Positions 1 to 43,513 of a DNA stretch of 43,513 nucleotides are shown piece by piece; the first letter of the stretch is position 1; every line of letters starts with the position of its first letter. The notes under the pieces are model-generated. The model worked only from the letters and a program-made list of their open reading frames with translations. It did no database searches and had not been told where the DNA came from. The stretch is from Gemmatimonadota bacterium (GTDB lineage: Bacteria; Gemmatimonadota; Gemmatimonadetes; Gemmatimonadales; Gemmatimonadaceae): contig JAJPIS010000041.1 of NCBI GenBank assembly GCA_021324635.1, positions 1 to 43,513 on the forward strand, given 5' to 3'. The position numbers were made by a program, and so were the translations under genes.

Positions 1-30
1 CCCCCCGCCGCCCCCCGGCCAGGATCAGCC

Positions 31-1260
31 ATGCGAGCCGTTCGCGTTCGATTGTCGGCGATGATGTTCCTGGAGTACTTCATCTGGGGCGCGTGGTCGG
101 TGACCCTCGGAACGTATCTCGGCAGGACGTTGCACTTCGACGGGACCGAGATCGGACTCGCGGCCGGTGCCGTCGCGCTGGGCGCGCTCATCTCGCCGTT
201 CTTCGTCGGGATGATCGCCGATCGGTTCTTCGCCACCGAGCGGATGCTGGCGGTGCTCCACCTCGCCGGTGCCGCGCTGCTCTACGCCGCCTCGCGGAGC
301 GATCGGTTCGGCGTCGTCTACCCGGTCCTGATCGCCTACGCGCTCTGCTACATGCCGACCCTCGCACTCAGCACGTCGCTTGCCATGGATCACCTCCGGG
401 ACCCATCCCGCGAGTTCCCCGGGGTGCGGGTGCTGGGGACCGTCGGCTGGATCGTCGCCGGACTGCTGGTCGGACAGCTCGGGCTCGAGGCGACCGCGCT
501 GCCCCTCCGGCTGGCGGCCGGCGCCTCGGCGGTGCTTGCGGTCTACGCCCTGGCGCTCCCCCATACGCCGCCACACGCGGCCGGCCGAGCGTTCAGCGTG
601 CGCGATGTGCTCGGCCTCGACGCCCTCGCCCTCATGCGCGACCGCTCGTTCGCGACCTTCGCGATCGGGTCGTTTCTCATCTGCATCCCGCTCCAGTTCT
701 ACTACGCGTTCACCAACCTCTTCCTCAACGAGGTCGGGCTGCCCGCGCCGGCGAGCAAGATGACGCTCGGACAGGGATCCGAGCTGTTCTTCATGGTCCT
801 GCTCCCCTGGTTCCTGGTCCGATGGGGGGTGAAGCGGATTCTGCTCGTCGGCATGGCGGCCTGGGTGCTGCGATTTCTCTGCTTCGCCGGCGGGAACGCC
901 GGGCCGCTGGTGTGGATGCTCTATCTGGGGATCGTGCTGCACGGCGTCTGCTACGACTTCTTTTTCGTGACCGGGCAGATCTACGTCGATCAACGCGCCA
1001 GCGTGCAAATCCGCGCGGCCGCTCAGGGCTTCCTGGCGTTCATCACGCTCGGCGCCGGGTGGTTCATCGGATCCTGGCTCGCCGGTCGGGTGGTGGACGC
1101 GTACGGTGGCCCGACCGGCCATGACTGGCGAGCCGTGTGGCTGGTGCCGGCTGCGATCGCGATGGCGATCCTGGTCGTCTTTGCCATCCTGTTCCGCGCG
1201 ACGCCACGGCCGGCGGAGGGCCCGGTGGCCACGGCGGGCATCGCCGGGGCCGTCCTCTAG
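31..1260 (+). CDS. MFS transporter, nucleoside:H+ symporter-like
   Basis: This 409-residue, strongly hydrophobic protein has about 12 predicted membrane helices, the usual size and layout of a major facilitator. The start LSAMMFLEYFIWGAWSVTLG and the segment VCYDFFFVTGQIYVDQ resemble the nucleoside:H+ symporter (NupG/XapB) branch of MFS. It would import a nucleoside or small sugar across the inner membrane, but the substrate cannot be read from the sequence. The ATG at 31 follows an AGGA at 21-24 with six bases between, which supports this start. It converges on a dehydrogenase operon whose last gene ends 63 bases away, so it could supply sugar-like substrates to those enzymes; that link is inference. 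Confidence 0.85.
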   Translation: MRAVRVRLSAMMFLEYFIWGAWSVTLGTYLGRTLHFDGTEIGLAAGAVALGALISPFFVGMIADRFFATERMLAVLHLAGAALLYAASRSDRFGVVYPVLIAYALCYMPTLALSTSLAMDHLRDPSREFPGVRVLGTVGWIVAGLLVGQLGLEATALPLRLAAGASAVLAVYALALPHTPPHAAGRAFSVRDVLGLDALALMRDRSFATFAIGSFLICIPLQFYYAFTNLFLNEVGLPAPASKMTLGQGSELFFMVLLPWFLVRWGVKRILLVGMAAWVLRFLCFAGGNAGPLVWMLYLGIVLHGVCYDFFFVTGQIYVDQRASVQIRAAAQGFLAFITLGAGWFIGSWLAGRVVDAYGGPTGHDWRAVWLVPAAIAMAILVVFAILFRATPRPAEGPVATAGIAGAVL

Positions 1261-1323
1261 CAGGCGGTCACGAATCGCCCGACACGTTGGCCGCGGGCCG
1301 GGCCCCGGCGACGCCGTGGGCGA

Positions 1324-2604
1324 TCAGGCGGGCTTCCAGGCGCCGGTCGCAACGCGGGGGACGAACGTGTCGAGGCCGCGAGGCGGGAAAGGGAGGGTGC
1401 GGGACTGCTCGGCGCTCATGTACGCGGTCATCAGGATCCGCACGACGTCGACGCCGTCGTCGAAGGTGAGGGCGGGCGCCTGCCCGGCGCGAAACGCGCG
1501 CACGACGTGGCGATTCTCGGCCTCGTACCCGTAGACGGCGGCCTCGCTGGCGACGACCGGCATGAGCCCCATTTCGGCGTTCTGCTTCTCGACCAGATCC
1601 TCGCCGGATCGGCCGCGCACCCGACGGCTGAAGAAGAGCTGGAGTCCGCTCTCCAGACTGTTCCACGACATCGAGTACTCGGGTCCGAGCAGCTCGGCCG
1701 AGAGGCGCAAGCCGGCACCGACGAAGCTCCAGGAGGTCGTCGCCTCGCCGAGCACGCGCCGACCGTCCGCATCGACGAACTCGACCATCATGCTGGCGAA
1801 ATCCTCGGCCGGCGCGGTGGCATAGTCGACCTCGGGCCCCATGGTGCGGGCGAGCTGGGACACGTACTCGGGACGGGACCACTTGAGGCTGGCGATGTGC
1901 GCCGTGACCAGGGTCGGGCGGAGCGAGCTCGCCGGCGCGCCCGGCTCGGTCAGCAGGTGCCGGACGAGCAGCGCCGAGTGACACATCATGTCGTTGAGGA
2001 CCCCGCCGCCCTGGAGCCGTCCCTGCCAGAACCACGGTCGATGCGGGCCACTGTGCTCCTCGGCTGCGCGCGCGAGATACGGACGTCCCGTGAGCTTGGC
2101 GCCCCGGGCCCACAGAATGGCACGACCGTGCTCGACCTGTGGCGCGAAGACCTGGTTCTCGAGATAGCCGTGCAGCAGCCCCACACGCCCGACCAGCGCG
2201 CGCGCGCGCAGCGCCTCGGCGACCGTCCGGGCGAGCGGCTTCTCGCACGCCACGCCGACGAGCTCGCCTTTCCCCCGCTCGATGGCGTCGACGATCTCCT
2301 CGACATTCTCGATGCGGGCGAAGTTGGGGCCGCACAGCCAGAGTGCCTGGATCGAGGGATCCGCGACCATCGCCGCGATCGACGTGAAGGGTCGCGCATC
2401 GCCGACGTCGAGCTGGCGCGCGAGCGCCGCCGTCTGACGGGCGTGCTTGGCGTCGGGGCTCCACACGCCGCGAACGTCCGCGTCTCGGACGCCGACGAAC
2501 GACTGGAGGTGGAAGCGCGCGATGAACCCGCTGCCCACGAGGCCGATCCCGAGGCGGGGCCTGGGGGGCGACGGCAGGGCGGGGGATCGGGAGCGCCGCG
2601 TCAC
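1324..2604 (-). CDS. Gfo/Idh/MocA family oxidoreductase
   Basis: This is a 426-residue NAD(P)-dependent dehydrogenase of the Gfo/Idh/MocA family, which oxidises or epimerises sugars, inositols and related polyols. An N-terminal Rossmann fold begins GIGLVGSGFIA, and the family EKP motif with the catalytic Lys is at about residues 121-123. The C-terminal substrate domain includes GGGVLNDMMCHS. The GTG at 2602-2604 is chosen because it overlaps the TGA of the upstream small subunit as GTGA, a typical coupled start; an open frame continues upstream but lies inside that gene. It is the last gene of a three-gene run with a GMC dehydrogenase. The substrate is unknown; a cytoplasmic step after periplasmic sugar oxidation is plausible. 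Confidence 0.85.
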   Translation of the reverse strand: MTRRSRSPALPSPPRPRLGIGLVGSGFIARFHLQSFVGVRDADVRGVWSPDAKHARQTAALARQLDVGDARPFTSIAAMVADPSIQALWLCGPNFARIENVEEIVDAIERGKGELVGVACEKPLARTVAEALRARALVGRVGLLHGYLENQVFAPQVEHGRAILWARGAKLTGRPYLARAAEEHSGPHRPWFWQGRLQGGGVLNDMMCHSALLVRHLLTEPGAPASSLRPTLVTAHIASLKWSRPEYVSQLARTMGPEVDYATAPAEDFASMMVEFVDADGRRVLGEATTSWSFVGAGLRLSAELLGPEYSMSWNSLESGLQLFFSRRVRGRSGEDLVEKQNAEMGLMPVVASEAAVYGYEAENRHVVRAFRAGQAPALTFDDGVDVVRILMTAYMSAEQSRTLPFPPRGLDTFVPRVATGAWKPA

Positions 2605-3305
2605 GGGCGGCGGGGTGCGTCGCTCGGTGCCGCGCCACCCGGCGGCGCGGCATTCGGCGGCGTGTGATCCGGCCCGTAGCGCACCCCCAACTTGATGAGC
2701 GCCGGCTCCGGGCACCCGGTCCACTCCGGGACAACCGTGTTGCCGAGGTAGCCGAGGTCGGCGACACCGATCCGGCTCGACCAGAAGCCCGAGGCCGTGA
2801 GATCGCGGAACCGGGTGAAGAACGCGACGCCGGCGGCGAGCTCCGGACGGGCGCGGGCGGGCCACGCGAGATCATCGAGCACGGCGGAGCGCTGGGTCGG
2901 AGTACAATCGGCGAACGCGGCACCGAACCGGTCGTGACAGTGGGAGTCGAGCCACCGGAGGCCACCGCGCATCGGCACCTGCCCCTCGGGCTGATCCGTC
3001 ATCATGAAGTCGATGAACTCCGGCACGCGGGCGTCGCAGGCACTCCCCGATCGCTCGTCGCGCGGGATGATGAGGTCCGCCAGGATCCGGACCGTGCGCC
3101 ACTCGTGCGGCGCGAAGAAGCGCGGGGTGTACGGTGCGGGATCGCCCGGGGCGTCGAGCAGGGTGCGCCAGGCGCGGACGATCACCGCCTCGGACGGCCC
3201 GAGCGCGGCGAAGGAGAGCGCGACCAGCGGCGCCGCGCCGAGCGCGGCCAGGGCCTCTCGGCGCGTCACTCCATCGGGGCGCGCTCCCTCGTCGGCGCCG
3301 GTCAT
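2601..3305 (-). CDS. Gluconate 2-dehydrogenase subunit 3 family protein, Tat signal
   Basis: This 234-residue protein matches the small subunit (subunit 3 type) that partners membrane-bound or periplasmic GMC sugar dehydrogenases. The N-terminus has a twin-arginine motif, TRREALAALGAAPLVALSF, so it is probably exported folded by the Tat system. The body carries the family-like segment FFAPHEWRTVRILADLIIPR and then PEFIDFMM. The ATG at 3303-3305 overlaps the TGA of the GMC gene as ATGA. The GMC partner has no signal peptide of its own, so this subunit probably carries it across the membrane. The C-terminal 30 residues are rich in Pro and Ala and look unstructured. Confidence 0.85.
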   Translation of the reverse strand: MTGADEGARPDGVTRREALAALGAAPLVALSFAALGPSEAVIVRAWRTLLDAPGDPAPYTPRFFAPHEWRTVRILADLIIPRDERSGSACDARVPEFIDFMMTDQPEGQVPMRGGLRWLDSHCHDRFGAAFADCTPTQRSAVLDDLAWPARARPELAAGVAFFTRFRDLTASGFWSSRIGVADLGYLGNTVVPEWTGCPEPALIKLGVRYGPDHTPPNAAPPGGAAPSDAPRRP

Positions 3306-5029
3306 ATCGCCCCGGCCTTCCGCTGCGCCGTGATGTACCCGCTGGTCCGCATGGCCAGCGCGAGGATCGTCCAGGTCGGATTCTTGTCCGCCTGCGACAC
3401 GAAGGGGCCGCCGTCGGCGACGAACAGGTTCCGCACCTCGTGCGCCTGGCACCATCCGTTGACCACCGAGCGGGCGGCGTCGGCGCCCATGCGGGTGGTG
3501 CCGAGCTCGTGGATGATGCGGCCGCCCGGCGCGATTCCGTATCCGTCCCCCGCCGACGGCATCGGGGACAGGACCTCGCCCCCCATCGCGGCGATCAGCG
3601 ACCGGAAGGTCTGCTGCATGTGCCGCACCTGGTTGATCTCGTGGTCGCTCCAGCGCCAGTGAAAACGCAACACCGGGATACCCCAGCGGTCGACGACCTC
3701 GGGGTCGAGCTCGCAGTACGAGTCATCGTTCGGGATCATCTCGCCCCGGCCCGAGAAGCCGACCAGCGTCCCATACGCTCGGCGATACTCCTGCTTCAGG
3801 GCGATGCCGTAGCCGCCGCCGGCGCCGTACTGCTCGATCCCGTTCATGATGCCGTATCCCGGCTGCCGGAGCCCGCCCCACGGCTCGATGTGGTAGCCGC
3901 GGGGGAAGTCGAGCGTGGCGTTGTCCAGCCACCAGGGCATGTACAGATGCGAGCCGCCGACGCCATCCTCGTTGTGCGGGACGTGATCGGCGAGCCGCGG
4001 CACGTAGCCCGATACGTCGGTGCCGGTGGTGTCGGTGAGGTATCGGCCCACGACCCCGCTCCCGTTGGCGAGCCCGTGGGGCGCGCGCGTCGACGCGGAG
4101 TTGAGCAGCAGGCGCGCGGACTCACAGGCGCTCGCGGCGAGCACGACGATGCGTGAGCGCACGTGGGCGTCGCGGTTCGTCCGCTTGTCGATGTACGCCA
4201 CCCCGTCCGCCAGGCCGCGGTCGTCGGTCGTGACGGCGCGGGCCATCGCGTTGGTGATGAGCGTCAGCCGGCCGGTGGCGAGCGCCGGCTCGATCAGCAC
4301 GCCGGGGCTCGAGAAGTTGGAGTTGGTCTTGCACCCGCGGTTGCACTGGCCGCAATAGTGGCAGGCCGCGCGGCCGTGGTGCGGCCGCGTGAGGATCGAG
4401 AGCCGAGACGGAATGCATCGCACGCCCAGGCGATCGCACGCCTGCTTGATCAGCAGCTCGTAGCAGCGGGGGCGCGGCGGGGGGAGAAAGACGCCGTCGG
4501 GGTGGTTGGGCAGCCCTTCCATGCTGCCGAAGACGCCGACCAGACGATCGACCTCGTCGTAGTACGGGGCGAGGTCCTGATAGGTGATCGGCCAATCATC
4601 GCCGAGTCCGTCGATGCTGCGCCGGCGAAAGTCGTCCGGCCCGAACCGGAGCGAGATCCGTCCCCAATGGTTGGTGCGGCCCCCGAGCATACGGGCCCGC
4701 CACCAGTCGAAACGCTGGCCGGGCGCCGTCGTGTACGGCTCGCCGTCCAGCTGCCAACCGCCCAGGCAGGCGTCGAACTCACCGAAGGGGCGTGCGGCCG
4801 TCGCCGCCCCGCGCCGCGGCGAATCGTACGGCCACTCGAGCATGGCGCCGTCGGCGACGGCGTTCCACATCGGGCCCGCCTCGAGGAGCACGACGTTGGC
4901 GCCGGCCTGCGTCAACATGTACGCGGCCATCCCGCCACCCGCGCCCGACCCGACGATGGCGACATCGTACACGCTCCGGCGGGGCTGGAGCCGCGCCGCC
5001 GTCGGGGTCGTGCTCTCCTGGCGGGACAC
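3302..5029 (-). CDS. GMC family oxidoreductase, FAD-dependent
   Basis: This is a 575-residue FAD-dependent alcohol or sugar dehydrogenase of the glucose-methanol-choline family. The FAD-binding motif VYDVAIVGSGAGGG is near the N-terminus, followed by LLEAGP and GGRTNHWGR. The C-terminal segment has HELGTTRMG and a terminal catalytic block FVSQADKNPTWT, where the Asn fits the family His/Asn pair. A Cys-rich stretch, CHYCGQCNRGC, lies mid-protein as in gluconate 2-dehydrogenase-like large subunits. The GTG at 5027-5029 is preferred over an ATG at 5081-5083, because the codons between them look non-coding for this genome and neither start has a clear ribosome site. It is coupled to the Tat-exported small subunit and likely works in the periplasm on an aldose or polyol. 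Confidence 0.88.
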   Translation of the reverse strand: MSRQESTTPTAARLQPRRSVYDVAIVGSGAGGGMAAYMLTQAGANVVLLEAGPMWNAVADGAMLEWPYDSPRRGAATAARPFGEFDACLGGWQLDGEPYTTAPGQRFDWWRARMLGGRTNHWGRISLRFGPDDFRRRSIDGLGDDWPITYQDLAPYYDEVDRLVGVFGSMEGLPNHPDGVFLPPPRPRCYELLIKQACDRLGVRCIPSRLSILTRPHHGRAACHYCGQCNRGCKTNSNFSSPGVLIEPALATGRLTLITNAMARAVTTDDRGLADGVAYIDKRTNRDAHVRSRIVVLAASACESARLLLNSASTRAPHGLANGSGVVGRYLTDTTGTDVSGYVPRLADHVPHNEDGVGGSHLYMPWWLDNATLDFPRGYHIEPWGGLRQPGYGIMNGIEQYGAGGGYGIALKQEYRRAYGTLVGFSGRGEMIPNDDSYCELDPEVVDRWGIPVLRFHWRWSDHEINQVRHMQQTFRSLIAAMGGEVLSPMPSAGDGYGIAPGGRIIHELGTTRMGADAARSVVNGWCQAHEVRNLFVADGGPFVSQADKNPTWTILALAMRTSGYITAQRKAGAI

Positions 5030-5154
5030 TGCCCGGGAAGATAGCGCGGCGCGGGGCCGGGGCCAGAGCAGCGCGTGCGGCATCGGGGCTTGGGCGTCGG
5101 GGCGGAGGGCTCGCTCGGGGCTCCGCGTGACGCGGCGAGGCGCGATCCGGTGAC

Positions 5155-5655
5155 CTACTCCAGACTTGGCTCGTAAGCCTCGGTCGGGGGGCGGTGGGGG
5201 TCGCGTTGTTGGTTGAGGAGCCGCGCGCAGGTGTTCCAACGGAGGATCGCGTCGTCGTCGCCCGCGGGGCGGATGGCCTCTGCGGCCTCGTAGTGGTGCA
5301 TCGCCTCGCGCAGCCAGCTCGCGGCCACGTCGGCGGAGCGTGGGCCCCGCTGGTGCGCCTGGGCCTTGGCCCGGCGCTCACAGATGATCCCGGCGTAATA
5401 GTGACGCCGGTACGGGTCGGCGATCCGCGGCAGCACGGCGCGGGCGCGCGCGACGCCGCCGGCCGCGTCGTGGACGATCTGGTCGGTGATCGCGAGCAGC
5501 AGCGTCACGAGCGCCGGCTGGTTGTCGGGCTCGACCTCGAGCACGTCGAGGCAGATGCTTTCGGCGGCCACGGAGTCGTCGAGGAGCCGGTAGCGCTCCG
5601 CCTTCTGAAGCGCCGCCGGAATGGCGGCGCGAGCGATCGGCTTCAGGATATACAT
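5155..5655 (-). CDS. TPR-like protein at the end of the sdh operon
   Basis: This 166-residue soluble protein is largely alpha-helical. The segments ALQKAERYRLLDDSVAAESI and VEPDNQPALVTLLLAI look like degenerate tetratricopeptide repeats. It starts 19 bases after the sdhB stop on the same strand, so it is probably co-transcribed with succinate dehydrogenase. I do not recognise a named family. A role in assembly or regulation of the complex is possible but unproven. The ATG at 5653-5655 is the first good start after sdhB; an open frame runs further upstream only because it shadows sdhB. Confidence 0.7.
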   Translation of the reverse strand: MYILKPIARAAIPAALQKAERYRLLDDSVAAESICLDVLEVEPDNQPALVTLLLAITDQIVHDAAGGVARARAVLPRIADPYRRHYYAGIICERRAKAQAHQRGPRSADVAASWLREAMHHYEAAEAIRPAGDDDAILRWNTCARLLNQQRDPHRPPTEAYEPSLE

Positions 5656-5674
5656 CGCTCCGCCCGCCCTGCGG

Positions 5675-6442
5675 TCAGGGCCGCTGACGCCGTGAGAACA
5701 GCTTGACGAGCCTGCCGACCGGGTCGTAGAACTCGTCGACGACCCGCTCCTTGAGCGGGATGATCGCGTTATCGGTGATGGTGATGCTCTCGGGGCACAC
5801 CTTGGTGCAGCACTTGGTGATGTTGCAGAAGCCGATCCCGTTCGAGCGCTTGAGGGCCGGCACGCGGTCGGCGACGTCGAGCGGGTGCATCTCGAGCGCA
5901 GCCGTGTAGACGAAGTGGCGCGGCCCGATGAACTGCTCCTCGAGGTGATGCTCCCGGAGCACGTGGCAGACGTCCTGACAGAGGAAGCACTCGATGCACT
6001 TCCGGAACTCCTGCACCCGATCCACATCCGCCTGCTGCATCCGCCAGGTCCCGTCGGGCGCGTCCGGCCGACGCGGCGTGAACGGCGTGATCGTGCGCTT
6101 GGCGCGGAAGTTCCACGAGACGTCGGTGACCAGGTCCTTGACGAGCGGGAACGCCCGCATCGGCTCCACCGTCACCGGGGCCTCGAGCGCCAGCTCGCTG
6201 AGGCGCGTCATGCACATGAGGCGGGGCTTGCCCGCGACCTCGGCCGAGCACGACCCGCACTTCCCGGCCTTGCAGTTCCAGCGCACGGCGAGGTCGTTCG
6301 CCTGCTCCGCCTGGATCTGGTGGATGGCGTCGAGCACGACCATGCCCGGGGCGACCGCGGTGCGATAGTCGCAGAATCCACCACCGGTCGCGTCTCCCCT
6401 CCAGACCCGGAAGGTGGCACTGCTTTGCGTCTCGCCCATCAT
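5675..6442 (-). CDS. sdhB: Succinate dehydrogenase / fumarate reductase iron-sulfur subunit
   Basis: This 255-residue subunit passes electrons from FAD to the membrane subunit. The [2Fe-2S] domain shows CKAGKCGSC with a later Cys in RLMCM. The C-terminal ferredoxin domain shows CIECFLCQDVC and then CNITKCCTKVCPE, giving the Cys needed for the [4Fe-4S] and [3Fe-4S] clusters. The start lies in ATGATG at 6437-6442, overlapping the sdhA stop as ATGA, so translation is coupled. Length and motifs agree with the form of complex II that has a single large membrane subunit, as in mycobacterial Sdh1. Confidence 0.96.
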   Translation of the reverse strand: MMGETQSSATFRVWRGDATGGGFCDYRTAVAPGMVVLDAIHQIQAEQANDLAVRWNCKAGKCGSCSAEVAGKPRLMCMTRLSELALEAPVTVEPMRAFPLVKDLVTDVSWNFRAKRTITPFTPRRPDAPDGTWRMQQADVDRVQEFRKCIECFLCQDVCHVLREHHLEEQFIGPRHFVYTAALEMHPLDVADRVPALKRSNGIGFCNITKCCTKVCPESITITDNAIIPLKERVVDEFYDPVGRLVKLFSRRQRP

Positions 6443-8250
6443 CCCATCTCCGTGAGCACGGCGCGCAACTCGGCCGGGACCGGCGGGATCGCCTCCCGAG
6501 CCAGCTGCATCGCGCCATCGGGCCCGCGACGGACCACCGTGTTGTACCCCCCGGCCGCCGGATCCTTGGCGGGGTGATCGTCCCGGAAGTGGCCGCCCCG
6601 GCTCTCGCGCCGGTCGATCGCCGACCGGGTGATCGCCTCGGCGACCGTGAGCAGGTTGTGCAGATCGAGCGCGGTGTGCCAGCCGGGGTTGTACTCCCGG
6701 TTGCCATCGACGGCGACCCGTGCCGCCCGCGCCTGAAGGGCGCCGAGCGCGACCAGAGCCCGCTGCATCTCCTCCTCGCGGCGAACGATGCCGACGAGAT
6801 CCTGCATCGTCTCCTGAAGGGCGTGCTGGATCGCGAACGGCCCTTCACCGTCCGTGCGCGCGAACGGCTCCAGGGCCCAGCGGGCAGCGGCATCGACCGC
6901 GCAGGGATCGACAGTCACGGCGCCGTGCTGACTGGCAAAGTCCGCGGCATGATCGCCGGCGCGCTTGCCGAAGACGAGCAGGTCCGAGAGCGAATTGCCA
7001 CCCAGCCGGTTCGCGCCGTGCAGGCCGGCGGCGCACTCGCCGGCGGCGAACAGCCCCGGGACCGTCGACATCTGGGAATCGCCGTCGACGCGGATGCCGC
7101 CCATGATGTAGTGCGTCGTCGGCCCGACCTCCATCGGCTCGCGCGTGATGTCGATGTCGGCGAGTTGCTTGAATTGATGGTACATGCTCGGGAGCTTCTT
7201 CCGGATGTGATCGGCGGCGTTGGGGAGGCGCTCCCGGATCCAGGCGATGTCGAGATAGACCCCACCGTGCGGGCTGCCACGCCCTTCGCGCACCTCGCGG
7301 ACGATGCAGCGGGCGACGTGGTCGCGCGTCAGCAGCTCGGGGGGCCGGCGCGCGCTCTTGTCGCCCTGGGTGTATCGCCACCCCTCGTCGGGGTCGGTCG
7401 CCGTCTGATTCCGGTAGTTCTCGGGCACGTCGTCGAACATGAAGCGCCGGCCGTCACGATTCTTGAGCACGCCGCCCTCGCCACGCACTCCCTCGGTGAC
7501 GAGGATGCCGCGCACGCTCGGCGGCCAGACCATCCCGGTCGGATGGAACTGGACGAACTCCATGTCCTGGAGCACCGCGCCGGCCCGGTAGGCGAGCGCG
7601 TGCCCGTCACCGGTGTACTCCCAACTGTTGCTCGTGATGCGGTAGGCGCGGCCGATGCCGCCGGTCGCCAGCACGACGGCCTTGGCGCGGAAGACGTGGA
7701 AGCGGCCCCGCTCGCGATCGTAGACCAGCGCGCCGGCCACGCGGTCGCCGTCCTTGAGGAGCGTGATCACCGTGCACTCCATGTGCACGTCGATGCCGGC
7801 GTGGATGCCGTGGTCCTGGAGCGTGCGGATCATCTCCAGCCCGGTGCGGTCACCGACGTGCGCGAGACGCGGATACTTGTGGCCGCCGAAATTGCGCTGG
7901 AGAATGCGACCGTCACGCGTCCGGTCGAAGAGTGCTCCCCACGCCTCGAGCTCGCGCACCCGGTCGGGCGCCTCCTTGGCGTGCAGCTCGGCCATGCGCC
8001 AGTTGTTGAGGTACTGCCCGCCGCGCATGGTGTCGGCGAAGTGCACCTTCCAACTGTCCCGATCGTCGACGTTCCCGAGCGCGGCCGCGATGCCGCCCTC
8101 GGCCATGACCGTGTGCGCCTTGCCGAGCAGCGACTTGCAGACCATCCCGACCGACACGCCCCGCCCGGCGGCGGCGATCGCCGCCCGGAGCCCGGCACCC
8201 CCGGCGCCGATGACGAGGACGTCGTGCGCGATGGTCTCGACGTCGGCCAT
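6439..8250 (-). CDS. sdhA: Succinate dehydrogenase / fumarate reductase flavoprotein subunit
   Basis: This 603-residue catalytic subunit oxidises succinate to fumarate in the citric acid cycle. The N-terminus has the FAD motif VLVIGAGGAGLRAA. His46 in KAHTVMAEGG sits where the family binds FAD covalently. Further family signatures are FVQFHPTGM, TEGVRGEGG and the late HGANRLGGNSLSDLLVFGKR. The ATG at 8248-8250 shares one base with the sdhC stop (TGATG), and the stop overlaps sdhB. Open frame upstream of this ATG is a shadow of sdhC. All expected active-site segments are present and the gene looks intact. Confidence 0.97.
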   Translation of the reverse strand: MADVETIAHDVLVIGAGGAGLRAAIAAAGRGVSVGMVCKSLLGKAHTVMAEGGIAAALGNVDDRDSWKVHFADTMRGGQYLNNWRMAELHAKEAPDRVRELEAWGALFDRTRDGRILQRNFGGHKYPRLAHVGDRTGLEMIRTLQDHGIHAGIDVHMECTVITLLKDGDRVAGALVYDRERGRFHVFRAKAVVLATGGIGRAYRITSNSWEYTGDGHALAYRAGAVLQDMEFVQFHPTGMVWPPSVRGILVTEGVRGEGGVLKNRDGRRFMFDDVPENYRNQTATDPDEGWRYTQGDKSARRPPELLTRDHVARCIVREVREGRGSPHGGVYLDIAWIRERLPNAADHIRKKLPSMYHQFKQLADIDITREPMEVGPTTHYIMGGIRVDGDSQMSTVPGLFAAGECAAGLHGANRLGGNSLSDLLVFGKRAGDHAADFASQHGAVTVDPCAVDAAARWALEPFARTDGEGPFAIQHALQETMQDLVGIVRREEEMQRALVALGALQARAARVAVDGNREYNPGWHTALDLHNLLTVAEAITRSAIDRRESRGGHFRDDHPAKDPAAGGYNTVVRRGPDGAMQLAREAIPPVPAELRAVLTEMG

Positions 8251-9056
8251 CAGAGGATTCTCCAGTCGTGCCAGATCCCCAGGGCGCACAGTCGGACATA
8301 GAGATCGGCGAACGCCACGCCGAAGAGGCTGAGCCAGGCCCACCGCATGTGCCAGCGGTTGAAGCAGCTCGCGCACGCGTAGGCGCGGTGGCGGATGGGG
8401 TGGCCGGCCAGGCGGTCGCGGTAGCCCCCCACGATGTGGCGCAGCGAGTGGCACCCGAAGGTATAGCAGGCCAGGAGCACGCAATTGAGCGCCAGCACGA
8501 GCGTCCCCACCCCGATGCCGAACGTGGTCCGTCCGGTGGCCGCGTCGGTGAACCAGAGCGCGCGCCACACGTCATGCGCCAGAATGACGAGGAACACGAG
8601 CGCGACGTAGAGGAAATAGCGGTGCACGTTCTGGAGGATCAGCGGGAAGCTGTGCTCGCCCAGGTAGCGCGCGCGCGGCTCGCGAACGGTGCACGCCGGC
8701 GGGTCGGCCCACATGGCCTTGTAGTAGGCCCCGCGGTAGTAGTAGCACGTCACCCGGAACAGGCCGGGGAACGGAAGGATCAGCAGGGCGGGGGAGAAGG
8801 GGAGCCAGCCCGGCCACCAGCCCGGACGCGGCCCGAACCAGGCGTGCGGCGACGAGCCAAGCAGCTCGGGCGAGTAGAAGGGCGAGAGATACGGCCCGTA
8901 CCAGTAGTCGCCGTTCTGGAAGGCCGCCCACGTGGCGTACACCACGAACCCGGACAACAGAAGGGCCACCGTCGCAGGCTGAACCCACCACGCGTCGCGC
9001 CGGAGCGTGAGCGGAGCGGACGGACGGTCGACGACCGGGAGCTGCACATGCGCCAT
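8250..9056 (-). CDS. sdhC: Succinate dehydrogenase membrane subunit, type-F-like with Cys/His clusters
   Basis: This 268-residue membrane protein is the only anchor gene in the operon and has about five predicted helices. Its size and position match the single large SdhC of mycobacterial Sdh1 (type F complex II), in which a Rieske-type [2Fe-2S] centre lies in the membrane region. Two clusters could supply such ligands: CYTFGCHSLRH at residues 197-207 and CASCFNRWH at residues 228-236. Conserved His in NVHRYF and AHDVW may also matter. The ATG at 9054-9056 has a GAGGG six bases upstream. Which residues bind metal is inference from the published class, not seen directly. Confidence 0.85.
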   Translation of the reverse strand: MAHVQLPVVDRPSAPLTLRRDAWWVQPATVALLLSGFVVYATWAAFQNGDYWYGPYLSPFYSPELLGSSPHAWFGPRPGWWPGWLPFSPALLILPFPGLFRVTCYYYRGAYYKAMWADPPACTVREPRARYLGEHSFPLILQNVHRYFLYVALVFLVILAHDVWRALWFTDAATGRTTFGIGVGTLVLALNCVLLACYTFGCHSLRHIVGGYRDRLAGHPIRHRAYACASCFNRWHMRWAWLSLFGVAFADLYVRLCALGIWHDWRIL

Positions 9057-9128
9057 GACGGTCCCTCGGCGCCGCGTCGGAGCCGGCGGCGTCGCGGTTG
9101 GGGTAGCACCAGATGAGGGTCTGGCCCG

Positions 9129-9157
9129 ATATTCTTCCTCGCACCACGCGTTGTCAA
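9129..9157 (-). promoter_or_regulatory. Candidate promoter of the sdhCAB operon
   Basis: On the minus strand a perfect TTGACA (9152-9157) is followed after 17 bases by GAATAT (9129-9134), a weak -10. Transcription would start near 9122 and give a leader of about 65 bases before sdhC. The -35 box and spacing are good; the -10 is poor, so the call is tentative. Confidence 0.4.
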
Positions 9158-9181
9158 CCCGAAGAACCGCTTGCCTCTCCG

Positions 9182-12100
9182 ATGGCCGCGCCGCCCGCCG
9201 TAGATACCCGCCTGGCCCCGCCCCGCCTGAGCGAGGATCGCATCGCCGCGCTCCTGCGCGACCGGTATGGCGTGACCGGGACGCTTCGGCCGCTGCCCAG
9301 TGAGCGCGACCAGAACATCCACGTCCAGACATCCTCGGGCGCGGCGTACGTCCTCAAGATCTCGGCGGTCGCCGAGGACGAGCGCGTTCTCGAGTGCCAG
9401 GCCGCGGTGCTCGCACGACTCGCCGAGGCGGAGACCGGCTTCGCGTTTCCGACGGTCGTGCCCGCGGCGGGGGATGGGGCGTTGATCGGGTCGACGACCG
9501 GCGTCGACGGGGCTCGGCACCTCGTGCGGTTGCTCCGCTACGTCCCGGGTGTCCCGCTGGCGAGCGTGCGTCCCCACACCCCGGCCGTGCTGGCCCAGCT
9601 CGGCGCCATGCTCGGCGCGGTCAGCCGGGCGCTCGACGGGTTCACCCATCCGGCGGCGCACCGGGACCTTCGGTGGGATCTGCGCGTCGGCCGCCAGGTC
9701 ATCGCGCAGTGCGAGGAGACGGTGACGGACGCGGCGCGACTGGCGCGCATCCATCGGATCCTCGACGCGGCGGACCGAGCCGGTGTGGCGTTCGACACGC
9801 TCCGGACGAGCGTCGTCCACAACGACGCGAACGACTTCAACGTGCTGGTCTCGCCGCCGGACCCCGACGATCCCACGGTGCCGCGCCGCATCGTCGGGCT
9901 CGTGGACTTCGGCGACCTGGTGCACTCGTATACGGTGGGCGAAGTGGCGATCGCGGCCGCCTACGGAATGCTGGGGAAGCGGGATCCGCTCGCCGCCGCC
10001 GCATCGATCGTGGGCGGCTACCACGCGGTGTACCCCCTCCACGAGGCGGAGGTCGCGGCTATCGTGCCGCTCATCGGCCTGCGGCTCTGTACCAGCGCCG
10101 TCCTGAGCGCGCATCAGCGCGCGCAGGAGCCCGGCAATGACTACCTGTCGGTGAGCGAGGCGCCGGTGTGGGCGCTCCTGGCGCAGCTCGAGGAGCTGGA
10201 CCTGGGATTCGCGCACTGCCGACTGCGGGCCGCCTGTGGCATGGCCGCGCACCCGCGAACCGCCGCGGTCGTCGCCTGGCTCGCCGGGCAGGCACGTATC
10301 GGATCCGTGCTGCCGGAGGGCCTCGGCGCGGACGCCCGACGCCGGACGACGCTCGACCTCAGCGTCGGGAGCACGGACGCCGCCGTGCCCGTCGGTCGCG
10401 ACACGACCGAGGCATGGGCCGACGCGATCGCCGCTCGGCTGCGGTCGGCCGGGGCCGAGGTCGGCATCGGACGCTACGATGAAGCTCGGCGGTGGTACAC
10501 GGACGATCGGTACCGCATCCCGACCGATGCCGGCGACGAGTGGCGGACGGTCCATCTCGGTGTCGACCTGTTCGTCCCCCCGGGGACAGCCGTCCGCGCG
10601 CCGCTCGATGGCGTCGTCGCGAGCGTGCAGGACAACGACGCGCCGCTCGATTACGGCCCCACGGTCCTGCTCCGGCACGAGCTTCCGGACGGGTCGAGCG
10701 TCCACACGCTCTACGGGCACCTCGCTCGCGACGTCCTGACCCGGTGGCGAGCGGGAGACCCGGTGGAGCGCAGCGCGAACATCGGGACCGTCGGCGCGAC
10801 GGGCGAGAACGGCGGATGGGCGCCGCACCTCCACCTCCAGGTGATCGTCGATCCGCTAGGTCACGTCGGCGACTTTCCGGGCGTCGCCCGGCCGAGCGAA
10901 CGCGCGGCGTGGCTCGGTCTGTCCCCTGACCCGAACCTGATCCTCCGGTTTCCGGAAGGGTGTCGGGCTCCCACGCCGCCGACATCGGCGGCGCTGCTCC
11001 CGGCGCGGCGTCGGCAGATCGGCCCGTCATTGAGCATCGCGTATCGGGCGCCGCTCACGATCGTACGGGGCTGGATGCAGCACCTTTACGACCCGGACGG
11101 CCGAGCGTACCTCGACGTCGTGAACAACGTCGCGCATGTGGGACACAGCCACCCCGACGTCGTGGCGGCGCTCCACCGGCAGAGCGCCGTCCTGAACACG
11201 AACACGCGCTACCTGCATCCCGCCATCCTCGAGTACGCGGCGCGGCTGACGGCGCGGCTTCCGGCTCCGCTCCGCGTCTGCTATTTCGTGTGCAGCGGGA
11301 GCGAGGCGAACGAGCTTGCGCTGCGCCTCGCCCGGGCCCACACCCGGCGGCGCGACATGATCGTCGTCGATCACGCGTACCACGGCAACACGACCGCGCT
11401 GATCGAGCTGAGCCCGTACAAGTTCGATGGTCCGGGCGGCAGCGGCGCGTCGGCGTTCGTGCACAAGGTACTCCTGCCGGATCCGTATCGCGGGCCGTAC
11501 CGCGGCATGACCGTGGAGACCGGTCGGCGCTACGCGGCGGATGTGCAACGAGCGATCGACGACATCGAGCGGGCCGGGCGGCGTCCGGCCGCCTTCTTCG
11601 CCGAGAGCATCGTCAGTGGCGGCGGACAGATCGAGCCGCCGCCCGGATACCTCGCCGACGCGTATGCGCGGGTGCGCGCCGCGGGCGGGGTGTGCGTCGC
11701 GGACGAAGTCCAGATCGGGTTCGGGCGCCTCGGCACGCACTTCTGGGGATTCGAGACCCAGGGCGTGGTGCCGGACATCGTCACGATGGGCAAGCCGATC
11801 GGGAACGGGCACCCGCTGGGCGCGGTGGTGACGACGCCGGAGATCGCCGCGTCGTTCGACACCGGGATGGAGTACTTCAACACCTTCGGCGGCAACCCGG
11901 TCTCCTGCGCCGTCGGGCTGGCCGTGCTCGAGGTGATCGACCGGGAGGGTCTCCAGGCGCACGCCCGGGCCGTCGGCGACCACCTCCGGGCGGGGCTGCG
12001 CGGCCTCATGGCGCGCCACCCGCTCGTGGGCGATGTCCGCGGGCGCGGGCTCTTCCTCGGCCTCGAGCTGGTGCGTGATCGCGAGACCCTGGCGCCTGCC

Positions 12101-12271
12101 CCACGGCACGCCACGTACGTCGTCGAGCGGATGAAGGAATGTGGCATCCTGCTCAGCACCGAGGGTCCGCATCACACCGTCGTGAAGATGAAGCCGCCGC
12201 TCGCCGTCACTCGTGCCGACGCGGAGCGACTCGTCGAGCACCTCGACGCCATCCTGGCGGAGTTGGCGTAG
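9182..12271 (+). CDS. Three-domain fusion: APH-type kinase, M23 peptidase-like, class III aminotransferase
   Basis: This 1029-residue protein has three domains. Residues 20-330 form an aminoglycoside/choline-kinase-like phosphotransferase with HNDANDFN (H213, D215) and VDFGD (D242). Residues 430-590 resemble an M23 (LytM) peptidase, with H458 and D462 in HLGVD and the HLH pair at H549/H551. Residues 600-1029 are a PLP-dependent class III aminotransferase with [29 protein letters not shown] and Lys871 in TMGKPIG. The last domain is closest in character to the phospho-lyases of the AGXT2-like group (ethanolamine-phosphate or phosphohydroxylysine). The kinase may therefore phosphorylate a hydroxy-amine that the lyase then cleaves; this is inference. 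The ATG at 9182 is preferred to one at 9113. The protein lacks a signal peptide, so the M23 domain is probably not acting on periplasmic peptidoglycan. Confidence 0.88.
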
Positions 12272-12290
12272 CGGGACCCTCCGCGCCGCA

Positions 12291-12321
12291 GTGTGACGGT
12301 TGGTGGCGGGCGTGTGACGGT
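12291..12321. repeat. Direct repeat with 21-bp spacing upstream of the pilin operon
   Basis: GTGTGACGGT occurs at 12291-12300 and again at 12312-12321, exactly 21 bases apart, which is two helical turns. The second copy runs into the palindrome GGTGGCGCCACC. The pair lies about 180 bases before the first pilin gene. It could be an operator, but only two copies are seen. Confidence 0.35.
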
Positions 12322-12503
12322 GGCGCCACCCCCCGCATCACCGCGAGCCGGTCAGCCTCACAGGGTGTGCGGATCGCCGTCCGCTGCGTGATAGTCGCTC
12401 GGACCGGCGCCCCTAGCTTCTATCCCGCACCCCCAACGAGCGGTCGGGCGCCGGCGGACTACCGATCCGCGGAGCCCCACCCGCCGACACCGGGAACGGT
12501 CCA

Positions 12504-13073
12504 ATGCGGCATCCCCAACGGAACCTGCGGCGCGGCGTCACGCTGGTCGAGATGATGATCGTCGTCGTGCTGCTGAGCCTCGTCTCGGCGCTGGCGCTGC
12601 CGAAGATCAACCTGGCCCAGTTCCGGAGCGACGATGCCGTCCGTGCTGTCCGGACGACCCTTCAGACGGCGCAGCGCCTGGCGATCACCCGCCAGTACAA
12701 CGTGATCGTGAGCTTCGACACGGTGCAGCAACGGATGCGCATCGTCGAAGACCTGAACAACAACAACGCCGTCGACGCCGGTGAGCGCGTGCGCTGGGTG
12801 CCACTGGACAACGGCGCCCGCTTTGCGACCCCGGCCACCGGGATCAACGGCGGCGTCGGCTCCGCGATTGTCGGGCCCGGCGTCATCTCCGTGAACTCGA
12901 TGCCGACTGTCGTGTTCCTGCGCAGTGGCTCGTCGAGCTCCTATGTCGAGGTCTATCTGGCCGCGAGCGCTCGGGAAGGCTCGGAATGGCGCGCCGTACA
13001 GGTGACCCAGTCCACGGGTCGGACCGTCTGGTATCGATGGCTCACCAGCACCTGGACCAAGGCGTCCGTATGA
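12504..13073 (+). CDS. Type IV minor pseudopilin, GspH/FimT family
   Basis: This 189-residue prepilin-like protein is the first gene of a minor pilin operon. A short basic leader ends at Gly10, and the prepilin peptidase would cut before VTLVEMMIVVVLL, leaving Glu at position 5 of the mature protein. The first mature residue would be Val rather than the usual Phe or Met. One N-terminal membrane helix is followed by a beta-rich GspH-like domain. It probably helps start assembly of a type IV pilus or a type II secretion pseudopilus. It overlaps the next gene at ATGATG (13070-13075), so the two are coupled. Confidence 0.88.
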   Translation: MRHPQRNLRRGVTLVEMMIVVVLLSLVSALALPKINLAQFRSDDAVRAVRTTLQTAQRLAITRQYNVIVSFDTVQQRMRIVEDLNNNNAVDAGERVRWVPLDNGARFATPATGINGGVGSAIVGPGVISVNSMPTVVFLRSGSSSSYVEVYLAASAREGSEWRAVQVTQSTGRTVWYRWLTSTWTKASV

Positions 13074-13531
13074 TGCCCACTCGCGCAGTCGAGTCGATGC
13101 CCGCTCGGGCCCGCCGGCGCCAGCCGCGCGGCTCCGTGCGGCGCGGCATGACGCTCATCGAGGTGATGGTCTCCCTCGCCATCATCACCACCGCACTGCT
13201 CGGGTTCGGGGCGTTCCTGACCCGGTTCATGCATCTGTCCTCGCAGAGTAGCGCGGCATCGACGGCCATGGATCTCGCCGTGAGCCGCATCGAGCAGGTC
13301 AAGGCGTACCCGACGTACGCGAGCCTCGAGACGACCTTCAACGCGACCGAGAGCTCGCTCCCGAACTGCACCGGGTGCACGCGCGTGACGCTGGTCACGC
13401 GGACGTTGAACGCCGCCGCCGACTACAAGACAGTGACCGTCACCGTCACGATGCCGGGCTTGTCGAACGGGCCCACAGCCTCGCCGCTCGGCACGTCGGT
13501 CGTGAAGACGACGACCATCGCCGCCTTCTAG
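13070..13531 (+). CDS. Type IV minor pilin, PilV-like
   Basis: This 153-residue prepilin has a 26-residue basic leader ending in Gly, then MTLIEVMVSLAIITTALLG, with Glu5 in the mature protein. The small globular part contains CTGC, a possible disulfide. The ATG at 13070-13072 overlaps the stop of the previous gene, and a second in-frame ATG follows at once. An open frame extends back to 12986 but lies inside the upstream gene. It is the second of four co-oriented minor pilin genes. Confidence 0.87.
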   Translation: MMPTRAVESMPARARRRQPRGSVRRGMTLIEVMVSLAIITTALLGFGAFLTRFMHLSSQSSAASTAMDLAVSRIEQVKAYPTYASLETTFNATESSLPNCTGCTRVTLVTRTLNAAADYKTVTVTVTMPGLSNGPTASPLGTSVVKTTTIAAF

Positions 13532-13544
13532 CCCGGTGCGATCC

Positions 13545-14756
13545 ATGACCAGCCCGTCGAGCTCGATCGCGCGCGCGTCGATCGCCCGCCCCGCAGCGCG
13601 GACCCCGCGGTCGGGGTTCTCGCTCGTGGAGATGATGATCGCCGTGACGCTCATGCTGTTCATCTTCGCCATGGTCGTCCCGTTCATGCGGAACCAGACC
13701 CGCCAGGTCGGCCGGAACGCCGGCAACATGGACGCGCTTCAGAACGCCCGGTACTCCCAGAACGCGATCGACCGCGAGCTGCGCGTCGCCGGCGCGGGCG
13801 TGGTCCCGCAGCAGATGTTCATCGTGCAGGCGGACCCGATGGCCGTGACCTTCAACGCCGACCTGGCGACCCGCGACTCGTCCGATCCGAACGGCGTCTA
13901 CTACGACCCGAACGCCGACACCGCCACGACCCACGCGCTTCCGGCCGCGCTCGCGATCACCCTGCCGCGCTCGACGCAGACGTATCCCGGGCAGGACTAC
14001 GTGTCGGCGCCCGGTGTGCTGGGATCGGCGGCGACGATCTCGTACTGGCTCACCCGCGACTCGACGGCGCCGACGCCGAACATCTATACCCTGTGGCGGC
14101 GGGTGAACGCGACCACGCCCACCGTGGTGAGCACCGGGATCTATGTCCCGGCCGGAACCGCCTTCTTCCAGTACTACAAGGTCAACCAGGCGACGGGCGC
14201 GCTCGACTCGATCCCGACGGCGTCACTGCCGCTGTTGCACGTCGCCGTGCAGCACTCGAGCCCCGCTGACACGGGACAGAGCGCGCAGACCGACAGCATC
14301 CGTGCGGTCTCCATGACCGTTACCGGCATGTTCGACGACCCCAGCAAGGGGCCGGTCTACCGCACCGTGTCCACGATGTCGAAGCTCCTCAACGCCGGGC
14401 TGCTCGATGCCTCGGCGTGCGGGCAGCCCCCGATCGCCGTCAGCCCCGCGCCCGTGGCGACCTTCTACGGGGGGGCGAGCACCGACTCCATCGTCCTCAC
14501 CAGGAACGCCTCGATCGACCAGGACGCGGGCGAGAAGGACGTGAACTACTACATCGTCTACCGACGGCCGGTCGGCTCGGTCGATTGGGGCAACCCGGCG
14601 ACGACGTTTGCCGCCGGAACGGCCTCGTACCACTGGAGCGACCCGCAGGCCCCGACGCTCCCGGGCGCCACCTCGTACGAGTACAACGTGATCGCGCAAG
14701 ACTGCACGCCCGCCAACTCCGGCGACGCGATCAGCAATTCCGTCGCGCTCCCGTGA
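13545..14756 (+). CDS. Type IV minor pilin, PilW-like
   Basis: This 403-residue protein has a prepilin leader ending in Gly24, followed by FSLVEMMIAVTLMLFIFAM with Glu5. The segment QNARYSQNAIDRELRVAGAG is typical of PilW-type minor pilins. The last 110 residues, from about VSPAPVATFYGG, look like an added fibronectin type III-like domain (YYIVYR, SYEYNVIAQD). Such a module would suit a tip adhesin. The ATG at 13545 is used; an in-frame GTG at 13536 is possible. The gene is 13 bases after the PilV-like gene and 11 before the next. Confidence 0.86.
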   Translation: MTSPSSSIARASIARPAARTPRSGFSLVEMMIAVTLMLFIFAMVVPFMRNQTRQVGRNAGNMDALQNARYSQNAIDRELRVAGAGVVPQQMFIVQADPMAVTFNADLATRDSSDPNGVYYDPNADTATTHALPAALAITLPRSTQTYPGQDYVSAPGVLGSAATISYWLTRDSTAPTPNIYTLWRRVNATTPTVVSTGIYVPAGTAFFQYYKVNQATGALDSIPTASLPLLHVAVQHSSPADTGQSAQTDSIRAVSMTVTGMFDDPSKGPVYRTVSTMSKLLNAGLLDASACGQPPIAVSPAPVATFYGGASTDSIVLTRNASIDQDAGEKDVNYYIVYRRPVGSVDWGNPATTFAAGTASYHWSDPQAPTLPGATSYEYNVIAQDCTPANSGDAISNSVALP

Positions 14757-14767
14757 GGACTCTGCCC

Positions 14768-16828
14768 ATGCCGATCTCGCATTCCCGTCCCGAACAGGTG
14801 CCCGCGATCGCGCGTCCGCGTCGCGGCAGCGCCATCATCCTCGTCATGCTCACCGCGGCCGGGCTGGCCGCGCTCGCCCTGTCGGCGATCTACCTCTCGT
14901 CGAGCTCGGTCCTGATGACGAAGTACTACGACAAGGAGCGCGACTTCCGGTACGCCGCCGAGCAGGCGCTCCAGACGGGGAAGAGCCGGCTGACGCTGGA
15001 CACGACGGTGCATCTGCCGGACAGTGGGTACGTGCAGCTGATGAACAACGCCCAGCTCATGGATGCCTCGGGGAGCCCGGTACCGCACGTCCGGGTCAAC
15101 CTGTACGCGGGCCTCACCGGCAACACGACCGGCCAGTTCGGTCGGTTCGCGAGCCTCGTCGCCGAGGCGCACGACACTCTGGGCAATACGCGCTATGTGC
15201 GCCGCCTCGAGATGATGGTGCAGAACTTCGCCCGGTTCGCGATGTTCACCAACCAGTGGTCGGGGGGACTCTGCTACTCGACGGGTGAGTTCATCCGCGG
15301 CGTCGGCATGAGCAATCAGGGCTGGAGCTCCTGCGGCTCACCGACGTACTACGACACGATCTCGGCCCACACGACTGTCTCGGGCGGGACGCCGACCTAC
15401 ATGCACGGGATGAAGCAGGGCGTGCCCATCATCCCGTTCCCGACCGTCTCGGCCCTCTCGAATCTCCCCGGCTACGCGTCGGCCGCCGGCTGGAGCTTCA
15501 CGTCGGTCGCCAAGGGGACCCGGCTGGAGTTCGTCGCCATCAACATGAACCCGTCCGCCCCGGCGACCACGGATACGACCGAGCAGGACGCCAACGAGGG
15601 CTTTTTCCGGATCTTCAACGACACCGCCGGCACGAGCGCGGCCGAGGGACTCAAGCGCGCGCAGGCGGTGTACAACGACTCCGTGTCCGGGTGGGAGGTG
15701 TACAACCGTCAGTGCGGCGACTGGCATACGGTGACGATCGCCGGTGGCGCCACGCGGACGATGTTCTTCCCGTTCATCGTGCACCACCAGATGTGGTTCC
15801 GGACCGCCGCGCACACGCCCGGGAGCACCGGGGGGATCGCGGCCTCGGACACGATCTCGGGGACGCCGACCGCGGCGCAGCGGGCGGCGATCATGAGTCA
15901 TACCGCCCCGCGGCAGGCGCGGTGCTATCCGGCCGGCGACCCGCACCTGGTGGCGGTCGAGCGGAGCACGGCGGGTGGCACCTACGTGGCGGCCGATACC
16001 GCGAAGGGCGGGGAAGACTCCACCTTCACCCCGGTGACCCGCACCGGGTACTGGTCCCGGTGGACGACGACCCCGGTGGCGGCGCTGACGCCGGCGCTCA
16101 CGTGCGGGATGCAGTCGGTCGGCAACCTGGTTCCGTGTCCGGCCGGCATCAACGCGACCGAGGAGCAGTATCTCTACCCGATCTACCGCGGGTACAACCC
16201 GAACTCGAAGGGCGTGATCTACTTCAACGGCGACGTCAACATGAGCGGCTATCTCAACGGCACGCTCACGGTGTATGCGTCGGGTAGCGTCTATTTCACC
16301 GACGACCTGTACTACACGACGGACCCGTCGGTGAAGCTGTGCGCCAACGAGCTCGGGGTGATCGCCGGCAAGGATATCTGGATCGTCGACAACGCCATCA
16401 ACTCGCCCCAGAATCCCACGACCCCGTCGAGCCCCACGGGACCGACCAACAGCGTCTTCATGAGCGACAACAAGGACTTCTATCTCGACGGGGTGACGTT
16501 GGCCGGCGTGGCGGGTGTGGCGGGCTTCGGGTCGTTCCAGGTGCAGAACTGGAACGGCGGGGCGATCAACATGACGACCTGCAACGGCACGAACGTGGGC
16601 CGCGGGTGCATCAAGCAGGCCGGCGGGGTGATCGAGCAGTTCATCAGCGCCACGTACAACGGTGCCGGGTCGGGGTTCGCCGAGAATCGCAGCGTCGACC
16701 AGTGCCTGCTGAAGCAGTCGCCGCCATACTTCCCCACCACGGGCAAGTACGCCGACAACCGGTACTTCGAGCTCGACCCGGCGCGCTTCAACATCGACTC
16801 GGTCTACTCGCGACTCCAGGCGAACTGA
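14768..16828 (+). CDS. PilX-like large minor pilin / surface protein
   Basis: This 686-residue protein has a leader ending in RRG (Gly20), then SAIILVMLTAAGLAALALSA. It lacks the Glu5 of ordinary pilins, as PilX and GspK proteins do. A helical stretch, YYDKERDFRYAAEQALQTGK, follows and is typical of PilX. The remainder, over 500 residues, is a Thr/Gly/Asn-rich beta-structured region that includes repeated short strands (INMSGYLNGTLTVYASGSVYF). At 686 residues it is much longer than usual PilX (about 150-200 residues), so it probably carries an exposed binding domain at the pilus tip. The ATG at 14768 is preferred to the open frame that runs back into the PilW-like gene. Confidence 0.82.
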   Translation: MPISHSRPEQVPAIARPRRGSAIILVMLTAAGLAALALSAIYLSSSSVLMTKYYDKERDFRYAAEQALQTGKSRLTLDTTVHLPDSGYVQLMNNAQLMDASGSPVPHVRVNLYAGLTGNTTGQFGRFASLVAEAHDTLGNTRYVRRLEMMVQNFARFAMFTNQWSGGLCYSTGEFIRGVGMSNQGWSSCGSPTYYDTISAHTTVSGGTPTYMHGMKQGVPIIPFPTVSALSNLPGYASAAGWSFTSVAKGTRLEFVAINMNPSAPATTDTTEQDANEGFFRIFNDTAGTSAAEGLKRAQAVYNDSVSGWEVYNRQCGDWHTVTIAGGATRTMFFPFIVHHQMWFRTAAHTPGSTGGIAASDTISGTPTAAQRAAIMSHTAPRQARCYPAGDPHLVAVERSTAGGTYVAADTAKGGEDSTFTPVTRTGYWSRWTTTPVAALTPALTCGMQSVGNLVPCPAGINATEEQYLYPIYRGYNPNSKGVIYFNGDVNMSGYLNGTLTVYASGSVYFTDDLYYTTDPSVKLCANELGVIAGKDIWIVDNAINSPQNPTTPSSPTGPTNSVFMSDNKDFYLDGVTLAGVAGVAGFGSFQVQNWNGGAINMTTCNGTNVGRGCIKQAGGVIEQFISATYNGAGSGFAENRSVDQCLLKQSPPYFPTTGKYADNRYFELDPARFNIDSVYSRLQAN

Positions 16829-16841
16829 CGGGAGCGGTCCG

Positions 16842-17636
16842 GTGGGGCTGATCGCCGCGCTGCTGCCCGCCGAGCCGTGCCGGACACGGCTCGAGGCCGC
16901 GCTGCGAGGGGCGCACACCGTGCGCCTCTGCGACGACTGGGTGACCCTCACCCGCGCCTGTGAGACCGAGCCCGTCCACCTGGCCGTCTTCGATCTCTAT
17001 GCCGGCGGGCGGCCGAGCTTCGAGCAGGTGCGCCTGCTCGGGATCCGGTTCCCGCGCCTCGCGCTCCTGGCTTACGTGGCGCTCGGGTCCGACCGTGGAC
17101 GGGACATGTTCGACCTGGCCCGATGCGGCGTCGACGAGCTGGTCGTGGTGGATGCCGACGACGATCCCGTCGGCCTGCGGGCGCGGCTCGACAAGGCCGA
17201 GGCGCGGAGCGCCGCGGCGATTCTCCGGCCGGCGGTCGCCGAGCTGCCCATGCTGCCGCGCGACGCGGTCCTGGCGTCCGTCACCCGGGCCCACGAGCGG
17301 CTCACGGCCGAGACGCTCGCCCGGCGCCTCGGCGCATCCCGCCCCGCGCTGACCCGCGCGCTGGCCGACGTCGGACTGCCGCCGCCGAACCAACTGCTCA
17401 CCTGGGGTCGGCTGATCGTCGCCGCGCACCTGCTCGAGGACGGTGAGCGGAGCGCCGAGGGCGTCGCCGGGATGCTCGACTTCGCCTCGCCGGGTGCGTT
17501 CCGTAACGCGTGCCGCCGCTACCTGGCTGCGACCCCGCAGGAGGTCCGCACGCGGGGCGGGGCCGCGTACGTGACCGCGCGGCTGCTGCGCCCGACGGCC
17601 GCGGCCCAACAGGGACGGCTCGCGACGCCGCTGTGA
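16842..17636 (+). CDS. AraC-type transcription regulator with receiver-like N-terminal domain
   Basis: This is a 264-residue protein. The first 125 residues fold like a response-regulator receiver, with VHLAVFDLYAGG at the place of the phospho-acceptor strand, but the other acidic and Lys residues are not clear, so phosphorylation is doubtful. The C-terminal 100 residues form two helix-turn-helix units of the AraC type: LTAETLARRLGASRPALTRA, then EGVAGMLDFASPGAFRNACR. A GGAG seven bases before the GTG at 16842 supports this start. It begins 13 bases after the pilin operon and is probably co-transcribed with it, suggesting control of that operon or a linked surface response. Confidence 0.8.
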   Translation: MGLIAALLPAEPCRTRLEAALRGAHTVRLCDDWVTLTRACETEPVHLAVFDLYAGGRPSFEQVRLLGIRFPRLALLAYVALGSDRGRDMFDLARCGVDELVVVDADDDPVGLRARLDKAEARSAAAILRPAVAELPMLPRDAVLASVTRAHERLTAETLARRLGASRPALTRALADVGLPPPNQLLTWGRLIVAAHLLEDGERSAEGVAGMLDFASPGAFRNACRRYLAATPQEVRTRGGAAYVTARLLRPTAAAQQGRLATPL

Positions 17637-17737
17637 TGGGAGGGCCGGGGGCCCGGAGCCCCGCGTGATTCCCGTGGCAGCCGGCGGGCTGGGACCCTAC
17701 CGTTGCGACGGCGAGGTCACGGCGGCAGTGTTCGCGC

Positions 17738-18334
17738 GTGTCCGCGGCACGAGCGACGAAGCCGGACGCCGGACGAGAGGCCGAGGCGGCCATTCCCGGT
17801 GGCCGAGGAGCGACCGGTAGCCGAGTGGCGGTGCGCGACGCGACGGCTGCCGACGCAGGCGCGCTCGCGACGTTTGCCGCGGCGGTGTTCGCGGAGACGT
17901 ACGCGACGACGGCGCTGCCGGCGGACATCGCGGCGCACCTCGCCACTCACTTCTCGGCGGTCCGCCAGGGGGCGGAGATCGCCGATCCCGCGCGCCGGAC
18001 GTGGTTGGCGGAGGTGGACGGGACGCTCGCCGGGTACGCCCAGCTCAGGTCGGGCACTCCCACGCCCGCTGGCGTGGTCGTCGGCGCGTCGGGCCCGGTG
18101 CTCGAGCTCCAGCGGCTCTACGTCGGCTCGCCGTGGCACGGCCGGGGCGTCGCACAGGCCTTGATGTCCACCTGCATGGCCTCCGCCAGCGGCGGACTGT
18201 GGCTCAATGTGTACAAGGCCAACGCGCGGGCGATCGCATTCTATGAGAAGGCCGGGTTCCGCATCGTCGGCGAGGTGACGTTCGTGCTCGGGACCGACCC
18301 GCAGGTGGATTTCGTCATGCAGTGGAGCCCCTGA
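17738..18334 (+). CDS. GNAT family N-acetyltransferase
   Basis: This protein of up to 198 residues has a GNAT acetyl-CoA fold. It shows VAVRDATAADAGALATF at the start of the domain, LELQRLYVGSPWHGRGVAQALM with the acetyl-CoA loop HGRGVA, and NARAIAFYEKAGFRIVGE near the end. This pattern is like RimI-type protein or small-molecule acetyltransferases; the substrate is unknown. The start is uncertain: GTG at 17738 gives a 29-residue low-complexity head, while an in-frame GTG at 17825 would begin right at the domain. Confidence 0.8.
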   Translation: MSAARATKPDAGREAEAAIPGGRGATGSRVAVRDATAADAGALATFAAAVFAETYATTALPADIAAHLATHFSAVRQGAEIADPARRTWLAEVDGTLAGYAQLRSGTPTPAGVVVGASGPVLELQRLYVGSPWHGRGVAQALMSTCMASASGGLWLNVYKANARAIAFYEKAGFRIVGEVTFVLGTDPQVDFVMQWSP

Positions 18335-18420
18335 TCGGCTGCCGCCGCGGCCCGCCGCCGCCCGCCGCCGCGACCTGCCGCCGCGACCCGCCGCCGCGCC
18401 TCGTGTATCCGGCTGTTCTC

Positions 18421-18459
18421 GATGGTACGCCCAATCGCCAGGCGATTGGGCGTACCATC
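18421..18459. repeat. Perfect 19-bp inverted repeat with a one-base centre
   Basis: The arm GATGGTACGCCCAATCGCC at 18421-18439 and its exact reverse complement at 18441-18459 flank a single A. An A-rich tail follows (18460-18479). There is no T tract after the stem on either strand, so it is not an ordinary terminator. It shares the core GGTAC...CAATCGC with two palindromes near 32.8 and 33.2 kb, which marks it as a dispersed palindromic element. GCC-rich low-complexity sequence lies just before it (18340-18400). Confidence 0.8.
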
Positions 18460-18503
18460 ATCAAAAACATCAAAAAAACTCCTTCCGTCGGGCGGGCGCC
18501 GCG

Positions 18504-19409
18504 CTACGGAAACACCGTGACCGTCATCGACGCGCTCGGCCCGTCCGGAGCCGTGGCCGTGATCTGCGTCGAACCGACCGCGGTCGCGACCGCCGTCACC
18601 AGGCCCGTTTTCGGATCGACCGTGGCCACCGTCGGGTCGGCGCTGGACCACGTGACCGGGCGCTCAGCCGATACATCGTGACCGAACGTGTCCGTCAGCG
18701 TCGCCACCACCTGCACCGTGGCCGGAAGGAACCCCGCGCCCCCCGTCTTGAGGTAGGCGAACGTCGGGTTCACCGAGATCGTGGCCGTGTGGCCGACGAC
18801 GACGACCGTCGCCATCCCGGTCGGCTCCCCCGAGTCGGGGCTCATGGCGGAGATCGTGGCCGTCCCGGGGGCCGAGCCGGTGGCCGTGACGACACCGGTC
18901 GGCGACACTGTGGCGATCGTGCTGCTCGAGGACCAGAAGATCGGCGCCCGCGGGAGCGGATCGCCCGCCGCATCGAGCGCGTGGGCGGTCAGCGTCGCCG
19001 AGTCGCTCGGCGCCGTCGCGTAGACCGTATCCTGTGGCGGCGTGACGACGACCCGGCGCACCACGGCGTTGAACACCAGGACCCGGGCGAACCCCGACGT
19101 GCCCTGTGCGCTCGCGCCGATCTGCACCGCGCCCGCCCGCCGGGCCGTCACGACGCCCGACTGGGTCACGGTCGCCACCAGGCTGTCGCTCGTCGACCAG
19201 AAGAACGTGCGGACATCGAGGGGCGTCGCGGTGACCGCGCGGGCCTGGGCGCGTAGCACCTCGGTGTCACCGGTCGCGAGTGAGAGCGAGTCGGGGGAGA
19301 TGACGATCGCCGCGATCCGACCCGCGTTCGGGGCGGTGCCGCTGCCCCCGCACGCGGCCGCGAGCACCAGCCCGAGGCACCCCGCGGCCAACGCCGCGCG
19401 CGCCGTCAG
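18504..19409 (-). CDS. Lipoprotein with bacterial Ig-like (BIG2) repeats
   Basis: This protein of about 301 residues has a lipoprotein signal ending LAAAC before GGSG and three BIG2-like Ig domains. Each has the family pattern of a W-S-S strand, an A-T-V turn and G-x-V-T-A: FFWSTSDSLVATV, then IFWSSSSTIATVSPTGVVTA, then VTWSSADPTVATVDPKTG. It is probably a surface or periplasmic adhesin. No ATG or GTG start lies in frame before the signal except deep in the upstream gene. The CTG at 19407-19409, with GGA seven bases before it, is the best start; a frameshift near the 5' end is the alternative. It follows the kynureninase-like gene by 46 bases. Confidence 0.72.
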   Translation of the reverse strand: MTARAALAAGCLGLVLAAACGGSGTAPNAGRIAAIVISPDSLSLATGDTEVLRAQARAVTATPLDVRTFFWSTSDSLVATVTQSGVVTARRAGAVQIGASAQGTSGFARVLVFNAVVRRVVVTPPQDTVYATAPSDSATLTAHALDAAGDPLPRAPIFWSSSSTIATVSPTGVVTATGSAPGTATISAMSPDSGEPTGMATVVVVGHTATISVNPTFAYLKTGGAGFLPATVQVVATLTDTFGHDVSAERPVTWSSADPTVATVDPKTGLVTAVATAVGSTQITATAPDGPSASMTVTVFP

Positions 19410-19455
19410 GCCATCCGGGCGGGCACCCCGGAGCGGGTGGGTCGCGCCCGGGCGC

Positions 19456-20646
19456 TCAGTACGTGCCCACGCCGGCGACCGGCGGCCCGTGACGACCGGC
19501 GGCGACGGCGCGCGCAAGCTCTTCGAAGAACGTGTCCAGCTCTTCATCGGTCGTATAAAAGTGGGGCGAGATCCGTACCCCGGCACCCGGCCGGTGGTCG
19601 ACCAGCACCTCACGGGCGGCGAGGGCCTGGGTGACAGCGGCCCCATCTGCGACCGCCAGCGTCACCGTGCCGCCGCGCTCCTCTGCGTCGCGCGGGCCGG
19701 CGACCGGCACGCCGGCCGCATCCGCCAGGGCGACGAGCCGCTGCGTCTGCCGCATGGATTTGTCGCGGATCGCGGCGACCCCGATCTCGGCCACGATCTC
19801 GTAACCGGAGCGCGCCGCGTACAGCGCCGGGATGCCGGGGGTGCCGTTCAGGAACCGGTACGCATCGTCGGCGTACGCGATCGGGTGGTCCTCGAACGCG
19901 AACGGCGCCCGATGCGCCATCCAGCCCGTGAGACGCGGCTCGAGCGTCTGCCAGTGCTCCCGTCGCACGTAGAGGTAGCCGGCCCCCGGCCCGCCGCACA
20001 ACCACTTGACGGAGCCGCCGGTCGCGAAGTCGATCCCGAGGGCGCGGACGTCGACCGGAATCGTGCCCGCCGACTGGTACAGGTCGACCAGCACCAGCGC
20101 TCCCACGTCATGTGCCCGGCGGCAGATGGCGGCGAGATCCTGGAGGAAGGCGCTCTTGTACAGGACATGCGAGACCGAGACCAGGCGCGTCCGCTCGTCG
20201 ATGGCGGCGAGGATCCGGGCGGTCGGGATCGTGAGCCCGTCGTCCGACCCGACGGTCGTGACCGCCGCGCCCTCCCGCTCGAGCGCGTGGAACAGATACA
20301 GGTTCGAGGGGAAGTTCAACTGCTCGGTCACGATCCGGTTCCGGCCGCGCGGCCAGTCCAGCGCCGACAGAACCGTCGCCTGTGCGAGCGACTGGTTCTG
20401 GTGCATCACGACCTCGCCGGGTCCGGCACCGATGATGCGGCCGATCAAGTCGCCGACGGCGCGGGGCATCTCCCACCATTCGTCGGCCCAGGCCCGCACG
20501 CCACGGGTCGCCCACGTCTCGGCATACTCCGCGAGGCGCATCCGCGTCCGGCGCGGCATCGCCCCGAGCGAATGACTGACGAGGTACACCGACCGCTCCA
20601 GGATCGGAAACTCCTCTCGCCAGCGCAGCAGATCGTCGATCGGCAT
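19456..20646 (-). CDS. Class V aminotransferase, kynureninase-like
   Basis: This is a 396-residue PLP enzyme of fold type I, class V. DLYQSAGTIPVDV holds the Asp that binds the PLP ring, and Lys214 in GGSVKWLCGGPGAGYLYVR is the probable Schiff-base Lys; this block resembles kynureninase more than cysteine desulfurase. Kynureninase cleaves kynurenine to anthranilate and alanine in tryptophan breakdown. No other tryptophan gene is near, so the substrate remains open. The ATG at 20644-20646 is clear. The 268 bases upstream, shared with a divergent gene, contain a TTGACA at 20761 but no matching -10, and I see nothing else there. Confidence 0.78.
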   Translation of the reverse strand: MPIDDLLRWREEFPILERSVYLVSHSLGAMPRRTRMRLAEYAETWATRGVRAWADEWWEMPRAVGDLIGRIIGAGPGEVVMHQNQSLAQATVLSALDWPRGRNRIVTEQLNFPSNLYLFHALEREGAAVTTVGSDDGLTIPTARILAAIDERTRLVSVSHVLYKSAFLQDLAAICRRAHDVGALVLVDLYQSAGTIPVDVRALGIDFATGGSVKWLCGGPGAGYLYVRREHWQTLEPRLTGWMAHRAPFAFEDHPIAYADDAYRFLNGTPGIPALYAARSGYEIVAEIGVAAIRDKSMRQTQRLVALADAAGVPVAGPRDAEERGGTVTLAVADGAAVTQALAAREVLVDHRPGAGVRISPHFYTTDEELDTFFEELARAVAAGRHGPPVAGVGTY

Positions 20647-20914
20647 GCGGTGGATACTACACCATCGTCCCCCGGGCCGGCGCAGTCCCCGGGCCGGCCC
20701 CGAACCCGGCGCACGGCACGGAACATGTTTCGGCCGCGTATCTCGCTGCCGCTTCGCAAGTTGACACGGTTACCCGCTGGCCCCCGCGTGGTGGTGTACT
20801 TATGTTACGGGACCATTGCCAGGGCAGGATCCGTCACCGTGAGGTCGCCACGACGTGAAGGTACGAACCCCCGCCCTCTCGGGGCGGCGTGAGGAATTGG
20901 GTATCTTTGGGGGC

Positions 20915-22042
20915 GTGAGCGCGCCGGGCTGGCGGGCCGTATTATCCGTTCTCGTGGTCTGGGGCCGACTGGCGATGGCGCAGGTGCCGGAGGCTGGCCC
21001 GACCGTGCAGGTGACGAACGACTCGATTCATCGGGAGATCATTGTCGAGCTATCGCCACTCAGCCTCCCCGCCCACGCCTCGCACCATTCGGCCAAGCAA
21101 CCCCCACCGCGCGCCGTGGCACTCCCGCTGACCGGCTGGATCGAGGGGTACTCGGCCGAGGTGGTGGACTCGGCGGGCCATCCCATCCCGCGCGAGATCC
21201 TGCACCACCTCAATCTGATCGTGCCCGAACGGCGGGAGCTGTTCAGCACCATCATGCAGCGGATGGGCGCGGCCGGCGCGGAGACCCCACCGGTCGCGAT
21301 GCCGGCGGTCTTCGGCCATCCGGTCGTCGGCTATCCCGTGCACCGTGGGGACACGGTGCTGGTCGTGGCGATGTTGCACAACCCGACCGCCCGGAGCTAC
21401 GAGGGGGCCCGGCTTCGCGTGCGACTTCCCTATGCGACCGAGCGCACGTGGCCGCACCCGGTGTCGATCTTCCCCTTCTATCTCGATGTGATGCCGCCGG
21501 CCGGCGGTCATGCGTACCCGCTCCCGCCAGGCCATTCGGAGCGAAGCTGGGAGGGCCGGCCCGCCGTGCCCGGGCGGATCCTGGCGGTCGGCGGGCATCT
21601 GCACGAGTATGGGGTTGCGCTGCGGCTCGAGGACGTGACCGCCGGCCGCGTGCTCTGGCAGACCGCCCCGGTGACCAACGCGGCGGGGGAGATCGTGTCG
21701 ATCCCGACGCATTCCTTCTGGTGGCGGCTCGGACTCCCGATCCGGCCGGACCACACGTACCGCCTGACGGCCGTGTACGACAACCCGACCGGCAAGGCAA
21801 TCCCCGACGGGGCGATGGGAGCGCTCGGGGGTGTCTTTCTGCCGGACAACGTCGCCGCCTGGCCGGCCGTCGATCGGACGTCGGCCGAGTACCAGCGGGA
21901 CGTGCAGGTCACCTACGAGACCGGCATGGGCGACATGAACGACATGCAGGGCATGCACGACATGAGCGACATGAGCGACATGCGGAGCATGCACGACATG
22001 CCCGGCCCACTTTCCCCCAGCCGCACAGCCCAGACTCCGTGA
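20915..22042 (+). CDS. Secreted PHM-fold-like protein with Met-rich metal-binding tail
   Basis: This is a 375-residue protein. Residues 1-22 form a signal peptide (AVLSVLVVWGRLAMA, then QVPE). Two His motifs recall copper type II monooxygenases such as peptidylglycine hydroxylase: ILHHLNLI with H97/H98, and GGHLHEYG with H228/H230. The last 35 residues contain nine Met spaced every third residue (GMGDMNDMQGMHDM and onward, residues 338-364), with Asp and His between, like copper-handling tails. I infer a periplasmic copper-binding or copper-dependent protein; catalysis is not shown. A GTG start at 20915 fits the signal peptide; GTG at 20855 is an alternative. Its stop overlaps the spt start as GTGA, which ties it to sphingolipid synthesis. 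Confidence 0.72.
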   Translation: MSAPGWRAVLSVLVVWGRLAMAQVPEAGPTVQVTNDSIHREIIVELSPLSLPAHASHHSAKQPPPRAVALPLTGWIEGYSAEVVDSAGHPIPREILHHLNLIVPERRELFSTIMQRMGAAGAETPPVAMPAVFGHPVVGYPVHRGDTVLVVAMLHNPTARSYEGARLRVRLPYATERTWPHPVSIFPFYLDVMPPAGGHAYPLPPGHSERSWEGRPAVPGRILAVGGHLHEYGVALRLEDVTAGRVLWQTAPVTNAAGEIVSIPTHSFWWRLGLPIRPDHTYRLTAVYDNPTGKAIPDGAMGALGGVFLPDNVAAWPAVDRTSAEYQRDVQVTYETGMGDMNDMQGMHDMSDMSDMRSMHDMPGPLSPSRTAQTP

Positions 22043-23313
22043 AATCCAGCGCTCAGCACGCGTCCTCCCCAGCCTCCGCATTCCCGCGACCCCGAGCCGC
22101 GGACGAGGCAGGGCCCGGACCGGTCGCCCGCTCGACGGACCTCTTCGACAAGGCCCGCCAGTTCACCCGCCTGCGCGAGGTGCAGGCGATGGGGCTCTAT
22201 CCCTACTTCGTCCCCGTGCATGCGTCCGGGTCGACGGAGGTCGTGATCAATGGGAAGAGCGGGGTGATGGTCGGGTCCAACAACTATCTCGGACTCAGCC
22301 ACGACCCGCGGGTCGTGGCGGCTGCACAGCAGGCGATCGCGGACTACGGGACCGCGTGCACGGGAAGCCGGTTCCTGAACGGCAACACGGAGCTGCACGA
22401 GCGGATCGAGCATCGGCTCGCCCGGCTCACGGGCAAGGAGGCGGCACTCGTCTTCTCGACCGGCTTCCAGACGAACCTCGGGGTCATCTCGGCCCTCGTC
22501 GGGCGCGACGATGCGGTCTTCATCGACAAGCTCGATCACGCCAGCGTCGTCGACGGCTGCCGGCTGGCGGCCGGCGAGACGGTGCGGTTCCGGCACGGGG
22601 ACCTCGACGAGCTGGAGGCGAAGCTGCGTCACTCGCGCGCCGGCGGGAAGCTGATCGTCGTCGACGGGGTGTTCAGCATGGAAGGCGACATCGTCGACCT
22701 GCCGCGGATCGCGGAGCTGCGCGCCAAGTACGATGCCCGCCTGGCGGTCGACGACGCGCACGCGATCGGGGTGTTGGGTGCGACCGGCGCCGGCACCGCC
22801 GAGCACTTCGGCCTCACCGGTGAGGTCGACCTCATCATCGGGACCTTCAGCAAGTCGTTCGCGTCGATCGGGGGGTTCGTCGCCGCCGAGCAGGTCGTGA
22901 TCGACTACCTCAAGCACCACGCGCGGAGCCTGATCTTCAGCGCCTCGATGCCGCCGTCGGCGTGCGCGGCCGTCCTCGCCTGTATCGACATCCTCGAGCA
23001 GGAACCGGATCGGCGGTTGAACGTCTGGAAGAACGCGGCCCGCATGCAGGAGGGGCTCCAGTCGCTGGGCTTCGACACCGGGGGCAGCCAGACGCCGATC
23101 GTGCCGGTCGTGATCGGGGACGACCTGCTGACGTTCGAGTTCTGGCGCCAGCTGTACGACAACGGCGTCTTCGCCAACGCCGTGGTCGCGCCCGCCGTGC
23201 CGCCCCACGAGTCGCGGATTCGGACGTCCTACTCGGCGACGCACACGCCCGAGCAGCTGGATTTCGTGCTGGACGTCTTCGCGCGCGTTGGCAAAGGACT
23301 CGGCGTCATCTGA
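22039..23313 (+). CDS. spt: Serine palmitoyltransferase
   Basis: This 424-residue PLP enzyme of the alpha-oxoamine synthase family condenses serine with a fatty acyl thioester to make 3-ketosphinganine, the first step of sphingolipid synthesis. It shows NNYLGLSHDP, YGTACTGSRFLNG, His167 in LDHASVVDG, VDGVFSMEGD, VDDAHAIGVLG and Lys272 in GTFSKSFASIGGF. The block LKHHARSLIFSASMPPSA is like Bacteroidetes-type serine palmitoyltransferase and unlike KBL or BioF. The next two genes fit the ceramide pathway, which strengthens this call over 8-amino-7-oxononanoate synthase. The GTG at 22039 overlaps the previous stop (GTGA). About 30 poorly structured residues precede the domain. Confidence 0.87.
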   Translation: MKSSAQHASSPASAFPRPRAADEAGPGPVARSTDLFDKARQFTRLREVQAMGLYPYFVPVHASGSTEVVINGKSGVMVGSNNYLGLSHDPRVVAAAQQAIADYGTACTGSRFLNGNTELHERIEHRLARLTGKEAALVFSTGFQTNLGVISALVGRDDAVFIDKLDHASVVDGCRLAAGETVRFRHGDLDELEAKLRHSRAGGKLIVVDGVFSMEGDIVDLPRIAELRAKYDARLAVDDAHAIGVLGATGAGTAEHFGLTGEVDLIIGTFSKSFASIGGFVAAEQVVIDYLKHHARSLIFSASMPPSACAAVLACIDILEQEPDRRLNVWKNAARMQEGLQSLGFDTGGSQTPIVPVVIGDDLLTFEFWRQLYDNGVFANAVVAPAVPPHESRIRTSYSATHTPEQLDFVLDVFARVGKGLGVI

Positions 23314-23345
23314 CCCGGTGACGTCCGGAACGGCAGCCAGATCCC

Positions 23346-23350
23346 GGAGG
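23346..23350 (+). promoter_or_regulatory. Ribosome binding site that sets a CTG start
   Basis: GGAGG at 23346-23350 lies five bases before CTG at 23356. No ATG, GTG or TTG lies in frame between the spt stop and well inside the conserved domain, so this site decides the start of the acyltransferase gene. Confidence 0.6.
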
Positions 23351-23355
23351 ACCGG

Positions 23356-24483
23356 CTGATCGACGTCGCACCCGTCCGGAGCGGCCGCGATCGGCGCGCC
23401 TTCATCGAGCTCCCGTACCGCCTGTATCGCGGCGACCCGCTGTGGGTGCCTCCGCTGCGACGGGACGTCGCCGACCTGCTGAGCCCCCGGCATCCCTTCC
23501 ACGCCCATGCGGAGGTCGAGCTGTTCCTGGCCCGCGGCCCGGGAGGACGAGTCGTCGGCCGGATCGCCGCGGTGCGCAACGAGGCCCATCTCGCCCAGCA
23601 CCATGACGGTGCGGGCTTCTTCGGCTTCTTCGAGATGGAGCGGGATCCGGCCATCGCCCGCGCGCTCTTCGACGCGGCCGCGGCCTGGCTTGCGGCGCGC
23701 GGCCTCACGACCATGCGTGGCCCGGCCAGCTTCTCGGTGAACGAGGAGGTCGGACTGCTGGTCCGCGGCTTCGAGACACCGCCGGCCCTGATGATGCCAC
23801 ACAACCCGCCCTGGTACGCGGATGTCATCGAGGCGCACGGGTTCACGAAGGCGAAGGATCTGATCGCCTACTGGCACCCGACCTGTGATGTGCCGGCGCG
23901 CGTCGCCGTCGTGGCCGAGAAGCTGGCGGCGCGGTTTCAGATCACGATCCGCCCGCTCGACATGCGCGACTTCAAGGCCGAGGTGGGGCGGATCCGCGCC
24001 CTGTACAACGCCGGGTGGGAGGCGAACTGGGGGAACGTCCCCATGAGCGACGCCGAGTTCATGCACGTGGCGAAGCAGTTCAAGCCGATCGCCGTCCCCG
24101 AGATGGTGCTCTTCGCCTACGTGCGGGGTGAGCTGGCCGGCTTCGTGCTGGCCCTGCCGGACCTCAACGTCGCGCTCCGCCACATGAAGGGCCGCCTGCT
24201 GCCGTGGGGATGGGCAATCGGCCTCTGGCAGGGACGGCGGATCGACCGCGCCCGAGTGCTCACGCTTGGCGTGCTGCCGGCATATCGCCGCACGGGCGCC
24301 GCCGATCTGCTGTACATGCACCTGTTCAAGAACGCGTACGCCAAAGGCATCCGACACGGCGAGTCCGGCTGGATCCTCGAGGACAATGCCCTCATGCGCA
24401 CTGCCCTGGAGCGCATCGGGGGTGAGCCGTACAAGACCTACCGGCTGTACGATCGACCCATCACCCCGACAACTCCCCGCTGA
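23356..24483 (+). CDS. GNAT-like acyltransferase, probable bacterial ceramide synthase
   Basis: This protein of about 375 residues has an acyl-CoA N-acyltransferase (GNAT-like) fold. It has the typical start RAFIELPYRLYRGDPLWVPPL, then GPASFSVNEEVGLLVRGF, and late VLTLGVLPAYRRTGAADLLYMHL, which holds the CoA-binding region. Bacterial ceramide synthases described in Caulobacter belong to this broad type and acylate the amine of 3-ketosphinganine. Its position between spt and a reductase gene supports that role; the exact function is inference. The frame is the same as spt and is separated by its TGA. The best start is CTG at 23356 with a strong GGAGG; starting at the first ATG (23446) would remove about 30 conserved residues. 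Confidence 0.78.
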   Translation: MIDVAPVRSGRDRRAFIELPYRLYRGDPLWVPPLRRDVADLLSPRHPFHAHAEVELFLARGPGGRVVGRIAAVRNEAHLAQHHDGAGFFGFFEMERDPAIARALFDAAAAWLAARGLTTMRGPASFSVNEEVGLLVRGFETPPALMMPHNPPWYADVIEAHGFTKAKDLIAYWHPTCDVPARVAVVAEKLAARFQITIRPLDMRDFKAEVGRIRALYNAGWEANWGNVPMSDAEFMHVAKQFKPIAVPEMVLFAYVRGELAGFVLALPDLNVALRHMKGRLLPWGWAIGLWQGRRIDRARVLTLGVLPAYRRTGAADLLYMHLFKNAYAKGIRHGESGWILEDNALMRTALERIGGEPYKTYRLYDRPITPTTPR

Positions 24484-24519
24484 TCGCCCGGATCGAGAGC
24501 CGGGCGGGAGGGCGCGCGC

Positions 24520-25482
24520 ATGCGTGCACTGGTGACCGGGGCGAGCGGATTCGTCGGTGGGCACCTGGTCGAAGCGCTGGTGGCCGCCGGCGACGAGGTG
24601 CGATGCCTGATGCGGCCGCGGAGCGACCGTCAATGGCTGCCGGCCGCAGTGGAGCTCACCGCGGGGAGCATCGAGGACACGCCCTCGATCGAGCGGGCGG
24701 TGACCGGCGTCGATGTCGTCTACCATCTCGCGGCGGTGACGTCGACGGCCGACCCGGCGGACTACGACCGCGTGAACCGCGGCGGCGTCGTCCGCCTGCT
24801 CGAGGCGCTCGCGGCCCAGGCACCCCACGCGCGGCTCGTCTTCTGCTCGAGTCTCGCTGCGGGCGGCCCGGCCCGGGCCGGCCGGGCGCTGACCGAGGCT
24901 GACCCGCCGGCGCCGATCGGCCCGTACGGGGCGTCGAAAGCGGCGGCCGAGCGGGTGATCGAGGCCTCGGGTCGGAGCGCCGTGATCGTCCGGCCGCCCG
25001 CGGTGTACGGGCCGCGGGATCGGGACATCCTCGCGGCCTTCCGGCTCGCGACTCGTGGGCTGGCGATCCGCACCGGCCCGCCCGGGCAGCACCTGGCGCT
25101 GATCCACGTCCACGACCTGGCCCGCGCGCTCGCCCAGGCCGGGCGTACGCCGGGTGCAACGGGCGTGTACTACGTGAACGGCGGGAACTACGCCTGGGAG
25201 GAGATCACGGCCGCGATCGGCCGGGCGGTGGGGCGGCGGGTGCACACGGCAGCGCTGCCGCGGCTCGCCCTCTCGGCGGCCGCGCGGGGCGCGCGGGCGT
25301 GGGCGCGACTGACAGGGACGCGGCCACTGCTCACACCGGAGCGCGCGCTCGACCTGGTCCAGCCGGCGTGGACGTGCGACGATGCGCGCGCCCGCCGCGA
25401 GTTGGGGTACCAGCCCACCATCCCGCTGGAGCGCGGGACGCGGGAGACGGCGAGCTGGTATCGGGCGCGCGGGTGGATGTGA
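24520..25482 (+). CDS. NAD-dependent epimerase/reductase, probable ceramide reductase
   Basis: This 320-residue extended short-chain dehydrogenase begins MRALVTGASGFVGGHL (NAD-binding Rossmann motif). It has VVYHLAAVTS, the catalytic YGASK (Tyr and Lys) and VRPPAVYGPRDRD. In the bacterial ceramide pathway an enzyme of this type (CerR) reduces 3-oxo-ceramide after acylation. The position after spt and the acyltransferase fits that order. GGAGG eight bases before the ATG at 24520 supports the start. Other roles, such as a hopanoid or sugar epimerase, are possible if taken alone. Confidence 0.82.
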   Translation: MRALVTGASGFVGGHLVEALVAAGDEVRCLMRPRSDRQWLPAAVELTAGSIEDTPSIERAVTGVDVVYHLAAVTSTADPADYDRVNRGGVVRLLEALAAQAPHARLVFCSSLAAGGPARAGRALTEADPPAPIGPYGASKAAAERVIEASGRSAVIVRPPAVYGPRDRDILAAFRLATRGLAIRTGPPGQHLALIHVHDLARALAQAGRTPGATGVYYVNGGNYAWEEITAAIGRAVGRRVHTAALPRLALSAAARGARAWARLTGTRPLLTPERALDLVQPAWTCDDARARRELGYQPTIPLERGTRETASWYRARGWM

Positions 25483-25611
25483 ACGCCGGGGGTGGCGATG
25501 CCATCGCCGCCCGCGCAGCAGGTCGGACGTCCCATCGGGAACCGCGGTGACGACGCGGCGGATCGCCGGTGTCGCCCGGAGCACCGGCGGCCACGCGACC
25601 GACCGGCCGCC

Positions 25612-26652
25612 TCAGCTCGCGCCGGCTGGCGAGACTCGGGCGGGGCGGTGCTTGTGGCGGCTCGAGACCCAGACGAAGGTGAGGCCGATCCCGATCCAGA
25701 TCAGCTCCCGGATCCGGCTCACGACGGCGGCGTAGACGCCGAGCGCGGGTGGAAGGCCGAGAATCCGATAGATGAGATAGAGCCCGCCCTCCCGAGACCC
25801 CAGCTCGAACGGGATGAAGATCATGAGAATGATCGCGAGCTGCGAGAAGGCGCCGATGACGAACGCCGTCGGGTAGCCGATGTGGAGACCCTCTCCCCGC
25901 GCGATCAGGTAGAACTCGACCATCGCGATCGCCCGGCCCACGACCTCGGCGGCGATCGCGGCGACGAGCCGGGGGCGCTCCCCATCCGTCAGCACGGCCA
26001 TCTGGGAGTCGATGTTCTCGAGCGTCGCCCGCACGCGCTCGAGTCGCGGGGCGATGCGGCGGATGAGCGGCAACCGGCGGACGGCACCGAGCGCCCGGAC
26101 GGCCAGCCCGCGGCGGAAGAGCGACAGCATGAACGCGATGCAGGCCGCCAGGATGACACCGACGAACGCCAGCGCGAGCCGGCTCACCCCGGTACCCGGT
26201 AGGACCACCCACGCGACCGGCACCGCGATCATCCAGAAGATGAGCTGGCCCAGAGTGTGGACGACCCGGAAGCTCACCACCGACGCCGCCGCGCGGTCGG
26301 TTCCGATCCACTCCGACGCCGACGCCAGCCGGAACGGCTCCCCGCCGAGCGCCACGAAGGGGGTCGCGTAGTTGATCGCGAAGCTGGCGACGCTGATCAC
26401 GTATGCCCGGAGCCCCGGGATGTTGGGGCGACTCCCGGCGCGGCCCCACCGGGCGGCGGTGGCGCCGATGAGCGCCCGCCAGGCGATCGTGTTGCTGACG
26501 TAGACGCATCCCCACACGCCGACGATCGCCGGGATGACCCACCCGGCGCGTCGGATGGTCGCGACGAGGCCGTGGAGCCCGGCCTGGGCGACGAGGATCG
26601 CGAAGAACACGAGCCCCGCCGCGAAGATCACGAGACGGACGCGACGGCTCAT
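25612..26652 (-). CDS. Flippase-like membrane protein (lysylphosphatidylglycerol synthase TM family)
   Basis: This is a 346-residue integral membrane protein with about eight helices, of the LPG synthase transmembrane family (AglD/MprF flippase domain), without any synthase domain. Typical pieces are SVASFAINYATPFVALGGEPFR and FIPFELGSREGGLYLIYR, the family blocks around conserved Gly and Glu residues. It is the last gene of a seven-gene operon, 13 bases after a Gfo/Idh/MocA gene, and faces the sphingolipid genes. It may move the finished lipid across the inner membrane; this is inference from family and context. The ATG at 26650-26652 is preferred to upstream open frame that shadows the neighbour. 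Confidence 0.8.
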   Translation of the reverse strand: MSRRVRLVIFAAGLVFFAILVAQAGLHGLVATIRRAGWVIPAIVGVWGCVYVSNTIAWRALIGATAARWGRAGSRPNIPGLRAYVISVASFAINYATPFVALGGEPFRLASASEWIGTDRAAASVVSFRVVHTLGQLIFWMIAVPVAWVVLPGTGVSRLALAFVGVILAACIAFMLSLFRRGLAVRALGAVRRLPLIRRIAPRLERVRATLENIDSQMAVLTDGERPRLVAAIAAEVVGRAIAMVEFYLIARGEGLHIGYPTAFVIGAFSQLAIILMIFIPFELGSREGGLYLIYRILGLPPALGVYAAVVSRIRELIWIGIGLTFVWVSSRHKHRPARVSPAGAS

Positions 26653-26665
26653 GACGGCGGAGCGA

Positions 26666-27745
26666 TCACTCGACGGGAACTCGGGTGCCGGCGCGGGCCG
26701 ACGCGTACGCCGCCTCGAGCACGGCGGCCGTCCGGCGGATGTCGGCCAGCGCGGCGGGGTCGGCGCCCCGGTCGAGCGCATCGGCGAAGGCGGCGAAGAG
26801 ATCCGCGAACCACCCGGGGTAGCGGCGCTTGTCCAGCTCGATCGTGAAGTCCAGCACTGTCGCCGCGCCGGCGGTCGGCTCGAGGCGGAGGATCCCGCCC
26901 TGCCAGTCGATGGCGCCGCGCTCGCCGATGAACCGGACGCGGTTCTCCCGATGCGTCGCCGCCCAGGTGAGCACGAGGGTCGCGAGGCGGCCTGGGAACT
27001 CGATCGTCAGTTGGGCCGTGTCCTCCACGCCGTAGTCCAGGTGCCGGAGCCGCCCAGTCCAGGCGCTGACGGCAGTCGGCGGGCCGCCGGCGGCGTCGAG
27101 CAGCGAGTAGAGCAGGTGTGTGCCGTGGTCGAGCAGGATCCCACCCGCGCTCTCGGCGGCCACCGTCCGCCAGGGACGGCCGCTGCGGTCGGCGCCGGCG
27201 TCGGCGGCCGGTCGATAGACGGCGAGCTCCGCCAGATGCCACCGTCCGATCGCGCCCTCGCGGAGCCAGCGGTGCATCTGCTGCCAGGCCGGGTTGTAGC
27301 GGTACTGGTGGCAGGGCACGACCAGCCGCCCGGCACGACCCGCGGCCTGGGCGATCGCCTCGGCGTCGGCACGAGTGACGGCGACCGGCTTCTCGCACAG
27401 CACGTGGTACCCGCGCCCGAGCGCCCACAGGGTGGCCGCCAGGTGCGTTCCCGTGGGCGTGCAGATGTCCACGAAGTCGACCGGCGCAAACGCCTCGAGG
27501 CCGTCCCAGTCGGCGACGACCGGGAGCGTGGCCCCCTCGCGCGCGCCGGGTGCCGGGTCGACGGCCGCCACGATCTCGACCCGATGACGGACCGCGCCGG
27601 ACGCCAGCGCGCCGGGGAGGTGCGCGGTCCGCGCCACTCCGCCGAAGCCGATCAGGGCGCCTCGATACGGCCGGCCCGACGCCGAGCGGGCGCCGACCGC
27701 CAGATCCGCCGCCGAGCTGGGAGGGGTGGTGTGCGTCTCAGTCAC
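26666..27745 (-). CDS. Gfo/Idh/MocA family oxidoreductase in the head-group operon
   Basis: This 359-residue NAD(P)-dependent dehydrogenase has ALIGFGGVARTAH for nucleotide binding, EKP at residues 118-120 with the catalytic Lys, and GGILLDHGTHLLY in the substrate domain, with the Asp and His used by inositol and sugar dehydrogenases. In this operon it may oxidise a hydroxyl of an inositol, glycerol or sugar-like unit so that the neighbouring aminotransferase can add an amine. Its GTG start (27743-27745) overlaps the end of the CDP-alcohol phosphatidyltransferase gene by eight bases. Confidence 0.85.
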   Translation of the reverse strand: MTETHTTPPSSAADLAVGARSASGRPYRGALIGFGGVARTAHLPGALASGAVRHRVEIVAAVDPAPGAREGATLPVVADWDGLEAFAPVDFVDICTPTGTHLAATLWALGRGYHVLCEKPVAVTRADAEAIAQAAGRAGRLVVPCHQYRYNPAWQQMHRWLREGAIGRWHLAELAVYRPAADAGADRSGRPWRTVAAESAGGILLDHGTHLLYSLLDAAGGPPTAVSAWTGRLRHLDYGVEDTAQLTIEFPGRLATLVLTWAATHRENRVRFIGERGAIDWQGGILRLEPTAGAATVLDFTIELDKRRYPGWFADLFAAFADALDRGADPAALADIRRTAAVLEAAYASARAGTRVPVE

Positions 27746-28724
27746 CGCCGACCGCGACGGCGGGAGGGGGGGACGCGGGGAGCATGCCCGGCTCCAACGC
27801 CCCGAGGACGCCGGTCGCGCGATGCTCCTGCGCGGCCACCAGCCAGAGCAGCACCAGGTTCATGGGGATCGCCGTGATCCACAGCAGCCCGGCCGGCCAT
27901 CCCCCGACGGCCGTCACGCCGAGCACGATGAAGCGCAGGTTCTGGCCAAGCAGCGCGCACGAGCGCACGACCGGTCTCACGCGGGACCGGTAGACGGCCG
28001 CGGCCGCCGGTGACATCCGGTCCGCGCGCCCTGCCCGGGCGAGAGCGACGGTCTGCGGGAAGAGCCGGGTCTGCTGCCGGCCGTACCCGCGGTAGATCGC
28101 GGCCGCCAGGCGTTTCGGCCAGGAGAGGCCCGGCTGGGCCGCGACGCCGTCGAGATCCAGCTCGCTGCCGTGCCCCACCCCCAGCGCGAGGTAGGCGTGT
28201 CGCACGAAGTCGATCGCGGTGCTCTGCGTCGAGTGGCTCAGCGCGGCGACCGCGAGGAGGGCCGTCGCCGCCGGCCAGCTCCAGCCGCCGACGAGCACCA
28301 GGCGGACCAGGAGGTGGAGCCCGAGGTTCACGAATCGCGCCGTGTCCGAGATCCCATCGAGCACGCGACCGAACCGCGTCGACGTGCCGCGCATCCGCGC
28401 GAGCTGCCCGTCGGCGCTGTCGAACAGATCGGAGACGATGAAGAGGGCGAATCCGGCGGCGTTCACCGCCGGGCTCCGATACACGAACAGGTGGCCGGCG
28501 GCGAGGCCGATCACGAGACTGATGAGCGTGACCTGATCCGGCGTCGCCCGCGTCGGGTAGAGCGCACGCGCGATCCGCGCCCCGATGGGCCGGAAGAAGA
28601 CGAGGTCGAGCCACTCCTCGACGTCGCTGCCTTTGGTCGCGAGCCCGCTCGGCGGCGCCGAGTGGACAGGATCGCGCCGATGCACTGCCCGCCAGGCACC
28701 AGTCGATGTGCCCGGACGCTTCAT
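27738..28724 (-). CDS. CDP-alcohol phosphatidyltransferase
   Basis: This 328-residue membrane enzyme joins a phospho-alcohol to a lipid or lipid-like acceptor using a CDP-activated substrate. The family signature D-x2-D-G-x2-A-R-x8-G-x3-D-x3-D is complete at residues 102-127 (DSADGQLAR, then G119, D123 and D127), so it should be active. About six membrane helices surround it. Family members make phosphatidyl-inositol, -glycerol, -serine or -choline, or di-inositol phosphate. Because a nucleotidyltransferase lies in the same operon, it may use a CDP-head group rather than CDP-diacylglycerol. The acceptor could be ceramide made next door. The ATG overlaps the previous stop as ATGA. Confidence 0.9.
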   Translation of the reverse strand: MKRPGTSTGAWRAVHRRDPVHSAPPSGLATKGSDVEEWLDLVFFRPIGARIARALYPTRATPDQVTLISLVIGLAAGHLFVYRSPAVNAAGFALFIVSDLFDSADGQLARMRGTSTRFGRVLDGISDTARFVNLGLHLLVRLVLVGGWSWPAATALLAVAALSHSTQSTAIDFVRHAYLALGVGHGSELDLDGVAAQPGLSWPKRLAAAIYRGYGRQQTRLFPQTVALARAGRADRMSPAAAAVYRSRVRPVVRSCALLGQNLRFIVLGVTAVGGWPAGLLWITAIPMNLVLLWLVAAQEHRATGVLGALEPGMLPASPPPAVAVGGD

Positions 28725-30127
28725 CCGATCCGCTCCGCGGCCTCGCGGAGGACACCCTTCATGGTCGCCAGGGCCTCCATCGCTTCGGCCTCGCGGATGA
28801 CGAGCGGCGGATTGATGCGCACTTCGGGGTTGTAGATCATGGCCAGCACCCCGCGCGCCAGCAAGGTGTCGAAGATCCAGCGCGTGGTCTCCTTCCCCAG
28901 GAGGCGTCGCGTCCCCGGGTGGACGAGATCCATCCCGATCATGAGGCCACGCCCGCGCACGTCGTCGACGATGGGAATCTCGCGCTCCCAGCTCTTCATC
29001 TCGGCCATCATGCGGGCGCCGACGACCCGGCTATGCTCGACCAGCCCTTCCTCGAGGATGGTCTCGATCGCGGCCCGGGCAGCCGCCGCAGCGAGCGGGT
29101 TGCCGCCATAGCTCGAGGAGCTGCCACTCGGGTTGGCCCAGGGCTTGGCGCTGGCCACCCCCTCGCGAACGACGACGCCGGTCATCGGGAAGCCGCCGCC
29201 GAACCCCTTCCCGATCGTCATGATGTCGGGAACGACGCCGTCGTGCTCGATCGCGAACATGGTTCCCGTGCGCCCGAACCCGGTCAGCATCTCGTCCGCG
29301 ATCAGCACCGCCCCCAGGCTGTCGGCGAGCGAGCGGAGGACGCGCAGGTAGCCCGGCGGCGGCACGACGTTTCCGGCGGTTCCCTGGATCGGCTCGACGA
29401 TGATGGCGGCGACGTCGTTCGTCGTCTCGAGCTCGATCTTCCGGCGCAGGAACTCGACACAGTGCCACTCGCACGACGGGAAGGTCTTGTCGAATGCACA
29501 GCGCGCGCAGGACGCGTACGGCGTGCTGTACGCGCCCGGCATGAGCGGGCCGAGCTGGTGCTTGAAGTTGGAGCCGAGGAGCGGCAGGACGCCGGCGGTC
29601 TTTCCGTGGAACCCGCCCCAGAACCCGATGACTTCGCTCTTGCCGGTGTACGCCTTGGCGAGGCGGAGCGCAGATTCCACCGCCTCCGCGCCACTGCTGT
29701 ACAGCTGCGTCCGCGTGAGATCGCCGGGCGTGATCTCGGCCATGAGCTTGACGAGCGCCGCCCGGTGCTCCGAGGTGAAGCTCCCGACGTGGATGCGCGC
29801 GATCTGCCGCTGGACCGCGGCCACGTACTTCGGGTGCGCGTACCCGAGGCTCGCGACCCCGACGCCGGCCAGGAGGTCGATGTACCGGCGGCCATCGACG
29901 TCGTACAGCAGGGCCCCCTCGCCCCGGTCGATGCACAGTCGGCTGAAGAGGGCGACGCTCTGCGTGCCCGGTGCGAGGTACTGGGCCTCCGACTCGAAGA
30001 GCGCGAGCGACCGTGGCCCCGCCGCCCTCGGCGGCGGCGCGGCGGCCGCCGGGGACGTGGGGGTGGGCGGAGTGGCGGACCGCGGGGAGGGGCGGGGCTC
30101 GGCGAGCGCCGTCGGGCGTTGCGTCAC
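28721..30127 (-). CDS. Class III PLP-dependent aminotransferase
   Basis: This is a 468-residue aminotransferase. It shows YDVDGRRYIDLLAGVGVASLGYAHP, SGAEAVESALRLAK, FWGGFHGKT, IVEPIQGTAGNVVPP, LIADEMLTGFGRTG and the PLP Lys in TIGKGFGGGFP. A Cys group CxxC-x8-CxxxC at residues 207-223 (C207, C210, C219, C223) follows PYAS, as in a subset of class III enzymes, and could bind a metal. The first 40 residues are Pro- and Ala-rich. In this operon it likely adds an amine to a keto intermediate made by the dehydrogenase. The GTG start overlaps the previous stop as GTGA. Substrate unknown. Confidence 0.88.
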   Translation of the reverse strand: MTQRPTALAEPRPSPRSATPPTPTSPAAAAPPPRAAGPRSLALFESEAQYLAPGTQSVALFSRLCIDRGEGALLYDVDGRRYIDLLAGVGVASLGYAHPKYVAAVQRQIARIHVGSFTSEHRAALVKLMAEITPGDLTRTQLYSSGAEAVESALRLAKAYTGKSEVIGFWGGFHGKTAGVLPLLGSNFKHQLGPLMPGAYSTPYASCARCAFDKTFPSCEWHCVEFLRRKIELETTNDVAAIIVEPIQGTAGNVVPPPGYLRVLRSLADSLGAVLIADEMLTGFGRTGTMFAIEHDGVVPDIMTIGKGFGGGFPMTGVVVREGVASAKPWANPSGSSSSYGGNPLAAAAARAAIETILEEGLVEHSRVVGARMMAEMKSWEREIPIVDDVRGRGLMIGMDLVHPGTRRLLGKETTRWIFDTLLARGVLAMIYNPEVRINPPLVIREAEAMEALATMKGVLREAAERIG

Positions 30128-31062
30128 GTCGGATGTCTCTGAAACGGCAGGGTGAACGCGCCCGGTCCCGGAACCGCACGGGCGGCCGCGATGGCGGAGG
30201 CGTAGGCGGCAATGTGCCGCGCCGCGTCGTCCCGGAACGGGGCGAAGCTCGGCCAGTCATTCAGGTCGATGAGCACCGGTTGGTCCGGTGCGGGCAGCGC
30301 CACATCGCCGCCGAACACGTCCAGCTTCAGCTCCCGCGCGGCGGCGAAGGCCAGCGCACGCAGGCGATCGTCGTCCACGGCCGGGCACGGGCCACCCGGC
30401 CCGGCGTCGGCGGCGTAGTAGCGGAAGAAGCTCCCGTCGGCGACCGCATAGAACTTGAGGACGGGCCCCGGCACGTGCTCCTGGAGAGCGACGCGGTCAA
30501 TGCCGCGTGCCGCGAACGCCGCGATCGCGTCACCGAGGTCGGCCCGATCCACCGAGACCACGTCCTCGGAGCGCTCGGCATGCACGTCGCCGCGCTTGAC
30601 CCACACCATCCGCCCGTCGGCGCCGAACCCGTCGAGCTCCGGCGCGCCGGACGTGGCGATGATCGCCGTCCGGGGGAAGGCGACGGCCCGCTGGGCGAGC
30701 GCCTGCACCAGTCGGTGGCGATGGCAGCCGAGGACGCTCGAGGGGCGGTTGACGATGGGGATCCCGCCGGTCTCGGTCGCCATCAGGCGCTCGGACGCGT
30801 CGGGCCCCTGGCACATGTTGAGCACCAGCGCGGCGCGCGCGAGCAGGTGGGCAGGAAGGGTCCCGCGGACGAGGTCCGTCTCCGACGCGCGGTCGATCTC
30901 CCAGCCATCGGCGACGAGCTGGGCGACGGTCGCATCCAGGATCGCCGTATCGTTGGCGCGGTGCTGGTTCGGCGAGTACGACGGCTGACGGTAGAGCGCG
31001 ACCCCGCACCGCGCCCGCATGCCGTCCGCCCGGTCCCGCGCCCGCTCGACGAGGGCGCTCAC
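30124..31062 (-). CDS. ATP-grasp fold enzyme, RimK/ITPK-like
   Basis: This 312-residue protein fits an ATP-grasp ligase or kinase. It has an N-terminal pre-grasp region (VALYRQPSYSPNQ), a Lys that can bind ATP in MVWVKRGDVHAE, QEHVPGPVLKFYAV as the second grasp strand, and LIDLNDWPSFAPFRD as the metal-binding motif near the end. That last block resembles the D-x-N-x-F-P region of inositol polyphosphate ITPK-type kinases as well as RimK ligases. It could phosphorylate a polyol or join an amino acid to an amine. The GTG start is coupled to the previous gene (GTGA). The assignment to a substrate is open. Confidence 0.68.
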   Translation of the reverse strand: MSALVERARDRADGMRARCGVALYRQPSYSPNQHRANDTAILDATVAQLVADGWEIDRASETDLVRGTLPAHLLARAALVLNMCQGPDASERLMATETGGIPIVNRPSSVLGCHRHRLVQALAQRAVAFPRTAIIATSGAPELDGFGADGRMVWVKRGDVHAERSEDVVSVDRADLGDAIAAFAARGIDRVALQEHVPGPVLKFYAVADGSFFRYYAADAGPGGPCPAVDDDRLRALAFAAARELKLDVFGGDVALPAPDQPVLIDLNDWPSFAPFRDDAARHIAAYASAIAAARAVPGPGAFTLPFQRHPT

Positions 31063-31766
31063 GAGGCCTCGTCCCCCAGCCACGCATTCGCGAGCTCGAG
31101 ATCCCGCCGGCGGTCGACGTCCACGATCCGCGCGACCTCCACCGTAGCGACCCGAGCACCGGCGTCCACGAGGCGGGCGAGGAATCCCCGCATCCGGGTC
31201 ACCCCGGCCTCCACGGCGTCCACCACCTCGGCCCGAGCCGCGCGCCCGAAGGCATACACGCCGCCGGTGACACACGGCGGACTGACAGGCTCCGAGCCCA
31301 GGCGGCGCACGTAGCCGACAGCGTCGCGCTCGACCCACAGCGGGCGCTCGTCGTCGACGAACGGGGTGACGGCCAGCACCGCATCGGCCCCCTCGGCGAG
31401 CAACGCCCGGGCCGACCCGTAGGTCGCGCCCCAATCGCTCGCCCGCATCACCGTGTCGACCATCGTGCAGAAGACGGGGCCCGGCGGCGTGGCGGCCAGC
31501 CCTTCGGCGAGCGTGTGCAGGGACGACGGGGTATGGCAGGACAGGATGCGGACGGCCGGGTCGAAGCCGTCCAGCGCGCGGACGGCCGGCGCGCGCACGG
31601 CGTCACGGACCATGCACGTGATGGTCGGGCACCCCAGCTGGTCGAGGATCTCGACGAGTCCACGGATCTGGGGACGGCCGGCGATGGTGACCGTCACCTT
31701 GGCGTCCTGGATGCCGTCCGCCGCGAGCCGCGATCCCTCGCCCCCGGCGAGGATCAGCCCGTGCAT
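31059..31766 (-). CDS. Sugar/polyol-phosphate nucleotidyltransferase
   Basis: This 235-residue NTP transferase has the canonical MHGLILAGGEGSRL start for nucleotide binding, a possible metal-site Asp in CTMVDTVM, and a C-terminal IVDVDRRRDLELANAWL as in MobA/IspD/sugar nucleotidyltransferases. It would form an NDP-activated sugar, polyol or amino-alcohol. With the CDP-alcohol phosphatidyltransferase in the same operon, CDP-activation of the head group is the simplest idea, as in CDP-inositol pathways of archaea and thermophiles. The ATG at 31764-31766 lies 13 bases inside the end of the HAD gene. Confidence 0.82.
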   Translation of the reverse strand: MHGLILAGGEGSRLAADGIQDAKVTVTIAGRPQIRGLVEILDQLGCPTITCMVRDAVRAPAVRALDGFDPAVRILSCHTPSSLHTLAEGLAATPPGPVFCTMVDTVMRASDWGATYGSARALLAEGADAVLAVTPFVDDERPLWVERDAVGYVRRLGSEPVSPPCVTGGVYAFGRAARAEVVDAVEAGVTRMRGFLARLVDAGARVATVEVARIVDVDRRRDLELANAWLGDEAS

Positions 31767-32548
31767 TGCGACACCAGGGGCGCCCCGCCAGCGAGGGGCG
31801 CCAGCACGGCCGGAAGCTCGGCAAGGGATGCGATGCGAGCCGTCGGCGCGCAACCCGGCGGAGCCGTGCGGACCGCTGGCGCGAGCCACACGGCTCGCAT
31901 CCCGAGTCCCAGGGCCGGTCGGATATCCGCTTCGGGATTGTCTCCGATCATCCAGGCGCGGCTCGCCGGGACGTCGAGGGCAGCCAAGGTGTGCCGAAAC
32001 GCGCGGCGATCGGGCTTGGAGACGCCGAGAACGGCCGAGTCGGTGACCACGTCGAACAGGTGCGCCAGCTCCAGCTCGTCCAGACAGACCGCCAGGTTTC
32101 CGGTGAAATTCGAGACGACCGCGAGGCGATGCGACCGGCGGAGCCCCTCCAGCACACTCCGGTTCCGAGCGATCGTCCGCACGCTGTCCGCGTGCACGGC
32201 ACCGGCGACCGCACCCGCGTCGATTGCCGTGCCATCCGGCAGCAGCCGGCACAGGATCCCCGCCTGCGCCTCCATCATCGCCCGGAGGCCCAGTCGTGCG
32301 ACGCCGTCGAGTGCCTCGAGCTGTCTATCGGATGCCCGAAAGATCGGCTCGAACGCCTCGGCGTCGAGCCGGCCTCCCAAACGCGCATACGCGCCGTGGA
32401 AACGGAGGCTCCACCGCACGCCATCGGCGTCGAGCGTACCGCCGAAGTCGAACAACAGCGCACCGCGAGAGTCCCTCGCGAGCTCGTCAACCGCATCGTC
32501 CAGGACCGCTCCGGGCAAGCACACCGTACTGTATCGCGACCGTAACAT
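31754..32548 (-). CDS. HAD-superfamily hydrolase
   Basis: This 264-residue HAD protein has motif I LLFDFGGTLD, with the nucleophile at Asp34 and Gly at the usual general-acid position. Motif II lies in VVSNFTGN, motif III Lys in SKPDRRAF and motif IV in MIGDNPEADI. The missing second Asp is known in dehalogenase-like and other HAD groups, so phosphatase activity is not certain. It is the first gene of the seven-gene operon and might remove a phosphate from a precursor. The start is uncertain: ATG at 32548 is used, ATG at 32584 is in frame, and GTG at 32524 is possible. Confidence 0.8.
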   Translation of the reverse strand: MLRSRYSTVCLPGAVLDDAVDELARDSRGALLFDFGGTLDADGVRWSLRFHGAYARLGGRLDAEAFEPIFRASDRQLEALDGVARLGLRAMMEAQAGILCRLLPDGTAIDAGAVAGAVHADSVRTIARNRSVLEGLRRSHRLAVVSNFTGNLAVCLDELELAHLFDVVTDSAVLGVSKPDRRAFRHTLAALDVPASRAWMIGDNPEADIRPALGLGMRAVWLAPAVRTAPPGCAPTARIASLAELPAVLAPLAGGAPLVSQCTG

Positions 32549-32776
32549 CTGGGCAAGCGTCGATGTGGCGCAGGTATAGCCCATCTGCCCCCAGGAACGG
32601 ACGATCCCGCCGCCGGTGCGCGCGTGTGCCGTGCGCGCCCGGCGGCCCCGGCATCGCGCCCCTCGTTGCGGGTCCCGGTGGCGGCGCGCCGACGGGCCCA
32701 CGTCCCCGCGTGGCCACGTCCCACGCGCCAGGGTGCCACGACGGCATCATGGCCCGACCCCGTCGTTGCTGTTTCC

Positions 32777-32815
32777 GGTACCAGGGGCAATCGCGTCGCG
32801 ATTGCCCCTGGTACC
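32777..32815. repeat. Perfect 19-bp palindrome, family A copy 2
   Basis: The arm GGTACCAGGGGCAATCGCG (32777-32795), a T, and its exact reverse complement (32797-32815). The next 45 bases, including CCGTTCCGTTG and GGCCGCGGG, are nearly the same after the copy at 33158, so the repeated unit is longer than the palindrome. Confidence 0.85.
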
Positions 32816-32860
32816 ATCCAAATAATCCCGTTCCGTTGGTGGCCGCGGGGCGCGGGGGAC

Positions 32861-33012
32861 GCGAAATGCCGCCCCGGCATTGGTGTGCGATGCGGATCGC
32901 GGGCGGCATGAATGCCGGGCCGGTCATCCGTGCAGATGCGAATCGCGGGCGGCATGAATGCCGGCCCGGCATCGGTGCGGGATGCGAATCGCGGGCGGCA
33001 TGAATGCCGCCC
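32861..33012. repeat. 46-bp tandem repeat array with internal palindrome
   Basis: Units start with GGGCGGCATGAATGCCG at 32901, 32947 and 32993, exactly 46 bases apart, after a partial unit from 32861. Each unit also contains GATGCG(A/G)ATCGC. The last copy ends as the palindrome GGGCGGCAT-GA-ATGCCGCCC (32993-33012). Copies differ at a few bases. Confidence 0.85.
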
Positions 33013-33157
33013 CTACGGTCCGCGCACGTTCCCGTGCGCCCGCGACGACACCATCATCCCGCCCGTCGTTCCCGGGGCCGCGGGTATCCACGCCCCCAAC
33101 ACGCGCGCCCGCACCGCCACGACGGGCCCACCATCGCGCCCGGTCGGTGCCGGTCCC

Positions 33158-33196
33158 GGTACCAGGCGCAATCGCGTCGCGATTGCCCCTGGTACC
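33158..33196. repeat. 19-bp palindrome, family A copy 3, one mismatch
   Basis: The arm GGTACCAGGCGCAATCGCG (33158-33176), a T, and a right arm (33178-33196) identical to that of copy 2. One arm position differs, so the stem has a single mismatch. The flank ATCCAAACAAACCCGTTCCG matches copy 2 closely. Confidence 0.85.
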
Positions 33197-33253
33197 ATCC
33201 AAACAAACCCGTTCCGTTGATGGCCGCGGGACGCGGGCCGTTCCGCCAACGGC

Positions 33254-33273
33254 GGGCGGCATGAATGCCGCCC
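33254..33273. repeat. Isolated copy of the GGGCGGCAT palindrome, family B
   Basis: GGGCGGCAT-GA-ATGCCGCCC at 33254-33273 equals the palindrome of the 46-bp array but stands alone, about 240 bases downstream. This shows the palindrome itself is the unit that spreads. Confidence 0.75.
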
Positions 33274-33360
33274 GTACCGCCCTTGCGCCTCCCGGGCGGG
33301 GGATGAGGATTCGGTGCACACCGCGCAATGGCTTGCCGACCTGGCCGGAGGCTGCACCCG

Positions 33361-33960
33361 ATGTGGCATACCCTGTATCAGGACATGATCGTGCCGGGCG
33401 TTCCGGTGCTGGAGAAAGTGCTCCGCACGCTCGGGGTCTATGTCTTCCTGCTGGTGGGACTCCGGCTGGCGGGGAAGCGGGAGCTGGGCCAGCTCAACCC
33501 GTTCGACCTCGTGGTGCTGCTCGTGCTCTCGAACACGGTCCAGAACGCGATCATCGGGAACGACAACTCGCTCGTCGGCGGGCTGCTCGGCGCGGCGATC
33601 CTCCTCACCCTGAACTACGGGGTGGTTCGGTTCCTCTACCGCCACCCGGCCCTCGACCGACTCATCGAGGGAGACTCCGACGTCCTGGTCCGCGACGGCC
33701 GGGTGCTCGAGCACCGCCTGGAACGCGAGTTGATCACGCCCGCGCAACTGGAGGCGGCCGCACGACGGCAGGGGATCGAGCGCCTCTCGGATGTGAAGAG
33801 CTGCCGGCTCGAGACGGGCGGGGCGCTGACGTTCGTGACCCGCGACCCGACGGCCGACGACCGGCGACACGGCGACATCATGTCACGGCTCGACGCGATC
33901 GAGTCTCGCCAGGCGGAGTTGCTCTCCCGTCTGTCGCCGGCGGCTGGCCCCGGGGCCTGA
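33361..33960 (+). CDS. DUF421 (YetF-like) membrane protein
   Basis: This 199-residue protein has three N-terminal membrane helices and a cytoplasmic C-terminal domain. The family hallmark GKRELGQLNPFDLVVLLVLSN is present, followed by SDVLVRDGRVLEHRLERELI in the soluble domain. DUF421 proteins such as YetF are found across bacteria; their biochemical role is not settled. The ATG at 33361 has GGAGG nine bases upstream. The C-terminal 40 residues form a likely coiled coil (MSRLDAIESRQAELLSRL). Confidence 0.87.
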   Translation: MWHTLYQDMIVPGVPVLEKVLRTLGVYVFLLVGLRLAGKRELGQLNPFDLVVLLVLSNTVQNAIIGNDNSLVGGLLGAAILLTLNYGVVRFLYRHPALDRLIEGDSDVLVRDGRVLEHRLERELITPAQLEAAARRQGIERLSDVKSCRLETGGALTFVTRDPTADDRRHGDIMSRLDAIESRQAELLSRLSPAAGPGA

Positions 33961-34045
33961 CCCTCCCCGGCGCCGCGGCACACGGCTCCCGCGCGAGCTC
34001 CGGCGCGAGCTCCGGGGCGAGTTCCGCCGCAAGTCCCGGCGCGGC

Positions 34046-35338
34046 TTACCGCGCCGCGATGCCGCCGGGCGGGGCGCCGGTCGCGGCGACGGCGGCGGTC
34101 GCGGCGACGCGCTCGACGCCGGAAGCGCTGTCCAGGGAGCCCAGCCGGCGCAGCTCGGGCCAGTGCCAGGCGACCAGCCCGACCACCACCAGGGTCCCGA
34201 TCGCCCCGGAGACGACCGACACGACCGGCCCGAATGCGCCGGCGACCGCCCCGGACTCGAAGCCACCGAGCTGATTCGACGTGCCGATGAACAGATTGGT
34301 GATCGCGCCCACCCGGCCGCGCATCTCGTCGGGCGTGAGCAGCGGGACGAGGGTCGCCCGCACGACCACACTCACCATGTCGAATCCGCCGAGCGCGACG
34401 AGCATGGCGAGCGACAGCGGGAACGAGCGCGAGATCCCGAAGACGAAGGTCGCGGCCCCGAAGCCGGCGACCGCCCAGAGAAGCGTGCGCCCGGCGCGCC
34501 GCATCGGCGGCCGCGACGCGAGCACCGCGGCCACCGCCACCGCGCCCAGCGAGTCCGCCGCGTTCAGCCACCCGAGCCCGCCCGGCCCGACGTGCAGGAT
34601 GTCCCGGGCGTAGATCGGCAGGAGCGTCGACGCGCCGCCCAGGAGGACCGCGAAGAGGTCCAGCGTGATCGTCGCCAGGATGAGCTTCGTGCGGGCCACG
34701 AAGCGGATGCCCGCACCGACGGCGGCGAGCGTGAGCGGGTCCGGGTGCCGGGCGAGCGGCCGATGCCGGATCGCCATCGCGAGCACCAGGAAGACGAGTG
34801 ACCCCACGGCGGCCAATAGGTACACCGCCACCGGCCCGTGTAACGCCGCGATCAGGCCACCCCCGGCCGCGGGTCCGACGACGGCGGCGAGCTGCCAGCC
34901 ACCGCTGTTCCAGGTGACGGCGTTGGCCAGGGTCTCGGAGGGAACGAGGGACGGGAGCAGGGCGTTGCGGGCCGGCGCCTGGAACGCGCGAGCGACGCCG
35001 GCGAGGAGCATGCAGGCAAAGAGGGCGCTGACGGGTGCGTGGCGCCACGAGACGATGGCCAGGCCGACGGAGCTCGCGACGTAGGCGGCTTGCGAGCCGA
35101 CGAGGACGTGGCGGCGGTCGTGCGAGTCGACGATGTGACCCGCCGGCAGCGCGAGCGCGACGAGCGGCAGGACCCCGACGAGGCCGAGGAAGCCGAGGGC
35201 GTAGGCGGAGCGAGTACGCTCGTAGAGCTCCCACCCGACGGCGGTGCTCTGCATCTGAAGCCCGACGGTCGAGATGACGTTGCCGGACAGCAGCAGGCGG
35301 AAATCGCGCCAGCGCAGCGCGGCGCGTGGCACATGCAC
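34046..35338 (-). CDS. MFS exporter, EntS-like (MFS_3)
   Basis: This 430-residue major facilitator has about 12 membrane helices. The start RWRDFRLLLSGNVISTVG, then WELYERTRSAYALGFLGL and GHIVDSHDRRHVLVGSQ (the MFS motif A region), match the EntS-type drug or siderophore exporter branch. It likely expels a small molecule; there is no siderophore gene nearby. The GTG at 35336-35338 is the start. The last 25 residues are Ala- and Gly-rich. It is divergent from the acetoacetyl-CoA synthetase gene, with 93 bases between. Confidence 0.86.
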   Translation of the reverse strand: MHVPRAALRWRDFRLLLSGNVISTVGLQMQSTAVGWELYERTRSAYALGFLGLVGVLPLVALALPAGHIVDSHDRRHVLVGSQAAYVASSVGLAIVSWRHAPVSALFACMLLAGVARAFQAPARNALLPSLVPSETLANAVTWNSGGWQLAAVVGPAAGGGLIAALHGPVAVYLLAAVGSLVFLVLAMAIRHRPLARHPDPLTLAAVGAGIRFVARTKLILATITLDLFAVLLGGASTLLPIYARDILHVGPGGLGWLNAADSLGAVAVAAVLASRPPMRRAGRTLLWAVAGFGAATFVFGISRSFPLSLAMLVALGGFDMVSVVVRATLVPLLTPDEMRGRVGAITNLFIGTSNQLGGFESGAVAGAFGPVVSVVSGAIGTLVVVGLVAWHWPELRRLGSLDSASGVERVAATAAVAATGAPPGGIAAR

Positions 35339-35431
35339 GCGGGCAATCTAGCGGGTAGCTTACGGTGTGAGAGACGGACGCGCGGCTGTGGGCTGCGTCG
35401 CGCGCGCTCCTGACGCGCGGGCGCGCTGGCG

Positions 35432-37447
35432 ATGAGCGACGTCGTCTGGGCACCATCGGCTGCCGACCAGCGGCGGACGCAGATGGCCGCGTTCGTCGAG
35501 ATGCTGCGGGCCGCCGGGGAGGACGGGCTCCTGCCCGCCGATGCACCGGGTGCGTTCGCAGCCCTGCACCAATGGTCGGTCGCGCATCGCGACCGCTTCT
35601 GGCCTGCCGTGTGGCGGTTCTGCGGCGTGATCGCCTCGAGCGGCGCCGGCGGGGACCCGTGGGCCGACGTGGCGGTCGGGATCGACCGGATGGCGCCGCC
35701 CGACCCGGTTGCCGGGCCGCGCTGGTTCCCCGGGGCGCGACTCAATTTCGCCGAGAATCTCCTGCGCGTGGGGGACGACACCCCGGCGATCATCGCCTGG
35801 AACGAGACCGGCCCGCAACACCGGCTCTCGCACGCCGAGCTCCGCGAGGCGGTCGCCGCGTGTGCCGCCGCGCTGACGGCGGCCGGTGTCGGGCCGGGCG
35901 ATCGCGTCGTAGGCTGGGTGCCGAATATCCCCGAGGCGGTCGTGGCGATGCTGGCCGCGACGACGATCGGCGCCATCTGGTCCGCGTGCTCACCCGACTT
36001 CGGCCCGGCCGCCGTCCTCGACCGCTTCGGGCAGCTCGGGCCGACGGTGCTCCTCACGGCGGACGGCTACCGGTACGCGGGACGGCGGATCGACATGCGG
36101 CCCCGGGTGGCCGAGCTGGCGGCCGCACTGCCGCGGCTCGCGCGCGTCGTCGTCGTGCCGTCCCTCGATCCCGACGCCGACCTCGGCGGCATCCCGGGGG
36201 CGGTCGGCTGGCGCGACTTCCTCGCGGGCGGCGCGCGCACGGCATCCCAGCCCCTGCGGTCGGCGTTCGACAATCCCGCCTTCGTGCTCTTCTCATCGGG
36301 AACGACCGGCGTCCCCAAAGGGATCGTGCACGGCGCCGGCGGGACGCTGCTCCAACTGCTCAAGGAGCACGTGCTGCACGTCGACGTGCGGAGTGGGGAC
36401 CGGGTGTTCTACTACACGACGTGCGGCTGGATGATGTGGAACTGGCTCGTGGCGGCGCTCGCCACCGGTGCGGCGATCGTCCTCTATGACGGCGCGGCCA
36501 TCCCGGTCATGCGCCCGGCCGTGCTCTGGGACCTGGCCGCCGCCGAGGGGGTCACCGTCTTCGGGACGAGCGCGAAGTACCTGGCCCTGATCGAGAAGCA
36601 GGGGCTCGTGCCGGCCGACACGCACGACCTGAGCGCCCTCCGCACCGTGCTCTCGACCGGGAGCCCGCTCGCGGCGCACAGCTTCGACTACATCGTTCGC
36701 GCGATCGGCGCACGCGTCCATCCCGCGAGCATCAGCGGCGGGACCGACATCGTATCGTGTTTCGCGCTCGGCAATCCGTTGATGCCCGTGCGGCGCGGAG
36801 AGATCCAGGGCCGGGGGCTCGGGATGGCGGTCGAGATCTTCGACGAGCGCGGTCGGCCGGTCGTGGACGAGCCCGGAGAGTTGGTCTGTACGCGGCCGTT
36901 CCCGAGCATGCCGGTGGCGTTCTGGAACGACCCCGACGGATCGCGCTACTTCGCGTCCTACTTTGCCCACTTCCCGGGGGTGTGGCGACACGGCGATTGG
37001 GCGCGACTGCGGCCGGAGGGTGGCGTCATCATCTATGGGCGGAGCGACACGACCCTCAATCCCGGCGGGGTGCGGATCGGGACGGCCGAGATCTACCGGC
37101 AGGTCGAGCACCTGCCGGAAGTCATCGAGTGCGTGGCGGTGGCGCGGGAGCTGGCCGCCGACGCCGATGTCGAGATCGCGCTCTTCGTGCGACTCGCGGA
37201 CGGCGTGGTGCTCGATGAGCCGCTGCGCTCGCGCATCCGCGACGCCGTGCGGTACGGCGCGAGTCCCCATCACGTTCCGCGGCGCATCTGGGCGGTCGCC
37301 GACATCCCGCGAACGTTGAGCGGCAAGGTGGCCGAGATCGCGGTACGGGAGGCGATTCACGGCCGGCCGGTCAGGAATACCGATGCGCTCGCCAATCCCA
37401 CCTCGCTCGACGAATATCGGGCGCTGGCCGCCGAGTTAGATTCGTAA
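35432..37447 (+). CDS. aacS: Acetoacetyl-CoA synthetase
   Basis: This 671-residue enzyme of the acyl-adenylate family activates acetoacetate with ATP and CoA to acetoacetyl-CoA. The AMP-binding motif FSSGTTGVPKGIVHG, the family-specific YYTTCGWMMWNWLV and GGTDIVSCF, the hinge region IIYGRSDTTLNPGGVRIG, and the C-terminal LSGKVAEIAVREAI are all present. Length fits the family. The next two genes release acetoacetate from tyrosine, so this enzyme probably channels that product into central metabolism. The gap to the next gene is 36 bases, and the three genes likely form an operon. Confidence 0.94.
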   Translation: MSDVVWAPSAADQRRTQMAAFVEMLRAAGEDGLLPADAPGAFAALHQWSVAHRDRFWPAVWRFCGVIASSGAGGDPWADVAVGIDRMAPPDPVAGPRWFPGARLNFAENLLRVGDDTPAIIAWNETGPQHRLSHAELREAVAACAAALTAAGVGPGDRVVGWVPNIPEAVVAMLAATTIGAIWSACSPDFGPAAVLDRFGQLGPTVLLTADGYRYAGRRIDMRPRVAELAAALPRLARVVVVPSLDPDADLGGIPGAVGWRDFLAGGARTASQPLRSAFDNPAFVLFSSGTTGVPKGIVHGAGGTLLQLLKEHVLHVDVRSGDRVFYYTTCGWMMWNWLVAALATGAAIVLYDGAAIPVMRPAVLWDLAAAEGVTVFGTSAKYLALIEKQGLVPADTHDLSALRTVLSTGSPLAAHSFDYIVRAIGARVHPASISGGTDIVSCFALGNPLMPVRRGEIQGRGLGMAVEIFDERGRPVVDEPGELVCTRPFPSMPVAFWNDPDGSRYFASYFAHFPGVWRHGDWARLRPEGGVIIYGRSDTTLNPGGVRIGTAEIYRQVEHLPEVIECVAVARELAADADVEIALFVRLADGVVLDEPLRSRIRDAVRYGASPHHVPRRIWAVADIPRTLSGKVAEIAVREAIHGRPVRNTDALANPTSLDEYRALAAELDS

Positions 37448-37483
37448 CATCGACGCCGGCTCACTTGGCGCAGGGAGAGGATC

Positions 37484-38608
37484 ATGGCGACGCAGACCCA
37501 GCCGGTCCCCGGGGCAACGACCGATGCGTTCCCGATCAACGGGACGGACTTCATCGAGTTCTATGTCGGCAATGCCAAGCAGGCGAGCCAGTACTATCGG
37601 GCGGCCTTCGGCTACCGGGTGACGGCGTATCGGGGGCCGGAGACGGGAACCCGGGATCGGGCGAGCTACGTGCTGGAGCAGGGGAAAGTCCGGCTCGTGC
37701 TGACCACCGCGCTCCGGCCGAGCGGGCCGATCGCCGCCCATGTCGCCGCGCACGGCGACGGCGTGCGCGACATCGCGCTCTGGGTGGATGATGCGCGGCG
37801 GGCGTTCGAGTTGGCCGTGGCACGCGGTGCGCGGCCCGTGCAGGAGCCGACGACCCTGCGCGACGCCGACGGGGAAGTCGTGACGGCGGCGATCCAGACC
37901 TACGGCGACACGATCCACTCGCTCGTCGAGCGGCGCAACTATCGAGGGCCGTTCATGCCGGGCTTCGCGCGACTCGAGTCGCGCGTGGCGTCGGCGCCGG
38001 TCGGGCTCGAGTATGTCGACCATTGCGTCGGCAACGTCGAGCTGGGCGCGATGAACAAATGGGTCGGCTTTTACGAGCGGGTGCTGGGCTTCTACAACCT
38101 GATCTCGTTCGACGACAAGGATATCTCCACCGAGTACTCGGCGCTGATGTCCAAGGTGGTCGCCAACGGGAACGGTCGGATCAAGTTTCCGCTCAACGAG
38201 CCGGCCCAGGGCAAGAGGAAATCCCAGATCGACGAATACCTGGAGTTCTACGGCGGACCCGGGGTGCAGCACATCGCGATCGCCACCGCCGACATCGTGC
38301 GGACGGTGACGGCGCTTCGCGATCGCGGCGTCGAGTTCCTGCGCGTCCCGAGCACGTACTACGACACGGTCATGGATCGCGTCGGCCACATCGACGAGGA
38401 CATCGCGCCGTTGCGCGACCTCGGGATCCTGGTCGACCGGGACGACGAGGGGTATCTCCTCCAGATCTTCTCGAAGCCGGTCCAGGATCGGCCGACGCTC
38501 TTCTACGAGATCATCCAGCGGAAAGGCGCGAAGAGCTTCGGCGCCGGGAACTTCAAGGCCCTGTTCGAGGCGATCGAGCGCGAGCAGGCGCTGCGTGGGA
38601 ACCTGTGA
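37484..38608 (+). CDS. hppD: 4-hydroxyphenylpyruvate dioxygenase
   Basis: This 374-residue Fe(II) enzyme turns 4-hydroxyphenylpyruvate into homogentisate in tyrosine breakdown. It has two vicinal-oxygen-chelate halves. The three iron ligands are visible: His180 in YVDHCVGN, His263 in GVQHIAIAT and Glu342 in [10 protein letters not shown]. The C-terminal [16 protein letters not shown] is the usual gate helix. GGAGAGG lies just before the ATG at 37484. It is followed after 14 bases by the next enzyme of the pathway. Confidence 0.97.
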
Positions 38609-38622
38609 CCTGGTGACATCCG

Positions 38623-39816
38623 ATGCCGATCTATCACACACTCGGCCAGATTCCCCGGAAGCGCCACACGGTCTTCAGGCGCCCCGACGGCGGTCTGTTT
38701 GCCGAGGAGCTGATGGGCCACGAGGGCTTCACCGGCACCTCGTCGCTGCTCTACCACACGCACCCGCCGACGACGGTGAAGTCGGTGCGGCGTATCCGTG
38801 AGACGGCGTACGAGGCGGATCGCGACGAGACGCTGCGCCACCGGCACTTCCTCACCTCGCGCATGCGGCCGGGTGGCAGCCCGACGCTCGACCGGGTCCC
38901 GCTCCTGTTCAATCAGGATGTGGCGATGCTCTACGTCGAGCCCGATGAGCAGGATCCGCACTTCTACAAGAACGGCCAGTGCGACGAGCTGGTGTACGTG
39001 AGCAAGGGCGCGGGGGTGCTCGAGTCGACCTTCGGCGACCTGCCGTACCGTGAAGGGGACTATCTCGTCATCCACCGCGGCATCATCCACCGGTTCAAGC
39101 TCGACATGGCGGCCGGCCAGACCAAGCTCCTGGTGATCGAGAGCCGCGGCCACATCCGCTGGCCGAAGCGGTACCGGAACGAGTTCGGCCAGTTGCTCGA
39201 GGGCGCGCCGTACTCGGAGCGCGACATTCGGCGGCCGACCGAGCTGCGGACGGTCGACCAGATGGGGGACTTCCGGATCCTCGTCAAGCAGTACGACGGG
39301 CTCAACGAGCTCGTGCTCGACCACCATCCGTTCGATGTCGTGGGATGGGACGGCTACTTCTATCCGTGGGCATTCAACATCTACGATTTCGAGCCGATCG
39401 TCGGGCGCATCCATCAGCCACCGCCGGTCCACCAGACGTTCCAGGGGGACGGGTTCGTCGTCTGCTCGTTCTGCCCGCGCCCCTTCGACTTCGATCCCAA
39501 CGCGGTGCCCGCGCCGTACAATCACAGCAACGTCGACTCGGACGAGGTCCTGTACTACGCCTCGAGCGAGTTCATGAGCCGCAAGGGGATCGAGTTCGGA
39601 AGCATCACGCTGCACCCGGACGGCATTCCCCACGGGCCGCACCCCGGCCGGGCGGAGGCGAGCATCGGGGCGAAGGCCACGACCGAGCTGGCGGTCATGA
39701 TGGATTCATTCCGGCCGCTCAAGGTCGCCCGCCCCGCGCTCGCGATCGAGGATCCGAACTACCACCGGTCGTGGATCGAGTCGCAGCACGTGCAGTTCAA
39801 CCCGCCGACGACCTGA
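38623..39816 (+). CDS. hmgA: Homogentisate 1,2-dioxygenase
   Basis: This 397-residue cupin-type iron enzyme opens the ring of homogentisate to maleylacetoacetate. Family blocks include ELVYVSKGAGVLESTFGDLPY, PYNHSNVDSDEVLYYASSEF and GSITLHPDGIPHGPHPG, whose His and acidic residues supply the metal site. It is slightly shorter than the proteobacterial enzyme (about 430). The later enzymes, maleylacetoacetate isomerase and fumarylacetoacetase, are not in this window. Its end overlaps by 20 bases the convergent DUF502 gene. Confidence 0.94.
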   Translation: MPIYHTLGQIPRKRHTVFRRPDGGLFAEELMGHEGFTGTSSLLYHTHPPTTVKSVRRIRETAYEADRDETLRHRHFLTSRMRPGGSPTLDRVPLLFNQDVAMLYVEPDEQDPHFYKNGQCDELVYVSKGAGVLESTFGDLPYREGDYLVIHRGIIHRFKLDMAAGQTKLLVIESRGHIRWPKRYRNEFGQLLEGAPYSERDIRRPTELRTVDQMGDFRILVKQYDGLNELVLDHHPFDVVGWDGYFYPWAFNIYDFEPIVGRIHQPPPVHQTFQGDGFVVCSFCPRPFDFDPNAVPAPYNHSNVDSDEVLYYASSEFMSRKGIEFGSITLHPDGIPHGPHPGRAEASIGAKATTELAVMMDSFRPLKVARPALAIEDPNYHRSWIESQHVQFNPPTT

Positions 39817-40375
39817 CGGCGGCGACGGCGGCGGGCACGTCGGTGACGCCACCGGAGACGATGAAGGCGAGCACGTCGGCGCTCATCGCGTCCACCCGCT
39901 GGACGGCCGCCGCCGGGAAGACGAGGAGCCGGCCCGAGAGGCTGTAGGAGAACGGCAGGTAGACGGTGACGTAGTCGGCGAGCCCGAGGTTCGCGAGCGA
40001 CTGCTGCGTGATGAAGCCGAGGGCGCGCGCGGGCCCGGGACCATGGAGAGGGACCAGGACCGGGGCATCGAAGCGCCGGTGCTCGCCGACGAAGGCATTG
40101 AGCAGGTCCTTGGTCGCCGAGTACAATAGTCTCACGAACGGGAGCCGGTTGACGGCCGAGTCGACCGCCGACAGGAGGCTCGTCGCCAGGATGGTCGAGG
40201 CCAGGAACCCGATGAGGGTGATGACCAGAATGGTGACCACGAAGCCGAGCCCGGGAATGGAGAGCCCGAGCCACCCGTCGATCGCAGCGAAGATGCGGAC
40301 GCACACGTAGAGCGTGACCGCCAACGGGGCGACGAACACCAGGCCGCGGAGGAAGTACGAGACGAGGCGGCGCAT
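39797..40375 (-). CDS. DUF502 family membrane protein
   Basis: This 192-residue protein has two N-terminal membrane helices, seen in RGLVFVAPLAVTLYVCVRIF and GFVVTILVITLIGFLAS, and a soluble domain with FPFSYSLSGRLLVFP-like and VYLPFSYSLSG segments typical of DUF502. The function of this family is unknown. The ATG at 40373-40375 is used; an open frame runs far upstream but shadows the lipoprotein and chemoreceptor genes. It converges with hmgA. Confidence 0.82.
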   Translation of the reverse strand: MRRLVSYFLRGLVFVAPLAVTLYVCVRIFAAIDGWLGLSIPGLGFVVTILVITLIGFLASTILATSLLSAVDSAVNRLPFVRLLYSATKDLLNAFVGEHRRFDAPVLVPLHGPGPARALGFITQQSLANLGLADYVTVYLPFSYSLSGRLLVFPAAAVQRVDAMSADVLAFIVSGGVTDVPAAVAAVRSSAG

Positions 40376-40400
40376 GGGGATAACATACACGCGGACGGAC

Positions 40401-40447
40401 GGGGGGCGGGGGGGTGGCTGGGGCTGGGGGCGGGGATGGCGGCGGGG
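40401..40447 (+). other. G-run tract, potential G-quadruplex
   Basis: Plus-strand runs of 6, 7, 4, 5 and 4 G follow one another with loops of one to five bases between them, then GG units and another run of 4. This satisfies common four-run G-quadruplex rules. It sits between the start of the DUF502 gene and the start of the divergent lipoprotein gene. Confidence 0.7.
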
Positions 40448-40448
40448 C

Positions 40449-41252
40449 ATGCGGTGGGGAACGCGGGGCGTGCCGGTGCTCGCCGCCGTGGCGTGCGCGA
40501 CCGGTGGCGGGGGCGGTGCCGCCGGGTCACCGGGACCGCACGCGATCCCGCGCCTGGCCGCCGGCTCGACACCCGAGCCGGCGCGGTACGAGATCGTCGT
40601 CCCGGGCGGCCGCGCTGCGGTCCGGGCGCGGATCGCGCACGTGCTCGCCGACTCGGCGTTCGACGTCAGTCCGAGTGAGCAGGGCGCGGTCACGGGATAC
40701 AGTCTCGCGCGGCTCCTCAAGGTCCGGCTCGAGACGGCTCCGGTCGGTCGCGACTCGACGCGGGTCGCGGTCACGGGAGAGCTGTACGTCGGCGACACGG
40801 CGCGCCGGGACAGCATCTCGGGACTCCCCGAGCGCTGGCGGCTGATCACGCCCGCCGATGGCGGGTCGATCGTACTCCGCGACCTCGCCCGATCGTTCCG
40901 GGCGCTTCGCGTCGATGGGCGGGGACCGGCGCGGGGCGCCGACGGACGGCGGGCGCCAGGGGCCGGGACGGGGACCAGCACGGGATCGGCGCCGCCGCGT
41001 GACGGCTCCTCGGGGGTCGGCGGGGAGCGGGCGATGCGCGCGCCGACGCCGGGCACGCCGGCCGATCCCGCGATCGCCGCGCTCCTGGCAGCCACCTCGG
41101 TGGGTCGGTCGGTCGAGGTCTGCCGGAGCCCCTGGGTTCCCAACGGCTGGCTCGTGCTCTTCTGGCGCGTCGACCCGTCCCGGTGCCAGGGGCTCCCGGA
41201 CACGCACTTCGCCGGCGAGCCGAACGTCATGCGGATCGAGCGCGAGTGGTAG
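40449..41252 (+). CDS. Hypothetical lipoprotein
   Basis: This 267-residue protein has a short lipoprotein signal, MRWGTRGVPVLAAVAC, with a lipobox (LAAVAC) at Cys16. A beta-rich domain covers residues 45-150 (RYEIVVPGGRAAVRARIAHV, VTGYSLARLLKVRLET). A Gly/Ala/Pro linker follows, then a C-terminal piece with two Cys (VEVCRSPWVPNGW, SRCQGLPD) that may form a disulfide. I do not recognise the family. The ATG at 40449 is chosen because upstream open frame translates the G-rich tract. It is 48 bases before the chemoreceptor gene. Confidence 0.68.
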   Translation: MRWGTRGVPVLAAVACATGGGGGAAGSPGPHAIPRLAAGSTPEPARYEIVVPGGRAAVRARIAHVLADSAFDVSPSEQGAVTGYSLARLLKVRLETAPVGRDSTRVAVTGELYVGDTARRDSISGLPERWRLITPADGGSIVLRDLARSFRALRVDGRGPARGADGRRAPGAGTGTSTGSAPPRDGSSGVGGERAMRAPTPGTPADPAIAALLAATSVGRSVEVCRSPWVPNGWLVLFWRVDPSRCQGLPDTHFAGEPNVMRIEREW

Positions 41253-41300
41253 CACGGACGGGCACGCGGTGACAGCTCCCCGCGCCCCTCGTCTTCCAGT

Positions 41301-43091
41301 GTGCCCTCGCGTCTCGCCACCGCGCCTGTCACGGAGCCGGCGCCGACCCCGGGCGCCCGCGAGGACGACGGCATCGGCCCGGCGGCGAATGGCACCGGCG
41401 GCCCCGCGCGTGCGCGGATCGACGGCGACTCCCGGTCCCCCGCGCGCGAGCTGACGACCCTCGAAGGGCTGGAGTTTCTGCACGTCAGCAGCGGCGCGGA
41501 GCGTCGTGGCGCACGCGTGCGCACGAAGATCATCCTCTTCGTGGTCGCGTCGCTCCTCCCGGTGTTCTTCGTGTTGAGCGCGCTCTACCTGCCCCACGAG
41601 TTCTGGGACGTGCAGCTCGCCGAGGCCCGCGAGAGCGCGAGCACGGTCGCGGCGATTCTCGTTCGGCACCCGACGGCCGCCGAGGTCGACGACGCCTTCG
41701 CGGCATCCCTCGGCCAACTCCAGTACCTCTCGGTCATCGATTCGCTGGGTCGCCCCGTCGCGACGCGCACCGACCGTGGGATCCGCCCCCCGCCGGACGT
41801 GCTGGCGGCCACCACCGTCGGCGGGCTCCGGCGCGGACACGAGGGCGTGCTCTGGATCGTCCGGCCGACCCGCGACCGGCAGCGGATCGTGCTCGGGTGG
41901 TCGCTCGACCGGGCCGAGGCCGCGTGGTACCACACGCGCGCCGTGTTCGGGGCGGCGACGTTCGCCGCCGTCGTCATCGCCTCCCTCATCGCGTTCGTGC
42001 TCTCCCGGTCGGTCACCCGGCCGCTGGAGTCGGTCACCGTCTCGCTCGACCAGCTCACGCGGCAGTCCCGATGGGACCTGCGCACGCGGGTCGACGTGCG
42101 GACGCGTGACGAGATCGGCGAGCTCGCGCTCTGCGTCAACCGCTTCATCGGCGAGCTCGCCCAGCTCGTGGCGTCGACCCGGGAGGCCTCCGACCAGGTC
42201 GTCCGCCGCACCCAGGAGCTGGGCGCCTCGACCGAGGAGCTCGGTGCCTCGGGGGAGGAACTGACGGCGACCGTGGAGCAGGTGGCCGCCGACGCTGCCG
42301 CGCAGGCCACCGCCGCCGCCCAGACGCGCGAGGAGGCGATCGCGGCCGGCGCGGCCGCCGAGGCGGTGCTGGGGCGGGTCGGCGAGGCCGACCTGATCGC
42401 GGACGACGCCCTGGGCGCGGCCCAGGCGGCGCTCGCCGGGGTCGGCGACGCCGACACCGCGATCGAGCGGATCGTGGCCGCGGCGGCGGCCGCGCGCGGC
42501 AGCTTCGCCGAAGTCGAGCAGCGACTGCGGGCGATCGCCGGGGCCACGACCGGCATTGCCGGGATCGCCCACACGACCAACCTGATCGCGCTGAACGCCG
42601 CGATCGAGGCGGCGCGCGCGGGCGAGCACGGGCGGGGCTTCGCGGTCGTGGCCGACGAGGTCCGGAAGCTCGCGCGGGCGTCGGCGCGGCTCGTGGAGCA
42701 GATCCGCGGTGAGGTCATCACCATCCAGCAGGGGACGCGGGCGACGGCCGATGACCTCGAGCGGGCGAACGACGAGGTGATGGCAGGACGCAAGGTGATC
42801 GGCACGACGGCCGGGGCGATCCGCCGGGCAGCCGGCCGGGTGGAGGAGGCGGCGGGGATCGTGCGGGGCGTCGCCGAGCTGGCGACGGCGCAGCGCGACG
42901 CGGTGCGGCGGATCGAAGGACAGGCCGCCCACGTCGCCGCCCTGTCGCACAACCAGGCGACCGCCGCGGCACAGATGGCCGCCTCGACCGCCGCGCAGGC
43001 GTCGGTGATCTCGACCGCGGTCGGCGACCTGGTCGAGCTGCAACGGGTAGTGGCCGAGGTGCTGGAGGCGGTGGACCGCTTCCGCGTGTGA
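41301..43091 (+). CDS. Methyl-accepting chemotaxis protein
   Basis: This is a 596-residue chemoreceptor. About 73 cytoplasmic residues come first, an unusual extension. Membrane helix 1 is at about 74-96 ([20 protein letters not shown]), a periplasmic domain of about 115 residues follows, helix 2 is at about 215-238, and then a HAMP domain and a long coiled coil. The conserved signalling tip [20 protein letters not shown] and [13 protein letters not shown] is at residues 421-460 and is intact. There is no C-terminal CheR-tether pentapeptide. The start is GTG at 41301. No other chemotaxis gene is in the window. Confidence 0.9.
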
Positions 43092-43122
43092 GCGCCGCCG
43101 CGGCCCGGCACACGGTGCGACA

Positions 43123-43237
43123 CCCACGACGGACCCACGACGGACCCACGACGGACCGCGACGCTCACGACGGGCTCACGACGGGCTCACGACGGGCTCA
43201 CGACGGGCTCACGACGGACCCGCGAGGGATCCACGAC
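43123..43237. repeat. 11-bp tandem repeat
   Basis: About ten copies of CACGACGGRCY follow each other: three of the CACGACGGACC kind, four of CACGACGGGCT, then one more of the first and degenerate edges. They fill most of the gap between the chemoreceptor and the next gene. An 11-bp period does not preserve reading frame, which fits a non-coding role. Confidence 0.85.
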
Positions 43238-43336
43238 ACGCCGGCGAGGTCCGCGACGAGCCGCGCGCGCGTCACGGTACGGCGTGCTCCAGCCGCCGGC
43301 CTGCCGCGGCGCGACCGGCTCCGGTACGTTTCGGCC

Positions 43337-43513
43337 GTGAGCGCGGCGATCGAGACGCACGGTCTGCGGAAGGTGTACCCTGGCGCGGCCTCCGGCACCG
43401 GCCGCGGCGGGCCGGGCGCCCGGGGCCCGTCTGCCGGCGGGCCGCCGGGCGGTCCACCCGGTGGTGGGCCGCGCTGGGGATCACCCCGTGCCGGCGAGCG
43501 GGGGAGCGAGCGG
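43337..43513 (+). CDS. Probable ABC transporter ATP-binding protein, 5' part only
   Basis: A GTG at 43337 opens a frame that stays open to the window end (59 codons). It begins VSAAIETHGLRKVYPG, the first strand and turn of ABC ATPases. A Gly/Pro-rich stretch of about 40 residues follows where the Walker A loop would normally come, so either a low-complexity insertion delays it or the call is wrong. No Walker motif is reached before the sequence ends. Confidence 0.5.
   Translation, partial: MSAAIETHGLRKVYPGAASGTGRGGPGARGPSAGGPPGGPPGGGPRWGSPRAGERGSER

Follow-up and report, generated by a model that had tools for sequence, protein, structure and literature searches.

The window analyzed, a stretch of 43,513 nucleotides from the genome of a soil bacterium of the Gemmatimonadota, carries between positions 25612 and 32548 seven open reading frames, all located on the minus strand and tightly packed; they converge on three plus-strand genes (approximately 22039-25482) that the preliminary description had left unlinked to them. 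No tRNA was found in the window. The genes are the following:

31754..32548, minus strand: HAD-superfamily phosphatase (Pfam PF00702/PF13419)
31059..31766, minus strand: MobA-like nucleotidyltransferase, NTP (PF12804)
30124..31020, minus strand: ATP-grasp enzyme (profile search and structure model)
28721..30127, minus strand: PLP class III aminotransferase (PF00202, E 8e-96)
27738..28724, minus strand: CDP-alcohol phosphatidyltransferase (PF01066)
26666..27745, minus strand: Gfo/Idh/MocA dehydrogenase (PF01408, PF22725)
25612..26652, minus strand: flippase-like LPG_synthase_TM membrane protein (PF03706, E 1e-21)
24520..25482, plus strand: NAD-dependent epimerase/SDR, CerR-like candidate (PF01370; HpnA-like in NCBIfam; role by context)
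23446..24483, plus strand: GNAT-family protein, bCerS-like candidate (PF00583; gene order with SPT)
22039..23313 (start approximate), plus strand: serine palmitoyltransferase (SPT)-like alpha-oxoamine synthase (best NCBIfam match SPT)

Distances at the junctions, going from HAD through NTP, ATP-grasp, aminotransferase, CDP-alcohol transferase and dehydrogenase to the flippase-like gene, are -13, +38, -4, -4, -8 and +13 bp; together with the ORF coordinates they bear out the earlier description of seven minus-strand genes that overlap or nearly touch. Its seven family assignments held as well: Pfam confirmed six of them, and the ATP-grasp protein, which matched no family in Pfam (E 1e-3) or NCBIfam, was assigned by profile search and a confident structure model (pLDDT 89.9).

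Genome searches, carried out with one genome per species and covering few phyla, recovered 29 Gemmatimonadota loci, all from a single taxonomic order, in which the seven genes follow one another as they do in the window, with proteins ~35-88% identical to those found there; the seven-gene set is thus more than a chance grouping. All seven were also found in one Bacteroidota order, in a single operon with the gene for inositol-1-phosphate synthase (MIPS), and the scattering among relatives for which the preliminary description had suggested looking was not seen. MIPS lies in the operon in 21 of the 24 Bacteroidota loci carrying the aminotransferase and the dehydrogenase (30 of 37 Bacteroidota loci overall), and most of the Bacteroidota operons contain lipid-transport genes of the MlaE/F/D type.

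Since the Bacteroidota operons hold the same genes plus MIPS, inositol has good support and is very probably the polyol. In Gemmatimonadota, MIPS is found outside the operon (on another contig, C55, in the window genome) and the proteins of both phyla share ~30% identity for most parts, features that would fit enzymes retargeted after their divergence, with an amino sugar or a non-inositol polyol as the Gemmatimonadota head group. We regard this as unlikely, given that the two phyla have in common the same seven families, the paired aminotransferase-dehydrogenase cassette and active-site residues, and that MIPS is present in the genome itself and in 56 of the 60 genomes of the order. These 56 include genomes with and without the seven-gene operon, so that MIPS is non-discriminating there; the operon is therefore unneeded for basic inositol phosphate, and ordinary PI synthesis was rejected as its role.

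The aminotransferase and the dehydrogenase occurred together in 54 loci and were both missing from 14, while one alone was found in none; moreover, the CDP-transferase tree places at least four gains or losses of the pair within Bacteroidota. Such strict pairing would be expected if inositol is oxidized and then aminated to inosamine. Operon members were compared with paralogues by identities and profile scores and not by trees, in which several of the rows labelled as paralogues were overlapping copies of the operon's own genes: Bacteroidota aminotransferases are 53-60% identical to that of the operon, against 38% for the best own-genome paralogue found, and profiles of the Gemmatimonadota operon gave 220-254 bits with Bacteroidota dehydrogenases versus 109 with the best dehydrogenase of known structure. 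Invariant among homologues are the PLP lysine K307 of the aminotransferase and, in the dehydrogenase, K119 and D206-x3-H210 (catalytic Lys, Asp-x3-His). The best NCBIfam match of the dehydrogenase is inositol 2-dehydrogenase TIGR04380 (E 9e-19), with 67.5 bits that do not reach the curated cut-off of 355. IolG and the aminotransferase MosB convert myo-inositol into scyllo-inosamine in vitro (PMC6668481). The pair resembles rhizopine/scyllo-inosamine synthesis (IolG or IdhA with MosB), in which an inositol dehydrogenase and a glutamate aminotransferase lead to scyllo-inosamine (PMC6668481); the latter, however, yields a free small molecule and no lipid, and MosB is likened here by role, not by sequence.

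The ATP-grasp protein gave as best PDB match in the profile search ITPK4 (7pup, E 7e-6), with PsnB and RimK also matched. By fold the ligases rank first, RimK/LysX being closest to the model with Z 22 versus ~19 for inositol kinases, and Pfam PF05770 (ITPK) reached E 0.09 with one member only of the homologues; comparison of folds did not tell a kinase from a ligase. These folds and profile matches would suit a ligase coupling an amino acid, or some other acid, to the head group through its amine or one of its hydroxyls, the phosphate coming directly from inositol 3-phosphate. This alternative seems to us rather less probable than a kinase, although worth keeping in mind, for two reasons: residues K189, D239, D252 and N254 are invariant in 71 homologues, with K and D-x-N (D252-x-N254) where RimK and PsnB have R and E-x-N, in agreement with the Lys in the KFY strand and the D-x-N metal site of ITPK; and clusters that lack the aminotransferase, and so would form no amine, conserve the protein just as well. 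We thus propose an (amino)inositol kinase, whose active site appears inositol-phosphate-kinase-like.

The nucleotidyltransferase model (pLDDT 95.8) has as structural neighbours PntC-AEPT (Z 25.4), IPCT-DIPPS (4mnd, Z 24.7) and the inositol-1-P CTP transferase of T. maritima (4jd0, Z 24.5), the inositol enzymes being tied with sugar types such as RmlA/GlmU; full-length profile matches were 2xme and 4mnd. A phosphonolipid pathway, suggested by the PntC-like neighbour, was discarded, as the operon has no phosphoenolpyruvate mutase-type gene and its partner in Bacteroidota is MIPS. We propose the protein as a candidate CTP:(amino)inositol-phosphate cytidylyltransferase. In the CDP-alcohol transferase the motif D-x2-DG-x2-AR-x8-G-x3-D-x3-D, previously noted as complete in the window, is indeed so and invariant in 68 homologues; its conserved region begins near 28619, the start codon being uncertain. 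Among NCBIfam families the protein comes closest to enzymes for inositol-phosphate lipids or solutes, and profiles matched AF2299 (4o6m, E 7e-18) and PIPS.

In hyperthermophiles the IPCT/DIPPS pair combines a CTP:inositol-1-phosphate cytidylyltransferase with a CDP-alcohol transferase to form soluble di-inositol phosphate, without amination and without sphingolipid genes. The resemblance of both window enzymes to this pair would allow for a soluble CDP-inositol-derived compound of that kind, or for a cell-surface glycan unit, instead of a membrane lipid; we consider such a product very unlikely in view of the flippase-like gene in the operon, the MlaE/F/D genes of most Bacteroidota operons, the adjoining sphingolipid genes and the inositol lipids made by relatives (PMC9246714).

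The three plus-strand genes resemble spt-bcerS-cerR. The SPT-like protein scores 515 bits with the NCBIfam SPT model (curated cut-off 640), above its scores for BioF and KBL; GNAT and SDR are candidate bCerS and CerR, assigned by gene order with SPT and family type. Because the operon adjoins these genes, ceramide is the likely acceptor. In 14 loci the operon has SPT-GNAT(-SDR) genes as its neighbours. Of the 38 Gemmatimonadota genomes with the operon, 36 encode GNAT, versus 174 of 357 others (p 6e-9, no phylogenetic correction); a homologue was found in all 31 Bacteroidota genomes tested, in two of them only weakly. The same pathway could act on diacylglycerol, giving phosphatidyl-inosamine, with the sphingolipid genes independent of it. 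Roughly every second operon locus lacks sphingolipid genes in its immediate neighbourhood, diacylglycerol was proposed as acceptor for a related transferase with ceramide swapped in later (Heaver et al., PMC9246714), and AUR1-like PAP2 genes, found in ten related loci, could perform this swap. The adjacency in 14 loci and the marked tendency of GNAT to accompany the operon make diacylglycerol the less probable acceptor, with perhaps a minor share of the odds.

Taken together, we give a probability of about 0.6 to the reading that the operon makes an inosamine (amino-inositol) phospholipid, probably with ceramide as acceptor here; substrates, step order and acceptor are what we infer from the comparisons above. 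Inositol 3-phosphate would be supplied by the genome's own synthase, encoded elsewhere, and the HAD protein, whose DxGGT motif is invariant in homologues, is proposed to release inositol from it, this being its presumed substrate. Free inositol would then be oxidized by the Gfo/Idh/MocA enzyme to keto-inositol (inosose), aminated by the class III aminotransferase to inosamine, phosphorylated by the ATP-grasp protein and activated by the nucleotidyltransferase to CDP-inosamine; the CDP-alcohol transferase is proposed to move phospho-inosamine from CDP onto ceramide (or diacylglycerol), and the flippase-like protein to translocate the finished lipid across the membrane. The logic of oxidation, amination, phosphorylation, activation, attachment and flipping put forward earlier agrees with everything that the comparisons brought to light, and its polyol can now be named, with good support, as inositol, the chemistry being what we infer.

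The preliminary description had also taken the operon as undescribed-looking, which stands in part. Its NTP/CDP-alcohol/HAD core corresponds to the putative alternative inositol-lipid cluster of B. vulgatus and Prevotella, where MIPS is close to genes for an NTP transferase, a CDP-alcohol transferase and HAD, and an LPG-synthase-like gene is found in the vicinity; phosphoinositol dihydroceramide is made by two of the organisms carrying this cluster (Heaver et al. 2022, PMC9246714). No complete locus lacks any of the three core genes, which have their homologues in the Bacteroidota clusters L041-L043, and ATP-grasp is present or fused in the homologous clusters read. Four operon genes (NTP, ATP-grasp, CDP-alcohol and HAD), usually with the flippase-like one, are distant relatives (~30% identity) of those in the B. 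vulgatus-type cluster, for which PMC9246714 mentions neither ATP-grasp nor an amino product. The window operon adds the class III aminotransferase and the Gfo/Idh/MocA dehydrogenase, which are the new part, and lacks the MIPS of that cluster, thus being a relative and variant and not a plain member. BT_1522-1526 of B. thetaiotaomicron shares the CDP-alcohol transferase motif and an inositol head group on a sphingolipid, but proceeds via PIP-DAG with a dedicated phosphatase, and no nucleotidyltransferase, ATP-grasp, aminotransferase or dehydrogenase is described for it (PMC9246714). The Caulobacter ceramide phosphoglycerate genes (spt, bcerS, cerR, cpgABC and others) likewise join an SPT-acyltransferase-reductase trio and head-group genes in one region, but differ in the phosphoglycerate head group, a proposed ceramide-kinase start and other enzymes (PMC11087976, PMC11324152).

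Phospholipids with inosamine or aminoinositol turned up nowhere in the literature that could be searched, and an amino-inositol membrane lipid is apparently so far undescribed. The broader proposal, to which we would give slightly under even odds, is a new membrane-lipid class, an inosamine phosphosphingolipid, made in Gemmatimonadota and one Bacteroidota order by an inositol-amination cassette joined to a CDP-inositol (Kennedy-type) route with an ATP-grasp inositol/inosamine kinase. If true, CDP-inositol-type lipid synthesis would extend to Gemmatimonadota, the unconfirmed alternative inositol-lipid pathway would gain an enzyme for a phosphorylation step, and there would be a candidate for unassigned aminolipids of environmental lipidomes; an amino-cyclitol lipid, so far sought by nobody, would be present in many uncultured bacteria of two phyla.

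The seven-gene, minus-strand operon proposed in the preliminary description was confirmed, since all of its genes are present and tightly packed, with junctions from the HAD gene to the flippase-like gene of -13, +38, -4, -4, -8 and +13 bp.

25612-32548, minus strand: operon encoding HAD protein, MobA-like nucleotidyltransferase, ATP-grasp protein, class III aminotransferase, CDP-alcohol phosphatidyltransferase, Gfo/Idh/MocA dehydrogenase and flippase-like protein
32640-33300, intergenic, upstream of the operon: palindromic repeat array
9113-12271: 1052-aa fusion protein with aminoglycoside-phosphotransferase-like kinase, peptidase M23 and class III aminotransferase domains

Pfam assigned the HAD, MobA-like nucleotidyltransferase, class III aminotransferase, CDP-alcohol phosphatidyltransferase, Gfo/Idh/MocA and LPG_synthase_TM families; a Pfam search with the ATP-grasp protein gave zero matches at E 1e-3. 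Directly convergent with the operon, on the plus strand, lie a serine palmitoyltransferase (SPT)-like, a GNAT and an SDR gene. The array holds a 39-bp palindrome twice (one perfect, one with a changed base), and its sequence GGGCGGCATGAATGCCGCCC occurs in 575 copies in the genome (127 contigs, 4.09 Mb) with up to 2 mismatches, versus 0 for the reversed control; it resembles a REP-type element present in very high numbers.

Close relatives of the CDP-alcohol transferase (66-67% identity) belong to the Gemmatimonadota MAGs PMAE01000068.1 and JAJPIM010000021.1, clear orthologues being found in 12 of 59 relatives. The order HAD-nucleotidyltransferase-ATP-grasp-aminotransferase-CDP-alcohol transferase-dehydrogenase-flippase-like protein is identical in all 29 fetched Gemmatimonadota loci not interrupted by a contig end, window included, with the final gene 2 kb further along in one (L048) and read in two frames in another (L052). 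An ATP-grasp profile matched 38 of 395 Gemmatimonadota genomes, all in the window's order and in three families, 12 of 296 Bacteroidota genomes, and 28 of 164 genomes in one Bacteroidota order.

A named-genome scan also returned Bacteroidota loci at ~33% identity which group the nucleotidyltransferase, ATP-grasp, CDP-alcohol transferase and HAD genes, followed in L042 and L043 by myo-inositol-1-phosphate synthase (MIPS). This arrangement matches the cluster of Heaver et al. in B. vulgatus and Prevotella, whose role there is putative; phosphoinositol dihydroceramide is produced by B. vulgatus and P. veroralis (PMC9246714). In the numbering of their locus tags (PMC9246714), the transferase is separated by space for one gene from the nucleotidyltransferase and likewise from HAD; the ATP-grasp and flippase-like genes could occupy these two places. 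In 24 Bacteroidota loci the order is nucleotidyltransferase-(MlaE-MlaF-MlaD)-ATP-grasp (one or two)-aminotransferase-CDP-alcohol transferase-dehydrogenase-flippase-HAD-MIPS, the Mla genes missing in some and MIPS undetected in three. Lipid-transport genes placed inside such operons (L137:6986-9462 and similar loci) suggest dedicated export of the lipid towards the outer membrane, and tandem ATP-grasp genes (L132, L135, L137, L139) perhaps serve one each of two phosphorylations. In a Tannerella MAG (L041:8259-9959) the nucleotidyltransferase is fused to the ATP-grasp domain, which supports consecutive steps for both enzymes.

Both aminotransferase and dehydrogenase are absent from 13 Bacteroidota loci; over the two phyla the pair is complete in 54 loci and wholly missing from 14 (one of them, L143, a second copy of L042), and no locus holds just one of the genes. 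On the transferase tree this state switches at least four times within Bacteroidota, both genes moving together every time. Because they come and go jointly in an inositol-lipid operon, their role is best explained as inositol oxidation followed by amination; conversion of myo-inositol to scyllo-inosamine by IolG and MosB is established (PMC6668481). The Gemmatimonadota dehydrogenase profile scored 220-254 bits on Bacteroidota proteins versus 109 for the highest-scoring dehydrogenase with a solved structure, a good sequence-level argument for orthology between the phyla.

The eight structures closest to the nucleotidyltransferase model (pLDDT 95.8) include PntC-AEPT, IPCT-DIPPS and the T. maritima inositol-1-phosphate CTP transferase, which tie with thymidylyl- and uridylyltransferases. 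Top NCBIfam matches of the CDP-alcohol transferase, all below cut-off, were archaetidylinositol-phosphate synthase, IPCT/DIPPS and PIP synthase.

The ATP-grasp protein could be a ligase or a kinase, and its confident model (pLDDT 89.9) does not settle the matter by fold, since RimK and LysX are nearest (Z 22-20) with the inositol kinases Asp1, PPIP5K2 and ITPK1 at Z ~19. Its profile has inositol 1,3,4-trisphosphate 5/6-kinase 4 (ITPK4) as top solved relative (E 7e-6), then PsnB, RimK and ITPK1. In the alignments ITPK4 shows K-F-Y and D-x-N where RimK and PsnB carry R and E-x-N; K189 and D252-x-N254 are invariant among 71 members, so the active site leans to the kinase type. As the gene is also retained in clusters making no amine, we rather favour a predicted kinase.

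Regarding the acceptor, SPT and GNAT genes adjoin the operon in 14 of 29 Gemmatimonadota loci, mostly with a recognisable SDR, and the GNAT gene is present in 36 of 38 operon genomes versus 174 of 357 others (Fisher p 6e-9, uncorrected for kinship). Caulobacter ceramide is formed by Spt, bCerS and CerR (PMC11087976), which the window's convergent trio resembles in family type. In ten loci (L094-L100, L102-L104) the stretch that separates the CerR-like gene from the operon also holds an AUR1-like PAP2 gene, along with a short second gene for a CDP-alcohol transferase; neither was detected in the window. Because of the trio and the AUR1-like PAP2 genes, ceramide is a likelier acceptor than diacylglycerol.

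Thus, of the amino-polyol phospholipid first suggested, the gene set and order are real and conserved; the product is most likely an inosamine phospholipid, all of whose catalytic steps we infer from comparison, and it is predicted probably to be a sphingolipid.
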